DNA of 64,000 nt, taken from NCBI RefSeq assembly GCF_027579695.1, contig NC_083570.1, positions 100,700,963 through 100,764,962 on the forward strand. Direction: 5' to 3'. The translations under genes and the position numbers were made by a program. Below the pieces are notes generated by a model, which had not been told where the DNA came from, searched no databases, and was given only the letters and a program-made list of their open reading frames with translations. Shown here one piece after another: positions 1 through 64,000 of the stretch (position 1 is the first letter of the stretch; each line of letters begins with the position of its first letter). Source of the stretch: Neoarius graeffei (taxonomy: Eukaryota; Chordata; Actinopteri; Siluriformes; Ariidae).

Positions 1-12
1 AATTTATAGCAA

Positions 13-1457
13 TAGGGGTGTAACAATACATCATTCCATGATGCAAAAATCTGTGTAACCCCTAGAGTTAGAATATAAAGATCACCCTGCTCACATAATC
101 TCGTTCTTCATGGAGAGCCACAACCCATATGCATTATTGGTTCTGCCTTTGGCTGAAGCCCATAGAGGCACCTGTCTGTATGTGTATGTTTAACCGAGTT
201 TGAGCGTGGTTAAGAATGTAATTGGCATGCCAGCCTCAGGTAGCGATTCCATAGTCACAGTGTGGCACCACTGCATACTGACTATGTATGTACCACATTA
301 CATAACCTTAGCTCATGATGTGATCCTCCATGGCCAAGAGCGTTGTCCAAGGAAGGAACAGATTTTGCAATGTTGGTTTGATTCCTAGCATCAACGTATT
401 TCTAAGGGGGGGTATTTTTTTCTATTTATATACCGTAGCTTCTATCTCCCAATCAGACAAAGGCTGAGCTCAGACCTGCACAGGTCTCTAGTATGTTATA
501 CAGTTACATGATCACGTTATAACAGTAAACAGTTAAAAAGTATGTATTCGGTGGCTTTAAATTAACACCAAAGGCCTTGGAAAACGGCCATTTTAGCCGA
601 TTTTGGAGCTCTATTTCTGCTACAGAGCTGGTTATTTTTCAGTTGATCATTTTCAAAGTCAGACACTTTGTTTATTCAGTCAAATTTTGGGAGAATTTAA
701 AAATGTATTTATATATTTTTAAGATCTATATTTTAAGAACTTGTAGAATATTTTGTTTACAATATGGTCATAATAGGTGGTATGATGGTGTAGTGGTTAG
801 CACTGTTACCTCACAGCAAGAAGGTTCTGGGTTCAAGCCCAGTGGCTGATGGGGGCCTTTCTGTGTGGAATTTGCGTGTTCTCCCCATGTCTGCATGGGT
901 TTCCCCCACAGTCCAAAGACATGCAGGTTAGGCTAATTGGTGGCTCTAAATTGACCATAGGTGTGAATGTGAGTGTGAATGGCTGTTTGTCTCTGTGTCA
1001 ACCCTGTGATAACCTGGCAACTTGTTCAGGGTGTACCCCGCCTCTCGCCCAGAGTGCGTGGATTTCCTCCGGGTGCTCCGGTTTCCCCCAAAGACCTACA
1101 GGTTAGGCTAATTGGTGATTCTAAATTTACTGTAGGTGTGAGTTGTTGTTTGTCTCTATGTATCAGCCCTGTGATGATCTGACGACTTGTCCAGGGTGTA
1201 CCCTGCCTCTCGCCCATAGTCAGCTGGGATAGGCTCCAGCTTGCCCACAACCCTGCACAGGATTAATGGATGGATGTTCATAGTAATTTTCATCACCACT
1301 GTTTTGCATTCTTTATGATTCAGAAATAAAAAAAGTTCAGTTATAATTTTTCTTCATTCAGATTTTGTTCAAAATACGTTGAGAATCAAATCAAAATCAT
1401 GAAGCCAGTATCGTGAATCGAATCAAATCATGACCGGAGTGTATCGTTATACCCGTA
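13..1457. mobile_element. hAT-like nonautonomous element, split by a V-SINE
   Basis: The left end starts TAGGGGTGTAACAATACA. The right end, reverse-complemented, reads TACGGGTATAACGATACA, giving imperfect terminal inverted repeats of the common fish hAT type. The run of GAATCAAATC-like motifs near 1385-1430 is also typical of such ends. No transposase was seen. A clear 8-bp target duplication was not found. A V-SINE sits at 776-1275. Confidence 0.5.
776..1275 (+). mobile_element. V-SINE with internal tandem duplication
   Basis: A tRNA-like head (GGTGTAGTGGTTAGC, then GGGTTCAAGCCC) is followed by the conserved V-SINE core (TCCGGTTTCCCC, AAAGACATGCAGG) and the family tail ending in GGATGGAT. 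The core-to-tail segment occurs twice (about 890-1045 and 1046-1215), so the copy is about 130 bp longer than its relatives here. Confidence 0.85.
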
Positions 1458-1469
1458 GTCAGCACGTTT

Positions 1470-1665
1470 GGCAGAAAAATGGGGGTGTTTAGAAGGAAAA
1501 GCCCTCCAACTAGGTGTAAAATATGGAGGTGGTTCGTTGATGCTTTGGGGCTGTTTTGTAGCTGTTGTTCAATGGCGCTTGAGAAGACTAATGGCATTGT
1601 AAATTTTATTGAATCCCAAGATATTTCAGCCCCAAACCTGATTGCCTTGGAAACACAAAATCAAT
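1470..1665 (+). pseudogene. Tc1-like transposase fragment
   Basis: One frame reads VKYGGGSLMLWGCF, the conserved block around the middle of Tc1 transposases (KHGGGxxMxWGC). Reading frames around it are broken. No termini remain, so this is a short fossil next to the hAT-like element. Confidence 0.6.
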
Positions 1666-1890
1666 GTTTTGTAATGGCTGTGACAAAAAATGTCTTAATT
1701 GAACTGTTATAGCTACACTTTGTAATTGTGAAGTAGGAATAAAAGGCACTTTATTTGCTGTAAACCTGGAGCAATAATATAAAACCAAAACTCTTGTACT
1801 GACCTAAAGTTCAAATTGTGTACATGTGTAGGAGAAATTCCTCTTCTGTAATGGCTCACCACTGTGTACAGTGTATTCTGTATCTAACCT

Positions 1891-2266
1891 CATCTCATCT
1901 CATTATCTCTAGCCGCTTTATCCTTCTACAGGGTCACAGGCAAGCTGGAGCCTATCCCAGCTGACTACGGGCGAAAGGCGGGGTACACCCTGGACAAGTC
2001 GCCAGGTCATCACAGGGCTGACACATAGACACAGACAACCATTCACACTCACATTCACACCTACGGTCAATTTAGAGTCACCAGTTAACCTAACCTGCAT
2101 GTCTTTGGACTGTGGGGGAAACCGGAGCACCCGGAGGAAACCCACGCGGACACGGGGAGAATATGCAAACTCCACACAGAAAGGCCCTCGCCGGCCCCGG
2201 GGCTCGAACCCAGGACCTTCTTGCTGTGAGGCGACAGCGCTAACCACTACACCACCGTGCCGCCCC
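1891..2266 (-). mobile_element. V-SINE, full length
   Basis: The tail (CTCATCTCATTATCTCTAGC) is at the left and the tRNA-like head at the right, so the element is on the minus strand. It is flanked by an 11-bp direct repeat GTATCTAACCT (1880-1890 and 2267-2277), a clean target-site duplication. Confidence 0.92.
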
Positions 2267-2349
2267 GTATCTAACCTTTAATAGAAAAATTTTCTTAAAC
2301 TCATCATTCATTCTTCTCATGTTGCAAGTTAATATGTGTGACTTTTCAT

Positions 2350-2521
2350 TATCATTCCAGGCATTTAGCAGACGCTCTTATCCAGAGCGATGTACAACAT
2401 AGCCAGAGCAGCCTGGGGTAAGGTGCCTTGCTGAAGGGCACTTCAGCCATTCCTGCTGGTTCAAGGAATCAAACCAGTGACCTTTTGGTCCCAAACCTGC
2501 TTATCTAACCATTAGACCATG
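2350..2521 (-). mobile_element. tRNA-derived SINE (second family)
   Basis: Read on the minus strand, the head has a tRNA-like A box (GGTCTAATGGTTAGATAAG) and B box (GGTTTGATTCC). The tail at the left holds GCATTTAGCAGACGCTC, a motif shared by a common fish SINE family. Ends are approximate. Confidence 0.65.
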
Positions 2522-2522
2522 G

Positions 2523-3713
2523 TTTCTTGTAATGAATAGCTTTCTTTGCCAATAAAACTGTAAACTACAAAATGGATGCTATTCCAATCAGTGCTGACAT
2601 AAACATGATGTAATATGTAATAATACGTAATACAGGATGTAAATCCAACACAAAACGGTCTTGCTACAAGAGAAACAAAGGAGAAAAGCCCAAAACCCAA
2701 AACCATCTGAGCAAGAATCGATAATCAAACGCTCACAAAGACAGGCTATCTACCAGGGATGAGCAAACTTAAACCACACATTTTCTCAGTAGAGAGGCGT
2801 TGTCATAGCAACCGTAAGTAAAAATAACATGAGACTTCTTCTTTTTTTTTTTCCCATCCGGATTTGAACGGGATCGGATAAAAAGGCACACAGTGAGAAA
2901 TACTGATCAACAATTACTGACATTTTGCCCAGAATATATATGCACAAATCCCAGCAATTTGTCTCTCTCAGCTCACAGTCAGGGATCCGGTGGCCTAACA
3001 TACAGCCACACCTCTTATTCACATAAGGAATTAATGCTCGTCAAGATAATGATCATTATAAAGGCAACGTTTCCTCCCTGGTAATTATTTACCCTAGAAG
3101 CTAGGACAAGTCTATTTGGACCATTCTTCCTTTAAAAGGGATTAATTAGGATTTCAGAGGATACTGTTTTCAGCACATCCCTTTATCGTGGCACCAAACA
3201 GTGGGGATCCCTCCTGAATAAGAGCATCCATCATGAAAGGAGAACGTACCAGAGTTTCACGAGAGCCCTAGATCATCAGAATGCCAGAACCATGTTGAGG
3301 AGCACCAGGAGATCAATTATGATATTACAACATCCCATTTGTGTTCCCAAAAACTCATGTGACTCAGCAGAAGGTTACAGGGGAAAAAAGCATGTTTTAA
3401 AAAAAAAACACTGTCCAAAAATAGCCACCACGAAACAGAGGATGGCCCAAGGATTAACAGTGCCCGACAACACGGTTGACCTTTGGTCATGGAGGACTAC
3501 CTTTGCCAAAAATGAAACAATTTTTCATAAGGCAGAGAGACAGAGAGAAATAAAGAGAGTGCTGCAGTGGTCTGAAACATCGCACCGAGAACTGAATTGC
3601 TCTCCCAACACTTACAGCATTTGTTCTGCTCTTAATTGGGAGGCCATCCAGCTGTCTGGAGCTAAAGCATCACACAAGACTAATGAGTTCCTCACATGAT
3701 CCACTGGGAAAGG
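2523..3713. other. No recognised feature
   Basis: AT-rich unique sequence with only short open frames. An open frame at 3292-3699 has no recognisable domain, promoter or splice context. Confidence 0.5.

Positions 3714-3750
<37 letters not shown>
3714..3750. repeat. (GA)n microsatellite
   Basis: Uninterrupted GA dinucleotides apart from one AA step. Confidence 0.95.
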
Positions 3751-3832
3751 TGTCAAGGAGGTAGAGACTAAAAGTACGGCACTTTGAAAAGAGAACACGA
3801 AGTAAAAAGTACATCTAAAGGTTTTGACCCAG

Positions 3833-4964
3833 GTTGCGGGCAAGCTGGAGCCTATCCCAGCTGACTATGGGCTCAGAAGCGGGGTACACTTTGGACAAGT
3901 CGCCAGATCATCGCGGTGCTGACGGATAGAGACAAACAACCATTCACACCTACGGTCAGTTTAGAGTCACCACGTATCTCCCATAACCCGGTACGGGATG
4001 GAACAGTACCGTCACGTATTTTAATGTGGTGTCACATATTTTCTTATATCTGCCTTCCGGGTTTTATATGCTGTTCCGTCCCATGTATAACAAGTGTTTC
4101 ATCCCGCATTACCATTTTTGTGACATTTACTTACATAATGTATAATCCTGCCTTTTTTGTTCCAGTTTCACAGAGACATCCGCCACGTCCACCATTTTAT
4201 TAACTGACATTAGTCATCCCGCCTTTATAGATGAACGTCACATACAGTATGATAAATAAAGTTAGAAGAAAAAACAAAATATATTGTTTAGTTGTTTTAT
4301 TGTAAAAAACATATAGCTTAACTACTATTTATTCATTTATTTTACAATTTCTTGCCTCTTCCCCTACCTCTACCTTTTCGTTTCTTCAGCTGACATTGTA
4401 TGCATTTCAAGTTCTTATCTTTTTTGATCAGTGCTTCTGTTTTATGACCCACGTTTTCACAATCAGTATGAAACCACATTTTACTCGAGATGGCGCTCAT
4501 TCCATCACACAGGATTTCTTTGTGACGTCACGCCGAGGTATATTTCGTAATTGGAGTTCTGGGCTTTTAGATCAATTTCGATTGAAAATATTGTGAATAT
4601 AGCGTTAATACAAGGTGACGGGATATAATAATACTGGATAATCAAAGAATATATGACAGTGATACGTGTGAGTACAAGATGTTAAGTATGAAAACCCTGA
4701 ATATTTAGAAAACGTAATGTTATTGTAATGTACCATCCCGTTACGGTTCATAGTTTCCGTACCGGGTTATGGGAGAGACCAGTCACCAATTAGCTTAACT
4801 TGCATGTCTTTGGGGGAAACCGGAGCACCCAGAGGAAGCCCACGCAGACACGGGGAGAACATGCAAACTTCACACAGAAAGGCCCCCGTCGGCCACTGAG
4901 CTCAAACCCAGAACCTTCTTGCTGTGAGGTGACAGTGCTAACCACTACACCACCGTGCTGACCT
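3833..4964 (-). mobile_element. V-SINE interrupted by a DNA transposon
   Basis: The two halves, 3833-3972 and 4789-4964, together form one minus-strand V-SINE lacking its extreme 3' tail. The break lies in the core at the motif AGTCACCA, which is duplicated on both sides of the inserted element. Confidence 0.88.
3973..4780. mobile_element. 808-bp DNA transposon, 8-bp TSD, Merlin-like ends
   Basis: It lies inside a V-SINE, flanked by the perfect 8-bp repeat AGTCACCA (3965-3972 and 4781-4788). Ends are inverted: left GTATCTCCCATAACCCGG, right in reverse complement GTCTCTCCCATAACCCGG, continuing through TACGG. An 8-bp duplication fits Merlin, hAT or P types; ends near GGTNTCTCCCA resemble Merlin more than hAT (which begin CAG). 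No transposase is seen, so it is nonautonomous. The superfamily is an inference. Confidence 0.78.
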
Positions 4965-4984
4965 AATAATAATAATAATGTCAT

Positions 4985-6655
4985 AAAATGGAAGCAATTT
5001 CTCAGAATGAAACGCTCTTATCATGTTTCCAGATTTCAGGTCTCTCCCAGAAATTCGAAGCACTGTTATTGAAGCATCTTCATGAAGGTTGCATGATGTC
5101 AGACCCCAGTCAATGTCACCCTCTGTTCAGCTACCCACGTCATAGAAACAAATCCCATTCCTTCTGGTTCAAAACCAGATCAAACAAGACCTGTATAGTC
5201 ACTTATACATCAGGTGCTGTTCTACTTGTCCACCACGTCTGAGTCATTCCACCACATATGAAGTTCTATCCTTAACATTAAATGACCCACTTCATTAAGG
5301 GCATAATAAATAACTGATAAATTGGATTAGGTGTCCTAGTGAAGAATCTACGTAACTACGTAACAGCACAAGGTCATAAGAACTCGGTTATTAAGAATTA
5401 AGTTAATCCAACTATTCAAGCAGCCCTGACTTATAAAATAAGTCATGTATCCTTAAAACTAATCAGATGCATCATTCTGACATCAACAGTGCCTCCTGGC
5501 TGCAAAAACAAAATCATCATGTTGTGCTTTTAGGCGTCAGAATCGTAAAGTTGTTCGTAAACACATTGATTTTTACTGTGTGCTATCAAATCGGAAACCT
5601 TTCTAAGCTAACATAAGATGGTTGCAGTTACAGCTAATTCAGAGCTAATTAAGAATTTAACAGGCTTAACTTGCTAGTTAGATAACAGACCGAATTTAGA
5701 TTGCTTTAACTAGGCATATCAGGCCGTACTGTGAAAATGAGTGCCTGCATGCACAATTTAAGTTTCCAAATCTGTCATTGCTTAACTCTTGAATATCTTC
5801 TATCGTTAATACTATCATTAAAAAGCTTATAATCTCTGCTTTTCAAAGAAATTGATCTTATTAAGATCTGTTCTATATTTTGGGAGTAACAGCAGGTTGA
5901 AGTTGGTACAACAGAGTACACTCTCTGCTCGCGACGTCGGGAAACTGCCAGTGCTTTTCTTTTTGAGTCACAGGAAAGCGCTCAGGCTCTCTCTCTCTCT
6001 CTTCTGATCGGTTTCTGACTGGATTACTCGTGAATATCAATCAGATAACTTTTAAAGCGATGTTCTCTCGCTCTCACTGTTTCTGATGAAGTATTCAGCA
6101 AAATTTTCCGTCTGCTAGTTTTGATGTTATGATTCACAGGGGACTTTGAAGTGAGTTTTCATAGCTTTACCTACTTATTTTTTTTCAAATTAAACTGATT
6201 CATGTCAATAAATAACTATTGTAGAATATAACTGGAGTCGTTTTGATGAAAAATATTGAGATCTTAGTGGTCGGAATGAGATTAAAAAAAACAGAAGTCA
6301 GAAACGCGAGTGTCAATTTCAATTCAATTAATGTGAATTGTTTATTGGATGTGGATCATGCAGTTTTTTCAAGGTTCGCCTTGAAAGCTGTGAATATTAA
6401 TCAAAATAATAATTTATATTCTTTCATATAAATATTAGTAGCCCCTACTTTTGAGAAATACAAAGCCCTACAGAGGACAAAGAGGGTATTAGAAATATTC
6501 TTTCATTACTTTTTCATTTTGATAGAGAATGGTAGCTGTGAATGACATTCAATGCTTATTTATGCATATTTTATAATTGTATTTATAATTTGTAATTGTA
6601 ATTAACATTGATTTTTCCTTCTTTGTGATGTATAAATGAAAGTTAAGATCAGCTT
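4985..6655. other. No recognised feature
   Basis: AT-rich sequence with a short CT run near 5990-6001. No gene, RNA or known repeat was recognised. Confidence 0.45.
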
Positions 6656-6659
6656 TATC

Positions 6660-7695
6660 TTATGGCTGTCCGTTGATATTTGACAATGACGAGGTCCTCC
6701 TCTCCATTGTCTCCTTTGCCATCCCAGGTCTTGCTGCTGTTGCTGTTGGAGTTGTCGCTGTCTGTTGCCATCTCTCATGCACCTGCTCATGAGATAGAAG
6801 CCCGATCCTGGACTGGCAGATCCTGGGACAACAACAACAGGCGAAGGGACCAGGCACAGGAGCAAAGGGAAGGAATTGCCGAAGGTGTCTCTGGGCCCGT
6901 TTCTCCTCCCTCAGCCTGGTCCATTCTTCCTCAAAGTGACAGACTCCATGGGACACAATCTGCTTCCAGTTCACGCAGTCCATGGCGAGGATCTCAAGGT
7001 CGGCAGGAGGGATGTTGCATGACTGCAGGGATCACTTCAAGAAGTCCTTCCAATGCTTCTTGGGTCTTCTACGGGAGCATCTTCTGTGAACTTCTGTGAG
7101 TTCTCCGTAAAGGACCATCCAGGGCATTTGGTTAGGGGCCATTCGGATGACATGTCCGGTCCATCGGCGGACACGATGGAGGATCATGGACTCCATGCTT
7201 GTGGAGTTAGCTTTGCTGACGATCTGCATGTGGAGGATCCTGTCCTCCCAAGTCACTCCAAGGATAAGTTGGAGGCAACGCATATGGAAGGCTTCGAGGG
7301 ACTTGATTTGCTTCCTGTACAACATCCAGGCTTCACATCTGTAGAGAAGGGTCGAGCTGCAGACTGCATGATAGATCATGACCTTCATGCAGATGCAGAG
7401 ATTGCGGTTCGTGAAGACGTGCTTACGGAGGTGGCCAAATGCTGAAGAAGCATGCCTGATACAGGAGGTGATTTCTTCATTCAATGAGACGTCGTCAGAG
7501 AGAATGCTACCGAGGTACATGAAGATGAAGGGGGAGGACATAGCCTGAGCAAAGGATTTATTGTTGATGGTGGTGATGAGGGTGCACAGTCCTCGTCTGC
7601 ACCACTTCACTCCTTGCCGGGGATCCAGGTGGCAAGCAAGGGAGCAGGATGACCAGGGCCAACGGGGGGGGCTGCACCTCCAATGATGGTTCCCA
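6660..7695 (-). pseudogene. LINE ORF2 3' end (non-LTR retrotransposon)
   Basis: The minus strand encodes the C-terminal part of a reverse-transcriptase polyprotein: MYLGSILSDD, LLYRCEAWMLYRKQIKSLE, RRWTGHVIRM and GELTEVHRR (about 7570-7040). In another frame follow FEEEWTRLREEKRAQRHLR and a terminal C2H2-like motif FACCCCPRICQSRIGLLSH (about 6930-6770). The block order is that of a widespread fish LINE. Frameshifts separate the two parts, and the catalytic RT core is missing, so this is a 5'-truncated dead copy. Clade assignment is not possible from this piece. Confidence 0.82.
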
Positions 7696-7739
7696 GGAGG
7701 ATGGGGGTACGTCTCTGTGTTGGCCACAAGAATTGCCAG

Positions 7740-8356
7740 AGCATTTGGACCATCTGGCTTTCAGCCAGTGTTCACCCTTCCACCAGTAATTACAGGAATC
7801 ACCCCCTTGCAGGCATTGAGGTCACAGGACTCAGAATTCAGAAGGGGATCACCTTTATACTGCACAAGATCAGCTTTATACTGAAGAAGAGAGTGTATCA
7901 ATTTAACATTTTGACCTAATTAGCATAATTAATACTAATTAAATACTAATTTGAATAATGTGTTTTACCAATTTTTCAAGCTTTGTATTCAGTATACAAC
8001 CATCTATGTGCCTGCCAATTTCCATCTAAATATCTTGAAAAATAGAAAAGTTATTCAGAAAAAACACTTGATCTCATTGGTTAATGAAGCCCATTTTGGA
8101 CCATGTTATCCTAATACATAATATTAAGGCAGTTTTCTAAAAATTAAGCTGTTTTTTCAATCTTTGATTTGTAATATCTCAAGAACAGATAAACATCTTT
8201 TAATTCTGTAAAAAAAAGTATGTTGTTCTACATTCAATTCTGAATTCAATGATAGCAGTTTCAAGCAATTTGGATTGAATTCGAATTTTCACCTGATATG
8301 CCCAGTTTAACAATCACCTAATAGCAGATGACCTCAAAATTACATCAAGAGTCCAG
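7740..8356. other. No recognised feature
   Basis: AT-rich sequence between the LINE fragment and a MITE. Nothing recognised. Confidence 0.45.
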
Positions 8357-8359
8357 TTA

Positions 8360-9053
8360 TGGCCCTTTTCCACTACCCTTTTTCAGCTCACTTCAGCTCG
8401 CTTCAGCTCACTTCAGCCCGACACGGCTCGCGTTTCGACTACCAAAGAACAGCACGACTCGGCTCGCTTCAGCCCTGCTTAGCCCCTAAAACTTGCACCG
8501 TTTTGGAGTGGGGCTGAAGCGAGCCAAAGCGAGCCGAGTGAGGCTGGGGGCGTGAGCAGACACTCCCCTGTGCACTGATTGGTGAGGAGGAGTGTCCTCA
8601 CATGCCCACACACGCCCCGCGAGCACGCTGGGATCTGTAAACACCGTAAACCCGGAAGAAGAATAATTACGAATTACGAGAATTTCTGAAGCCTTATGCG
8701 CCTCGCCTCATCTATACGCTCTTGCCAGTATCTGTTGGCGCTGTCGGTGACAACAAGCCACAGCACCAAGACCAGCAACACTAACGACTCCATGTTTATT
8801 GTTTACTATTCGGGTCGTGAGACTACCGCTTAAAAGCTCACTGATGTCACTGTTTGCGCTGCTTAACGACATCACGTGACGTCCACCCACTTTCGCTAAC
8901 TCCACCCAATGTGTCCACCCACTTCCAGCCAGCACGGTTCAGCGCGGTTGTAGTCGAAATGCAACTCCAACAGCCCCGCTCAGCTCGACTCAGCCCAACT
9001 CAGCACGGCACGGCTCAGCCCGACTCAGCCGCGTTTGTAGTGGAAAAGCGGCA
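8360..9053. mobile_element. Harbinger-like MITE, copy A (TSD TTA)
   Basis: It starts TGGCCCTTTTCCACTACC and ends with the inverted form GTAGTGGAAAAGCGGCA. It is flanked by a 3-bp repeat TTA (8357-8359 and 9054-9056). The subterminal regions are runs of CAGCTCGCTTCAGC-like repeats on both sides. A near-identical copy lies inverted at 32640-33329. The 3-bp duplication suggests PIF/Harbinger. The minus-strand open frame at 8935-8708 is shared by both copies but has no known domain. Confidence 0.82.
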
Positions 9054-9059
9054 TTAGCT

Positions 9060-10380
9060 AATGCGAGATAGCTACCGTAGATCACATTCTTGCTCAGGAG
9101 TTGCCTATAATGGACACATGTAACTAACTTACTTTATTTAGCTAATAAATTAGTTTATTGCATCTAGCTTTGCAGCACCTTGGCTTTCAGTACCATGATA
9201 ACATCCTCTTGAATGTGCCCACAAACAACAAAGTTGTACATTATGTCCAGTCATTGTTGGATGGGCCACTGCTGAGGATCATTTAGCCACTTAACAGTAC
9301 TCTAAGTCAGAAGAATCTTCTAGAGTTACACCATTTGAAAGTGTTAGTTCAGCTAAATTGCATTTCCTGTATTTTAGCGCATAACGTTTTATGTGATGCC
9401 AATCCGATGCCTAAAATCTTCAAATGGGGGTTTACTTTTCAGAAAAGGTTCATGTTCCAACCTCATTAGAAAGCCAGAACTGTTAACCTTACAAATAACC
9501 TTTATTTCTAAAGAGTGCACTATCCAAGTGGTTACATTTGTATAATTATCATTTCTTTATTGCAACTATAAGCTCAATTGACTGCTTAGTTTTAATAAAA
9601 CTAGGAAAAGTGCTTTTATATGATTATTTTGACTCTTACATTTTATCAGAGTGTACTTGGTTTGGATTTTGTGGGTTAAAGGTTGAGATATAAACAGCTC
9701 TAATGGGTGCAATAAATGTATACAACGGCATAAACTGTATTTGCTTAATGTGCCTAATATTGGAATGGTTGGATTATGTTCATAAAATAAAGCTGTGCTG
9801 CAATCGTTAAGGGATTTGTGGAACTCAATTTTATACCAGAAAGGGTTTGAAGGCTTCTGCTTCTAATCCAATGATTCTCAACTTCCCAATGCATGGCACG
9901 TTTAAGTGTTTTCTTCACCAATACACTGAATTTAATTTAATTTTATCAGCCAATTATCAACCTTTCAAGAGCTGGAAAAACACTATAATAAATTCTACAA
10001 TGCATGGGATGGTTGGAATGAATCCAAGAGCCGCAAGTAGACCGCATCCATCACACACTCTATTAAGGATTTTTAATTGAAATACAAAGTTGGTTATGAA
10101 ACAGTGACTGGTTTTAAAAAGCATTTCCACAGCTATGTATCCAAGATTGTTTTTTATGCTTTACTAGACTCCTTACAGTTCAACACCTTTGGGTTTGGAC
10201 ATTTGGGTTTGGACATGAATATAAGACGATGGATAAGAATTTCAGCTTTCATTTCTTGATAGTTTGATCCAGATGTGTTAAACAACTTTGAACATGGCAC
10301 CTTTGGTGGCAGACCACCCAATTTTTAGATGACCAAAGGTATAGTCTTAAAGTAATTTAAAGTTGAAACATCAGCCTCCC
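9060..10380. other. No recognised feature
   Basis: AT-rich intronic sequence. Nothing recognised on either strand. Confidence 0.45.
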
Positions 10381-10384
10381 TAGT

Positions 10385-11036
10385 TGGGCTTTACTGTAAT
10401 GAGGTCAAGACAGAGTACATCGCTACATCCTCAGATCCCTCATCACTATCTGCCATATCTGGAAGAACATCAAGTGAGTTGATGACTTCAAGTATCTGGT
10501 CTCTTTTATAATGGACTCCTTTAAGGACTTCAAGATTCGTAAGGCTCTGGCTTGGAAAGCCTGTAATGCCCTCAACAAAATATGGCACTCTAACATGGCC
10601 AAACACCTGAAGGTAAAACTGTTCAGATCATAACCCATCCTCCTATATGGTACCGAGACATGGACCATAACGCTCAAACAACAGCAGAGACTAGATGGAA
10701 CTTATACCAACCTCCTACGCCAGGTTCAAAACATCCATTGGTCTACCCATGCCACCTTGAAGAAGATATATGGGAACTTGCTGCCAGTCACAATGAGACT
10801 CAAATCAAAAAGAGTCTTCTTTGCGGAGCACTGTTTTAGAGCTGAGGGGGAGATGATATCTCGCCTTCTTCTCTGGAGCCCAGAGCACCGCCTGGTGAGG
10901 TCAAGAACGTTAACCTACACCTACCTAATATCAAGGGACATTGGAATTGGGGTAAAGGACTTGAAATTTGCAGTGGCTGACAGGAATGTGTGGAAGAACA
11001 TTGGTCGATTTATCTCAGCTGAGGCCGAAGGATGAT
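10385..11036 (+). pseudogene. LINE reverse transcriptase C-terminal part
   Basis: Plus-strand frames read VDDFKYL, then KIRKALAWKACNALNKIW, ILLYGTETWTI, LDGTYTNLLRQVQNIHWS, LKKIYGNLLPV and RVFFAEHCFRAEGE, ending at tandem stops near 11034. This is the conserved thumb/C-terminal end of a fish non-LTR retrotransposon ORF2, different from the one at 6.7 kb. An in-frame stop after LFRS and frameshifts make it inactive. It directly abuts a Tc1 fossil. Confidence 0.8.
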
Positions 11037-12330
11037 GAATTTAAAGTTAATAACACTCAATATTTGGTTGCATATCCCTTGTTTGCAATAACTGCATCAA
11101 GCAGATGAACCACTGTCATCATCAAACTTTTGCATTCTTCTTTTGTGATGCGTTTTCAGGCTTGTACTGCATCTTCTTTCAGTTGTTGTTTGTTTTTGGG
11201 GGGTTCCACCCTTCAGTTCATTATTCAGTTCAGTTCATTGTTCAAGTGAGTTGAAGTCTGGTGATTGACTTGGCTAGTATAAAACCTTCCACTTTTTTCT
11301 GTCCTTTGTTGTGTTGGCAGTGTGTTTTGGGTCGCTGTCTTGGTGCATGATTAAGTTGCTTCCAATATGATTGAAGGTCAAAGGCAAAGTCCCTTCCATG
11401 CCAGGACCTGGTCTTCCCAGGCAGTCTCCCATACCAGTACTAACCAGTCTTTTGGAGTACACTGGGTGGTGTTGATTGCCATTTCTATAGCCCTCAGCCT
11501 TTTGTCTGTTACATAGCTAGGATTACAGTGGGGGTATGGTCCTCTAGTAACCATGAGAGTTTGACTCACTACTCATAGTATCTGTATTGCAGCGTGCCTT
11601 GCCAGATGGCAGTAGGTACCATTTTTATGATGGTCTTTGGTATGACCAGACCACAAGTAGAACTCCCAGTCTCCTGGTCAAGAGGAAGGCTAGCTCACAG
11701 TCATGACTGTAAAAATTTCTATGTAAATTGTCAAACAGAATGTTTCTCTAGACTTCTGAATTCTACTGCTACATCATGAGTTACATCATCAATAAAGATT
11801 AGTGAACCCATTCCAGAAGCAGCCATGCAAGCCCAAGCCATGACATTGCCTCCATCATGCTTGACCAATGAGTTCATACAATTTGGATCATGATCTGATC
11901 CTTTCTTTTTCCACACTTTGGCCTTTCCATCACTTTCGTAAAGGTTCCAAATCTTTTGTGGCTCATCCCTGTAGTTCTTTATGAATTCCAATCTGGGCTT
12001 CTGATTCTTACTGCTGGTGAGTGGTTTGCATCTTGTCATATGGCTTCTATACAGAGGTGGACAGTAATGAAGTACATTTATTGAGTACTGTACTTAAGTA
12101 CACTTTTTGAGTATCTGTGCTTTACTTGAGTATTAATTTTTTTGGCAACTTTAACTTCACTACATTTGAAAGACAAATATCATACTTTTTACTCCACTAC
12201 ATTTCTATCAATGTCCTCGTTACTCGCTACTATGAAGTGGCTTTGAACGTGGATGTTTATTCTTTTCTTTTCTAAAACGTGATTTTTTTTTTTTTGCAGG
12301 TGACACTGAGACAGCCGATCAGTCTTGGCT

Positions 12331-12456
12331 AATCGTGTTAAATAATACTGCAGAGAAATCCTTGATCTTGATTTTATCCAGTCTAGGGTCAGGTCACATC
12401 CATAGACTGGATAAAATCAAGATCGATGATTTCTCCGCATCATTATTTAACACGAT
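12331..12456. repeat. Inverted repeat (hairpin) inside the hAT element
   Basis: About 55-bp arms (12331-12386 and 12402-12456) share ATCGTGTTAAATAAT and TTGATTTTATCCAGTCTA, separated by about 15 bp. It is unrelated to the terminal repeats of the host element. Confidence 0.8.
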
Positions 12457-12521
12457 CAGTTGATGGCAGAATGGAAGGAGGTGGTTCTTCTGGGGAATGC
12501 ACGCACTCATGGCTATAGCTA

Positions 12522-12650
12522 GAACCCATGTTTCAGTTTTCTGAAAGGATTAAAGAGTCGTTTCGTTGTAAATGTTTGCTTTGTTCGCCTAAAACAGAGC
12601 ACATCACAGCCTACAAAAACTTGCCGTCTGACCTGCAGAAGCATATTGAG
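12522..12650 (+). pseudogene. BED-type zinc finger exon of a hAT transposase
   Basis: The frame reads EPMFQFSERIKESFRCKC, then LLCSPKTEHITAYKNLP and SDLQKHIE, followed by a GTATAT splice donor. CxxC plus a downstream LxKHIE is the pattern of BED DNA-binding fingers at the N-terminus of hAT transposases. The second His would come from the next exon, which is missing. It is a fragment of a once intron-containing transposase gene. Confidence 0.6.
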
Positions 12651-14192
12651 GTATATAAATGTTTTATTCCAAGAGAAAGCTTGCAATGAAGTTGTCTGTG
12701 CTTTTAGAGCTAGCGATAACATTGCAATACCTATGCAGTCTGGTTAGTCAAATGACTTTCTATGGATTTGCCCGCCAAGTTGCCATAGTCTTGTTCTCAG
12801 CTAACGTTAACATATAGCTTTGTTAGTTTTATATATGTTAGTTATATATATGTTAGTTAACATGGACACTGTTAGTTAGCATGTAAAAACGGAGTTACGC
12901 TAACATGAATAATGTTAACTTATCTGAAGTGCTTTCAGAAATGTTTTAGCATAATCTTGCCAAATAAACAGAATGTAGAAATCTTTCTTTTCTAGTAACG
13001 TTAGCGACCCAATATGACTTTGAGTTTGAAAAGATTTTGCTAGCATGTCAGGTGGAGCTTCACTGACTAGCTAGCTTATTGTTAAAACCCCATGATTCCA
13101 CAGGCAGATTCATATGTAGATGAATACATGCACGTAAGACCTGTGAGATGGACAGTATTGTACTAGTCAGTCACAACAAATTGCTGGAATTTTTTGTTTT
13201 GATGTCAGGTCTTGTACTTTTTTTGTCTTGCTTAAAGCAGTGTTGCTGTTGGGCAGTTATTAAGCTTGAGGTGTAGACCTGGGTTTTAAGCAGGTTGGAT
13301 TGTCCTTTTTGTTTTCTGAGCAAGCTGCATTTACAGCTATTCCACTGTCTTAATCATTAACATACACATGCATGTGTGCACACACTGCCAGAGCTGGGTC
13401 AGAACACTACCATGCTGCTTTGTGGGGGTGGTATGAGTGTTACAATTAAAAAAAAATGGCAGTGGCTTTTTTTTTTCAATTCAGTTGTATTTCATTTTGT
13501 AACATTCTACCAGGTGTTTATTCTACAGGTTCTACAAGCTAGTCAGTAAATCCAGTCGGTTGCTTCAGAGCCATTAGGTTTTGTAGCGCTGTGGCAATAA
13601 TAAAACAATGTGTTGACAGAAAATGTACTTTTAATACTTAAGTATTTTTAAAAGCAAGTACTTCAGTACTTTAACTTAAGTAAAAAAAATTGACTGTACA
13701 ACTTTCACTTGTATTGGAGTAACATTTAACCAGTGGGATCTGTACTTTGACTTAAGTAATGAAGTTGGGGACTTTGTTCACCTCTGCTTCTATATTTCTG
13801 CTCTGGAAGTGTTCTTTGAACAATAGATTGCAATAACTTCATCCCTACCCTGTGGATGTTGTTGGTGATGTCACTGACTGTTGTTTTTGATGTTTTCTTC
13901 ACAGCTCTTACAATGTTTCTGTCATCACCTGCTGTTGTTTTCCTTTGCTGACCTGTTTGTTAGTACACCTATGGTTTTCTTGGACATTCTAATCTAAACT
14001 GTTGAATTGGCTGTGTCCAATGCTTGTGCAATAGGCCTGATTAATTTTTTCCCCTCTTTTCTTAACTTCAAAATGGCTTGCTTTTCTCTCATATGGCCCT
14101 TTTATACTGCATGGTACCAGCTCAACTCAACTCGCCTTCTTTGGTTTTCCATCAGGCCAAAGTTGTGGATAGCACCACCTACCCAGTATATA

Positions 14193-14720
14193 CACTACCG
14201 TTCAAAAGTTTGGGGTCACTTTGAAATGTCCTTATTTTTGAAAGAAAAGCACTGTTCTTTTCAATGAAGATCACTTTAAACTAATCAGAAATCCACTCTA
14301 TACATTGCTAATGTGGTAAATGACTATTCTAGCTGCAAATGTCTGGTTTTTGGTGCAATATCTCCATAGGTGTATAGAGGCCCATTTCCAGCAACTCTCA
14401 CTCCAGTGTTCTAATGGTACAATGTGTTTGCTCATTGCCTCAGAAGGCTAATGGATGATTAGAAAACCCTTGTACAATCATGTTAGCACAGCTGAAAACA
14501 GTTGAGCTCTTTAGAGAAGCTATAAAACTGACCTTCCTTTGAGCAGATTGAGTTTCTGGAGCATCACATTTGTGGGGTCGATTAAATGCTCAAAATGGCC
14601 AGAAAAATGTCTTGACTATATTTTCTATTCATTTTACAACTTATGGTGGTAAATAAAAGTGTGACTTGTCATGGAAAACACAAAATTGTCTGGGTGACCC
14701 CAAACTTTTGAACGGTAGTG
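14193..14720. mobile_element. Tc1/mariner-type MITE
   Basis: Inverted ends CACTACCGTTCAAAAGTTTG and CAAACTTTTGAACGGTAGTG, with TA to the left (14191-14192). On the right the TA is altered where a (TATC)n tract begins. Length is 528 bp with no transposase. This family is very common in fish. Confidence 0.9.

Positions 14721-14810
<90 letters not shown>
14720..14810. repeat. (TATC)n microsatellite
   Basis: About 22 uninterrupted tetranucleotide units directly at the right end of the Tc1 MITE, suggesting growth from its TA target repeat. Confidence 0.97.
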
Positions 14811-14974
14811 ACCTGCATCAAGGTGCCAAGTGATCTCAAGCAATACCAAAAGGTGATGTGAAAAACACTGATTGGCCAGAAAGGATCAGATCACTGTGTC
14901 ATCACTGTACGAGATGGGACGTCCTAAACAAACCCACAATTTGTCATGTTTCTAACATGCTTTGTTAAACAAAC

Positions 14975-15655
14975 AAACCAAAAAAATGGTGTAAAAAAAC
15001 ATTGCATCCAAACTGTCAGGATGTAATGGTAATGGCATAAAAAATGCCATCAGTTTACAAGTAGCAAAAAAAAGCCTCACAACATATGTTAAAATTGGGG
15101 AACATGGGCTTGTGGACCTGTTTGGCATATTTTATTTGGGGGAAAGTTTTGCTGCAGGTAACTCATTTAAACTTAATCAGCCTGATATTTTGCCTAAACC
15201 TCTGTTGGTAAAACCGATGAGTATATGTGCAGTCTGCCTTTGATCTCTGTAGTCAGTAAGCATATTAATGCAAGCCTCAGACTGAAGGCTCCTGCCTTCA
15301 GAAGAAACCATTTGAGACCCTAACTTTTAGTAAGATTGATGGAATCCTGCTTCAGTCCGAGTAATGCCATGCCATGCCACGATGTTTGATTTATGACAAA
15401 ACCTCGGTCAACCCATAACAGTACTCATAACTTTTTAACCAACAGAGGGTTAGGCAAACTGTCAGTACAGGGTGGCTAATTTTAAATGAGTTACCTGCAG
15501 TAAAACGTATCCCAAATAAAACATGATTGAAAGCCTTGTGCCTTCACCACTACACCATTTCACTCACCATGTAAACTGATGGCACTTTTTATGCCATGAC
15601 TGATACGTCCTGACAGTTTGGATATTGCATTTTTACACTGTTTTTTTGGTTAGTA
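14975..15655. repeat. Long inverted repeat (foldback) inside the 14094 element
   Basis: The left arm (about 14975-15170) and right arm (about 15470-15655) are imperfect inverted copies. They share AAACTGTCAGGA, GCCATCAGTTTACA and CTGCAGGTAACTCATTTAAA. The loop is about 300 bp. It may be a nested MITE. Confidence 0.75.
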
Positions 15656-15696
15656 ATATTTTTTTGAATAGTAGTATTAATCATAATAAAGATGTT

Positions 15697-15698
<2 letters not shown>

Positions 15699-15759
<61 letters not shown>
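15699..15759. repeat. (TG)n microsatellite
   Basis: Thirty uninterrupted TG units. Confidence 0.98.
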
Positions 15760-15760
<1 letters not shown>

Positions 15761-16279
15761 GCATTGAAAATGATGTCACAGCAGTTTCATGTGGCATCAC
15801 TATGACGACCAGCTGTAGTGGATACCGAAAGCAAGTAGAGTTGAGTCAAGTCGAGCTGAGACGGTACCATGCAGTGGAAAAGGGCCTATAGATAGCTCTC
15901 CTGTCTTTATGTTGGTTTATATCTTTTTAAAGGACAAATGCAGTCTTCACAGGTGAAACCCAAGGCTCAAACCAAAAGTAGACATTCAAAGTTATTAGTT
16001 GGTTAAACAATCACTCTAACAGGGCACACTTGGGTAACAAGAAACACCTGTCAGGCACATGTCCCAATATTTTTGATCTGTTGAAAAAATGGGTTGGTTC
16101 AAACAAAAGGTGCCATGTACTGATTTGTTTAAGACATCTAGATATAAATATCAGAAAATAAAATCTGAAATTCTGATATATGACGTCTTATGTTTTGATT
16201 TCAATCCGAAATGTCTTCAGCGTATGGCAAAAACAAAAGAATTGACCTTGATGTTCCAATATTTTTGGAGGGGAGTGTA

Positions 16280-17177
16280 TGAGTGGACAACATGGAGCCA
16301 TCCACTCCCTTTGTGTGTTTCTGAAGCCTTTTTGGAGTCTAAATTGGAGTCGCCATTGCTCTTATATCCTCTGCTCGTTTTTCCAGTACAGTTGGTTTAA
16401 AAAGGAGCGGCTAGCTAACCTTACCAAGTTAATTCGAGTGTTTGCTAAGGTCATACAATCAATAGTAAATTATCATGAAATGTACGCCTTTGTTTATTCC
16501 ATCACTTCACTTGCTCACTTTGTTTTGCTAGTTATAAGTACAGTGAGCTAGCTTAGATGTCAAAATGAGCAACATAACAGAAAAACTGTAAGATCTGCTG
16601 AGGGTCTGTTAGAACGGTTTACAGCAAACCAAGACATGCCTTTGTTACCAAACTGTCCAGAGATTCAGGTCCACGGGAATGGGCAGGGTTAAAAAAATCG
16701 TACTGCAGCCAGCCACGAGAGGGAGTCAGAGACATTTTGGCTTCACCTTTGCCTTCCTGTTACGACGTCCATTCGTATACAGTATTCAGTCATGGATTCA
16801 ATCAAATCAAGCAAGCCGCCACCAAAAAACATCTGATTTCTAGACAAGTTTAAAAAAAAAATTAAATTAAAATTTAAAAAATGGACCTATGGAAAGAATT
16901 ATATCTTAGGGTTGTGCTAAATGGGGTAGCTGACTTAATCAAAAGGATGCTAAACAGCTAAACAAGCTCAGCATATACTGAAAAATAGCACCAATTACCA
17001 GAAGCATTACCAGAATAATAATGATAAATGGGATTTCACTCTAGACCAGCTTGCAGAATTTCGAGACTCTGAGTGTAGGCCCGAAAGCCTTTTAACACTT
17101 CTGACCATAATTACCACATCTATTAAGTAAGCTTGGTAATTTCATAATGTATTGTTCCCTGCGTGGAAAGCTAGTAC
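16280..17177. other. No recognised gene; unassigned sequence
   Basis: Mostly AT-rich. The stretch near 16600-16760 resembles dispersed fish repeats, but I cannot name the family. Confidence 0.35.
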
Positions 17178-17428
17178 AATGTCAGAAATAAGGGTACAGT
17201 AGGAGTCCATTTGTGTCCCTCAAGGTACAATCTACACTAATGTACCTCCTAGGGCTGATTATTGAACCTCAAAGTAACTATGTGTACCTTTGTAGGGCCA
17301 AAATGGTACATGTATATTCCCAAGCAGTATATAAACAGGACAAATAGGTACCTTAGAGGGTACTGCCAGAGTGACAAGTCGTTGTACCCCTAAAGGTACA
17401 ATAATGTAGTTTATTTTCTGAGAGTGTA
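17178..17428. mobile_element. Short MITE, family with TCTCAGAAAATA ends (copy A)
   Basis: Ends read TGTCAGAAATAAGGGTACA and, inverted, ACTCTCAGAAAATAAAC. The interior is rich in GTACC/GGTAC motifs. The same sequence occurs inverted at 55065-56907 (split by a Tc1) and as a fragment at 37577. Confidence 0.65.
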
Positions 17429-17520
17429 ATATACAATAAGGGTCACATCTCGTGGAATTTAAATGCTTTTCTTTTATATAAGCACTTAAAAATTTTCAAT
17501 AAGACATCCTTATATTATCT

Positions 17521-17871
17521 CATCTCATTATCTCCAGCCGCTTTATCCTGTTCTACAGGGTCGCAGGCAAGCTGGAGCCTATCCCAGCTGACTACGGGCA
17601 AAAGGCAGGGTACACCCTGGACAAGTCGCCAGGTCATCACAGGGCTGACACATAGACACAGACAACCATTCACACTCACGGTCAATTTAGAGTCACCAGT
17701 TAACCTAAGCTGCATGTCTTTGGACTGTGGGGGAAACCAGAACACCCGGAGGAAACCCACGTGGACAACATGTAAACTCCGCACAGAAAGGCCCTCGCTG
17801 GCCACGGGGCTCGAACCCGGACCTTCTTGCTGTGAGGCGACAGCACTAACCACTACACCACCGTGCCACCC
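17521..17871 (-). mobile_element. V-SINE (first of an adjacent pair)
   Basis: Flanked by the 14-bp repeat TCCTTATATTATCT at 17507-17520 and 17872-17885. It is slightly shorter than the consensus in the core (one CACTCACATT unit missing). Confidence 0.9.
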
Positions 17872-17885
17872 TCCTTATATTATCT

Positions 17886-18276
17886 TATCTCATCTCATCT
17901 CATCTCATCTCATTATCTCCAGCCGCTTTATCCTGTTCTACAGGGTGGCAGGCGAGCTGGAGCCTATCCCAGCTGACTATGGGTGAAAGGCGGGATACAC
18001 CCTGGACAAGTCGCCAGGTCATCACAGGGCTGACACATAGACACAGACAACCATTCACACTCACATTCACACCTACGGTCAATTTAGAGTCACCAGTTAA
18101 CCTAACCTGCATGTCTTTGGACTGTGGGGGAAACCGGAGCACCCAGAGGAAACCCACGCAGACACGGGGAGAACATGCAAACTCCGCACAGAAAGGCCCT
18201 CACCGGCCACAGGGCTCGAACCCGGACCTTCTTGCTGTGAGGCAACAGCGCTAACCACTACACCACCGTGCCGCCC
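17886..18276 (-). mobile_element. V-SINE (second of an adjacent pair)
   Basis: Same strand as its neighbour and begins directly at the neighbour's right target duplication, with a (CATCT)n tail. It ends at a (TTATA)n tract, where its own right flank cannot be resolved. Confidence 0.9.
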
Positions 18277-18344
18277 TCATTATATTATATTATATTATAT
18301 TATATTATATTATATTATATTATATTATATTATATTATATTATT
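18277..18344. repeat. (TTATA)n microsatellite
   Basis: About 13 pentanucleotide units abutting the tRNA-like head of the V-SINE. Confidence 0.95.
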
Positions 18345-18947
18345 ACTGTATGTACTTTTAATGAACAGTACTTTAAGCTTGTTACATTATGTGTGTTAAT
18401 GCTCCTTTTCAGTATTGGTATTTGCCTTCTTATATCCGAATTTGCTATAAAAAGGCCATGTTTCATTTCACAGCTCATCTTGGCTTACTTGGCTATAAAA
18501 ATACTGAAGATGACAACAGCAGAAAACACTGACTCCTGTCCTATTTTCCCCAAAAAACTAAATTATCATTAAAGTTACACAACATGAATGTGTTTTAACT
18601 GAAATTGGACTTTCACATTTCAGAAAACACCAATATACGTATGTATTTTATTAGGATCAGACAGCCATACAAAATGTCATCTAAATCAATATGCATATGC
18701 TGTTTATATTCATAGCTTGCTGCATGCTGTGAAAAGGTGGTTGGAGTTATAGACCAGAAGAAAGTTGGAGTTATAGAACTATAACAAATTGTAGAAATAT
18801 TGGTCTGTCTTAATGTTGTGACAGGTTGTGTAACAGGTAATTGAATTTAGAGACGCATTAAACTTTCAGGGGGTACGAAACACGTCAATTATTCATTTTA
18901 CCTTCTAGCTTGTGAACTAGCAAACTCTTATCACAACAGCTAAGCCC
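18345..18947. other. No recognised feature
   Basis: AT-rich; nothing recognised. Confidence 0.45.
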
Positions 18948-18953
18948 CACAGC

Positions 18954-19903
18954 TATGGAATCAATTTTGTGCCAAAATGTTCATACAATACTTTTGAAAT
19001 ATCAAACAAAAACGACGAATCCAAATACAAAAAAACAAAAAAAAGTCTTTTTTTTTTAGACTGGCAAACAAATTATTCGTGTAATCGTGCAAAATATCAG
19101 TCTATTACTCTTCAGAAACCTTTTATTTTTGTTCTGCGTCTTTCTCAGTTTTGTTTGACGTAATTTATTTTGGTTGCGATTCCAGCTTTCTCGTTTGCGC
19201 TCCCTGACTTTTTGCTTGCAGTTTTGGCACAAACTTCACGTGTGGGTGGGCTGTCCAGGAACGCATTCCCATTGGCTAACTTGTGTTTGATTGACAGCTA
19301 CGCTCAGCCATTCCCTACTCGGATTCTGGCGGACTGTTTGACGAGTGACCGATCCATTGACGGTAAACAAGGATCGAGTGGACTTCAGTGGCGACTATGA
19401 TATTGAATTTACAGTTTGTTGAATTAATTCAATATCATAGTCGCCACTGAAGTCCACTCGATCCTTGTTTACCGTCACTGGATCGGTCACTCGTCAAACA
19501 GTCCGCCAGAATCCGAGTAGGAAATGGCCGCAACAGCCTCCGGGGGAATCGCTGAGCGCAGCTGTCAGTCAAACACAAGTTAGCCAATGGGAATGCATTC
19601 CTGGACAGCCCACCCACACGTGAAGTTTGTGCCAAAACTGCAAGCAAAAAGTCAGGGAGCGCAAACGAGAAAGCTGGAATCGCAACCAAAATAAATTACG
19701 TCAAACAAAACTGAGAAAGACGCGGAACAAAAACAAAAGGTTTCTGAAGAGTAATAGACTGATATTTTGCATGATTACACGAATAATTTGTTTGCCAGTC
19801 TAAAAAAATTGACTTTTTTTGTTTTTTTGTATTTGGATTTGTCATTTTTGTTTGATATTTCAAAAGTATTGCATGAACATTTTGGCACAAAATTGATTCC
19901 ATA
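18954..19903. mobile_element. 950-bp palindromic element, 6-bp TSD
   Basis: Two inverted arms (18954-19409, 456 bp; 19426-19903, 478 bp) are separated by a 16-bp loop. The arms are highly similar apart from small indels; the right arm has an extra segment near 19535-19555. The ends are TATGGAATCAATTTTGTGCC and its inverse. It is flanked by CACAGC at 18948-18953 and 19904-19909. This structure suggests a mobile foldback element. The superfamily is unknown. Confidence 0.8.
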
Positions 19904-19909
19904 CACAGC

Positions 19910-20635
19910 CTGTAGGCTACATTTAGCCTAGCTAGCACACTCAACAATTAGCGGTAAGCGTCGTGATTTAATGCGAATGGAAAATGCCATTAACGACAGC
20001 AGAGGTTAGCTTCCTTCAGAAAAATGTCTCGTTCCTGTTTGAAATTATCTAGCAGTAGCACAGAGGAAATAGGAAATACATTTGGATAATCTTGTTTTTA
20101 CTTCCTTGAAATATATTTTTAAATAGTTGCTTGCGTGCACTTCCTGACCATGAAATCCATAACAAACATTGGAGAAACCAGTGCCAAAACTTAACCGAAA
20201 TGTAAACCCATCTAATAGAGAATATTAGTACAATATCCAGCAAATATTCCACAAGCTCTCAAGGTGGCATTTGGCATTTCATAGACAATTCCTGTAATAA
20301 GTGTGATAAAGCTTTCACAAAACCTTCACAGCGTTACCAAAAATGAGCATTGTGGAAATGTTAATGTCCTTACAGCTACAATGTTGCTGGTAACTGTACA
20401 CGCATTTTAATAATCTTCGCAAAACAGCTAATTAAATGTTCTTTGAGATAAAATCTCCTAAAACTAATATTCAGAAAAAGTTTTAGTTTGCCTAATATTG
20501 TTAGCTGGGAACTAATCATTAGCTAATCTACTTATAAACTGTTCAGTTAACAACAGTAATTGAGGGGTGAGTGTGTCAGTGGTATATATATTTAGGCACT
20601 ACATAAAAGCGGAGCTCCCAATGAGCATAAGCACT
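19910..20635. other. No recognised feature
   Basis: AT-rich; nothing recognised. Confidence 0.45.
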
Positions 20636-20646
20636 GGATAAAAATC

Positions 20647-21005
20647 GGCGGCACGATGGTGTAGTGGTTAGCGCTGTCGCCTCACAGCAAGAAGGTCCTG
20701 GGTTCAAGCCCAGCGGCCAGCGAGGGCCTTTCTGTGTGGAGTTTGCATGTTCTCCCTGTGTCTGTGTGGGTTGCCTCTGGGTGCTCCGGTTTCCCCCACA
20801 GTCCAAAGACATGTAGGTTAGGCTAACTGGTGGCTCTAAATTGACCGTAGGTGTGAATGTGAACGGTTGTTTGTCTCTATGTGTCAGCCCTGCGATAACT
20901 TGTCCAGGGTGTACCCCGCCTCTCGCCCATAGTCAGCTGGGATAGGCTCCAGCTTGCCCGTGACCCTGTAGAACAGCATAAAACGGCTACAGATAATGGA
21001 TGGAT
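20647..21005 (+). mobile_element. V-SINE, full length
   Basis: tRNA-like head GGCGGCACGATGGTG at the left and GGATGG tail at the right. Flanked by the 11-bp repeat GGATAAAAATC (20636-20646 and 21006-21016). A short core deletion is present near 20897. Confidence 0.92.
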
Positions 21006-21016
21006 GGATAAAAATC

Positions 21017-21764
21017 CATCTTATGTAACTAAAGGTAGAAATTTCATTGTCTGGTGGTCAAGTGTTTATGAGATACGTTGCCTTGCACCCACGATCGGGT
21101 TCCCTGTGGTGGTACACATACGTCGTTCATACAGAACGTATGGCAAAAGCCATCAAAAATCAAGTCGATGCATTACCATATTCTCTTAAGTATGGATCGT
21201 CACTCGTGTGCAGGGAGCTCCGCTAATATGAAAAGTTAAAATCACTTGAACAAATTGCTTCATAAACAGTCCTTATGCAACAATGTAGGCAAATATGCCT
21301 GATGTATTGTTTAACAGCAAAAGTGATGCTGATTTTCATATGTAATTGAGCACAGATTCAGATGTTTTGGACACTGGACTATTTTTTTCTTCCTGACCAT
21401 CATTATTTACAGATTAAACTAACCAGCAACTTACAATCAGTAGTAAAAATGTTGGATTAGATGTAGACGTAACCTCTATGTAACTATAGTTAGCTTAAAA
21501 TAGACATGACAACACTTTAGCTTTCACTGCCATGGCAAGATATAGCTGAACATTTACCACTGGGGGTTTTAGGGGTTCAGTAATTTTAATATTTTACATT
21601 CTCATATATTTTAATGTTCTGTGCCACTGCCACTGTTACAAACTTGGCAACTTTTTAGACGCAGCTAACAAATATAGTGATTTTTGGGGCAGATTCCACT
21701 GACTGTCCTGCAGCTTACAGAACAGCTGCTGGTTAGATGAGTTCAGGGAGCAGGTTCAGTCAAC
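21017..21764. other. No recognised feature
   Basis: Unique-looking sequence with no exon or repeat recognised. Confidence 0.4.
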
Positions 21765-23263
21765 TCACCACCAGTGTTCCCACTGACCAATCACTGATCA
21801 CTAGTGGTTCCATCGACCAATCGCTAATTGCCATTGTTTCCGTCAACCAGTCACTGATCACTAGTTTTTCCATCGACCGATCACTGATCGCCAGCATTCT
21901 CATTGAGCAATCACTACTTGCCATTGTTCCCTTCAACCAGTCACTGATCACCTCTGTTCCCAATGACTATCCACTGATCACCAGTGTTACAAAAGACTGA
22001 TCACTGATTACTAGTGTTCCCAAACAATAATCACTGATTGCAAATGTGCCTGATGACTAATCATCACTCATCAGTGTCCCCAACAATGAATCACCAATCA
22101 CCAGTGTTCCAAAGAACTAAACACTGATAGCTGTTGTTCCCAATGAATAATTACTGATCACTAGTATTCCCACCAACTGATCGCTGATCAAAAGTGTACC
22201 CAGTGACTCATCACAGATCACCAGTGTTCCTAATGAGTGATTACTGAGCATCATTGTTGCCTGTCACTAATCACCGATCACCTGTGTTCCCAAAGACTGA
22301 TCACAAGTGTTCCCATCAAGTGATCACTGATCACCATTATTACCCAAAGACTGATCACTGATCACTAGTGTTCACAAAGAATGATCACTAATCACCAATA
22401 TTCCCAAAGACTGATCACTGATCACAAGTGTTCCCAATGACTGATCACTGATCACAAGTATTCCAATCAAATGATCACTGATCACCAGCGTTCCCAATGA
22501 ATGATCACCACTCACTAGTGTTCCCAACAACTGATCACTGATCACAAGTGTTCGCACTTGAGCATATGAGTGCTCCCCATGACTTATCCCTGATCACCAC
22601 TGTTCCCAATGATTGATCACCAATCACTGTTCCCAATGACTGATCACTGATCACAAGTGTTCCCATCAAATGATCCCTGATCACCATTGTTCCCAACGAC
22701 TGATCACCAATCACTAGTGTTCTCAACAACTAATCACTGATCACCAGTGTTCCCAATGACTGTTTACTGATTAACAGTGTTCCCAATGACTGTTTACTGA
22801 TCACAAGTGTTCCAGATGACTGATCACTGATCATAAGTGTTCCCAATGACTGTTTATTGATCACAAGTGTTCCCAATGACTGATCACTGATCATAATTGT
22901 TCCCAATGACTGATCACTCATCACTAGTGTTCCCAATGACATTACTGATCACCAGTGTTCCCGATGACTGATCACTCATCACTAGTGTCCCCATCAAACG
23001 ATCACTGATCACTATTGTTCCCAATGACTGACCATCAATCACCAGTGTTCCCAATGACTGATCACTGATCACCAGTGTTCCCAATGGCCAATCACTGAGC
23101 ACCAGTGATCCCAATGACCAATCACTGATCACAAGCGGTCCCATCAAACAATCCCTGATCACCACTGTTCATAATGACTGATCCCCAATTGCAAGTGTTC
23201 TCAATGACTAATCACTGATCACCAGTGTTCCCAATGACTGATCACTGATCACCATTGTTTATC
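21765..23263. repeat. Minisatellite array, 30-bp unit
   Basis: About 50 degenerate tandem copies of a 30-bp unit containing TGATCACTGATCACCAGTG and TTCCCAATGAC. Variation is mostly point changes plus a few short units. Because 30 is a multiple of 3, the minus strand shows repeated 10-residue open-frame patterns (GTLVISDQSL). These are interrupted by stops and are not taken as a gene. Confidence 0.95.
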
Positions 23264-23424
23264 CAGCTGCTCACTTATTTGTTTCAAGCACTTTTCCTGG
23301 TAATATTTACGAGTAATAAAAGCGTGTGATTTCATCAGTAACCGTTTCCTTCATGCCTACTTCCTGAATACTACCACTGCTTCTTTTTGTCTGCATCCTT
23401 GATAGAAATGATATTCATTCATTC

Positions 23425-23685
23425 ATCTTCAGTTATCTCTTTATCTTAGCCAGGGTTAGGCACCATCTTTCACTCAACACGCACGCGCACACACACACAC
23501 ACGTGCACCAAATCACCAATTCACTTACCAGCATGTTTTTGGGAGAAGGAAGTAAACCTGAGAAAACCCATGTGAACATGATGAGAACATGCAAAACTCT
23601 GTACAGACAGTAACTCAAGCTCGAACCAGCGACCCTGGAACAGTGAGGCATCAACACTACCTGCTGCACCATCTTACCCTGTTCA
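23425..23685 (-). mobile_element. Divergent V-SINE-related copy
   Basis: Retains the family layout on the minus strand: tail, an (AC)n stretch, GAACATGCAAAACTC, a B-box-like CTCGAACC and an A-box-like head. It is far more diverged than the other copies, so it is probably an older subfamily. Confidence 0.6.
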
Positions 23686-23689
23686 TACT

Positions 23690-24530
23690 CATTTAACAGC
23701 TTTTGATATCCAAATGATCATTACTGACGCTACAACCTGGCTCATGTCATCTGGTGACTTGTACTGACTTTCTGAGCACACATAAGCTACTTTTTCCTGA
23801 ACAGAGATGACCACACTGGCCCCATGCCATACCATACCATGCTATAGCCTTGCAGCGATGCTTTTGAATGACCAGCGACTCAGACAAACGGATGCTCCTT
23901 ACAGAAGCATTAATAAAACATATTTAATTAGGCACTCCCCTACTGTGTTTACCCATCACTGCTGTCATGAAAAATAAATCACTGACTTCGGCTCATTTAT
24001 TAGTAAATAAAAGGCAGACGTGTCGGTCATGAATGGCCTTGGGGATTCATTGCTGCATCATAAAAAGCGCTGAAATGATGATTAAGCTCAAAACAGAGGC
24101 ACATCAATCTTTCATTTCACGGCATGCATTTTTCCTTTTAATCACAGCATCGGCTTGAGGTGTGGTCAACAGGGGGTGCTGTTTGACGGGTCAACTTTAT
24201 CTGGCTTATCCTGTTTTCATGAGATGCTTGAGTGGTTTGAGATGTTCAAGAGACCGCATCATCAGAATGACAACATCAAACATTATCGGCTGTTTGCGAC
24301 ATAGCAACAACAACAACACGCACATCCTGTTTTTGTGAGCTGTGATCATTTCGAGAAGGGAAGCAGAGTTTCAACAACAACCATGTGAACCAGTGGTTCT
24401 CCTTGAGAACGGAGCAGGATCACCTTGAACTACATTTGCACGAGGAGAAAGGGGGAAAAAAACTCATCATCATCCAGTCTTTTAATCCCAGCGTTCAGAA
24501 GGTTGTACTAGTGCTGCTTCATATTACTGA
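23690..24530. other. No recognised feature
   Basis: Intronic sequence; no exon or named repeat seen. Confidence 0.4.
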
Positions 24531-24539
24531 CTGGGGCGG

Positions 24540-24712
24540 TGTGTGTGTGTGTGTGTGTGGTGGTGGTGAGGTGAGGTGAGGGCGGCCGTTGACAATCGGA
24601 CACGCAGCACGGGTGCGTGTGAGTGTGTGTGATGCGGGAGCGCGTGCGTGCGCGCGCGCGCGCGTGTGCGTATGTGTGGATGTGTGCGCGCGCGCACGCG
24701 CGTGTGTTTGGA
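24540..24712. repeat. (TG)n and (CG)n alternating purine-pyrimidine tract
   Basis: Runs of GTGTGT and CGCGCG, including CGTGCGTGCGCGCGCGCG near 24645-24664 and a second CG run near 24687-24702. Such tracts can adopt Z-DNA. It lies 170 bp past exon 3 in the beta-subunit intron. Confidence 0.9.
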
Positions 24713-24882
24713 ATCCAAATTGAGCGCAGAGCAGTAGACTCCAGCATGCCAATGAACTTGTACACTTGTGCAAAATCATCATGACGGTGCCTGCTATAGG
24801 GGATGGTGCAAGACATCCCATAAGCATTTTTTTTTAAATCAGCCGCCTGGTTTAAATAAATAAATAAATATCTGTTACATAC

Positions 24883-24950
24883 CATGTTTACTTCGGACAC
24901 CATGTCTATGCTGGCGATGTCTATATTCATGCCAACAGCCACTGGAGCCC
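24883..24950 (-). CDS. gabrb2: gabrb exon 3 (68 bp)
   Basis: A 68-bp exon encoding [13 protein letters not shown] followed by IDMVSEVNM, with donor ATG|GTATGT. The length and phase match exon 3 of vertebrate GABA-A receptor genes. The acceptor is TTGCAG, directly preceded by an (ATT)n microsatellite on the sense strand instead of an ordinary pyrimidine tract. Confidence 0.9.
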
Positions 24951-24954
24951 CTGC

Positions 24955-25002
<48 letters not shown>

Positions 25003-25231
25003 ACTGCCTATAGATTATTATTATTATTATATTAGAAATGCAGATCATTCTTCAACTGATCTATGATCCAGCAAAAACACCAGCAATATGTCATTTTTTT
25101 TAAATAAATAATGTGGCTTCAGAACAAATGCACAGGCTGACATGGAGATCCTCAGCATCATCAGTGGAAACTGTTAACCAGACTGTAACCAGAACAGGTG
25201 GATGGATGAATGTGTATCATGGTGCTAGAAT

Positions 25232-25305
<74 letters not shown>

Positions 25306-25883
25306 AAGTTCAAATGAAGAATGATTTGATATATGATATCTGATGATATCTGATTTTAAATAATAATAATAATATAATAATAATAATAATACGGGTTAAA
25401 TAAATGCATTAACGCATGCCAAGACTGCGTAGCCTTCATGTTTGCTTCATGCATGCAGAGGATGAATTGACAGACAAGGTTGCCTGCATGCCACAAGTCA
25501 CTGCACATCATGCACATCCTGCACATCATCATCATCATCATCATCACATGCATATTAAAATGATTCAAATGCACATTTTGTTTCCTCACCTCCAAAATCC
25601 GGCCTCAGTCGGATATCGTATCCCTTCATCAGTCTGTCCACTGTGTCTTTCACTACAGGCATATTGCTCGGGTCTCTGCTGCAGAAATTAAAAAAAAAAA
25701 AAAGCAATGTTTACTGCACATGTTGCAAATGCTCCAGCAAACACAGACTAATATACTGAGTGATGAAAAATCCAAAAATCCCTAATCATGTCCTTTTTTT
25801 TCCCTTTACCTTTGCGCACACACAGCAGTCATGATGAACGGACATAACAAGAAGATGCACTGCGATTTCCTCATCCTCTCCAT
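24883..25883 (-). CDS. gabrb2: GABA-A receptor beta subunit, exons 1-3 (5' part of gene)
   Basis: Three exons on the minus strand join in frame: 25883-25810, 25678-25590 and 24950-24883. They encode a hydrophobic signal peptide, then the N-terminal extracellular start of a Cys-loop chloride channel: [19 protein letters not shown], then [14 protein letters not shown] and DMVSEVNM. These are hallmark beta-subunit residues; A before VGM fits beta2 better than beta3 (C) or beta1 (D). A beta4-type paralogue is not excluded. The protein forms the pentameric GABA-gated chloride channel at inhibitory synapses. Exon 3 is 68 bp and ends after VNM in phase 0, as in known beta genes. Exon 4 (starting DYTLTMYF in relatives) was not found to the left, so intron 3 probably extends beyond the window. 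Family assignment is firm; the paralogue is inferred from residues and from the alpha6-like neighbour. Confidence 0.87.
24955..24999. repeat. (AAT)15 microsatellite at a splice acceptor
   Basis: Directly abuts the TTGCAG acceptor of gabrb exon 3. On the sense (minus) strand it reads (ATT)n, taking the place of the polypyrimidine tract. Confidence 0.95.
25235..25302. repeat. (AT)n microsatellite
   Basis: About 34 AT units in gabrb intron 2. A short (AAT)n tract follows at 25361-25391. Confidence 0.97.
25590..25678 (-). CDS. gabrb2: gabrb exon 2: start of mature extracellular domain
   Basis: An 89-bp exon preceded by a long T tract and CTGCAG acceptor, and followed by GGAG|GTGAGG. It reads S-RDPSNM then [23 protein letters not shown]. 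Human beta genes carry one extra codon near the start (SVNDPSNM), so this exon looks one codon shorter. Phase joins cleanly to exons 1 and 3. Confidence 0.87.
25810..25883 (-). CDS. gabrb2: gabrb exon 1: signal peptide
   Basis: The ATG is at 25883 on the minus strand. The exon has 24 codons plus 2 bases, with a hydrophobic core ([14 protein letters not shown]) ending in AQ, the usual cleavage area of beta subunits. It ends AG|GTAAAG, a good splice donor. An in-frame second ATG lies three codons downstream (MERM), so either could start translation. Intron 1 is 131 bp. Confidence 0.82.
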
Positions 25884-25929
25884 TGCAATAATTTGGATTA
25901 TTATTGTTTTTGTTCTTCCTCTTCTTCTT

Positions 25930-26180
25930 GTGGACCAAGCTGAAGGAAGAGAGCGCGCGCCGCGCATCCAACTTCAGTCCCAGCCAGTGCAGTAAAGCGG
26001 AGCGCGACTTACGCGCATGCGCACACCGAGCCTCAAGATCAAAGAGTAGCTTTGCTACTGAGGAGAGTGGACACGTTACGTTGGTGCTGTCGTGCGAAAA
26101 CCACGCCCCCGTTTGAATCTTCTCTGCTCGGATTGGTCGGAGCGAGGCACTGGAGAGCGATATGGTCATCACGCTTTAAT
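25930..26180 (-). promoter_or_regulatory. gabrb2: CpG-rich promoter-like region of gabrb
   Basis: A short CpG-dense block just upstream of the signal-peptide exon. It contains GCGCATGCGC at 26013-26022 (NRF1-type palindrome), a GC box at 26101-26110 and an inverted CCAAT box at 26132-26136. Placement in front of exon 1 and base composition support a promoter. The exact transcription start cannot be read from sequence. Confidence 0.55.
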
Positions 26181-26214
26181 CTCTGAACTGAAAGTTTACA
26201 TTATGGATGGACTG

Positions 26215-29200
26215 CTGGAGCCGGTTACAGTCACTGGTAAGCGTTGATACTTATCATTGTGGTCAGGACTGGAGTGACAAGGGCAAAAGATTTAAAAAGG
26301 CAGGAGTGCCTGCCCTACAGGGCATTTTATCTCGTTTTCTTGTACTGTGTAGGGGAGCCTATAGGGCATTGCGTCTCATTTGCTGCATTGGAAGTGTACC
26401 CATTATGACACTTCATCATGTTTCTTCCCACATACAATAGATGCACCCTATAGGGCATACACCCAATAGGTACACCCTATAGGGCACTGCATCGTGTACT
26501 TTCAACAGGAAGTGTACCCATTATGACACTTCATCAAAATAAAACCAGTTATAGTCACTGGCAAGCAGTCATATTTACTACTGTGGTCAGGGGTGGACAC
26601 AGGCTGAGGGGCAGAGGCAAAAATAAAAGGGACAGGAGCGCCTATAGGGCACTGCATCTCATTTGCTACATTGGAAGGGCACTCATTATGATGCTTCATC
26701 ATGTTTCCTCACACATACAATAGATACACCTTATAGGGCATACATCCTATAGGGCACTACATCATGTACTTTCAACAGGAAGTGTACCCATTATGACACT
26801 TCATCAAAATAAAACCAGTTATAGTCACTGGCAAGCGTTCATATTTACTACTGTGGTCAGGGGTGGACACAGGCTGAGGGGCAGAGGCAAAAATAAAAGG
26901 GACAGGAGCACCTACAGGGTATTTCATCTCATTTTCTTGTATGTAGGGGAGCCTATAGGGCACTGCATCTCATTTGCTACATTGGAAGGGCACTCATTAT
27001 GATGCTTCATCATGTTTCCTCACACATACAATAGATACACCCTATAGGGCATACATCCTATAGGGCACTACATCATGTACTTTCATCAGGAAGTGTACCT
27101 ATTATGACACTTCATCAAAATAAAACCAGTTATAGTCACTGGCAAGCGTTCATATTTACTACTGTGGTCGGGGTGGACACAGGCTGAGGGGCAGAGGCAA
27201 AAATAAAAGGGACAGGAGCACCTACAGGGTATTTCATCTCATTTTCTTGTATGTAGGGGAGCCTATAGGGCACTGCATCTCATTTGCTACATTGGAAGGG
27301 CACTCATTATGATGCTTCATCATGTTTCCTCACACATACAATAGATACACCCTATAGGGCATACATCCTATAGGGCACTACATCATGTACTTTCAACAGG
27401 AAGTGTACCTATTATGACACTTCATCAAAATAAAACCAGTTATAGTCACTGGCAAGCGTTCATATTTACTACTGTGGTCAGGGGTGGACACAGACTGAGG
27501 GGCAGAGGCAAAAATAAAAGGGACAGGAGTGCCTACAGGGCATTTCATCTCATTTTCTTGTATGTAGGGGAGCCTATAGGGCACTGCACCTCATTTGCTG
27601 CATTGGAAGGGTACCCATTATGACACTTCATCACGTTTCCTCACACATACAATAGATACACCTTATAGGGCATACACTCTATAAATACACACTATTGGGC
27701 ATACACCCAATAGATACACCCTATAAGGCACTGCATCATGTACACTCAACAGGAAGTGTACCCATTATGATACGTCATCAAAATAAAACCAGTTATAGTC
27801 ACTGGTAAGCATTCATATTCACCATTGGGGTCGGGGTGGAAACAGGCTGAGGGGCAGGGCCAAAAATAAAAAAGGCAGGAGCACCTACAGGGCATTTCAT
27901 GTCACTTTATTGTATGTAGGGGGCCTATGGGGCACTGCATCTCATTTGCTCTCTTGGAAGTGTACCCATTACGACACTTCATCATGTTTCCTCACACATA
28001 CAATAGACACATCCTATAGGGCACTGCATCATGTACTCTCCACAGGAAGTGTACCCATTATGACACTTCAAAATAAAACCAGTCATAGTCACTGGCAAGC
28101 ATTCTTATTTACCATTGTGGTCAGGACTGGACACAGGTTAAGGAGTTTTAATAAATTAAAAGGGCAGAAGCACCTCATTTTCTTGTATATAGGGGAGTCT
28201 ATAGGGCACTGCATCTCATTTGCTCCTTTGGAAGGGCACCCAATATGACACTTCATCATGTTTCCTTACACATACAATAGATACACCCTATAGGCCTCTG
28301 CATCATGTTCTCTCCAGAGAAAGGGTACCCATTATGACACTTCATCAAAATAAAATTAGTTATAGTCACTGGCAAGAATTCATATTTATCATTGTAGTCG
28401 GGGTGGACACAGGCTGAGGAGCAGGGGCAAAAATAAAAAGGGCAGGAGTACCTACAGGGCATTTAGTCTCATTTTCTTGTATGTAGGGGAGCCTATCGGG
28501 TACAGCATTTCATTTGCTCCATTGGAAGGTCACCCTTTATTAAACTTCATCATGTTTCCTCATGCATAGGTACACCCTATAAGGCAATGCATCAGGTATT
28601 TTCTACTAGAAGGGCACCCATTACAACACTTCATCTTTCCTTAAGTGTAGGTACACCCAATGGGGCACTGCATCATATATTCTACACTGGAAGGACAGCC
28701 ATTAGAACAATGCATCTTTCCTCACATGTAGGCATACCCTATAGGGTACTGCATCATGTGTTCTCCACCAGAAAGGCACACAATATGACATTTCATGATG
28801 TTTCCTCATATTGAGGAAAACTCTGTCGGGCACTGAAAAACATACTATCCACTGGAAGATCACTGAGTGAGCACTTCAGCACATTTTCTTGCATGCAGGT
28901 AAACCCTATAGGGCAATGCATCATGCACTCTCCATTGGAAGGGCACCCATTATGACATTTCATCATGTTTCCTCATTTTTAGGGAAACTCTATAGGGCAC
29001 TGCATCATGTAATCTTCACCAGAAGGGCACCCATTTTGACATTTCATATTTTCTCACACATAGGTACACCCTATAGGACACTGCACCACATATTCTCCAC
29101 TGGAAGGGCACCAATTTTGACATGTCATCATTCCTTACACATAGGTAAAACCCTATAGGGCACTGCATCATGCATTCTTCTTTGGAATGGCACCCATTAC

Positions 29201-29500
29201 AACACTTTATCATTCTTCACATGTAGGTACAGCCTATAAGGCACTGTTTCTAGTTTTTTTTTTCACTGGAAAGGCAGCCATTATGACACTTTAACATGTT
29301 TCCTCATACATAGGGAAACCCATAGGGAGCTGCATCATGGATTGTCCACTGAAAAACACCTAGAGGGCATGTCATCATTTTTTTTCCATTTGAAGGGCAA
29401 CCAAAAGGTCACATTTTCATGTTTTCACCACTGTAAGAGCAACATAGAAGACACTTTATCACATTTTTGTCAACTGTAAGGGCTCCAAGTGGGCACTTTC
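26215..29500. repeat. Complex satellite: ~80-bp subunits, ~310-bp higher-order units
   Basis: The left part (26215-28520) has eight higher-order units starting near 26221, 26547, 26818, 27129, 27440, 27793, 28082 and 28360, each containing AGTCACTGGCAAGC-like and GGGTGGACACAGGCTGAG segments. The right part (28520-29500) is built of about 80-bp subunits with CCCTATAGGGCACTGCATC and GGGCACCCATTATGACA. Two adjacent units are near identical (311-bp spacing). Similarity fades toward 29500. It begins right upstream of the gabrb promoter. Confidence 0.92.
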
Positions 29501-30568
29501 ACTGTCACCGAATCTAGCAACAAAGTCTACCTCTAAAGTCACAGCCTACCTCTGCCATTTTGTTTTTGCTAACAAGACAGATTAACCACTGTTATTACCC
29601 TACAGGAACAAGAGCTACAGTAGTGCTTGAAAGCTTGTGAACCCTTTAAAATTTTCTATATTTCTGCATAAATATGACCTAAAGCAACATCAGATTTTCA
29701 CACAAGTCCTAAAAGTAGATAAAGAGAACCCCGTTAAACAAATGAGACAAAAACATTATACTTGGTCATTTATTTATTAAGGAAAATGATCCAATATTAC
29801 ATATCTGTGAGTGGCAAAAGTATGTGAACCTTTGCTTTCAGTATCTGGTGTGACCCCCTTGTCACTGCAACTAGACGTTTCCGGTAACTGTTGATCAGTC
29901 CTGCACACCGGCTTGGAGGAATTTTAGCCCATTCCTCCATACAGAACAGCTTCAACTCTGGGATGTTGGTAGGTTTCCTCACATGAACTGCTCGCTTCAG
30001 GTCCTTCCACAACATTTCGATTGGATTAAGGTCAGGACTTTGACTTGGCCATTCCAAAACATTAACTTTATTCTTCTTTAACCATTCTTTGGTAGAATGA
30101 CTTGTGTGCTTAGGGTCGTTGTCTTGCTGCATGACCCACCTTCTCTTGAGATTCAGTTCATGGACAGATGTCCTGACATTTTCCTTTAGAATTCACTGGT
30201 ATAATTCAGAATTCATTGTTCCATCAATGATGGCAAGCCGTCCTGGCCCAGATGCGGCAAAACAGGCCCAAGCCATGATACTACCACCACCATGTTTCAC
30301 AGGTGGGATAAGGTTCTTATGCTGGAATGCAGTGTTTTCCTTTCTCTAAACATAACTCTTTTCATTTCAACCAAAAAGTTATATTTTGGTCTCATCCATC
30401 CACAAAACATTTTTCCAGTAGATAGTTTTCACATGACGTCACAGAGTCGGGGATTCCCTAATGGCGGCCATCTTGCGGGTCAAGCTTACTGTACGGGTGA
30501 CAGCACACATTGTAACGTGTGAGTACAAAGTCTTCAAAAGAACCCAAGCAGGCTATTTAAAGCTAGCA

Positions 30569-30778
30569 ATGGTGCACACCTGTTGTATTCACGGCTGTAG
30601 TAATAGGTCAGATGATGAAGTCAAGCGGAGCTTTTATGGAATTCCCACTGTACGGGAGCATGAAGGCGAGCAAACAAACTCAGCATACAAAGGAGAAATC
30701 TATGGCTTGCAAGAATCAACTGCAAGGATTATCAGCCTTCCAAACACAACAAAGTCTGCTCCGATCATTTTATAAGTG
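30569..30778 (+). pseudogene. THAP zinc-finger exon of a transposase
   Basis: It starts MVHTCCIHGCSNRS, then KRSFYGIP. After a frameshift it continues [15 protein letters not shown], followed by a GTAAGT donor. CxxxxC, FYxxP and VCSDHF are the C2CH THAP hallmarks. THAP domains bind DNA at transposon ends in several superfamilies. The frameshift and loss of downstream exons make it dead. Confidence 0.75.
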
Positions 30779-31023
30779 GTAAGTTGTTTAAATGAACAAT
30801 CAATTGTGTTTGTTTGTTTTTGGAAACCAAAACATCATGTGAACAATCTCTGGAGAATGCCTAACTGGAACCGCTGAGTGTGCGTTTACATTGTAATGTA
30901 CACTTAATATCACTCGTTTGTCACGTTTCTATTTGACACTTGTCACTTCACTCACGCAAGGGTCATTTTTGAAAAACATTTTAGGTCTATTCTGTATGAT
31001 TTGATTTGTGTTTGGGATGCAAA

Positions 31024-31478
31024 CAGCGCGCCTTTTGGCGGATGCCGCCTGAATCGCGCAGATCCAATTTTTTTTTTTTTTGGGGGGGGGGGGGGGGCGT
31101 TGGAGTGTCTGATTATAATTTCAAAGTAAATTCTGTATTAAAATTACTAAATAAGCAAATCCGTTACAGTCCATGAAACAGGAAGTATAAGGATGAGAAA
31201 AAAACAGTTTAAATCGGGAAGCTGCGCACATTTGCGCAGCCCGAGCGGTGTGCAGGACTGCGCAAATGTGCGCAGCTTTGCGATTTAAACTGTTTTTTTT
31301 TCTCATCCTTATACTTCCTGTTTCATGGACTGTAACGGATTTGCTTATTTAGTAATTTTAATACAGAATTTACTTTGAAATTATAATCAAACACTCCAAC
31401 GCCCCCCCTAAAAAAAAAAAAATCGGATCTGCGCGATTCAGCCGTGAAAAAGGCCAAAAGGCACCAAAAGGCGCGCTG
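31024..31478. repeat. 455-bp palindrome inside the THAP element
   Basis: Arms of about 215 bp share CAGCGCGCC, CGCGCAGATC, a G/C homopolymer run, AAATCCGTTACAGTCCATG and GCGCACATTTGCGCAG. The loop is about 15 bp near 31245. One arm holds T and G homopolymers (31067-31097) that are shorter in the other. Confidence 0.88.
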
Positions 31479-31533
31479 TGAATATATAAAGTTGTATATA
31501 TCAGACAGCCTTTAAAGTTTGATGAAGTCAGTT

Positions 31534-31719
31534 TCAGGCTTTGGAGCAGGCTTTGGCAGTTTCAGGCTTTGGCAGCCCTGCATAGTCACTTGAAAATGCA
31601 TCTTTGTCCACTTCGTAGGGGTCAATTCCCCCAATCAAGGCCAGTTTGGCTGCATACCGTTGTCGTGAGATGTCGTCTAATGTATCTATATACTTCTGTT
31701 TGCTTGATTTTGCCGACAT
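31534..31719 (-). pseudogene. N-terminus of second transposon protein (IDPY motif)
   Basis: A 61-residue frame reads MSAKSSKQKYIDTLDD, then RYAAKLALIGGIDPYEVDK. It resembles the start of large fish transposon proteins that in intact copies carry a nuclease-like domain; that assignment is from memory. It runs opposite to the THAP exon. A related remnant is at 43334-43260. Confidence 0.55.
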
Positions 31720-32639
31720 TGATCTTTATTTTAGAAAACTGACTATATAACTTCATAAATTTGTCCAAGATAACGTAGCCGGTAGTGGCGATGGTCCGTT
31801 TTGTTTGCCCCCCAAGATGGTGGCTGGGGGGCGTTCCCCGGAATGCTATGACATCAGTGAAAACTACCTATAGCCTTCTGGCTTGTCCACGTGATCTTTA
31901 GCAAACTGCAGATGAGCAGTAATGTTCTTTTTGAAGAGCAGTGGCTTTCTTCTTGCAACCCTGCCATGCACACCATTGTTGTTCAGTGTTCTCCTGATGG
32001 TGGACTCATGAACATTAACATTAGCCAATGTGAGAGAGGCTTTCAGTTGCTTAGAAGTTACCCTGGGGTCCTTTGTGACCTCGCTGACTATTACACGCCT
32101 TGCTCTTGGAGTGATCTTTGTTGGTCGACCACTCCTGGGGAGGGTAACAATGGTCTTGAATTTCCTCCATTTGTACACAATCTGTCTGACTGTGGATTGG
32201 TGGAGTCCAAACTCTTTAGAGATGGTTTTGTAACCTTTTCCAGCCTGATGAGCATCAACAATGCTTTTTCTGAGCTCCTCAGAAATCTCCTTTGTTCGTG
32301 CCATGATACACTTCCACAAACATGTGTTGTGAAGATCAGACTTTGATAGATCCCTGTTCTTTAAATAAAACAGGGTGCCCACTCACACCTGATTGTCATC
32401 CCATTGATTGAAAATACCTGACTCTAATTTCACCTTCAAATTAACTGCTAATCCTAGAGGTTCACATATTTTTGCCACTAACAGATATGTAATATTGGAT
32501 CATTTTCCTCAATAAATTTTTTGTCTCATTTGTTTAACTGGGTTCTCTTTATCTACTTTTAGGACTTGTGTGAAAATCTGATGATGTTTTAGATCATATT
32601 TATGCAGAAATATATAGAAAATTCTAAAGGGTTCACAAA

Positions 32640-33329
32640 TGCCGCTTTTCCACTACAAACGCGGCTGAGTCGGGCTGAGCCGTGCCGTGCTGAGTCGGGC
32701 TGAGCGGGGCTGTTGGAGTTGCATTTCGACTACAACCGCGCTGAACCGTGCTGGCTGGAAGTGGGTGGACACATTGGGTGGAGTTAGCGAAAGTGGGTGG
32801 ACGTCAGGTGATGTCGTTAAGCAGCGCAAACAGTGACATCAGTGAGCTTTTAAGCGGTAGTCTCACGACCCGGATAGTAAACAATAAACATGGACATGGA
32901 GTCGTTAGTGTTGCTGGTCTTGGTGCTGTGGCTTGTTGTCACCGACAACGCCAACAGATACTGGCAAGAGCGTATAGATGAGGCGAGGCGCATAAGGCTT
33001 CAGAAATTCTCGCAATTCGTAATTCTTCTCCTTCCGGGTTTGCGGTGTTTACAGATCCCAGCGCGCTCGCGGGGCGTGTGTGGGCATGTGAGGACACTCC
33101 TCCTCACCAATCAGTGCACAGGGGAGTGTCTGCTCACGCCCCCAGCCTCACTCGGCTCGCTTTGGCTCGCTTCAGCCCCACTCCAAAACCGTGCGAGTTT
33201 TAGGGGCTAAGCAGGGCTGAAGCGAGCTGAGTCGTGCTGGTTTTTGGTAGTCGAAACGCGAGCCGTGTCGGGCTGAAGTGAGCTGAAGCGAGCTGAAGTG
33301 AGCTGAAAAAGGGTAGTGGAAAAGGGCCA
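32640..33329. mobile_element. Harbinger-like MITE, copy B (TSD AAA)
   Basis: Inverted relative to copy A at 8360-9053. Starts TGCCGCTTTTCCACTAC and ends GTAGTGGAAAAGGGCCA. It is flanked by AAA (32637-32639 and 33330-33332), recreating the Tc1 end it split. Confidence 0.9.
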
Positions 33330-33350
33330 AAACTTTCAAGCACCACTGTA

Positions 33351-33664
33351 GATGCTGACCAATCACAATATGTCAGAATCAGGGGCATAGTTTTGGGTAA
33401 ATGTGGGTATATTAAATTTAACATGAACTAGACCACCGGTTTTGCAGAGGGTAAAAACAATTAAAAAGAAAATTAGGTAAAGGTGCTATGAAAGTTCAAG
33501 TGGAACACTGCACAGCAATTAAAATCATGCACAATGATAAGAATATGTCATAGCTACAGAAGAGGCCGAATTAGCTGTTAGTAACTGATTAAAAAAGGAT
33601 AAATGTCACAAGTTAATATTGAAATGGAAAAGTAAAACATGATGATAAATTAGTTTATGATAAA
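33351..33664. other. No recognised feature
   Basis: AT-rich spacer between the Tc1 end and a V-SINE. Confidence 0.45.
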
Positions 33665-33674
33665 AGTAATGGTG

Positions 33675-34062
33675 GGCGGCACGGTGGTGTAGTGGTTAGC
33701 ACGGTCACCTCACAGCAAGAAGGTCCTGGGCTCGAGTCCAGCGGCCAGCGAGGGCCTTTCTGTGTGGAGTTTGCGTGTTCTCCCCGTGTCTGCGTGGGTT
33801 TCCTCCGGGTGCTCCGGTTTCCCCCACAGTCCAAAGACATGCAGGTTAGGCTAACTGGTGGCTCTAAATTGACTATAGGTGTGAATGTGAGTGTGAATGG
33901 TTGTGTCAATCTATGCCCTGTGATGATCTGGTGACTTGTCCAGGGTGTACCCCGCCTCTCGCCCATAGTCAGCTGGGATAGGCTCCAGCTTTCCCTCCCT
34001 ACACAGGATAAGCAGTTACAGATGATGGATGGATGGATGGATGGATGGATGGATGGATGGAT
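33675..34062 (+). mobile_element. V-SINE with (ATGG)n tail
   Basis: tRNA-like head GGCGGCACGGTGGTG at the left, conserved core, and a tail expanded into a GGAT tetranucleotide tract (34024-34062). The flanks share AGTAATG, a possible short target duplication. Confidence 0.9.
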
Positions 34063-34660
34063 AATAGTAATGCTGACAGTGACATACTGTAAAGTGACCA
34101 CAATAATCACCAACACTGTTGATTTATTAATGAGGTGTCATGCCTGTGTTATTAACGACACACACAAATCAGGATTTCAGCCCTTTGTTTATTACAACAC
34201 ACAAAGACGTTTCATTTACAATCAATTTTCAAAAGATTTTTTTTTTAATCTGACAGACAAAAAAAAAAACTTATCCTGCAAGCAAATTGATTGTAAATCC
34301 ATAAATAATTAGAATACATTTCATATTACGCAGGACTGTAGAATGTGTTCTGACCTTTATCTGGTGTCTATCAGGAGTTCATATAGTACACAGTGTACAT
34401 ACAAATACTGTAAATAATGCATTTTGTCGATTGTATTATACTGTACAGTGTGTCAGTTCATTCCAATTTTAAGTAGGTCTTGGTCTCACTTGAGTTTTCC
34501 ATCCACCATCAGAAGAAAAGGTTCTGTACAGTATTTTTTGCTCCCTGAGGTACAAATAATGTAAATGTGACCTCAAGTGTTCTATAAAATAAGTTTTAAA
34601 GCTACACTCCATTTAATTTAATGGATGAACATGAGAGAGAGTCCATTTTTATAAATAATT
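34063..34660. other. No recognised feature
   Basis: AT-rich spacer; nothing recognised. Confidence 0.45.
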
Positions 34661-34762
34661 TACTGTACCAGTCAAAAGTTTGGGCACACCTTCGAATACA
34701 GTGGTTTCTTTATTTTTATTATATTAATTAAAAGTCACTTCATGTCTTAAAGTAATGAACAG

Positions 34763-35136
34763 TCTCATCTCATTATCCGTAGCCGCTTTATCCTGTTCTA
34801 TAGGGTCGCAGGCAAGCTGGAGCCTATCCCAGCTAACTACGGGCGAAAGGCGGGGTACACCCTGGACAAGTCGCCAGGTCATCACAGGGCTGACACATAG
34901 ACACAGACAACCATTCACACTCACATTCACACCTACGGTCAATTTAGAGTCACCAGTTAACCTAACCTGCATGTCTTTGGACTGTGGGGGAAACCGGAGC
35001 ACCCGGAGGAAACCCACGCGGACACGGGGAGAACATGCAAACTCCACACAGAAAGGCCCTCGCCGGCCACGGGGCTCGAACCCGGACCTTCTTGCTGTGA
35101 GGCGACAGTGCTAACCACTACACCACCATGCCGCCC
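34763..35136 (-). mobile_element. V-SINE, full length
   Basis: Flanked by the 11-bp repeat GTAATGAACAG (34752-34762 and 35137-35147). Close to consensus in head, core and tail. Confidence 0.95.
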
Positions 35137-35530
35137 GTAATGAACAGTTATTCCATAAAATTGAGTCATACATGAGTTGATAGCTGAGTTGGCTATAAGC
35201 CATGTACGACGAAATTGAGTGGAATAACTGTTTTATTCTATCCACATTGACTGGATTTTGAGAAACAGAGCATTTTTATTTATTTTATTTTCATTTTTTG
35301 CAAATTTGATAAATAAAAACTTTATACAAAACGTCCAACAAAATCATTTCCGCTTAGAATGTAAACCAACCGGTGAAATGACAGGAGCAATTTGTGAAAA
35401 ATGCAATAATAATAATAATTCTTGAAAAATAAAATAAAGATACGTTCTTACCATCAAATACGTTTATTCCATATTTTGTTGCTTTTTTTGTATTTTGGGG
35501 GGTTTTGTTTTCAAGTAGAGTTTTTATTTC

Positions 35531-35713
35531 GGGGGCGTCGTGGCTCAGGTGGTTAAGGCGCCATACCATGAATGCGGGCGACCCGGGTTCGATTCCGGCC
35601 CGAGGTCATTTCCCGATCCCTTCCCATCTCTCTCTCTCTCTCTCTCCCGCTCGTTTCCTGTCTCTACACTGTCCTATCCAATAAAGGTGCAAAAAAATAT
35701 CTTTAAAAAAAAA
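35531..35713 (+). mobile_element. tRNA-Leu-like SINE with perfect 14-bp TSD
   Basis: An A-box-like TGGCTCAGGTGGTTAAG and a B box GGTTCGATTCC (35586-35596) form a tRNA-like head. A CT-rich stretch and an A-rich tail follow. The flanking repeat AGAGTTTTTATTTC is perfect (35517-35530 and 35714-35727), so the insertion is fairly recent. Confidence 0.93.
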
Positions 35714-36306
35714 AGAGTTTTTATTTCATCCTTGGTTGGTTCAGCAACACGCTCCGCCATTTTGTTTTTCTCTACTCATGGTATATGAGCTGATAGCCTA
35801 GTAGTAACGATTACTCATATCCAGTGAATGTGGATAGAATAATGATGGATGTTTCTTTTTACTTAATTGAGCGGTTCTTGATATAATATGGATGACTACA
35901 GTTGTGGTGTTGAATTTATTGTATTTTTATAATTTACTATTTACGGTTTGATCTCAAACGCATTATGAAGGCAGAAAACTCGTCCACTAATTAACTTTTG
36001 ACAAGACACACTTGTTAATTGAAAAGCATTCCAAGTGACTAAATCATGAAGCTGGTTAAGATAATGCCAATAGTGTGCAAAGCATCATCAAGGTAAACAT
36101 GGCTACTTTGAAGAATCTAAAATCTGAAAGATTTTGTTTTTTAACACTTTTTTTCTTTACCACATAATTCCATATATGCTCCCTATGACATTTCATAGTT
36201 TTGATGTCATCAGTGTTGTTCTACAATGTCGAAAATACAAAATACGGAAATACAAACCTATGAACGAGTAGGTATCTCCAAACTTTTGACTGGTACTGTA
36301 TTTTAA

Positions 36307-36655
36307 AGGAGCAGTGTGTGATTTTAGAGCCCTCTTCTGCCTGTAATGTGAACATGATTTCAAATCAAAACAGAAGAAGTCTTTCTTCTTAACCCCAACC
36401 TACCTTACACGCTCATGAAACTACACCGACCTTATGAGTTACCTTTTAGGAAAACATACGCAGAGTTGAACTGGTCTGTTTAGGCTGGAGCTAATTTCAG
36501 GGCCAGAAAAAAATATAAAAAGATGTCTGAAATGAAGAGACAAGCTACCTGCATTGCATGTTGACATTCTGAATAATAGATTTTTTTATGATCTCCCGAA
36601 TGATTTGATTATTACAGGTCTAGAAGCACTTTTAAAAACTCAACCAACTGCACCT
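36307..36655. mobile_element. TTAA-flanked MITE
   Basis: Begins AGGAGCAGTGTG and ends in the inverse ACTGCACCT, between TTAA at 36303-36306 and 36656-36659. TTAA targets are used by piggyBac and Kolobok elements. The same family seems to occur at 44585-48901. Confidence 0.7.
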
Positions 36656-36659
36656 TTAA

Positions 36660-37576
36660 TAAATCCACAAGGATTCCACAAGAACATAAATGTCCATCCT
36701 CAAACCCAGAACCTTTAGTGCTACTTTAGTGAGAAACGTGTTGTGGAATTAGGACATGCGAGAATCACAATTCATTCTCTCGCTTGTTCTCTTTCTTTCT
36801 TTGTCGGTCTTTGCGATTTTGGTTTTTCTGTACAGGACAGAGAAACCTTTGAAGCTTCTGAAGAATATGAACCCCTGTCGTTTTTCTTTATCCAGTGCTC
36901 TGAGGTCTGGCTCTCTAGAGAGGGATCTGAAAGCACTGGTTCATTGTTGCATCACCAATTAGGGCTGAGGATTAGATCGTCAATGTTCTTCTTATTCACT
37001 CAGCTACAGAAGCAGGGCACATTTTTTTCATGCACAGGGTTAAAGTAGAGCAGAGATGAGCATGGGGCATAGGTGTGATCACAGACCCATATGGGTGACA
37101 GAATACACGCGCTTGTCAAGCTGTCACACGGGCCTGTGCTCCATCAGACCTCATCAGACCTCAGGAATCACAGACGGGAGAGGAGAGTGGAAAAGAGAGA
37201 CAGAAACAGTCCAAGAACAAAGGGAGAGCGAGGGAAAGGAGAACATCAGATATTCTTTCTTTTGCACACTGGAGAAACTCAGTCCATCTCCCTGTAGAGA
37301 TAAAACACACAAAGACACAAACACGAGATGAGCAAAGATTACGTCTCGCAGAGTGAGCGCGGCTCATCGCCTGCACCATGACGTCAGTAATTAATGTTTG
37401 ATGTAAATCATTTGTTCTCAGTGTGAAATCATGCCCGAAGGTGTACTGGGAGAGAGAAAAGGGTTGTGCAGTGCCTATCAGAATAATGGCAGTAATTTTA
37501 TCGAAGCTGCAACAAACCTGAAACCAAACTGCATACAAGGATATTGATTAAAAACACAAGTCTTTAATAAGCGATT
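36660..37576. other. No recognised gene or repeat
   Basis: Unique-looking sequence with an AG-rich stretch near 37180-37240. Open frames here lack domain support. Confidence 0.4.
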
Positions 37577-37700
37577 CACACTCTCAGAAAATAAAGAGTA
37601 TTAAATAGTGCATTTGTCACTCAGGTAGTATTCTCAAGCATACATCTTTACCTGTAGAAACTTTTAACGAGAAAAGTGTATATCGTACACATTTAAAGTA
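37577..37700. mobile_element. Fragment of the TCTCAGAAAATA MITE
   Basis: Starts ACACTCTCAGAAAATAAAG like the copies at 17178 and 55065, then diverges. It is cut by the Tc1 inserted at 37701. Confidence 0.4.
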
Positions 37701-39290
37701 CAACCCCGATTCCAAAAAAGTTGGGACAAAGTACAAATTGTAAATAAAAACGGAATGCAATGATGTGGAAGTTTCAAAATTCCATATTTTATTCAGAATA
37801 GAACATAGATGACATATTAAATGTTTAAACTGAGAAAATGTATCATTTAAAGAGAAAAATTAGGTGATTTTAAATTTCATGACAACAACACATCTCAAAA
37901 AAGTTGGGACAAGGTCATGTTTACCACTGTGAGACATCCCCTTTTCTCTTTACAACAGTCTGTAAACGCCTGGGGACTGAGGAGACAAGTTGCTCAAGTT
38001 TAGGGATAGGAACGTTAACCCATTTTGTCTAATGTAGGATTCTAGTTGCTCAACTGTCTTAGGTCTTTTTTGTCGTATCTTCCGTTTTATGATGCGCCAA
38101 ATGTTTTCTATGGGTGAAAGATCTGGACTGCAGGCTGGCCAGTTCAGTACCCGGACCCTTCTTCTACGCAGCCATGATGCTGTAATTGATGCAGTATGTG
38201 GTTTGGCATTGTCATGTTGGAAAATGCAAGGTCTTCCCTGAAAGAGACGTCGTCTGGATGGGAGCATATGTTGCTCTAGAACCTGGATATACCTTTCAGC
38301 ATTGATGGTGTCTTTCCAGATGTGTAAGCTGCCCATGCCACACACACTAATGCAACCCCATACCATCAGAGATGCAGGCTTCTGAACTGAGCGCTGATAA
38401 CAACTTGGGTCGTCCTTATCCTCTTTAGTTCGAATGACACGGCGTCCCTGATTTCCATAAAGAACTTCAAATTTTGATTCGTCTGACCACAGAACAGTTT
38501 TCCACTTTGCCACAGTCCATTTGAAATGAGCCCAGAGAAAACGTCTGCGCTTCTGGATCGTGTTTAGATACGGCTTCTTCTTTGAACTATAGAGTTTTAG
38601 CTGGCAACGGTGGATGGCACGGTGAATTGTGTTCACAGATAATGTTCTCTGGAAATATTCCTGAGCCCATTTTGTGATTTCCAATACAGAAGCATGCCTG
38701 TATGTGATGCAGTGCCGTCTAAGGGCCCGAAGATCACGGGCACCCAGTATGGTTTTCCGGCCTTGACCCTTACGCACAGAGATTCTTCCAGATTCTCCGA
38801 ATCTTTTGATGATATTATGCACTGTAGATGATGATATGTTCAAACTCTTTGCAATTTTACACTGTTGAACTCCTTTCTGATATTGCTCCACTATTTGTCG
38901 GCGCAGAATTAGGGGGATTGGTGATCCTCTTCCCATCTTTACTTCTGAGAACCGCTGCCACTCCAAGATGCTCTTTTTATACCCAGTCATGTTAATGACC
39001 TATTGACCTTATGAGTTGCAATTTGGTCCTCCAGCTGTTCCTTTTTTGTACCTTTAACTTTTCCAGCCTCTTATTGCCCCTGTCCCAACTTTTTAGAGAT
39101 GTGTTGCTGTCATGAAATTTCAAATGAGCCAATATTTGGCATGAAATTTCAAAATGTCTCACTTTTGACATTTGATATGTTGCCTATGTTCTATTGTGAA
39201 TACAATATCAGTTTTTGAGATTTGTAAATTATTGCATTCCGTTTTTATTTACAATTTGTACTTTGTCCCAACTTTTTTGGAATCGGGTTG
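37701..39290 (-). mobile_element. Tc1 element (family 2), nearly intact, IR/DR ends
   Basis: Ends CAACCCCGATTCCAAAAAAG and its inverse lie between TA dinucleotides. Inverted repeats are about 210 bp. The motif AAAAGTTGGGACA occurs at the outer end (37716) and again at the inner end (37897) of each repeat, the IR/DR layout of transposase-binding sites. One long minus-strand transposase frame lies inside. Confidence 0.95.
37950..38990 (-). CDS. Tc1-family transposase, frameshifted C-terminus
   Basis: A cut-and-paste transposase of 346 codons. Residues 20-130 form the paired-like double HTH ([26 protein letters not shown] linker). The DD34E catalytic core is complete: D170 in [10 protein letters not shown]260 in [10 protein letters not shown] and E295 in SPDLSPIEN, with exactly 34 residues between the last two. 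After residue 322 (SYIRQ) a 1-bp deletion replaces the normal last ~35 residues with an unrelated tail. The usual C-terminal pattern continues in the next frame. The start could be M1 or M19 (MGRGSPI). The lesion is probably inactivating but recent. Confidence 0.9.
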
Positions 39291-39851
39291 TATACTCTAT
39301 ATGCGAATTAGCTCATCTGTCCATGACGCCGATGAGCTGTTGCCATGGCATAGCGTCCGTCGTCCACAACTCAGTTAAATTGTATCTCCTCCATCAGTTC
39401 TTCACAGATTTCCGTTCCAAATGTTTTGGTTGAAAGTACTCATCACTCCTCACAAAACGTGGTCATTGTTTTGTCAATTATTATTATTTTTTTTTTGCTA
39501 ACGACTTAGCCAAATTAACAAATTTTCCAGGCCTCTCACTAGAATTTTATCTCCTGTCTGATTTCTTGCCTGATTTCAGTTCTGATCGATGTTTTGGGTA
39601 GATCTTCTCTTGAGGAACAAAACTTAGTCATTTGTTGGTTGATTTTCCTTTGTATATTTTCAGTTAAATTGTTTCTCCTCCCTCTATTCTCAGTGGATTT
39701 TAGTTCTGATTGTTTCGTTTGAAAGAACTAGACCTTCTACACAACGCTTGGTCACTGTATTGCTGGTTTTCACGTGACGTCACATCTGCTTCATTAGTCA
39801 TTCAAAACTTTAGCTGGTGCTCTACCAAAGCTCAGTTGACAAAGCGTTTGT

Positions 39852-40085
39852 ATGGAGAAGATGCATTGCTCGCATGAAAAATGCATTGTTTTAGGTTGTT
39901 TGAATCGATCAAACCATGAAACTGATAAAATTTTCTTCAGGGTTCCCCGTGAACTAATAAAAAAGGGTGAACGAACACAGGACAAACAAAAAGACGTGGA
40001 GAAAGGTGGCTTTTGAACCTCTGACTGAAATCGAAGGGAGCCGAGTCGAAGCATGCTCGAGTTTGCAGTGATCACTTGGTGAAAG
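39852..40085 (+). pseudogene. THAP exon remnant, copy 2
   Basis: Reads MEKMHCSHEKCIVLGC, then LNRSNHETDKIFFRVP. After frameshifts, KTWRKVAF and RVCSDHLVKG are followed by a GTTTGT donor. The Cys pair, FFRVP and VCSDH match THAP. It is diverged from copy 1, so two different lineages are present. Confidence 0.65.
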
Positions 40086-40672
40086 GTTTGTATTTCCCTC
40101 TCAGCTCTGTCCTTAGTGTTTTCCAAGTACTTTTCTTGCTATGTGTCATTACTTTACGGTACTTTTTTTTTTTTAGTCACGAAGTGCTAAAGTCCCCAGC
40201 TGTTTCTTTGTTTACTCCTCACAAAGTCCATATGCATGAAGGTCGTGACAAAATTCTTCCCCAGCCGTACAGTTACAATGCGCCGTGATCACTTCTCCGT
40301 CTTGTTTAACTAAGATCCAGGTCTTTAAAGGGGTTTCTGATTATCTTTGTGAATGATTTAGCTGAGAGATAAGAGCCAACACAAGTGAAAATCAAGCCAA
40401 CTGTTGTTTGTTTACACTTCAACTTGTAGCGCTTTGTTGTAAAGATGTGAACGAAAAGCTTAAAAAACATAGTTACACGGGCAAAAACAATACAGGATTC
40501 ATTCAGCAGCGACTTGATAGCGAGGTCCTTTACCCAGCCACATACAAAAAAAGTTGTAAGCCTCCATACTCTTCCACGCTTTCATCTGTTTTGCGGTGTA
40601 GAAGGACGTCTGCAACACCAGATAGTTCGAGATGTCGGGGAACTCGACTGAAGGGTAGTTTTCGAGATCGTA

Positions 40673-42299
40673 CAGTGCTCAGCGTAAATGAGTACACCCC
40701 CTTTGAAAAGTAACATTTTAAACAATATCCCAATGAACACAAACAATTTCCAAAATGTTGACAAGACAAAGTTTAATATAACATCTGTTTAACTTATAAC
40801 GTGAAAGTAAGGTTAATAATATAACTTAGATTACACATTTTTTTCAGTTTTACTCAAATTAGGGTGGTGCAAAAATGAGTACACCCCACAACAAAAACTA
40901 CTACATCTCGTACTTTGTATGGCCTCCATGATTTTTAATGACGGCACCAAGTCTTCTAGGCATGGAATGAACAAGTTGGCGACATTTTGCAACATCAATC
41001 TTTTTCCATTCTTCAACAATGACCTCTTTTAGTGACTGGATGCTGGATGGAGAGTGATGCTCAACTTGTCTCTTCAGAATTCCCCATAGGTGTTCGATTG
41101 GGTCCAGATCAGGAGACATACTTGGCCACTGAATCACTTTCACCCTGTTCTTCTTCAGAAATCCAACAGTGGCCTTAGATGTGTGTTTAGTCATGTTGGA
41201 AAAGTGCACGACGACCAAGGGCACAGAGTGATGATAGCATCTTCTCTTTCAGTATAGAGCAATACGTCTGTGAATTCATGATGCCATCAATGAAATGCAG
41301 CTCCCCGACACCAGCAGCACTCATGCAGCCCCACATAAGGACACCGCCACCACCATGTTTCACTGTAGGCACCATGCATTTTTCTTTGTATTCCTCACCT
41401 TTGTGACGCCATACAGTTTTGAAGCCATCAGTTCCAAAAACATTTATCTTGGTCTCATCACTCCAGAGTATAGAGTCCCAGTAGTCTTCATCTTTGTCAG
41501 CATGGGCCCTGGCAAACTCTAGGTGGGCTTTTTTGTGCCTGGGCTTTAGGAGAGGCTTCTTTCGTGGACGGCATCCATGCATGCCATTCCTCTGCAGTGT
41601 ACATCGTATTGTGTCACGGGAAATAGTCACCCCAGTTTGGCTTTCTACTTCTTTAGATGACTGCAGTGAACTTGCATGCCGATTTTCTTCAACCCTTCTC
41701 ATCAGAAGACGCTCCTGTCAAGGTGTTAACTTCCATGGACGACCTGGACGTCTCTGTGAGCTGGTTGCAGTTCCAGCTTTCTTAAATTTTTGTACCACTT
41801 TTGCTACAGTATTCTGACTGATAAGTAAAGCTTTGCTGATCTTCTTGTAGCCTTCACCTTTGTGGTGTAAAGAAATTATTTTCTTTGGGGAATTCTGAAG
41901 AGACAAGTTGAGCATCACTCTCCATCCAGCATCCGGTCACTAAAAGAGGTCATTGTTGAAGAACGGAAAAAGACTGATGTTGCAAAATGTCGCCAACTTG
42001 TTCATTCCATGCCTAGAAGACTTGGTGCTGTCATTAAAAATCATGGAGGCCATACAAAGTACGAGATGTAGTAGTTTTTGTTGTGGGGTGTACTCATTTT
42101 TGCACCACCCTAATTTGAGTAAAACTGAAAAAAATGTGTAATCTAAGTTATATTATTAACCTTACTTTCACGTTATAAGTTAAACAGATGTTATATTAAA
42201 CTTTGTCTTGTCAACATTTTGGAAATTGTTTGTGTTCATTGGGATATTGTTTAAAATGTTACTTTTCAAAGGGGGTGTACTCATTTACGCTGAGCACTG
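40673..42299 (-). mobile_element. Tc1 element (family 3), rearranged
   Basis: Ends CAGTGCTCAGCGTAAATGAG and its inverse are flanked by TA. The right end is not the original one: from 41887 on it is an inverted copy of the left end, including transposase C-terminal sequence. The N-terminal coding end has been lost. Confidence 0.85.
40901..41918 (-). pseudogene. Tc1 transposase (family 3), broken
   Basis: Minus-strand pieces: [19 protein letters not shown] (HTH; 41918-41718) ends in an in-frame TGA. The same frame resumes with RDTIRCTLQRNGMHG and SILWSDETKINVFG (first catalytic Asp), ending LFQHD (second Asp) at 41187. After a frameshift, SPDLDPIEHLW carries the Glu (41224-40901). The residues before SPKKII derive from the inverted arm, not from the original N-terminus. 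Confidence 0.85.
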
Positions 42300-42626
42300 T
42301 ACGATCTCGAAAACTACCCTTCAGTCGAGTTCCCTGACATCTCGAACTATCTGGTGTTGCAGACGTCCTTCTACACCGCAAAACAGATGAAAGTGTGGAA
42401 GAGTATGGAGGCTTACAACTTTTTTTGTATGTGGCTGGGTAAAGGACCTCGCTATCAAGTCGCTGCTGAATGAATCCTGTATTGTTTTTGCCCGTGTAAC
42501 TATGTTTTTTAAGCTTTTCGTTCACATCTTTACAACAAAGCGCTACAAGTTGAAGTGTAAACAAACAACAGTTGGCTTGATTTTCACTTGTGTTGGCTCT
42601 TATCTCTCAGCTAAATCATTCACAAA

Positions 42627-42822
42627 TCATGGAGGCCATACAAAGTACGAAATGTAGTAGTTTTTGTTGTGGGTTGTACTCATTTTTGCACCACCCTCAT
42701 TTGAGTAAAACTGGAAAATTGTGTAATCTAAGTTATATTAGAAGAAGAAACCTTTATTCGTCACATGCACACTTCAAGCACACTGAAATTCATCCTCTGC
42801 ATTGAACCCATCTGAAGCAGTG

Positions 42823-42890
<68 letters not shown>

Positions 42891-43254
42891 GCAGTGGGCA
42901 GCCACACCAGAGCACCCGGGGAGCAGTTAGGGGTCAGGTACCTTGCTCAAGGGCACCTCAGTCCAAGGCCACCCCACGTCAACCTAACTGCATGTCTTTG
43001 GATTGTGGGGGAAACCGGAGCACCTGGAGGAAACCCACGCAGACACGGGGAGAACATGCAAACTCCACACAGAAAGGCCCTCGCCGGCCACTGGGTTCAA
43101 ACCTGGAACCTTCTTGCTGTGAGGCAACCGTGCCACCCTATCAACCTTATTTTTACATTATAAGTTAAATAGATGTTATATTGTTTGTGTTCATTGAGTA
43201 ATTGTTGAAAATGTTACTTTTCAAAGGGGGTGTACTCATTTACGCTGAGCACTG
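42627..43254 (-). mobile_element. Extra Tc1 (family 3) terminal fragment, split by a SINE
   Basis: 42627-42740 and 43138-43254 repeat the transposase end and terminal repeat already present in both arms of the inverted repeat, in the same orientation as the right arm. It ends GAGCACTG before TA. It is more diverged than the two arms are from each other, so it is an older or separate copy. Confidence 0.75.
42741..43137 (-). mobile_element. V-SINE variant with (AC)n
   Basis: The right half is the standard minus-strand V-SINE head and core. The left half is a different tail (CCCATCTGAAGCAGTGAAC, an (AC)n tract at 42826-42888, GGGGAGCAGTTAGGGGTC). The same tail occurs at 57915-58137. Confidence 0.8.
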
Positions 43255-43259
43255 TATGA

Positions 43260-43334
43260 CAAATCCTTCTTTCCCAGACTGTAGGGGTCGATTCCATTGC
43301 ACATAGCAATCTTCTGAATATCTAAAGCCAGCAG
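43260..43334 (-). pseudogene. IDPY-motif remnant, copy 2
   Basis: The minus strand reads LALDIQKIAMCNGIDPYSL and then GKKDLSY. It aligns with LALIGGIDPYEVDKD of the 31534-31719 frame. Only this short stretch survives. Confidence 0.5.
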
Positions 43335-44045
43335 TGGCTTCTAGATTACGAGCGTACAGTACTCTCATAAGTTATCACTAGTTGTTTGCACAATGGCCGC
43401 CATTTAGAGCACCAGCTATTTCACTTCTGGTAAAACCACTAAGAAAAATTACGTGACTGAAACCCAGCAATTGTCAAATTTCTGCTAACGAGCTGCTAAT
43501 TAGGTCAACTTAACAAATTTTCAGACTTTTTACTAGAATTGTATTTCCTCTCGCAGTTCTCACCCGATTTCAGTTCTGATCGATGTTTTGGGTAGAGCTT
43601 CTTGAGGAACAAAACCTGGTCATTTGTTTGTGGATTTTCTTGTTGTAAACAATTTGTTTACAGCTTTGTTTATTTTCAGTTAAATCGTGTCTCCTCCCTC
43701 CCTCAGTTCTCAATAGATTTCAGTTCCGATTGTTTTATTTGAAAGAACTAGTCCTTCTGTACAAAACTTGGTCGTTGTATTGTCAATTTTTTTTTGCTAA
43801 CAACTGAGTAATTAGGTCAACTTAACAAATTTTCTTCTGACTAGAATTGTATCTCCTCTCGCATTTATCATGCGAATTCAGTGCTGATCGATGTTTTGGG
43901 TCGATCTTCCCTTGGGGAAGAAAATGTAGTCCTTTGTTGATTTTCCTGTTGTAAACAATTTGTTGTGGAGGTTGGTCCTCTCTCACATTGTCACATTTCA
44001 GTTCTGTTTGATGTTTTGGTTGTCATGGTGGTTTTGATGGCCAGC

Positions 44046-44580
44046 CAGATGAGCCACTACATCCTTGATGTTCTGGTTCTAGGTACAGTGGTGGACCTTG
44101 AGGTCCAATTATTTACCTTAAATTATTTGAAATATACTCCCATGCAAAAGGTACACACTAGGGATACAAAAGCTCTGTCTGCTTCACAACCCTGTGGAAC
44201 CCTGAAGAAAGGTGCTCTGAGAACGTACCTCATATTCTCATAAAGAAAGGTACTCTATATGGTTGTTCTTGAAGGTTACACCATACAATCCATATGTTCA
44301 ACACACAATAATCTCTACTGTACAATAGTATTTTGATGAAAAACCCTGCTAATAGTCCTCAGTAGCAATATAGGCATGTAGAGTTTGGGTTTACTGGAGT
44401 GGTTTATCATCTTTTTTTTTTTTTTTTTACTATTTTCTCACAAAAATGGTGAAAACATGTTAGGATTTGTGGTGTGTTGCCAATGATCCTGGCAGAGGAA
44501 CAGCTTTGTGTTGCTGCCTCACCAAGAAAGAGAACATCCAGTTTGCCATCTTTTGTTTACCGCAATAATGTAATCCAGAA
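44046..44580. other. No recognised feature
   Basis: AT-rich with a T homopolymer at 44412-44429. Nothing recognised. Confidence 0.4.
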
Positions 44581-45389
44581 TTAAAGGTACACACAGCAAT
44601 TTTGGTAAAGGTGGTTAGAAGCAAACCATCTTGAAATTCAGACTTTAAATAAGCCACCTAGACAAAAAATACGTAAATATTAGAGTAAGAGGCGGAGCTT
44701 GCTGAATTGACAGGGAATATAATTGGTAGGGGTGTGCGATATTATCAATATATCCATATATCACAATACGTTAATAGTGTTGGATATCATATTGCATGAA
44801 GAACTAGTATCGATACATCAAACATTTTATATGTCAGCTTTATATTCGCATAAAAAAGGTTTAAAATGTATTGTTTCCATGCGCGGGTCCTGAGAAAAAT
44901 ATATATATCTAACTTGATACAAGTTTGACCCAATAATCTTAATATAGAACTATGTTTAACTGACTGAACTAAACAAAAACAACTGCCATAGTGAAAATGG
45001 CTGTATAGCCGATGATGCTTCTTCTTCTTCTTCTTCTTCTTCTTCAGTTTTTTTGGCGATTGGCAAACAGCAAATTGGTGCATTACCACCACCAACTGGT
45101 AGGGAGTGTGGATCAACTCAGTTGAAACTCTATTTTAAGAACTAAAGTCGCGATTATTTTTACGACTGTTACCATTTACACTTTATGGCTTGCCACAAAA
45201 CATTATCCAAAACGGTATGTTTACATGTGTAATCAAAAGATACAGAAAATGGGATTTTAAGAAAATCTGTATCAAAAGATACAGCAACATGTTTAAAATA
45301 TTAAAATATATTACTTTCTTAACCTAATGGTGTGCGCCTACTAAATCTAAAGGCGGGAGCTACAACACAATATAAAAGATTATGAAGAT

Positions 45390-45608
45390 ATGGCAGCTAA
45401 CAAGAGCGAGAATAAAATGTCAGATCTAGGCCTAATAAAACCACCAGTTTTGTTGAAAAGCAAGGGGTGGAATGAGTTCATGTTTTCAGCGGACAAACAG
45501 AAAACAGTATGTAAACACTGCCATGTTCAAATGCCTTTTCATGGTAATACAACAAATATGAAAAAGCATTTAGAACGTCACCATCTGAAACTGGCACGAG
45601 TTAACTAA
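45390..45608 (+). CDS. Short BED-type zinc-finger ORF (hAT transposase N-terminus)
   Basis: A 72-codon frame with W27, F30, C41xxC44 and H60xxxH64 or H65, in the contexts WNEFMFSAD, VCKHCHVQM and TNMKKHLERHH. This is the BED finger pattern found at the start of hAT transposases and their domesticated ZBED relatives. The frame stops shortly after the finger. The rest of a transposase is not seen, so it is probably a truncated remnant although the finger itself is intact. It lies inside a hAT-like element about 660 bp from its left end. Confidence 0.6.
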   Translation: MAANKSENKMSDLGLIKPPVLLKSKGWNEFMFSADKQKTVCKHCHVQMPFHGNTTNMKKHLERHHLKLARVN

Positions 45609-46488
45609 ATATTATGAATTATTATACATACAGGACACTTTTTCCATGGAATAAAAACATGTTCTATTCCCTTCTAGCAGGTTTCATTCATTTGGTTTGA
45701 TTGTGTGCAATATTGTTAGCATATCGCTTATCCTACATGTATTATGTCACTCTAGCCAATGGAGAATGAGCGTTGAATATGGTTTACAATATTGCATGGT
45801 TGTCAAGACAACATGACATCACACATCAGTGCCCATGCAAATATCCAATGACAACACTTTTCTGCTGCGCATGCCGAGAATCATTTCTTTGCTCGCCAGG
45901 AAAGAGAAAGATGAAGCTAATCCAGTGCTACTGTTAGGATTAGCTATGCTATAATTAAGCACTAAATAAATAAACTGAAAACTGAAGCTAAAGATGCATT
46001 AAACACCTGAAAGCTCCCAAAACTTCATTAGATATTCTTCATGCATATTTATAAGAGAAAAACATACCAACGGACATCAAAAAACTGGAAAAGAGAGACA
46101 TCAGAGATGTAAAACTTCAGCACTAGTGAGCGACTGTGACAATTTGAAAACAAACATGGCCGTGAGGTCCGCTTTGTTAAAAGCAGAAGATTTTGAGGGA
46201 ATTTTGGCGGCCAGGTCATTCCGTTGTGTGAAGTTGTCGATGTTGATTTTAAAAGTAACTAAGTAAATTACACAGGGAACTTAATACTTAAGTCAGAGTG
46301 AAAAGTACTGTAGTGAGCGTGCAGTGTGGAAGAAGAGTCTGGAGACAGAAATCCTACTTTCTCGGTCGTTAGCCTGTGTTACTTGCTCTTGATAGCACTG
46401 GATTGACTGCACTAGCATTGGCCTTCGCTAACACTACTGATGAATGCTACACCGGCTGGAAGGTGAGTATGCTGAAATGAAGAGAGTG

Positions 46489-46490
<2 letters not shown>

Positions 46491-46521
<31 letters not shown>

Positions 46522-46540
46522 TTTAAAAATAATAATAATG
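46491..46540. repeat. (AAT)n microsatellite
   Basis: About ten AAT units, then a TTTTAAAAAT break and four more. A (TTC)n tract is at 45019-45045. Confidence 0.9.
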
Positions 46541-46564
46541 GCTGGTTTTTTTCGTGGTCTATCA

Positions 46565-46640
46565 GATATACTCCATTCAGCTACTTGTCTTTGACTCGTT
46601 CAATATCATGCGAGCTGAATGGAATATATCTGATATATCA
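46565..46640. repeat. Short inverted repeat
   Basis: TATCAGATATACTCCATTCA and its near-perfect inverse TGAATGGAATATATCTGATA flank about 35 bp, inside the hAT-like element. Confidence 0.75.
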
Positions 46641-46814
46641 CTCAATGCTAGCCAATATTATTTAAATATAGTTATGCTTTCATTTTAGTTTTATTACAGT
46701 TATTAGTTTTAGTTTTTTACTATATTAAAATTAAAACTCAGATTATTGTTTTTGATGATTTCTTGAATGTGTGCCAAGTGTCAAACTGGCAAATATTTTT
46801 AGGAAGAAATCTTA

Positions 46815-48415
46815 CAGTGGTGCTTGAAAGTTTGCGAACCCTTTAGAATTTTCTAGATTTCTGCATAAATATGGTCTAAACCATCATCAGATTTTCACAC
46901 AAGTCCTAAAAGTAGATAAAGAGAACCCAGTTAAACAAATGAGACAAAAATATTATACTTGGTCATTTATTTATTCAGGAAAATGATCCAATATTACATA
47001 TCTGTGAGTGGCAAAAGTATGTGAACCTTTGCTTTCAGTATCTGGTGTGACCCCCTTGTGCAGCAATAAATGCAACTAAACGTTTCCGGTAACTGTTGAT
47101 CAGTCCTGCACACCGGCTTGGAGGAATTTTAGCCCATTCCTCCATACAGAACAGCTTCAACTCTGGGATGTTGGTGGGTTTCCTCACATGAACTGCTCGC
47201 TTCAGGCCCTTCCACAACATTTCGATTGGATTAAGGTCAGGACTTTGACTTGGCCATTCCAAAACATTAACTTTATTCTTCTTTAACTATTCTTTGGTAG
47301 AGCAACTTGTGTGCTTAGGGTCGTTGTCTTGCCGCATGACCCACCTTCTCTTGAGATTCGGTTCATGGACAGATGTCCTGACATTTTCCTTTAGAATTCG
47401 CTGGTATAATTCAGAATTCATTGTTCCATCAATGATGGCAAGCCGTCCTGGCCCAGATGCAGCAAAACTGACCCAAACCATGATACTACCAGCACCATGT
47501 TTCACAGCTGGAATAAGGTTCTTATGCTGGAATGCAGTGTTTTTCTTTCTCCAAACATAACGCTTCTCATTTCAACCAAAAAGTTCTATTTTGGTCTCAT
47601 CCATCCACAAAACATTTTTCCAAAAGCCTTCTGGCTTGTCCACGTGATCTTTAGCAAACTGCAGACGAGCAGCAATGTTCTTTTTGGAAAACAGTGGCTT
47701 TCTCCTTGCCATGCACACCATTGTTGTTCAGTGTTCTCCTGATGGTGGACTCATGAACATTAACCTTAGCCAATGTGAGAGAGGCCTTCAGTTGCTTAGA
47801 AGTTACCCTGGGGTCCTTTGTGACCTCGCCGACTATTACACGCCTTGCTCTTGGAGTGATCTTTGTTGGTCGACCACTCCTGGGGAGGGTAACAACAGTC
47901 TTGAATTTCCTCCATTTGTACACAATCTGTCTGACTGTGGATTGGTGGAGTCCAAACTCTTTAGAGATGGTTTTGTAACCTTTTCCAGCCTGATGAGCAT
48001 CAACAACATTTTTTCTGAGGTCCTCAGAAATCTCCTTTGTTCGTGCCATGATACACTTCCACAAACATGTGTTGTGAAGATCAGACTTTGATAGATCCCT
48101 GTTCTTTAAATAAAACAGGGTGCCCACTCACACCTGATTGTCATCCCATTGATTGAAAACACCTGACTCTAATTTTACCTTCAAATTAACTGCTAATCCT
48201 AGAGGTTCACATACTTTTGCCACTCACAGATATGTAATATTGGATCATTTTCCTCAATAAATAAATGACCAAGTATAATATTTTGTCTCATTTGTTTAAC
48301 TGGGTTCTCTTTATCTATTTTTAGGACTTGTGTGAAAATCTGATGATGTTTTAGGTCATATTTATGCAGAAATATAGAAAATTCTAAAGGGTTCACAAAC
48401 TTTCAAGCACCACTG
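46815..48415 (-). mobile_element. Tc1 element (family 1), full length
   Basis: CAGTGGTGCTTGAAAGTTTG and the inverse end, with TA at 46813-46814 and 48416-48417. Length is 1601 bp. Confidence 0.97.
47035..48049 (-). pseudogene. Tc1 transposase with small deletion and stop
   Basis: MARTKEIS at 48049. The HTH and GRPTK segments are intact. An 8-bp deletion after NNGVHG (near 47709) shifts the frame. The correct frame resumes with KHGAGSIMVWVSFAASGPG and RQDNDPKHTS, hits a stop at the TKE* position (about 47287), then ends with SQSPDLNPIE and GGHTRY. Confidence 0.9.
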
Positions 48416-48905
48416 TAGCTATGGACAAACCAAACTATTTTATATTTTGTATTTATATTATAATTTATAAATAACGTTCAGTATTAAAATATTCCCAGTA
48501 TTATTCTGTTCAGTATGAAATATGGATTGTATGCCATAGTTCCATGATGTATTGTTTTTCTAAATAAATAATGTGTCTGCCATTACATTTGAGTTAACAG
48601 AGTCAACTGATCATTTCTGATAGTATTGTATCGTATCGTGAACCATGTATCACTATACGTATCATATCAGAGCTTCATTACTGACACTCATCCCTAATAA
48701 GCAGGAAGTGGATACAAACTTCTGTTTTCACCGATTGGTTGGATATTATTGGTCTGCATTTTGGTTTTTAATCCTTTTCACAGAGTCAAGGGCTTCATAC
48801 AGGCAGACTTTCTCCTTTGAGCTGATATTTTATCAAAATCTGGCAGAATGTGAGGAGAACTTCAGCAAAAATTGTTCTTCCAAAAATTCCATATCCCACC
48901 TTTAA

Positions 48906-49544
48906 AGCTAGACGGCCTTTCGATTTCATAAATTCGGTGAAATTTAGTTCCCTCTGAAATTTGGTCATTGTGATATATGTTTATTTCTGTAATATCTAAA
49001 AAAAAAGGCCAAATCTGTGGCTGGGAAGTTATTTAATTTGATGGGATTAAAGCAAATAATGTGCATGAAATCGCTTGCTTGGCACAGTCAAGCAGACAGA
49101 GGAAGTCTGTGTGTGCGCATGCGCAGGTTTACCTTTGACCGTGCACTGACAGTTCCATCATTCTGTCGCTAAATGAACAGCTGATCGCACCGAGGTGCTC
49201 GCTGACTGCTGATATTTATTAGTTTGGTCCTGCGTTTCCTTTCCTTCGTCTTTTCTTCTCGCTTTCCGTTACTGTAGTCAGTCTTTCACGTTTCATTCGC
49301 ACGCTCACGTCCTCCATTTTTCTCTCCAGTTTCAAATTTGTATCCCACAATGCTTTGCATGAACGGGGAAAGCCCACCATGTCATGTATGATGTAGTATC
49401 TTGAATTGGGTCATGGTGAAGCAGGAAAAAATAGCGGAGAATTTAGGGCCATATGGCTCTAAATTCATTAATTGTTCTATTAAAAAAACTAATTAAATTG
49501 GAAATCTGTGAATTGAATTCAGTTGCTTTCGGTCCACTAAACAA
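48906..49544. other. No recognised gene
   Basis: Contains GTGCGCATGCGCAG near 49112-49125 (NRF1-like) and a C/T-rich stretch after it. No exon is evident on either strand. Confidence 0.35.
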
Positions 49545-49556
49545 AAATAATTGGGT

Positions 49557-50219
49557 CTCGTCTCGTCTTCTTCCGCTTTATCCAGGACCGGGTCGCAGAG
49601 GCAGCAGTCTAAGCAGGGAAGCCCAAACTTCCCTTTCCCCAGACACCTCGGCCAGCTCCTCGGGAAGAACACCGAGGCATTCCCAGGCCAGCCGAGAGAC
49701 ATAGTCCCTCCAGCATGTCCTGGGTCTTCCCCGGGGCCTCCTCCCGGGGGGACATGCCTGGAACACCTCCCCAGGGAGGCGTCCAGGAGGCATCCGAAAA
49801 AGATGCCCGAGCCACCTCAGCTGATTCCTCTCGATGTGGAGGAGCAGCGGCTCTACTCCGAGGTCCTCCCGAGTGACTGTGTTTCTCACCCTATCTCTAA
49901 GGGAGCGCCCAGCCACCCTGAGAAGGAAACTCATTTCGGCCGCTTGTATCCGCGATCTTGTTCTTTCGGTCATTACCCAAAGCTCATGACCATAGGTGAG
50001 AGTCGGAACGTAGATCGACCGGTAAATTGAGAGCTTCGCCTTTTGGCTCAGCTCCTTCTTCACCACGACGGACCGGTAAAGCGACCGCATCACTGCAGAG
50101 GCTGCACCGATCCGCCTGTCGATCTCGCGCTCCATCCTTCCCTCACTCGTGAACAAGATCCCGAGATATTTAAACTCCTCCACTTGAGGCAGGACTTCTC
50201 CACCAACCTATACACCAAC
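49557..50219 (-). mobile_element. 5'-truncated LINE, clean 12-bp TSD
   Basis: Flanked by AAATAATTGGGT (49545-49556 and 50220-50231). The minus strand carries one open frame (50183-49578, 201 codons). It reads EEFKYLGILFTSEGRM, RRIGAASAVMRSLYRSVVVK, YVPTLTYGHELWVMTERT and RGRPRTCWRDYVSRLAWE, the C-terminal end of a common fish non-LTR retrotransposon ORF2, then a short 3' UTR. It has no frameshift, so it is young, but it lacks the RT core. Confidence 0.93.
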
Positions 50220-50357
50220 AAATAATTGGGTGTCGGGGGAAATTCTTTTTATGATCTACACTTAAAATCTAAAAGGTAGTCTACCTTTAATTCTCTCTTC
50301 ACATGCACTTCACGTTGTCTATTATTATTCATATTATTCACTTCAAAATATTAAATC

Positions 50358-50399
50358 ACTTTAGATAAAAGCGTCTGCCAAATTAATAAATGTAAATGT
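50358..50399 (+). repeat. SINE tail fragment
   Basis: Contains TTTAGATAAAAGCGTCTGCC and AATAAATGTAAATG, the tail motif of the SINE family seen at 2350-2521. Confidence 0.5.
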
Positions 50400-51011
50400 A
50401 TTATTTGGGGATGGTGCTGAAAACCACTGATATGTTTTGCCTTACAGCTACACGTCCTTGCTGGAACAAGAGTAGAGTTCTAAGCTCATCCACTGAAAGA
50501 GCAGAGTCAGTCCCTTCAGTTCTTCTGGATTTGCTGAGTCAGTCCCGAGGCAGTCATTAATTATTCATGTAATTACACAGACACTAGTTCGAGATGATGG
50601 GACATGCTTCTATTGTTTGAAGAAAACTTGATCTCATGGATTAGTTTCACAGATGAAATAAAGTATTTCCCTGCATTGGAGGGGAAGGCATCAAAGAAAA
50701 CCAGAGTCACGTCAGCTCCCGATCCGGGGCTTTGATCTGAGGCAGGGTTCACTGACTCAGTGGTGAAGCTTGTCAGACGAGTTGAGGTTTAAAGCAGCAT
50801 TATGTGAGAATTGGTATTTTGTGCTCCTGGGCTCCCCCTACAACCGCGGAGTGTAATTTACTTTTACGCCACTGTCGTAAATACAATACAAATCGCGCTT
50901 GGACAGCTGTGCACATGCCTTTGTTGACAAGCTGAAGGATATGGAACTGGCAGAAACCAAAGAACCATGTCAACTGACAAGGTAGAGTAATATTGAAGGA
51001 TTTTACACATA
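50400..51011. other. No recognised feature
   Basis: No exon or repeat recognised. Confidence 0.4.
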
Positions 51012-51013
51012 TA

Positions 51014-52190
51014 CAGTACTGTGCAAAAGTCTTAGGCACCCTATTTTTTTCACACAAACTTTGTTATAGATTTCTATTTTATGACTTCTACGTTATCGAG
51101 TCAGTACAAAAACATTTTAGAGTCCAAACATTCGCTCATTTTCCAGCACAAAATTAAGGGCCCGTTTACACGAGGACGCTGTCGGGTAAAAACGACTAAA
51201 TATTTTATCGGAAGTGCCTTTCGTCTACACGGGGACGGCGTTTCCGAGGCTGAAAAACGGAAAAAATTGAAAACGCCTTCCAGAGTGGATAAGTTAAAAA
51301 CAGCCCCCGTTGCATATCCGTCTAAACTACCCAATACGCGAAACTCTGCTCGGATCTGCTCACGTCGGGTACGCGTTTACGTCATACACATGTCATATAC
51401 TGTACATGCCAGCCCGGGAAGTAAGAAAGTAAGTAAAAAAGTAAGAGCATGTCTGATTACATCGATCCAACGGACCTTCAAGCTGCTCTGGCAGCTTTAA
51501 TAAACGTCCAGGAGTCCTTCGAACATCTATACCGAATCTGCACATATACCGTTAATGAACAGAGGCGGGTATAGTATGCTCTTACTTTTTTACTTACTTT
51601 CTTACTTAACATAGCCAGAGTAGTCAAAGTTTTCGCGGCGCAGATGTGCAGATCAGACAAGACGGAAGACGTTGCGCATGTGTGCAGACATAGCGGAGGT
51701 CTTTCACAGCACCACCTAGCTGCCTGGCATGCACATCCAATTGAATTCCACACATTTATGCGTCACCGTATAGACGCAGATTTCCTCCTTGAAAACGGTC
51801 GTGTAGACGCGGAAAAAAGTGAGAACGAAAACGGACTTTTGCGTTTTTGTTTCAGACCGTCCCCGTGTAAAGTGGGCCTAAATGTTACAGTTGGTTTTTT
51901 TTTTGCATCTGAGCAGCATATTCCATAAGAGAGCACTTTTCAGATTAAAAAAAGAAAACATAATGAAGGCTGCTGGGTTTTGGTGCAAAATGAAGAAGCG
52001 AGTGTGACAGTCAAAGTGTCCAGAAGAACTGTGGCTGATTCTGTAAGATGGTCAGTAAAACCTACAGCTCAGTTCCTTAGAAAACTGCACTCGTTGGACC
52101 TGAGACTAAAGCAAAGGGTCGTCTCACACCCAGCATCAACTTTGTTTCATTTAGTATGGCTTACTTATTACAGTTTATAGTATTTTTTAA
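51014..52190. mobile_element. Tc1/mariner-type remnant, split by a Harbinger MITE
   Basis: The left end CAGTACTGTGCAAAAGTCTT follows TA at 51012-51013 and is a familiar fish Tc1 terminus. The sequence continues after the MITE at about 51882. The right end is not identifiable. No transposase was found. Confidence 0.55.
51158..51878. mobile_element. PIF/Harbinger-type MITE (TSD TAA)
   Basis: Starts GGGCCCGTTTACACGAGGAC and ends with the inverse GTCCCCGTGTAAAGTGGGCC. Flanked by TAA (51155-51157 and 51879-51881), the classical PIF/Harbinger target. An inverted pair of AAGTAAGAAAGTAAGTAAAA segments (51420-51450 and 51575-51607) inside suggests a further nested element. Confidence 0.85.
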
Positions 52191-52469
52191 ATGTTGAAAC
52201 ATTTAATTTCATTATTTCGGTATGACTGCATAGATTTATTTATTGAGATGAAGACCAACATAACGTGGAGTGGAGTGGAGTATGTGTGTAATCCAATAAA
52301 ATGTTGTTGGCAATATGCTACATAAAATTTTGTCCATAATATACATTGGGTAGTGTAATTTACTGCAAACTAGCTGAGATAGGTTTGCAAAGTTGCAAGC
52401 TTTCAAGGCTTATTTGGTGTGGAGTTCAACTCCTGTCTTCGAAGAAGTGGAATGTGAGGCAACAGTGGG

Positions 52470-52690
52470 CACAGGCTCACCCAGGCTGCTCACAGACAGT
52501 GGAAAAACATCTGCTGAATATCAATGTCTGCTGCGAAATGCAGGGGGTATGGAGAGAAGCTGGTGTCATCTGCATGAATCCATGGTTTCAACCTGTTTTG
52601 TGTCCTCAGTGCAGGCTGCTAGTGGCGGTGTCGGGGTGTGGGGAATGTTTTCTTGCCACACTGGACAGTCGAAAATTGGAAAAAGACCAG
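52470..52690 (+). pseudogene. Tc1-like transposase fragment
   Basis: The stretch around CAGTGCAGGCTGCTAGTGGC and GGGGAATGTTTTCTTGCCAC matches the VQAxGGGVMVWGxFSWHT block of the Tc1-like family whose N-terminal half lies at 62107-62636. Frames are broken. Confidence 0.5.
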
Positions 52691-52795
52691 GAGATGTTTC
52701 TATTCAAACTCAAACCGGCACCAAGAGTCATACCTTAGTCAAAGTTCCTAAGATCACATTTCATCTCTTATTCTGCTGTCTGATATGAACCTTAA

Positions 52796-54365
52796 GCCAC
52801 ACTCACAACCCACCGTAAGTGTTTTGGACACACATGGGTCGCAGGGTTTGGTAGCTCGCAGCTGTGCCACAGGGTCGCGGTGAGCCCGGGGAAAAGTTTG
52901 GGGGAGGAGTACGGGCAAAGTACTCGTCAAGTATAGGTTGCACGCCTGACTTCCTCGAGGTGTGGGAAAAATTGTGCCGTTAGCCCATGGAAAGCGTACA
53001 GTATGTCTGATGCACGTGATCAGTGTGTGTTCAGTGAGTGTGGAGTGTGTGAGACTTGCATTTTACCAGTTTCCTGTGGTATAAGTACCGGCTGCACTTG
53101 TGAAGCGTGTGTGACGCATGCGATTAGCAATCACTCATAACTTGCGTGTGACGCAAGCCAGGAGCGGGTATAAAACCAGTGTGTCTGCAGCATTCTGCAT
53201 CTGTCTTTTGACTGAAGAACATTGGATATTTTGTGGGAAAAATGAAAAAATTTCCAGTTTAAAGTTTAGAAAATGGGACCCAAGAAGAAGTGAGCAAAAG
53301 TGAAGTAACCCAGCCTGAAACAACAGAGGGGGAGGAGGAGGAAGAATTTGATGATGATGGTAGCAGCACCGGCAAGCCCTGCACGGACAGGGAGAAGTAT
53401 GCCTTCAAGCCGGCAGAAGGCACAGCACCCCGCCAGAGGGATTTTCACAGGTGAATACACATGCTTTAAACATTCATTTCAGTATCTGTATGCTTATGTA
53501 ATTAGTATTATATATGCTCATTTTCATGTATGTTTCAGCTAACGACGTCCAGAAGTGAGGACATTGCAATCCCATCATCGCTGTCAGGCCATTGTGCCAT
53601 GCTCAGTGATAAGGACAAGGACATCCCGACACCCCGTCCCACCATTCAGCAAGAGTAGGAACAGGACAGCAGCTCGGAGTCAAAGTCTGTTTCAGTGCTC
53701 AAACTGTTGGGCTATTTAGTTGGCATTTCTTACAATGTAATAAAATGCCTTATACTCATGTTTTATTATTTGACGTTTGCATGGTAAATTAACATACACT
53801 CAAATAAAAACAGCATACGGTATGAGGTGGTCTTCTTCCTTTCTACAATGCTACACACTACATGATCAGTTCCTTGGTTCCTCCCCAATATATATACCCA
53901 GAGTCTTGCCCCTCGTGTCGCGTGCGCTGCGTGCAGGTCGCGTGCGCTGTGTGCATGCCACACATAGGGGTAGAAAGCGAGATGTACTTCTGTCTTGCGG
54001 GCCACACAAATAGCAAGTGTGGAATACTTGTGTAGTACTTCTGAAGCACATCACTCGTACTATGACCGTGTGTCGCTCGTGCGTCTTACTGTCATCGCAA
54101 AAAGCCCTTACTAGCCATGCTGCTGACTTGGTTCAGGCATACAAAAGGAGAGGAGTACAGGTCTCCTACGTAGTGTATGCATTCTTGATTTGTCACAAGA
54201 CCCATAGAATTTGCACGTGCAGGACCAAAAGTCTCCACAGGCAGTCTGCGACCTTCTACGGCGCTGAACACATGCAAGTGTCACGCAAGTCTCAAGCATG
54301 GTTTTGCCAAATTTTTTACCATAGACCGCCCGTAGCAGCATGTACAGCGGGTTGTGAGTGAGGCT
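52796..54365 (+). mobile_element. TTAA-flanked element with cryptic two-exon gene
   Basis: Ends GCCACACTCACAACCC and, inverted, GCCTCACTCACAACCC lie between TTAA at 52792-52795 and 54366-54369. Length is 1570 bp. TTAA targets point to piggyBac or Kolobok. Inside, a TATA box, acidic ORF, splice-like signals and a poly(A) signal suggest remains of a gene. Confidence 0.65.
53167..53750 (+). pseudogene. Cryptic acidic ORF with TATA box and poly(A) signal
   Basis: TATAAAA at 53169-53175 precedes a frame that reads SKSEVTQPETTEGEEEEEFD then DDGSSTGKPCTDREKYAFKP (about 53291-53450), followed by an AG|GTGAAT donor-like site. A TTTCAG acceptor-like site at 53533-53538 precedes a second open stretch with SEDIAIPSSLSGHCAMLSDK that stops at TAG, and AATAAA is at 53739. 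The first ATG (53271) is out of frame with the acidic stretch by one base, and the two open parts do not join in phase. I do not recognise the protein. An acidic N-terminus in a TTAA element would fit a piggyBac-like transposase remnant, but that is inference. Confidence 0.35.
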
Positions 54366-54376
54366 TTAATTTAGCT

Positions 54377-54733
54377 TGGTGGCACTATGGTGTAGTGGTT
54401 AGCACTGTCGTCTCACAACAAGAAGGTTCTGGGTTCAAGCCCAGTGGCCGACGAGGGCCTTTCTGTGTGGAGTTTGCATGTTCTCCCTGTATCTACGTGG
54501 GTTTGCTCCGGTTTCCCCCACAGTCCAAAGACATGCAGGTTAGGTTAACTGGTGACTCTAAATTGTCCATAGGTGTGAATGTGAGTGGTTGTTTGCCTCT
54601 ATGTGTCCACCCTGTGATGATCTGGTGACTTGTCCAGGGTGTACCCCGCCTCTCGCCCATAGTCAGCTGGGATAGGCTCCAGCTTGCCCGCGACCCTGCA
54701 CAAGAAAAGCTGCTATGGATAATGGATGGATGG
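54377..54733 (+). mobile_element. V-SINE, full length
   Basis: Inserted right at the end of the TTAA element. Flanked by ATTTAGCT (54369-54376 and 54734-54741). A short deletion lies near 54507 in the core. Confidence 0.9.
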
Positions 54734-54741
54734 ATTTAGCT

Positions 54742-55064
54742 CTTGTCCTGTATCATGGTGTTCCTAGTAACGTGACCGGTGAATGTGGTTGACACTAAAA
54801 TATCCCATATTCACTTGGGGACAAACAAGGACACACAAATGATGTGAAGGAGAATCTTTACAGGGCATCTTGGTGCTTTTTTTTTGGCCTGTGCTAATCT
54901 TCATAACCTACCTTGGTGGTTGAAGTGAATCATTTATACATACTGTATCTGTATATTAATCAAAGCATGTCCTTATTCCCTTTAAACACTATAATTCAAG
55001 ATAAAACCCTTTCAATTAAAAAAGTTGTGAAATATTTATGTTTAAAAATTATCCATATCTTTCT
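54742..55064. other. No recognised feature
   Basis: AT-rich spacer. Confidence 0.45.
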
Positions 55065-55142
55065 ACACTCTCAGAAAATATTTTATTGTACCTTTAGGGG
55101 TACAGTGGCTTGTCACTGGGGCAGTACCCTCTAAGGTACTTA

Positions 55143-56749
55143 CAGTGGTGCTTGAAAGTTTGTGAACCCTTTAGAATTTTCTATATTTCTGCATAAATAT
55201 GACCTAAAACATCATCAGATTTTCACACAACTCCTAAAAGTAGATAAAGAGAACCCAGTTAAACAAATGAAACAAAAATATTATTCTTGGTCATTTATTT
55301 ATTGAGGAAAATGATTCAATATTACATATCTGTGAGTGGCAAAAGTATGTGAACCTTTGCTTTCAGTATCTGGTATAACTCCCTTGTGCAGCAATAACTG
55401 CAAATAAATGTTTCCGGTAACTGTTGATCAGTCCTGCACACCAGCTTGGAGGAATTTTAGCCCATTCTTCCATACAGAACAGCTTCAACTCTGGGATGTT
55501 GGTGGGTTTCCTCACACAAACTGCTCGCTTCAGGTCCTTCCACAACATTTCGATTGGATTAAGGTCAGGACTTTAACTTGGCCATTCCAAAACATTAACT
55601 TTATTCTTCTTTAACCATTCTTTGGGAGAATGACTTGTGTGCTTAGGGTCGTTGTCTTGCTGCATGACCCACCTTCTCTTGAGATTCAGTTCATGGACAG
55701 ATGTCCTGACATTTTCCTTTAGAATTCGTTAGTGTAATTCAGAATTCATTGTTCCATTAATGATGGCGATCCATCCTGGACCAGATGCAGCAAAACAGGC
55801 CCAAACCATGACACTACCACCACCATGTTTCACAGATGGGATAAGGTTCTCATGTTGGAATGCAGTGTTTTCCTTTCTCCAAACATAACACTTCTCATTT
55901 AAACCAAAAAGGTCTATTTTGGTCTCATCCGTCCACAAAACATTTTTCCAATAGCCTTCTGGCTTGTCCACGTGATCTTTAGCAAACTGCAGATGAGTGG
56001 CAATGTTCTTTTTAGACAGCAGTGGCTTTCTCCTTGCAACCCTGCCATGCACACCATTGTTGTTCAGTGTTCTCCTGATGGTGGACTCATGAACATTAAC
56101 ATTAGCCAATGTGAAAGAGGCCTTCAGTTGCTTAGAAGTTACCCTGGGGTCCTTTGTGACCTCGCCGACTATTACACACCTTGCTCTTGGAGTGATCTTT
56201 GTTGGTTGACCATTCCTGGGGAGGGTAACAATGTTCTTGAATTTCCTCCATTTGTACACAATCTGTCTTACTGTGGATTGGTGGAGTCCAAACTCTTTAG
56301 AGATAGTTCTGTAACCTTTTCCAGCCTGATGAGCATCAACAATGCTTTTTCTGAGGTCCTCAGAAATCTCCTTTGTTCGTGCCATGATCCACTTCCACAA
56401 ACGTGTTGTGAAGATCAGACTTTGATAGATCACTGTGCTTTAAATAAAACAGGGTGCCTACTCACACCTGATTGTCATCACATTGATTGAAAACACCTGA
56501 CTCTAATTTCACCTTCAAATTAACTGCTAATCCTAGAGGTTCACATACTTTTGCCACTCACAGATATGTAATATTGGATCATTTTCCTCAATAAATAAAT
56601 GACCAATATACTATTTTTGTCTCATTTGTTTAACTGGGTTCTCTTTATCTACTTTTAGGACTTGTGTGAAAATCTGATGATGTTTTAGGTCATATTTATG
56701 CAGAAATATAGAAAATTCTAAAGGGTTCACAAACTTTCAAGCACCACTG
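55143..56749 (-). mobile_element. Tc1 element (family 1), full length
   Basis: Ends CAGTGGTGCTTGAAAG and its inverse, TA at 55141-55142 and 56750-56751. Length is 1607 bp. Confidence 0.97.
55363..56385 (-). pseudogene. Tc1 transposase, disrupted in the catalytic half
   Basis: MARTKEIS at 56385. The HTH, GQPTK linker and first catalytic block (VLWTDETKIDLFG) stay open to about 55729 (an upstream in-frame ATG at 56433 is not needed). A stop then interrupts the frame just after NSELH. The segment with QQDNDPKHT survives out of context, and the Glu block (NPIEMLWKDL) is at 55563-55530. SPDLN is altered to SPDLK-like. Confidence 0.88.
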
Positions 56750-56909
56750 TATTTGTACACTTTATATACCGTTTAGGAACATATATGTACCTTTTTGGCC
56801 CTAAGGTTACCTTGAGGTCTAATAATGAGCCCTAGGGGGTACATTAATGTAGATTGTACACTGGGGGACAGAAATGGACTCCTACTGTACCCCTGTTTCT
56901 GACAGTGAG

Positions 56910-57914
56910 TATGTGCCATCCTTGACCGCAATGCAATGGAGTAGTAAGGCGTCTCCTTCCCTCCCCTAGCCTGGGCTGGTGCCTTGAGCAAGCACTAGCA
57001 ATCCCTTGCTCCCCCTGGTCAGGGTTATGACTGAAGACTGGACTTGGCAGACTGTCTCAGTGATTCAGTGAGCAGGATGGCGGACCCAGCAAAGCATTTG
57101 TGGAGTGAGATCAGGGCACAGTGCAATACGTAGAACACTATTGGCCATCCACTGCATCCCAACCTAGCTCCAGCCATCTTGATTCTGTCTTGCCCCTGGA
57201 CCCAGTTAGGTCGGGACGAGAGAGTGAGGATGATGGCTGTGCAATGCTCCCTCACTCTAATCCAAGTCAGGCACAAGTCATGATTTCAAATTCAAGTCCT
57301 GTGGCAATGGGTAAGTGGCAAAGCAGCAGGTGTGGAAACACTGGAAGCTGTAGTCATGAATCTGTACACAGGTGGCCCAGGGCATAGGGTCGCTCTCTGC
57401 TGGAACAAAGCAGCAGAGGAGTTCGGCAGCCCCTTGGGTGTCCTATGTAGGATTCATTCTGCTCACCTCTATGGAGGAAGGGGCTAGAAAAGGTGCCCCA
57501 AACATTGCCTGCTTCACCTCACCTTGGCCAGCACACCACGGCTGGTGGGGATCCCACTCAATGGTTGAAATATAACAAAAAGATAGTGAAGGTACTCAAC
57601 ATTGACACATGGAAAGTTGACATGTGGGCATACCTTCAATGCCTGGATTGGCTTCATCAGTCACCTCCAGACCAACAACCACCACCCAACAAATTGAAAT
57701 CATGGTCAGCTTCGATCCCGAAGGATGAACATCATTATCATTTCTGACAGTGTCCAATGACATTATCCTACGTCCTTGGATATGTCATTATCCTAGCTCA
57801 GTTTGGTTTGGTTAATTAGTGAAATAAATCAGTGATGTCACTCAGATCACAAAAACGTGTATTGCATTCGTGTGAGATGACAACTTCACTTGCTTTAGAA
57901 ATTAAAAGAAATAA
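56910..57914. other. No recognised gene
   Basis: Open frames at 57121-57747 lack domains and splice context. The GC content is slightly higher than nearby. It could be an unrecognised repeat. Confidence 0.35.
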
Positions 57915-58137
57915 AAAGAAACCACAACTTTATTCATCACACACTTGTGAAATTCCTCTCTGCATTTAACCCATCTGAAGCAGTGAACACACACATGCAC
58001 ACACATGTGAGCAATGAGCACACACACATACATACCCAGAGCAGTGGGCAGCCATGCTAACAACACCCGGGGAGCAGTTGGGAGTTAGGTGCCTCGCTCA
58101 AGGGCACCTCAGCCCAAGGCCGTCCCATATTAACCTA
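57915..58137 (-). mobile_element. Truncated V-SINE variant tail
   Basis: Matches the tail of the SINE at 42741 (CCCATCTGAAGCAGTGAAC, GCAGTGGGCAGCC, GGGGAGCAGTTGGGAGTTAG). It stops before the core at ATTAACCT. Confidence 0.75.
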
Positions 58138-58139
58138 CT

Positions 58140-58765
58140 TGGTATTTTTTAAAACCGTACTATCACCTCCTGAATAAAAGAGATAATCTCCAATCCTCGA
58201 CTGAATGGTAAACTGTAGACTACAATAAGATTGTTAAAACAGTGTCTTTATTGGGGGGGAAAGATCTGTACAAAATCAAAAGGGGTGAACATTGCTGTTT
58301 TCGTCATTTAATCACAGCCCTATTTTTTCCCTATTATACTGTAATATGTAGCAACTGTTCTACTCTGCCTAACCCAACCTGCATAGGAATGATTTTCTCA
58401 TCTGGCCCACTTGTTAGTCAAGCTCATTAGCTGTGCTCTACATTACAGTTTGTGGAAATTAAATTCAGCATGCTTGAAGAAAAAGAATATCCAGAACAAG
58501 CCAACAGTCCTACCCTGCAGGTAGACACATAAATATTGGGGATGTAATGGAATAGGAATACATTATCTGGAATAAACAGATAATATATTCTAAAGAAAAA
58601 TACAAATGTACAGATGTTTTTGGTCTATCATCAGTGGCTTGCTCCATTAGAATGACCAACACTATACATTGCTTTACCTGCTGTGGTATACAATGATGTA
58701 CCTGATATAACTTCCAGTCTAGAGCACCAGATTGAATCCAAATATACTGTATATAAATAAATATA
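58140..58765. other. No recognised feature
   Basis: AT-rich spacer; nothing recognised. Confidence 0.4.
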
Positions 58766-59539
58766 CATACACTCACCAGCCACTTTAATGTAGTGTGACC
58801 AGACGTCCCCAGTTTCAGGGGACAGTCCCAATTTTTGGTAGCATATCCCCGGCTGGAGCTGCCCCCGGAAATGTCCCTGGGCTCAGACCAATAGCAGAGA
58901 TGTTCTAGAACAGTGTTTCTCAACCGCTGGGCCGCGGCCCATTAGCGGGCCATTAAAATTCTATTTTTTGTGACGTAACCACTACAACTCAATTCCCCAT
59001 AATGTTAGAAATGTTTGTCTGTGATGGCTGTGATATCTGGCATCAACTCCTCAAATGTTCATGAAGTTCTTACCCGAAAGCTGTGTAATTTATTAAATGT
59101 ATCCCTTGCCTATTCCAAAAAAATCACTGTGCCTGAAAAATTAATATTCTAATCAGTGTTTTGAGATAAATTTGAATAAACAAAATTCAGGCAAGCAATA
59201 GGAATAAGTATTTTATCTAATAGTGTACTATTTATTGTTAAAGATTGGACAGGGAGGAGAACAGAGTGAGAAATTATGGGAGTAAAAAAAGTGAAGGGAC
59301 AAAAGAGAAAGAAGACAAGTGGCATATATGGTAATTACCTCACCCGCAATGGAGTAAGCGGGGAGAGGTATTGTAATCAGTACGGTTTGTTTTGTTTGTC
59401 TGTTTGTTTGTGTCTGTCTGTCTGTCTGTTAACAATCTAGCGTCTAGACGATTTCACCAATTGACTTCAAATTTTCAGGGTAGGTGGGCAATGGTCCGTA
59501 GATTAGCTCATTAAATTTTGGGGGTAATCGGGTCAAGGT

Positions 59540-60050
59540 GAAAGTCAAGGTCACCAGAAAGGTCAACCTTTCGGTCAAAATAACATATTTTCCATTATAA
59601 CTCAAAAACGGTTGCCAATAGACAGATGTTTACTAGTATGAGCATATAAGAACTCCCACATGGCCTTCCATTTGGCACCATGATCTTTGACCTTGAGTGA
59701 CCCTGAAAGGTCAAACTCAAGGTCACGGATTTTCAGAGGGCTGTAACTTGAAAATGGTTGATGGTAGACAGATATTTACCATTATCAACTTATAGGAAGT
59801 GCTATATGGGCTTTCATTTGGTACCATGATATTTGACCTTGAGTGACCCTGAAAGTTCAAACTGAAGGTCATGGGTTTTCAAAGGGCTATAACTTTAAAA
59901 TGGTTTAGGATAGCCAGATGTTTACCATTATCAACATATAAGAAGTCAGATATGGGCTTTCAGTTGCCGCCATGACCTTTGACCTTGAATGACTCTGAAA
60001 TGTCAAACTCAAGGTCATGGATTTTCATAGGACTGTAACCTGACAGCTGA
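59540..60050. repeat. 146-bp minisatellite with TGACCT half-sites
   Basis: Three and a half units. TGAxxTTTGACCTTGA recurs at 59681, 59827 and 59973, exactly 146 bp apart. Each unit also has AGGTCAAACTCAAGGTCA-like sequence in the opposite sense. The third unit has TGACCTTTGACCT, a DR1 nuclear-receptor-type motif. Confidence 0.85.
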
Positions 60051-60063
60051 TGATTGAGAAATA

Positions 60064-61667
60064 CAGTGGTGCTTGAAAGTTTGTGAACCCTTTAGAATTT
60101 TCTATATTTCTGCATAAATATGACCTAAAACATCATCAGATTTTCACACAAGTCCTAAAAGTAGATAAAGAGAACCCAGTTAAACAAATGAGACAAAAAT
60201 ATTATACTTGGTCATTTATTTATTAAAGAAAATGATCCAATATTACATATCTGTGAGTGGCAAAAGTATGTGAACCGCTAGGATTAGTAGTTAATTTGAA
60301 GGTGAAATTAGAGTCAGGTGATTTCAATCAATGGGATGACAATCAGGTGTGAGTGGGCACCCTGTTTTATTTAAAGAACAGGGATCTATCAAAGTCTGAT
60401 CTTCACAACACATATTTGTGGAAGTGTATCATGACATGAACAAAGGAGATTTCTGAGGACCTCAGAAAAAGTGTTGTTGATGCTCATCAGGCTGGAAAAG
60501 GTTACAAAACCATCTCTAAAGAGTTTGGACTCCACCAATCCACAGTCAGACAGATTGTGTACAAATGGAGGAAATTCAAGACCATTGTTACCCTCCCCAG
60601 GAGTGGTCGACCAACAAAGATCACTCCAAGAGCAAGGTGTGTAATAGTCAGGGAGGTCACAAAGGACCCCAGGGTAACTTCTAAGCAACTGAAGGCCTCT
60701 GTCACATTGGCTAATGTTCATGAGTCCACCATCAGAAGAACATTGAACAACAATGGTGTGCATGGCAGGGTTGCAAGGAGAAAGCCACTGCTCTCCAAAA
60801 AGAGCATTGCTGCTCATCTGCACTTTGCTAAAGATCATGTGGACAAGCCAGAAGGCTATTGGAAAAATGTTTTGTGGATGGATGAGACCAAAATAGAAAT
60901 TTTTGGTTTAAATGAGAAGCGTTATGTTTGGAGAAAGGAAAACACTGCATTCCAGCATAAGAACCTTATCCCATCTGTGAAACTTGCTGGTGGTATTATC
61001 ATGGTTTGGGCCTGTTTTGCTGCATCTGGGCCAGGACGGCTTGCCATCATTGATGGAACAATGAATTCTGAATTATACCAGCGAATTCTAGAGGAAAATG
61101 TCAGAACATCTGTCCATGAACTGAATCTCAAGAGAAGGTGGGTCATGCAGCAAGACAACGACCCTAAGCACACAAGTCGGTCTACCAAAGAATGGTTGAA
61201 GAAGAATAAAGTTAATGTTTTGGAATGGCCAAGTCAAAGTCCTGACCTTAATCCAATCGAAATGTTGTGGAAGGACCTGAAGCGAGTAGTTCATGTGAGG
61301 AAACCCACCAACATCCCAGAGTTGAAGCTGTTCTGTACGGAGGAATGGGCTAAAATTCCTCCAAGCCAGTGTGCAGGACTGATCAACAGTTACGGGAAAC
61401 GTTTAGTTGCAGTTATTGCTGCACAAGGGGGTCACACCAGATACTGAAAGCAAAGGTTCACATACTTTTGCCACTCACAGATATGTAATATTGGATCATT
61501 TTCCTCAATCAATAAATGACCAAGTATAATATTCTTGTCTCATTTGTTTAACTGGGTTCTCTTTATCTACTTTTAGGACTTGTGTGAAAATCTGATGATG
61601 TTTTAGGTCATATTTATGCAGAAATATAGAAAATTCTAAAGGGTTCACAAACTTTCAAGCACCATTG
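60064..61667 (+). mobile_element. Tc1 element (family 1), full length, plus orientation
   Basis: Ends CAGTGGTGCTTGAAAG and its inverse, TA at 60062-60063 and 61668-61669. Length is 1604 bp. It is the best preserved family-1 copy in the window. Confidence 0.97.
60431..61447 (+). pseudogene. Tc1 transposase, open except for a stop at codon 3
   Basis: The ATG at 60431 is followed by ACA TGA where relatives have GCA CGA (MAR): a CpG-type C-to-T change creates the stop. From there to 61447 the frame is open (338 codons in all). The double HTH (GYKTISKEFGLHQSTVRQIV), DD34E residues D151 (LWMDETK), D242 (QQDNDPKHT) and E277 (SPDLNPIE), and the GGHTRY end are all present. Differences: two codons are missing in ANVHEST (ANVNVHEST in relatives), and KHGGG is changed to KLAGG. 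Initiation at a downstream codon would remove the first HTH. Confidence 0.92.
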
Positions 61668-62106
61668 TATGACCATTATCAACATATCGGTATAAAATAA
61701 GTGCTGCCAGGCGAGGTTTGTTTTGCCTGGCAACACTTGTTAATTTCATACATTCATGGGACTTTTATGGGTCTAAAACGTCTCTTTCAGCTCACCTACC
61801 ATTTAAGAGTCTATAAATCTAAACTATGTACCCATACCAGAGATTTTCACATTGTCTTTAATTAATGTTAACTTAAAGCAGTTGGAGAGTCAGCCTACAG
61901 TGTACTCAGTGAGGAAAATCCCACTTTTGATACAATGCATGATCAAAATACACAAAAACCAGAAATGCCCCCCCCCCCTTTTTTTTTATTATAAAGATGA
62001 AAACATTAGACATTTTAATGATATTTTCACTGCCAAACCGAAAATGTACCTGGTTTTGTTCTCAGAAATCTGGTCACCTTACTTTAATAAGAACTTGTTC
62101 TTGATA

Positions 62107-62600
62107 CTAAGATTCCTGTTCTTTGCAGGAGTGGAACACAATGTGTTCTTCTGCTCTTGCATGTTGAGATGCTTTTCTGCTCACCACGGCTGTAAAGAGT
62201 ATATGAGTTGCTATGTCCTTCCTGGCAGCTTGAACCAATCTGGCCATTTTCCTCTGACCTCTCTTATCAACAAAGCGTTTGTTTTCATCCACAGAACTGT
62301 CGCTCTCTCACTGATGTTTTTTGGTTTTCACACCATTCTGTGTAAACTGTAGAGACTGTTGTGTGTGAAAACCCCAGGAGATCAGCAGTTTCTGAAATAC
62401 TCAAACCAGTCCATCTGGCTCAAACCAACACCCATGCTACAGTGAAAGAAAGTCTCACTTTGAGATCACAATTTTTCCCATTCTGATGTTTGAACAAGTG
62501 AACATTAACTGAAGCTCTTGATTTGTATCTGCATGATTTGATGCATTATGCTGCTGTCAAGGGACTGGCTGATTAGAGAACTGCATCAAACAGCAGGTGG
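62107..62600 (-). pseudogene. Tc1-like transposase N-terminal remnant
   Basis: The minus strand reads RGQRKMARLVQAARKDIATH, the linker between the two HTH halves of this Tc1-like family. Upstream, frames around CAGCAGTTTCTGAAATACTC correspond to its first HTH. There is no catalytic half. Confidence 0.6.
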
Positions 62601-62678
62601 ACATGGGGGTGTTCCTAATAAAGTGGCCAGTGAGGGTACATTTGGAGCACTAAAGAGATACAGACGTAGATATTGGTA

Positions 62679-62948
62679 TTATGGTACACCCAGACTGAAT
62701 ACACACCTTGATTTCTCCACGGTATCCTTGCTGAGGTAGATGTACCAGTAGATGATGTTAAAGATGGCGAATGCGAGTGGGAAGAGCACGCGAGAATACT
62801 GGTCAATGATACTGGGGCCAGCCAGTATAATGTTCGGAGGGATGGCTGAACCCTGCTGCAGGAAGATGGGCAGGCGCATTTTTGGGGCGTCTGAAACGGA
62901 GTTCATCCTCCTCCTTTGTCGTTCTCCAGTGCTTGTGTCAGATATCGT
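62679..62948 (-). CDS. gabra6: GABA-A receptor alpha4/alpha6-type subunit, TM4 exon
   Basis: A minus-strand exon begins after a CTGGTCCTAG acceptor (phase 0). It encodes a basic, serine- and proline-rich end of the TM3-TM4 loop, then IDQYSRVLFPLAFAIFN and IIYWYIYLSKDT, which is TM4 and the start of the extracellular tail. SxIDQYSR and YLSKDT are diagnostic of alpha6/alpha4 subunits; alpha1, 2, 3 and 5 have ATYLNRE there. The frame runs to TAA at 62679. A possible donor (AAG|GTGTGT) at 62707/62706 leaves open a spliced C-terminus. Earlier exons would lie to the right of the window. It would pair with the beta subunit in the receptor. The orientation (3' end facing the beta 5' end) differs from the mammalian head-to-head pair. 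Confidence 0.8.
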   Translation of the reverse strand, partial: TISDTSTGERQRRRMNSVSDAPKMRLPIFLQQGSAIPPNIILAGPSIIDQYSRVLFPLAFAIFNIIYWYIYLSKDTVEKSRCVFSLGVP

Positions 62949-63324
62949 CTAGGACCAGAGGAATAAAGATTGAGAGATTAGAAGTGTGGATGTGAATAAG
63001 TTTCTGATGTCTGGTGATAACTGTCATGACACTTGTTCAGTTCCTGTTTACTTACTGGTTTGCACATACATGTCCACTCATTGTTGCGAAGTCTTTCCTT
63101 TCTGTCAAGTTGTGTCAGTTCTGTGCCATGTTTTTTCCATAAAGTATTGAGTCTTTTAATACTCCTTGGATTGCCTTTGCATCTGATGTTATGTGTCATT
63201 ACTGTGTTTGACCATTGCCTGCTTAACGACTTTGGACTTTGAATTGTATTTCATGGATCCTTCCTCTTCTTAACTGTATGTTACAATAACTTCATTAGCA
63301 TAAATTTTGTACATGCACTAAATT
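62949..63324. other. Intronic sequence of the alpha subunit gene, no feature seen
   Basis: Directly upstream of the TM4 exon acceptor on the minus strand. AT-rich; no exon or recognised repeat seen. Confidence 0.4.
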
Positions 63325-63627
63325 TTCTTCTTCTGGCTGCTCCCATACATTCAGGGTCACCACAGCAGATCTGTTCTGCATATTTAATTTTGCATGCGTT
63401 TGACACCAGATGCCTTTCCTGACACAACCCTCCCCAGTCTATCCAGACTTGGGACTAGCACTAAGTACACACTGTCTTGTACAAACCCAATGGCTAAGTA
63501 TTTTTACCTAATCTGCATGCCTTTGGGGGAAAACCGGAACACTCAGAGGAAACCCACGTGGGGTTCAAACCCAGAACCTTCTTGTCGTGAGCTGATAGTG
63601 CTAACCGCTATACCACCATGCTACCCA
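63325..63627 (-). mobile_element. SINE with DANA-like tail and V-SINE head
   Basis: The left part has TGCTCCCATACATTCAGGGT, GATGCCTTTCCTGACACAAC and CTTGGGACTAGCACT, typical of an older fish SINE tail. The right part has CATGCCTTTGGGGGAAAACC and the tRNA-like head on the minus strand. Diverged. Confidence 0.65.
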
Positions 63628-64000
63628 AATGCACGACAAACATGTATACCAAATTTCCACTAAGACCATTTGTCTTATGCTTTACCCATTAGCTAGTTTA
63701 ACACAGAGGCATATTTGTCATATACATCAATGGAAAAGATTAAGAGGCCATTTGGAATTGTGACCATCATTAAAGGTGGTCTATTAATTTTTTTTCCATA
63801 GCTTTAATTATACTGAGGAAGATTCTAGATGGAAGAGGGTTACTGGGAATCGAAGCAATCTTCTCAAAACATGTCAACAATCACTATTTATTGCTACTAT
63901 GGGGGTGGGGTCGGGGTGGGGGGTGTAGTTATGATTGTAGGTTGGAAAAACTTTTTGAGCCAATATATTCTGTTTTTAGTCCACTCAGAAATTTTAATCC
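63628..64000. other. No recognised feature
   Basis: AT-rich, with a G-rich run at 63901-63925. Confidence 0.4.

Follow-up and report, generated by a model that had tools for sequence, protein, structure and literature searches.

A shell element inside a Tc1 transposon

The window, a stretch of 64,000 nucleotides of Neoarius graeffei DNA, contains a Tc1 transposon interrupted by a second element of 1.45 kb, whose ends, AGATAGTTTTCAC and GTGAAAACTACCT, are inverted repeats of 13 bp (Table 1). Between these ends lie the first exon of a THAP transposase gene with part of its intron, a long palindrome and, on the opposite strand, the first coding exon of a YqaJ-nuclease gene. An earlier note on this DNA had placed an element here, and a position check on the window showed its bounds to be exact; the note had also recognized the central palindrome, which is real and measures about 457 bp.

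Table 1. Parts of the element and its Tc1 host, in positions of the window.
Feature	Position	Strand	Supporting evidence
Host Tc1, one interrupted part	29616..30417	-	93-95% to three other window Tc1 copies
Left target duplication (GT in place of the expected AT)	30418..30419	.	Empty Tc1 sites
Whole non-autonomous ISL2EU element, palindrome-bearing family B	30420..31869	+	39 other scored places, AT duplications
Left terminal inverted repeat, AGATAGTTTTCAC	30420..30432	+	
THAP-domain first exon of the transposase gene, from ATG to splice donor, with a 4-nt frameshift here	30569..30778	+	
THAP intron 1, left portion, with GTAAGT donor	30779..31013	+	Collinear with the C29 element
Outer end of the repeat unit taken up by the element, GGGATGCAA	31014..31022	+	Absent there in longer ISL2EU copies
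Palindrome with a pair of inverted arms, each about 220 bp	31023..31479	.	Consensus arm alignment
Palindrome spacer	31240..31257	+	Flipped in 3 of 50 fetched rows
THAP intron 1, further sequence	31480..31546	+	Consensus 100% identical to C29 over 67 bp
Filler of 26 bp where the deletion was sealed, made of copies of CAGGCTTTGG and CAGTTTCAGGCTTTGG	31547..31572	+	
YqaJ-nuclease gene, first coding exon (MSAKSSKQKYIDTLDD...GGIDPYEVDKDAFSSDYAGLP), directed inward	31570..31719	-	
Right terminal inverted repeat, AGGTAGTTTTCAC on the minus strand	31857..31869	-	
Right target duplication, AT	31870..31871	.	Empty Tc1 sites
Host Tc1, other part	31872..32639	-	93-94% to the same three window Tc1 copies

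The element recurs throughout the genome. A search of 2.34 Gb in 38 contigs placed the window copy beside 39 other places at 91-96% identity (40 scored of 2,802 first-look candidates), and the element is therefore no chance assembly. A majority consensus built from 21 copies is 1,451 bp long, and 38 aligned copies differ from their own consensus by 1.2-2.8% substitutions. One further end of the same transposon type, 77% similar, lies about 1 kb from a family copy (L066:3335-3395).

Both coding remnants proposed in the earlier note proved genuine. The THAP exon, which points inward from the left with its splice donor, is open in the consensus, where it matches the Pfam THAP model at E=2.3e-10, and is 94% identical to the THAP exon of a longer element at C29 described below. 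The 4 nt whose absence shifts the frame of the window copy are missing from 12-13 of the 38 aligned copies, and the two halves of the window exon score separately (E=0.021 and 7.5e-05). The peptide pointing inward from the right, MSAKSSKQKYIDTLDDISRQRYAAKLALIGGIDPYEVDKDAFSSDYAGLP, gave no Pfam match by itself but shares 98% identity with exon 1 of the YqaJ gene at C29; YqaJ exon 1 of the window copy is 84-88% identical to three copies at C17. Its last 3 nt (TGG on the plus strand) are common to exon and filler. Because the THAP exon is frameshifted and the YqaJ exon runs into the filler, these remnants can hardly function in the window copy. Rfam at gathering threshold returned no match in the 64-kb window.

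The target had been given as AT, and the family bears this out. The window copy itself has GT on its left and AT on its right, so one side has decayed; the empty site reads CCA-AT-AGCC in two of the three uninterrupted Tc1 paralogues of the window and CCAAAAGCC in the third. AT stands on both sides of 33 of the 34 distinct family copies with both ends complete (50 fetched rows, minus 10 with incomplete ends and six that repeat a place), the exception being L024. Among the 10 incomplete-end rows, three (the window copy, L015 and L023) are known to lack AT on at least one side, and over the first 21 copies, with none dropped, 17 have it. Compared with the A-AT-T target of ISL2EU, the base before AT in the 33 copies is T in 16, A in 15, N in one and C in one, and the base after it is A in 19, T in 13 and G in one, so the neighbours are nearly all A or T and not strictly A..T. 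TA as the target duplication was rejected, since the element boundaries fit AT with A/T neighbours.

Three distinct family copies (window 30418-31871, L026 and L079) sit at one and the same Tc1 AT in the same orientation, and two tested Tc1 copies offer 36 and 39 W-AT-W sites. Any two of the three have only 0-2 rare variants in common, which disfavours a single inherited Tc1 composite as the simple cause, and L026 is not flanked by Tc1 on its left; the site would be a hot spot for insertion, or the arrangement an old composite. A repeat of about 700 bp forms an inverted pair in the window (8355-9055 and 32638-33334, 96% identical), one copy of which starts at the end of the interrupted Tc1.

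Longer relatives and assignment to ISL2EU

A YqaJ domain (PF09588) was found at 71 places in the genome, 30 of which were cut out for comparison. Four of these 30 loci match the right end of the family, and the same four carry the first-exon peptide at 84-98% identity; a fifth matches the peptide at 42%, and by DNA eight of the 30 belong to the family of the window element. The element at C29 (32832419-32838956) spans 6.5 kb with a nested Tc1 inside it, and that at C17 runs from 3051516 for at least 4.87 kb. In both, the THAP exon and DDE frames share a strand, and the YqaJ gene runs towards them on the opposite strand, 3′ ends facing, an arrangement that does not imply that either copy is intact. 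Longer copies with a THAP transposase and a convergent nuclease gene are what the earlier note had proposed a genome search would find.

Pfam domains were matched in these relatives for the transposase (THAP, E=3e-09; HTH_Tnp_4, E=6.7e-20; DDE_Tnp_4, E=8.3e-39) and for the second gene (YqaJ, E=3.6e-21; Viral_alk_exo, E=9.3e-08). The THAP, HTH and DDE domains at C17 and C29 fall on separate exons or open reading frames that predicted splicing would join, and the YqaJ second ORF is an open stretch of 532 aa in the C17 relative. The second protein also has SWIM-like and PHD-like cysteine patterns, recognized by eye and without a Pfam match. The family consensus is collinear with the C29 element over positions 3-602 (97.5% identity), 1062-1128 (100%) and 1152-1451 (91%).

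These features agree with ISL2EU, a transposon type known from fish and a member of the PHIS (Harbinger-like) superfamily, for which passages of PMC4482050 and PMC9179366 give an AT duplication, a THAP/HTH/DDE transposase, a YqaJ second ORF and a length of about 4.84 kb. Our family shares the AT duplication, with neighbours that are nearly all A or T; its longer relatives combine a THAP, HTH and DDE_Tnp_4 transposase with a YqaJ exonuclease gene and lie near 4.9 kb (at least 4.87 kb at C17). ISL2EU terminal inverted repeats measure 6-259 bp and usually start with GG, a tendency and not a requirement in PMC4482050; the 13-bp repeat here is within that length range but starts with AG. Unlike ISL2EU, the window copy is a shell without coding capacity that has kept only the THAP exon of the transposase and carries a foreign palindrome. 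The window element is thus a gutted ISL2EU derivative, and the family call made in the earlier note was right.

Six near-identical YqaJ copies at C17 (L029, L030 and L033-L036) lie about 0.4-0.6 Mb apart on one strand between 2.20 and 4.52 Mb and look like a large segmental tandem array. At C11, a cluster of seven places (37.94-38.31 Mb) matches THAP intron 1 of C29 at 96-98%.

A deletion junction apart from the palindrome

Alignment to the C29 element separates two changes that the window copy presents side by side. Consensus positions 1-602 and 1062-1128 lie only 48 bp apart at C29, and in the consensus those 48 bp of THAP intron 1 are replaced by the palindrome and the 9 bp that precede it, GGGATGCAA. 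Beyond position 1128 the match resumes only at the right-hand end of the longer element, leaving out 5,543 bp at C29, about 1.6 kb of which is the nested Tc1 absent from C17, and 3,879 bp at C17, so that about 3.9 kb was lost. At this second junction, the 26-bp filler repeats CAGGCTTTGG and CAGTTTCAGGCTTTGG of the adjacent intron and joins the right side at TGG. The family consensus shares this filler with L095, L096 and L097, and exact matches to the 36-nt filler junction number 813 in the genome (393 forward, 420 reverse, families A and B as defined below pooled). Filler copied from so close by would be a mark of repair synthesis.

The earlier note had read the palindrome as a replacement for everything between the ends. 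Its two-gene, convergent ISL2EU-type shell stands, while the replacement does not: the gene bodies were lost at a separate junction further to the right, and the palindrome therefore did not take their place. A single event that exchanged the whole interior for the palindrome would account for a central palindrome and an absent coding body, but not for the 67 bp of THAP intron that follow the palindrome on its right, nor for the filler junction beyond them. A deletion that preceded the palindrome predicts shells with this junction and no palindrome, and this prediction was tested by search. The query, 243 nt of ordinary intron plus filler junction, matched all 40 scored places (of 401 candidates) at 98-100% identity, seven of them at 100%, with 38 aligned over the full length and two short by two bases. 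One such shell, of what is here called family A, was read whole; it is 1,037 bp long with AT on both sides. Together with the collinearity to C29, these shells refute the single-event replacement, to which we assign practically no probability.

Palindrome-free sequence is also present in longer copies. The palindrome site is ordinary intron in all four YqaJ-bearing relatives read there, one of them C29 and the other three from the C17 array and not independent of one another. In a search with the intron itself, which also scored the place of the query, 37 of 40 scored places align unbroken across the site; of the three uninformative places, one starts inside the site and two beyond it. Because the intron and junction queries favour palindrome-free places, these counts establish existence and not proportions. 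A second palindrome-free family of deletion derivatives has a different break, copy L094 joining positions 2191 and 7779 of the C29 string.

Could the palindrome instead be native to the autonomous element and have been lost from the copies sampled? All 30 palindrome loci that were cut out, the window included, lie in this family (40 scored of 1,612 candidates), and long palindromes are unstable, as such a loss would need. However, the ordinary 48-bp intron in the four longer relatives (three from the one array), the second derivative family and family A all speak against it, and exact restoration of the same intron sequence after each loss is implausible. We consider a native palindrome very improbable.

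The foreign repeat and its inverted dimer

The palindrome (31023-31479, about 457 bp) is built on arms at 31091-31204 and 31295-31408, 114 nt each and 99% complementary, extended by flanking arm segments. Aligned with each other, the two consensus arms agree at 209 positions and differ by 2 substitutions and 28 gap columns, and an 11-nt insertion in one arm is missing from 10 of 38 copies, so that the founding palindrome was near perfect. The spacer is flipped in L025, L069 and L075, three of 50 fetched rows of which six repeat a place.

Evidence from outside the family shows that the arm is a separate, dispersed, TA-flanked repeat and not ISL2EU, and that the palindrome is its inverted dimer. 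GGGATGCAA recurs elsewhere beside unrelated flanks ending in TA, and the outer end with foreign neighbours, DVGGGATGCAAACAGCGCGCC, has eight sites, five of them after TA. Two such sites, at C16 and C17, were read and have unrelated flanks; no second arm was seen 440-570 bp further in at either. A search with 278 nt of flank and arm, in which 40 of 778 candidates were scored, produced 41 main rows. Fourteen of these begin at TA before GGG and contain 205-216 bp of arm with no adjacent inverted partner, and it is these single units that set the arm apart from ISL2EU; the remainder comprise 24 rows with an inverted partner and three without. Partners were scored only near each candidate, and a more distant one would escape. 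The C17 place that supplied the query flank does not appear among the 41 rows, which implies a short or diverged arm at that place. TG before TA is common to 11 of the 14 TA-flanked rows, which leaves the exact edge of the repeat uncertain by a few bases. In the fetched loci, family sequence outside family copies amounted, for the arm, to short homopolymer matches only. The pattern S-K-ACAGCGCGCCTTTTGGCGG occurs at 60 sites, all with the flank CT; the three that were read (L095-L097) are all ISL2EU derivatives.

How the dimer arose admits two principal readings. The palindrome may be a nested transposon with a TA target, consisting of two long inverted ends and almost no interior, that transposed into family A. 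Its outer end, GGGATGCAAACAGCGCGCC, adjoins TA and unrelated flanks elsewhere, and family B (the palindrome-bearing family of the window copy) and L096 bracket the insertion point in an intron stretch with TA sites. L096 carries the same filler junction and has a palindrome with other breakpoints (C29-string 1897 and 1939), with the intact outer end on the opposite side; because these breakpoints differ, a single palindrome insertion is not proven. Against a nested transposon stand the lack of a clean TA duplication around the palindrome and the lack of any free-standing palindromic copy, either at the two ends read or among the 14 TA-flanked rows. We give this reading a chance only just short of even.

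Alternatively, repair of a break may have taken up a single repeat unit and, through template switching or foldback, doubled it on the spot into an inverted dimer. In all 14 TA-flanked rows outside ISL2EU the unit looks single, the filler of nearby origin in this element suggests error-prone repair synthesis, and gap filling with template switching is described for terminal-repeat transposons of animals in passages of PMC8277862, where the deletions are mostly small; passages of PMC4168063 likewise invoke abortion, slippage and template switching in gap repair for Galileo. Both outer ends nevertheless survive, once each (the left in family B, the right in L096), which a ready-made symmetric unit would explain more easily. 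Dimer formation in place is a serious but tentative candidate, and we would not put it at even chances.

Proposed history and parallels

We consider it very probable that a two-gene ISL2EU element gave rise to the deleted shell of family A, that this shell gained the inverted dimer to become family B, and that family B was then amplified. In the first step, a two-gene element would have lost the stretch between THAP intron 1 and YqaJ exon 1, the break being sealed with 26 bp of filler from the adjacent intron that met TGG, leaving a shell of about 1.04 kb; repair synthesis is the presumed source of both deletion and filler. In the second, an inverted dimer of the different, TA-flanked repeat would have entered intron 1 of a family-A copy with the loss of 48 bp, giving the 1.45-kb palindrome-bearing element. 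Family B would then have amplified by cut-and-paste into AT targets, one copy landing in the window Tc1. Family A presumably preceded family B, because it shares the ordinary intron with the longer copies. Judging from the shared ends and the AT duplications, the shell was most likely mobilized in trans, and the THAP/DDE transposase of the longer relatives would have supplied the activity.

A bolder extension, which we regard as improbable, is that a near-perfect hairpin of about 450 bp from an unrelated repeat, once captured in the shell, passed through the transposition cycle many times without being a burden, and was captured or repositioned more than once, perhaps aided by the YqaJ exonuclease, of recombination type, encoded by these elements; within this reading, the two placements in family B and L096 point to more than one such event.

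Several features have precedents. Internal deletion, short homology at the junction and foreign sequence inside the ends are shared with the defective cut-and-paste derivatives, products of faulty gap repair or template switching, described in passages of PMC4168063 and PMC8277862. The cases of captured sequence in the latter mostly involve small deletions, with a median of 4.6% of element size, whereas here most of the element is gone; and, unlike in the derivatives of those passages, families A and B and the longer relatives are all present in one genome.

Comparison with MITEs is also instructive. These elements are short, non-coding and present in high copy number, with terminal inverted repeats, and the present family resembles them in all of these respects. 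It differs in its length, 1.45 kb being longer than typical, in its exon remnants, and in an internal palindrome distinct from its terminal repeat.

No description of the present derivative appeared among the matches listed in a search of openly available papers, and the literature search on ISL2EU with palindromes or MITEs had no ISL2EU among the matches listed. The element is mostly ordinary; its history is unusually readable and its genealogy unusually complete. One genome holds the series of two-gene element, deleted shell and shell with palindrome, including a filler that bears the mark of repair synthesis, so that the origin of a non-autonomous family can be followed nucleotide by nucleotide. 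The series also indicates that a long palindrome can persist through repeated transposition, and it carries a warning for annotation, in that the palindrome is foreign to the element in which it lies.

Elsewhere in the window, long minisatellites occupy 21757-23260 (units of 30, 60 and 90 bp) and 26640-29351 (311-bp and then 81-bp units). A 744-bp inverted pair (40346-41089 and 41883-42626), 99% identical, surrounds frames that by eye resemble a Tc1-type transposase.
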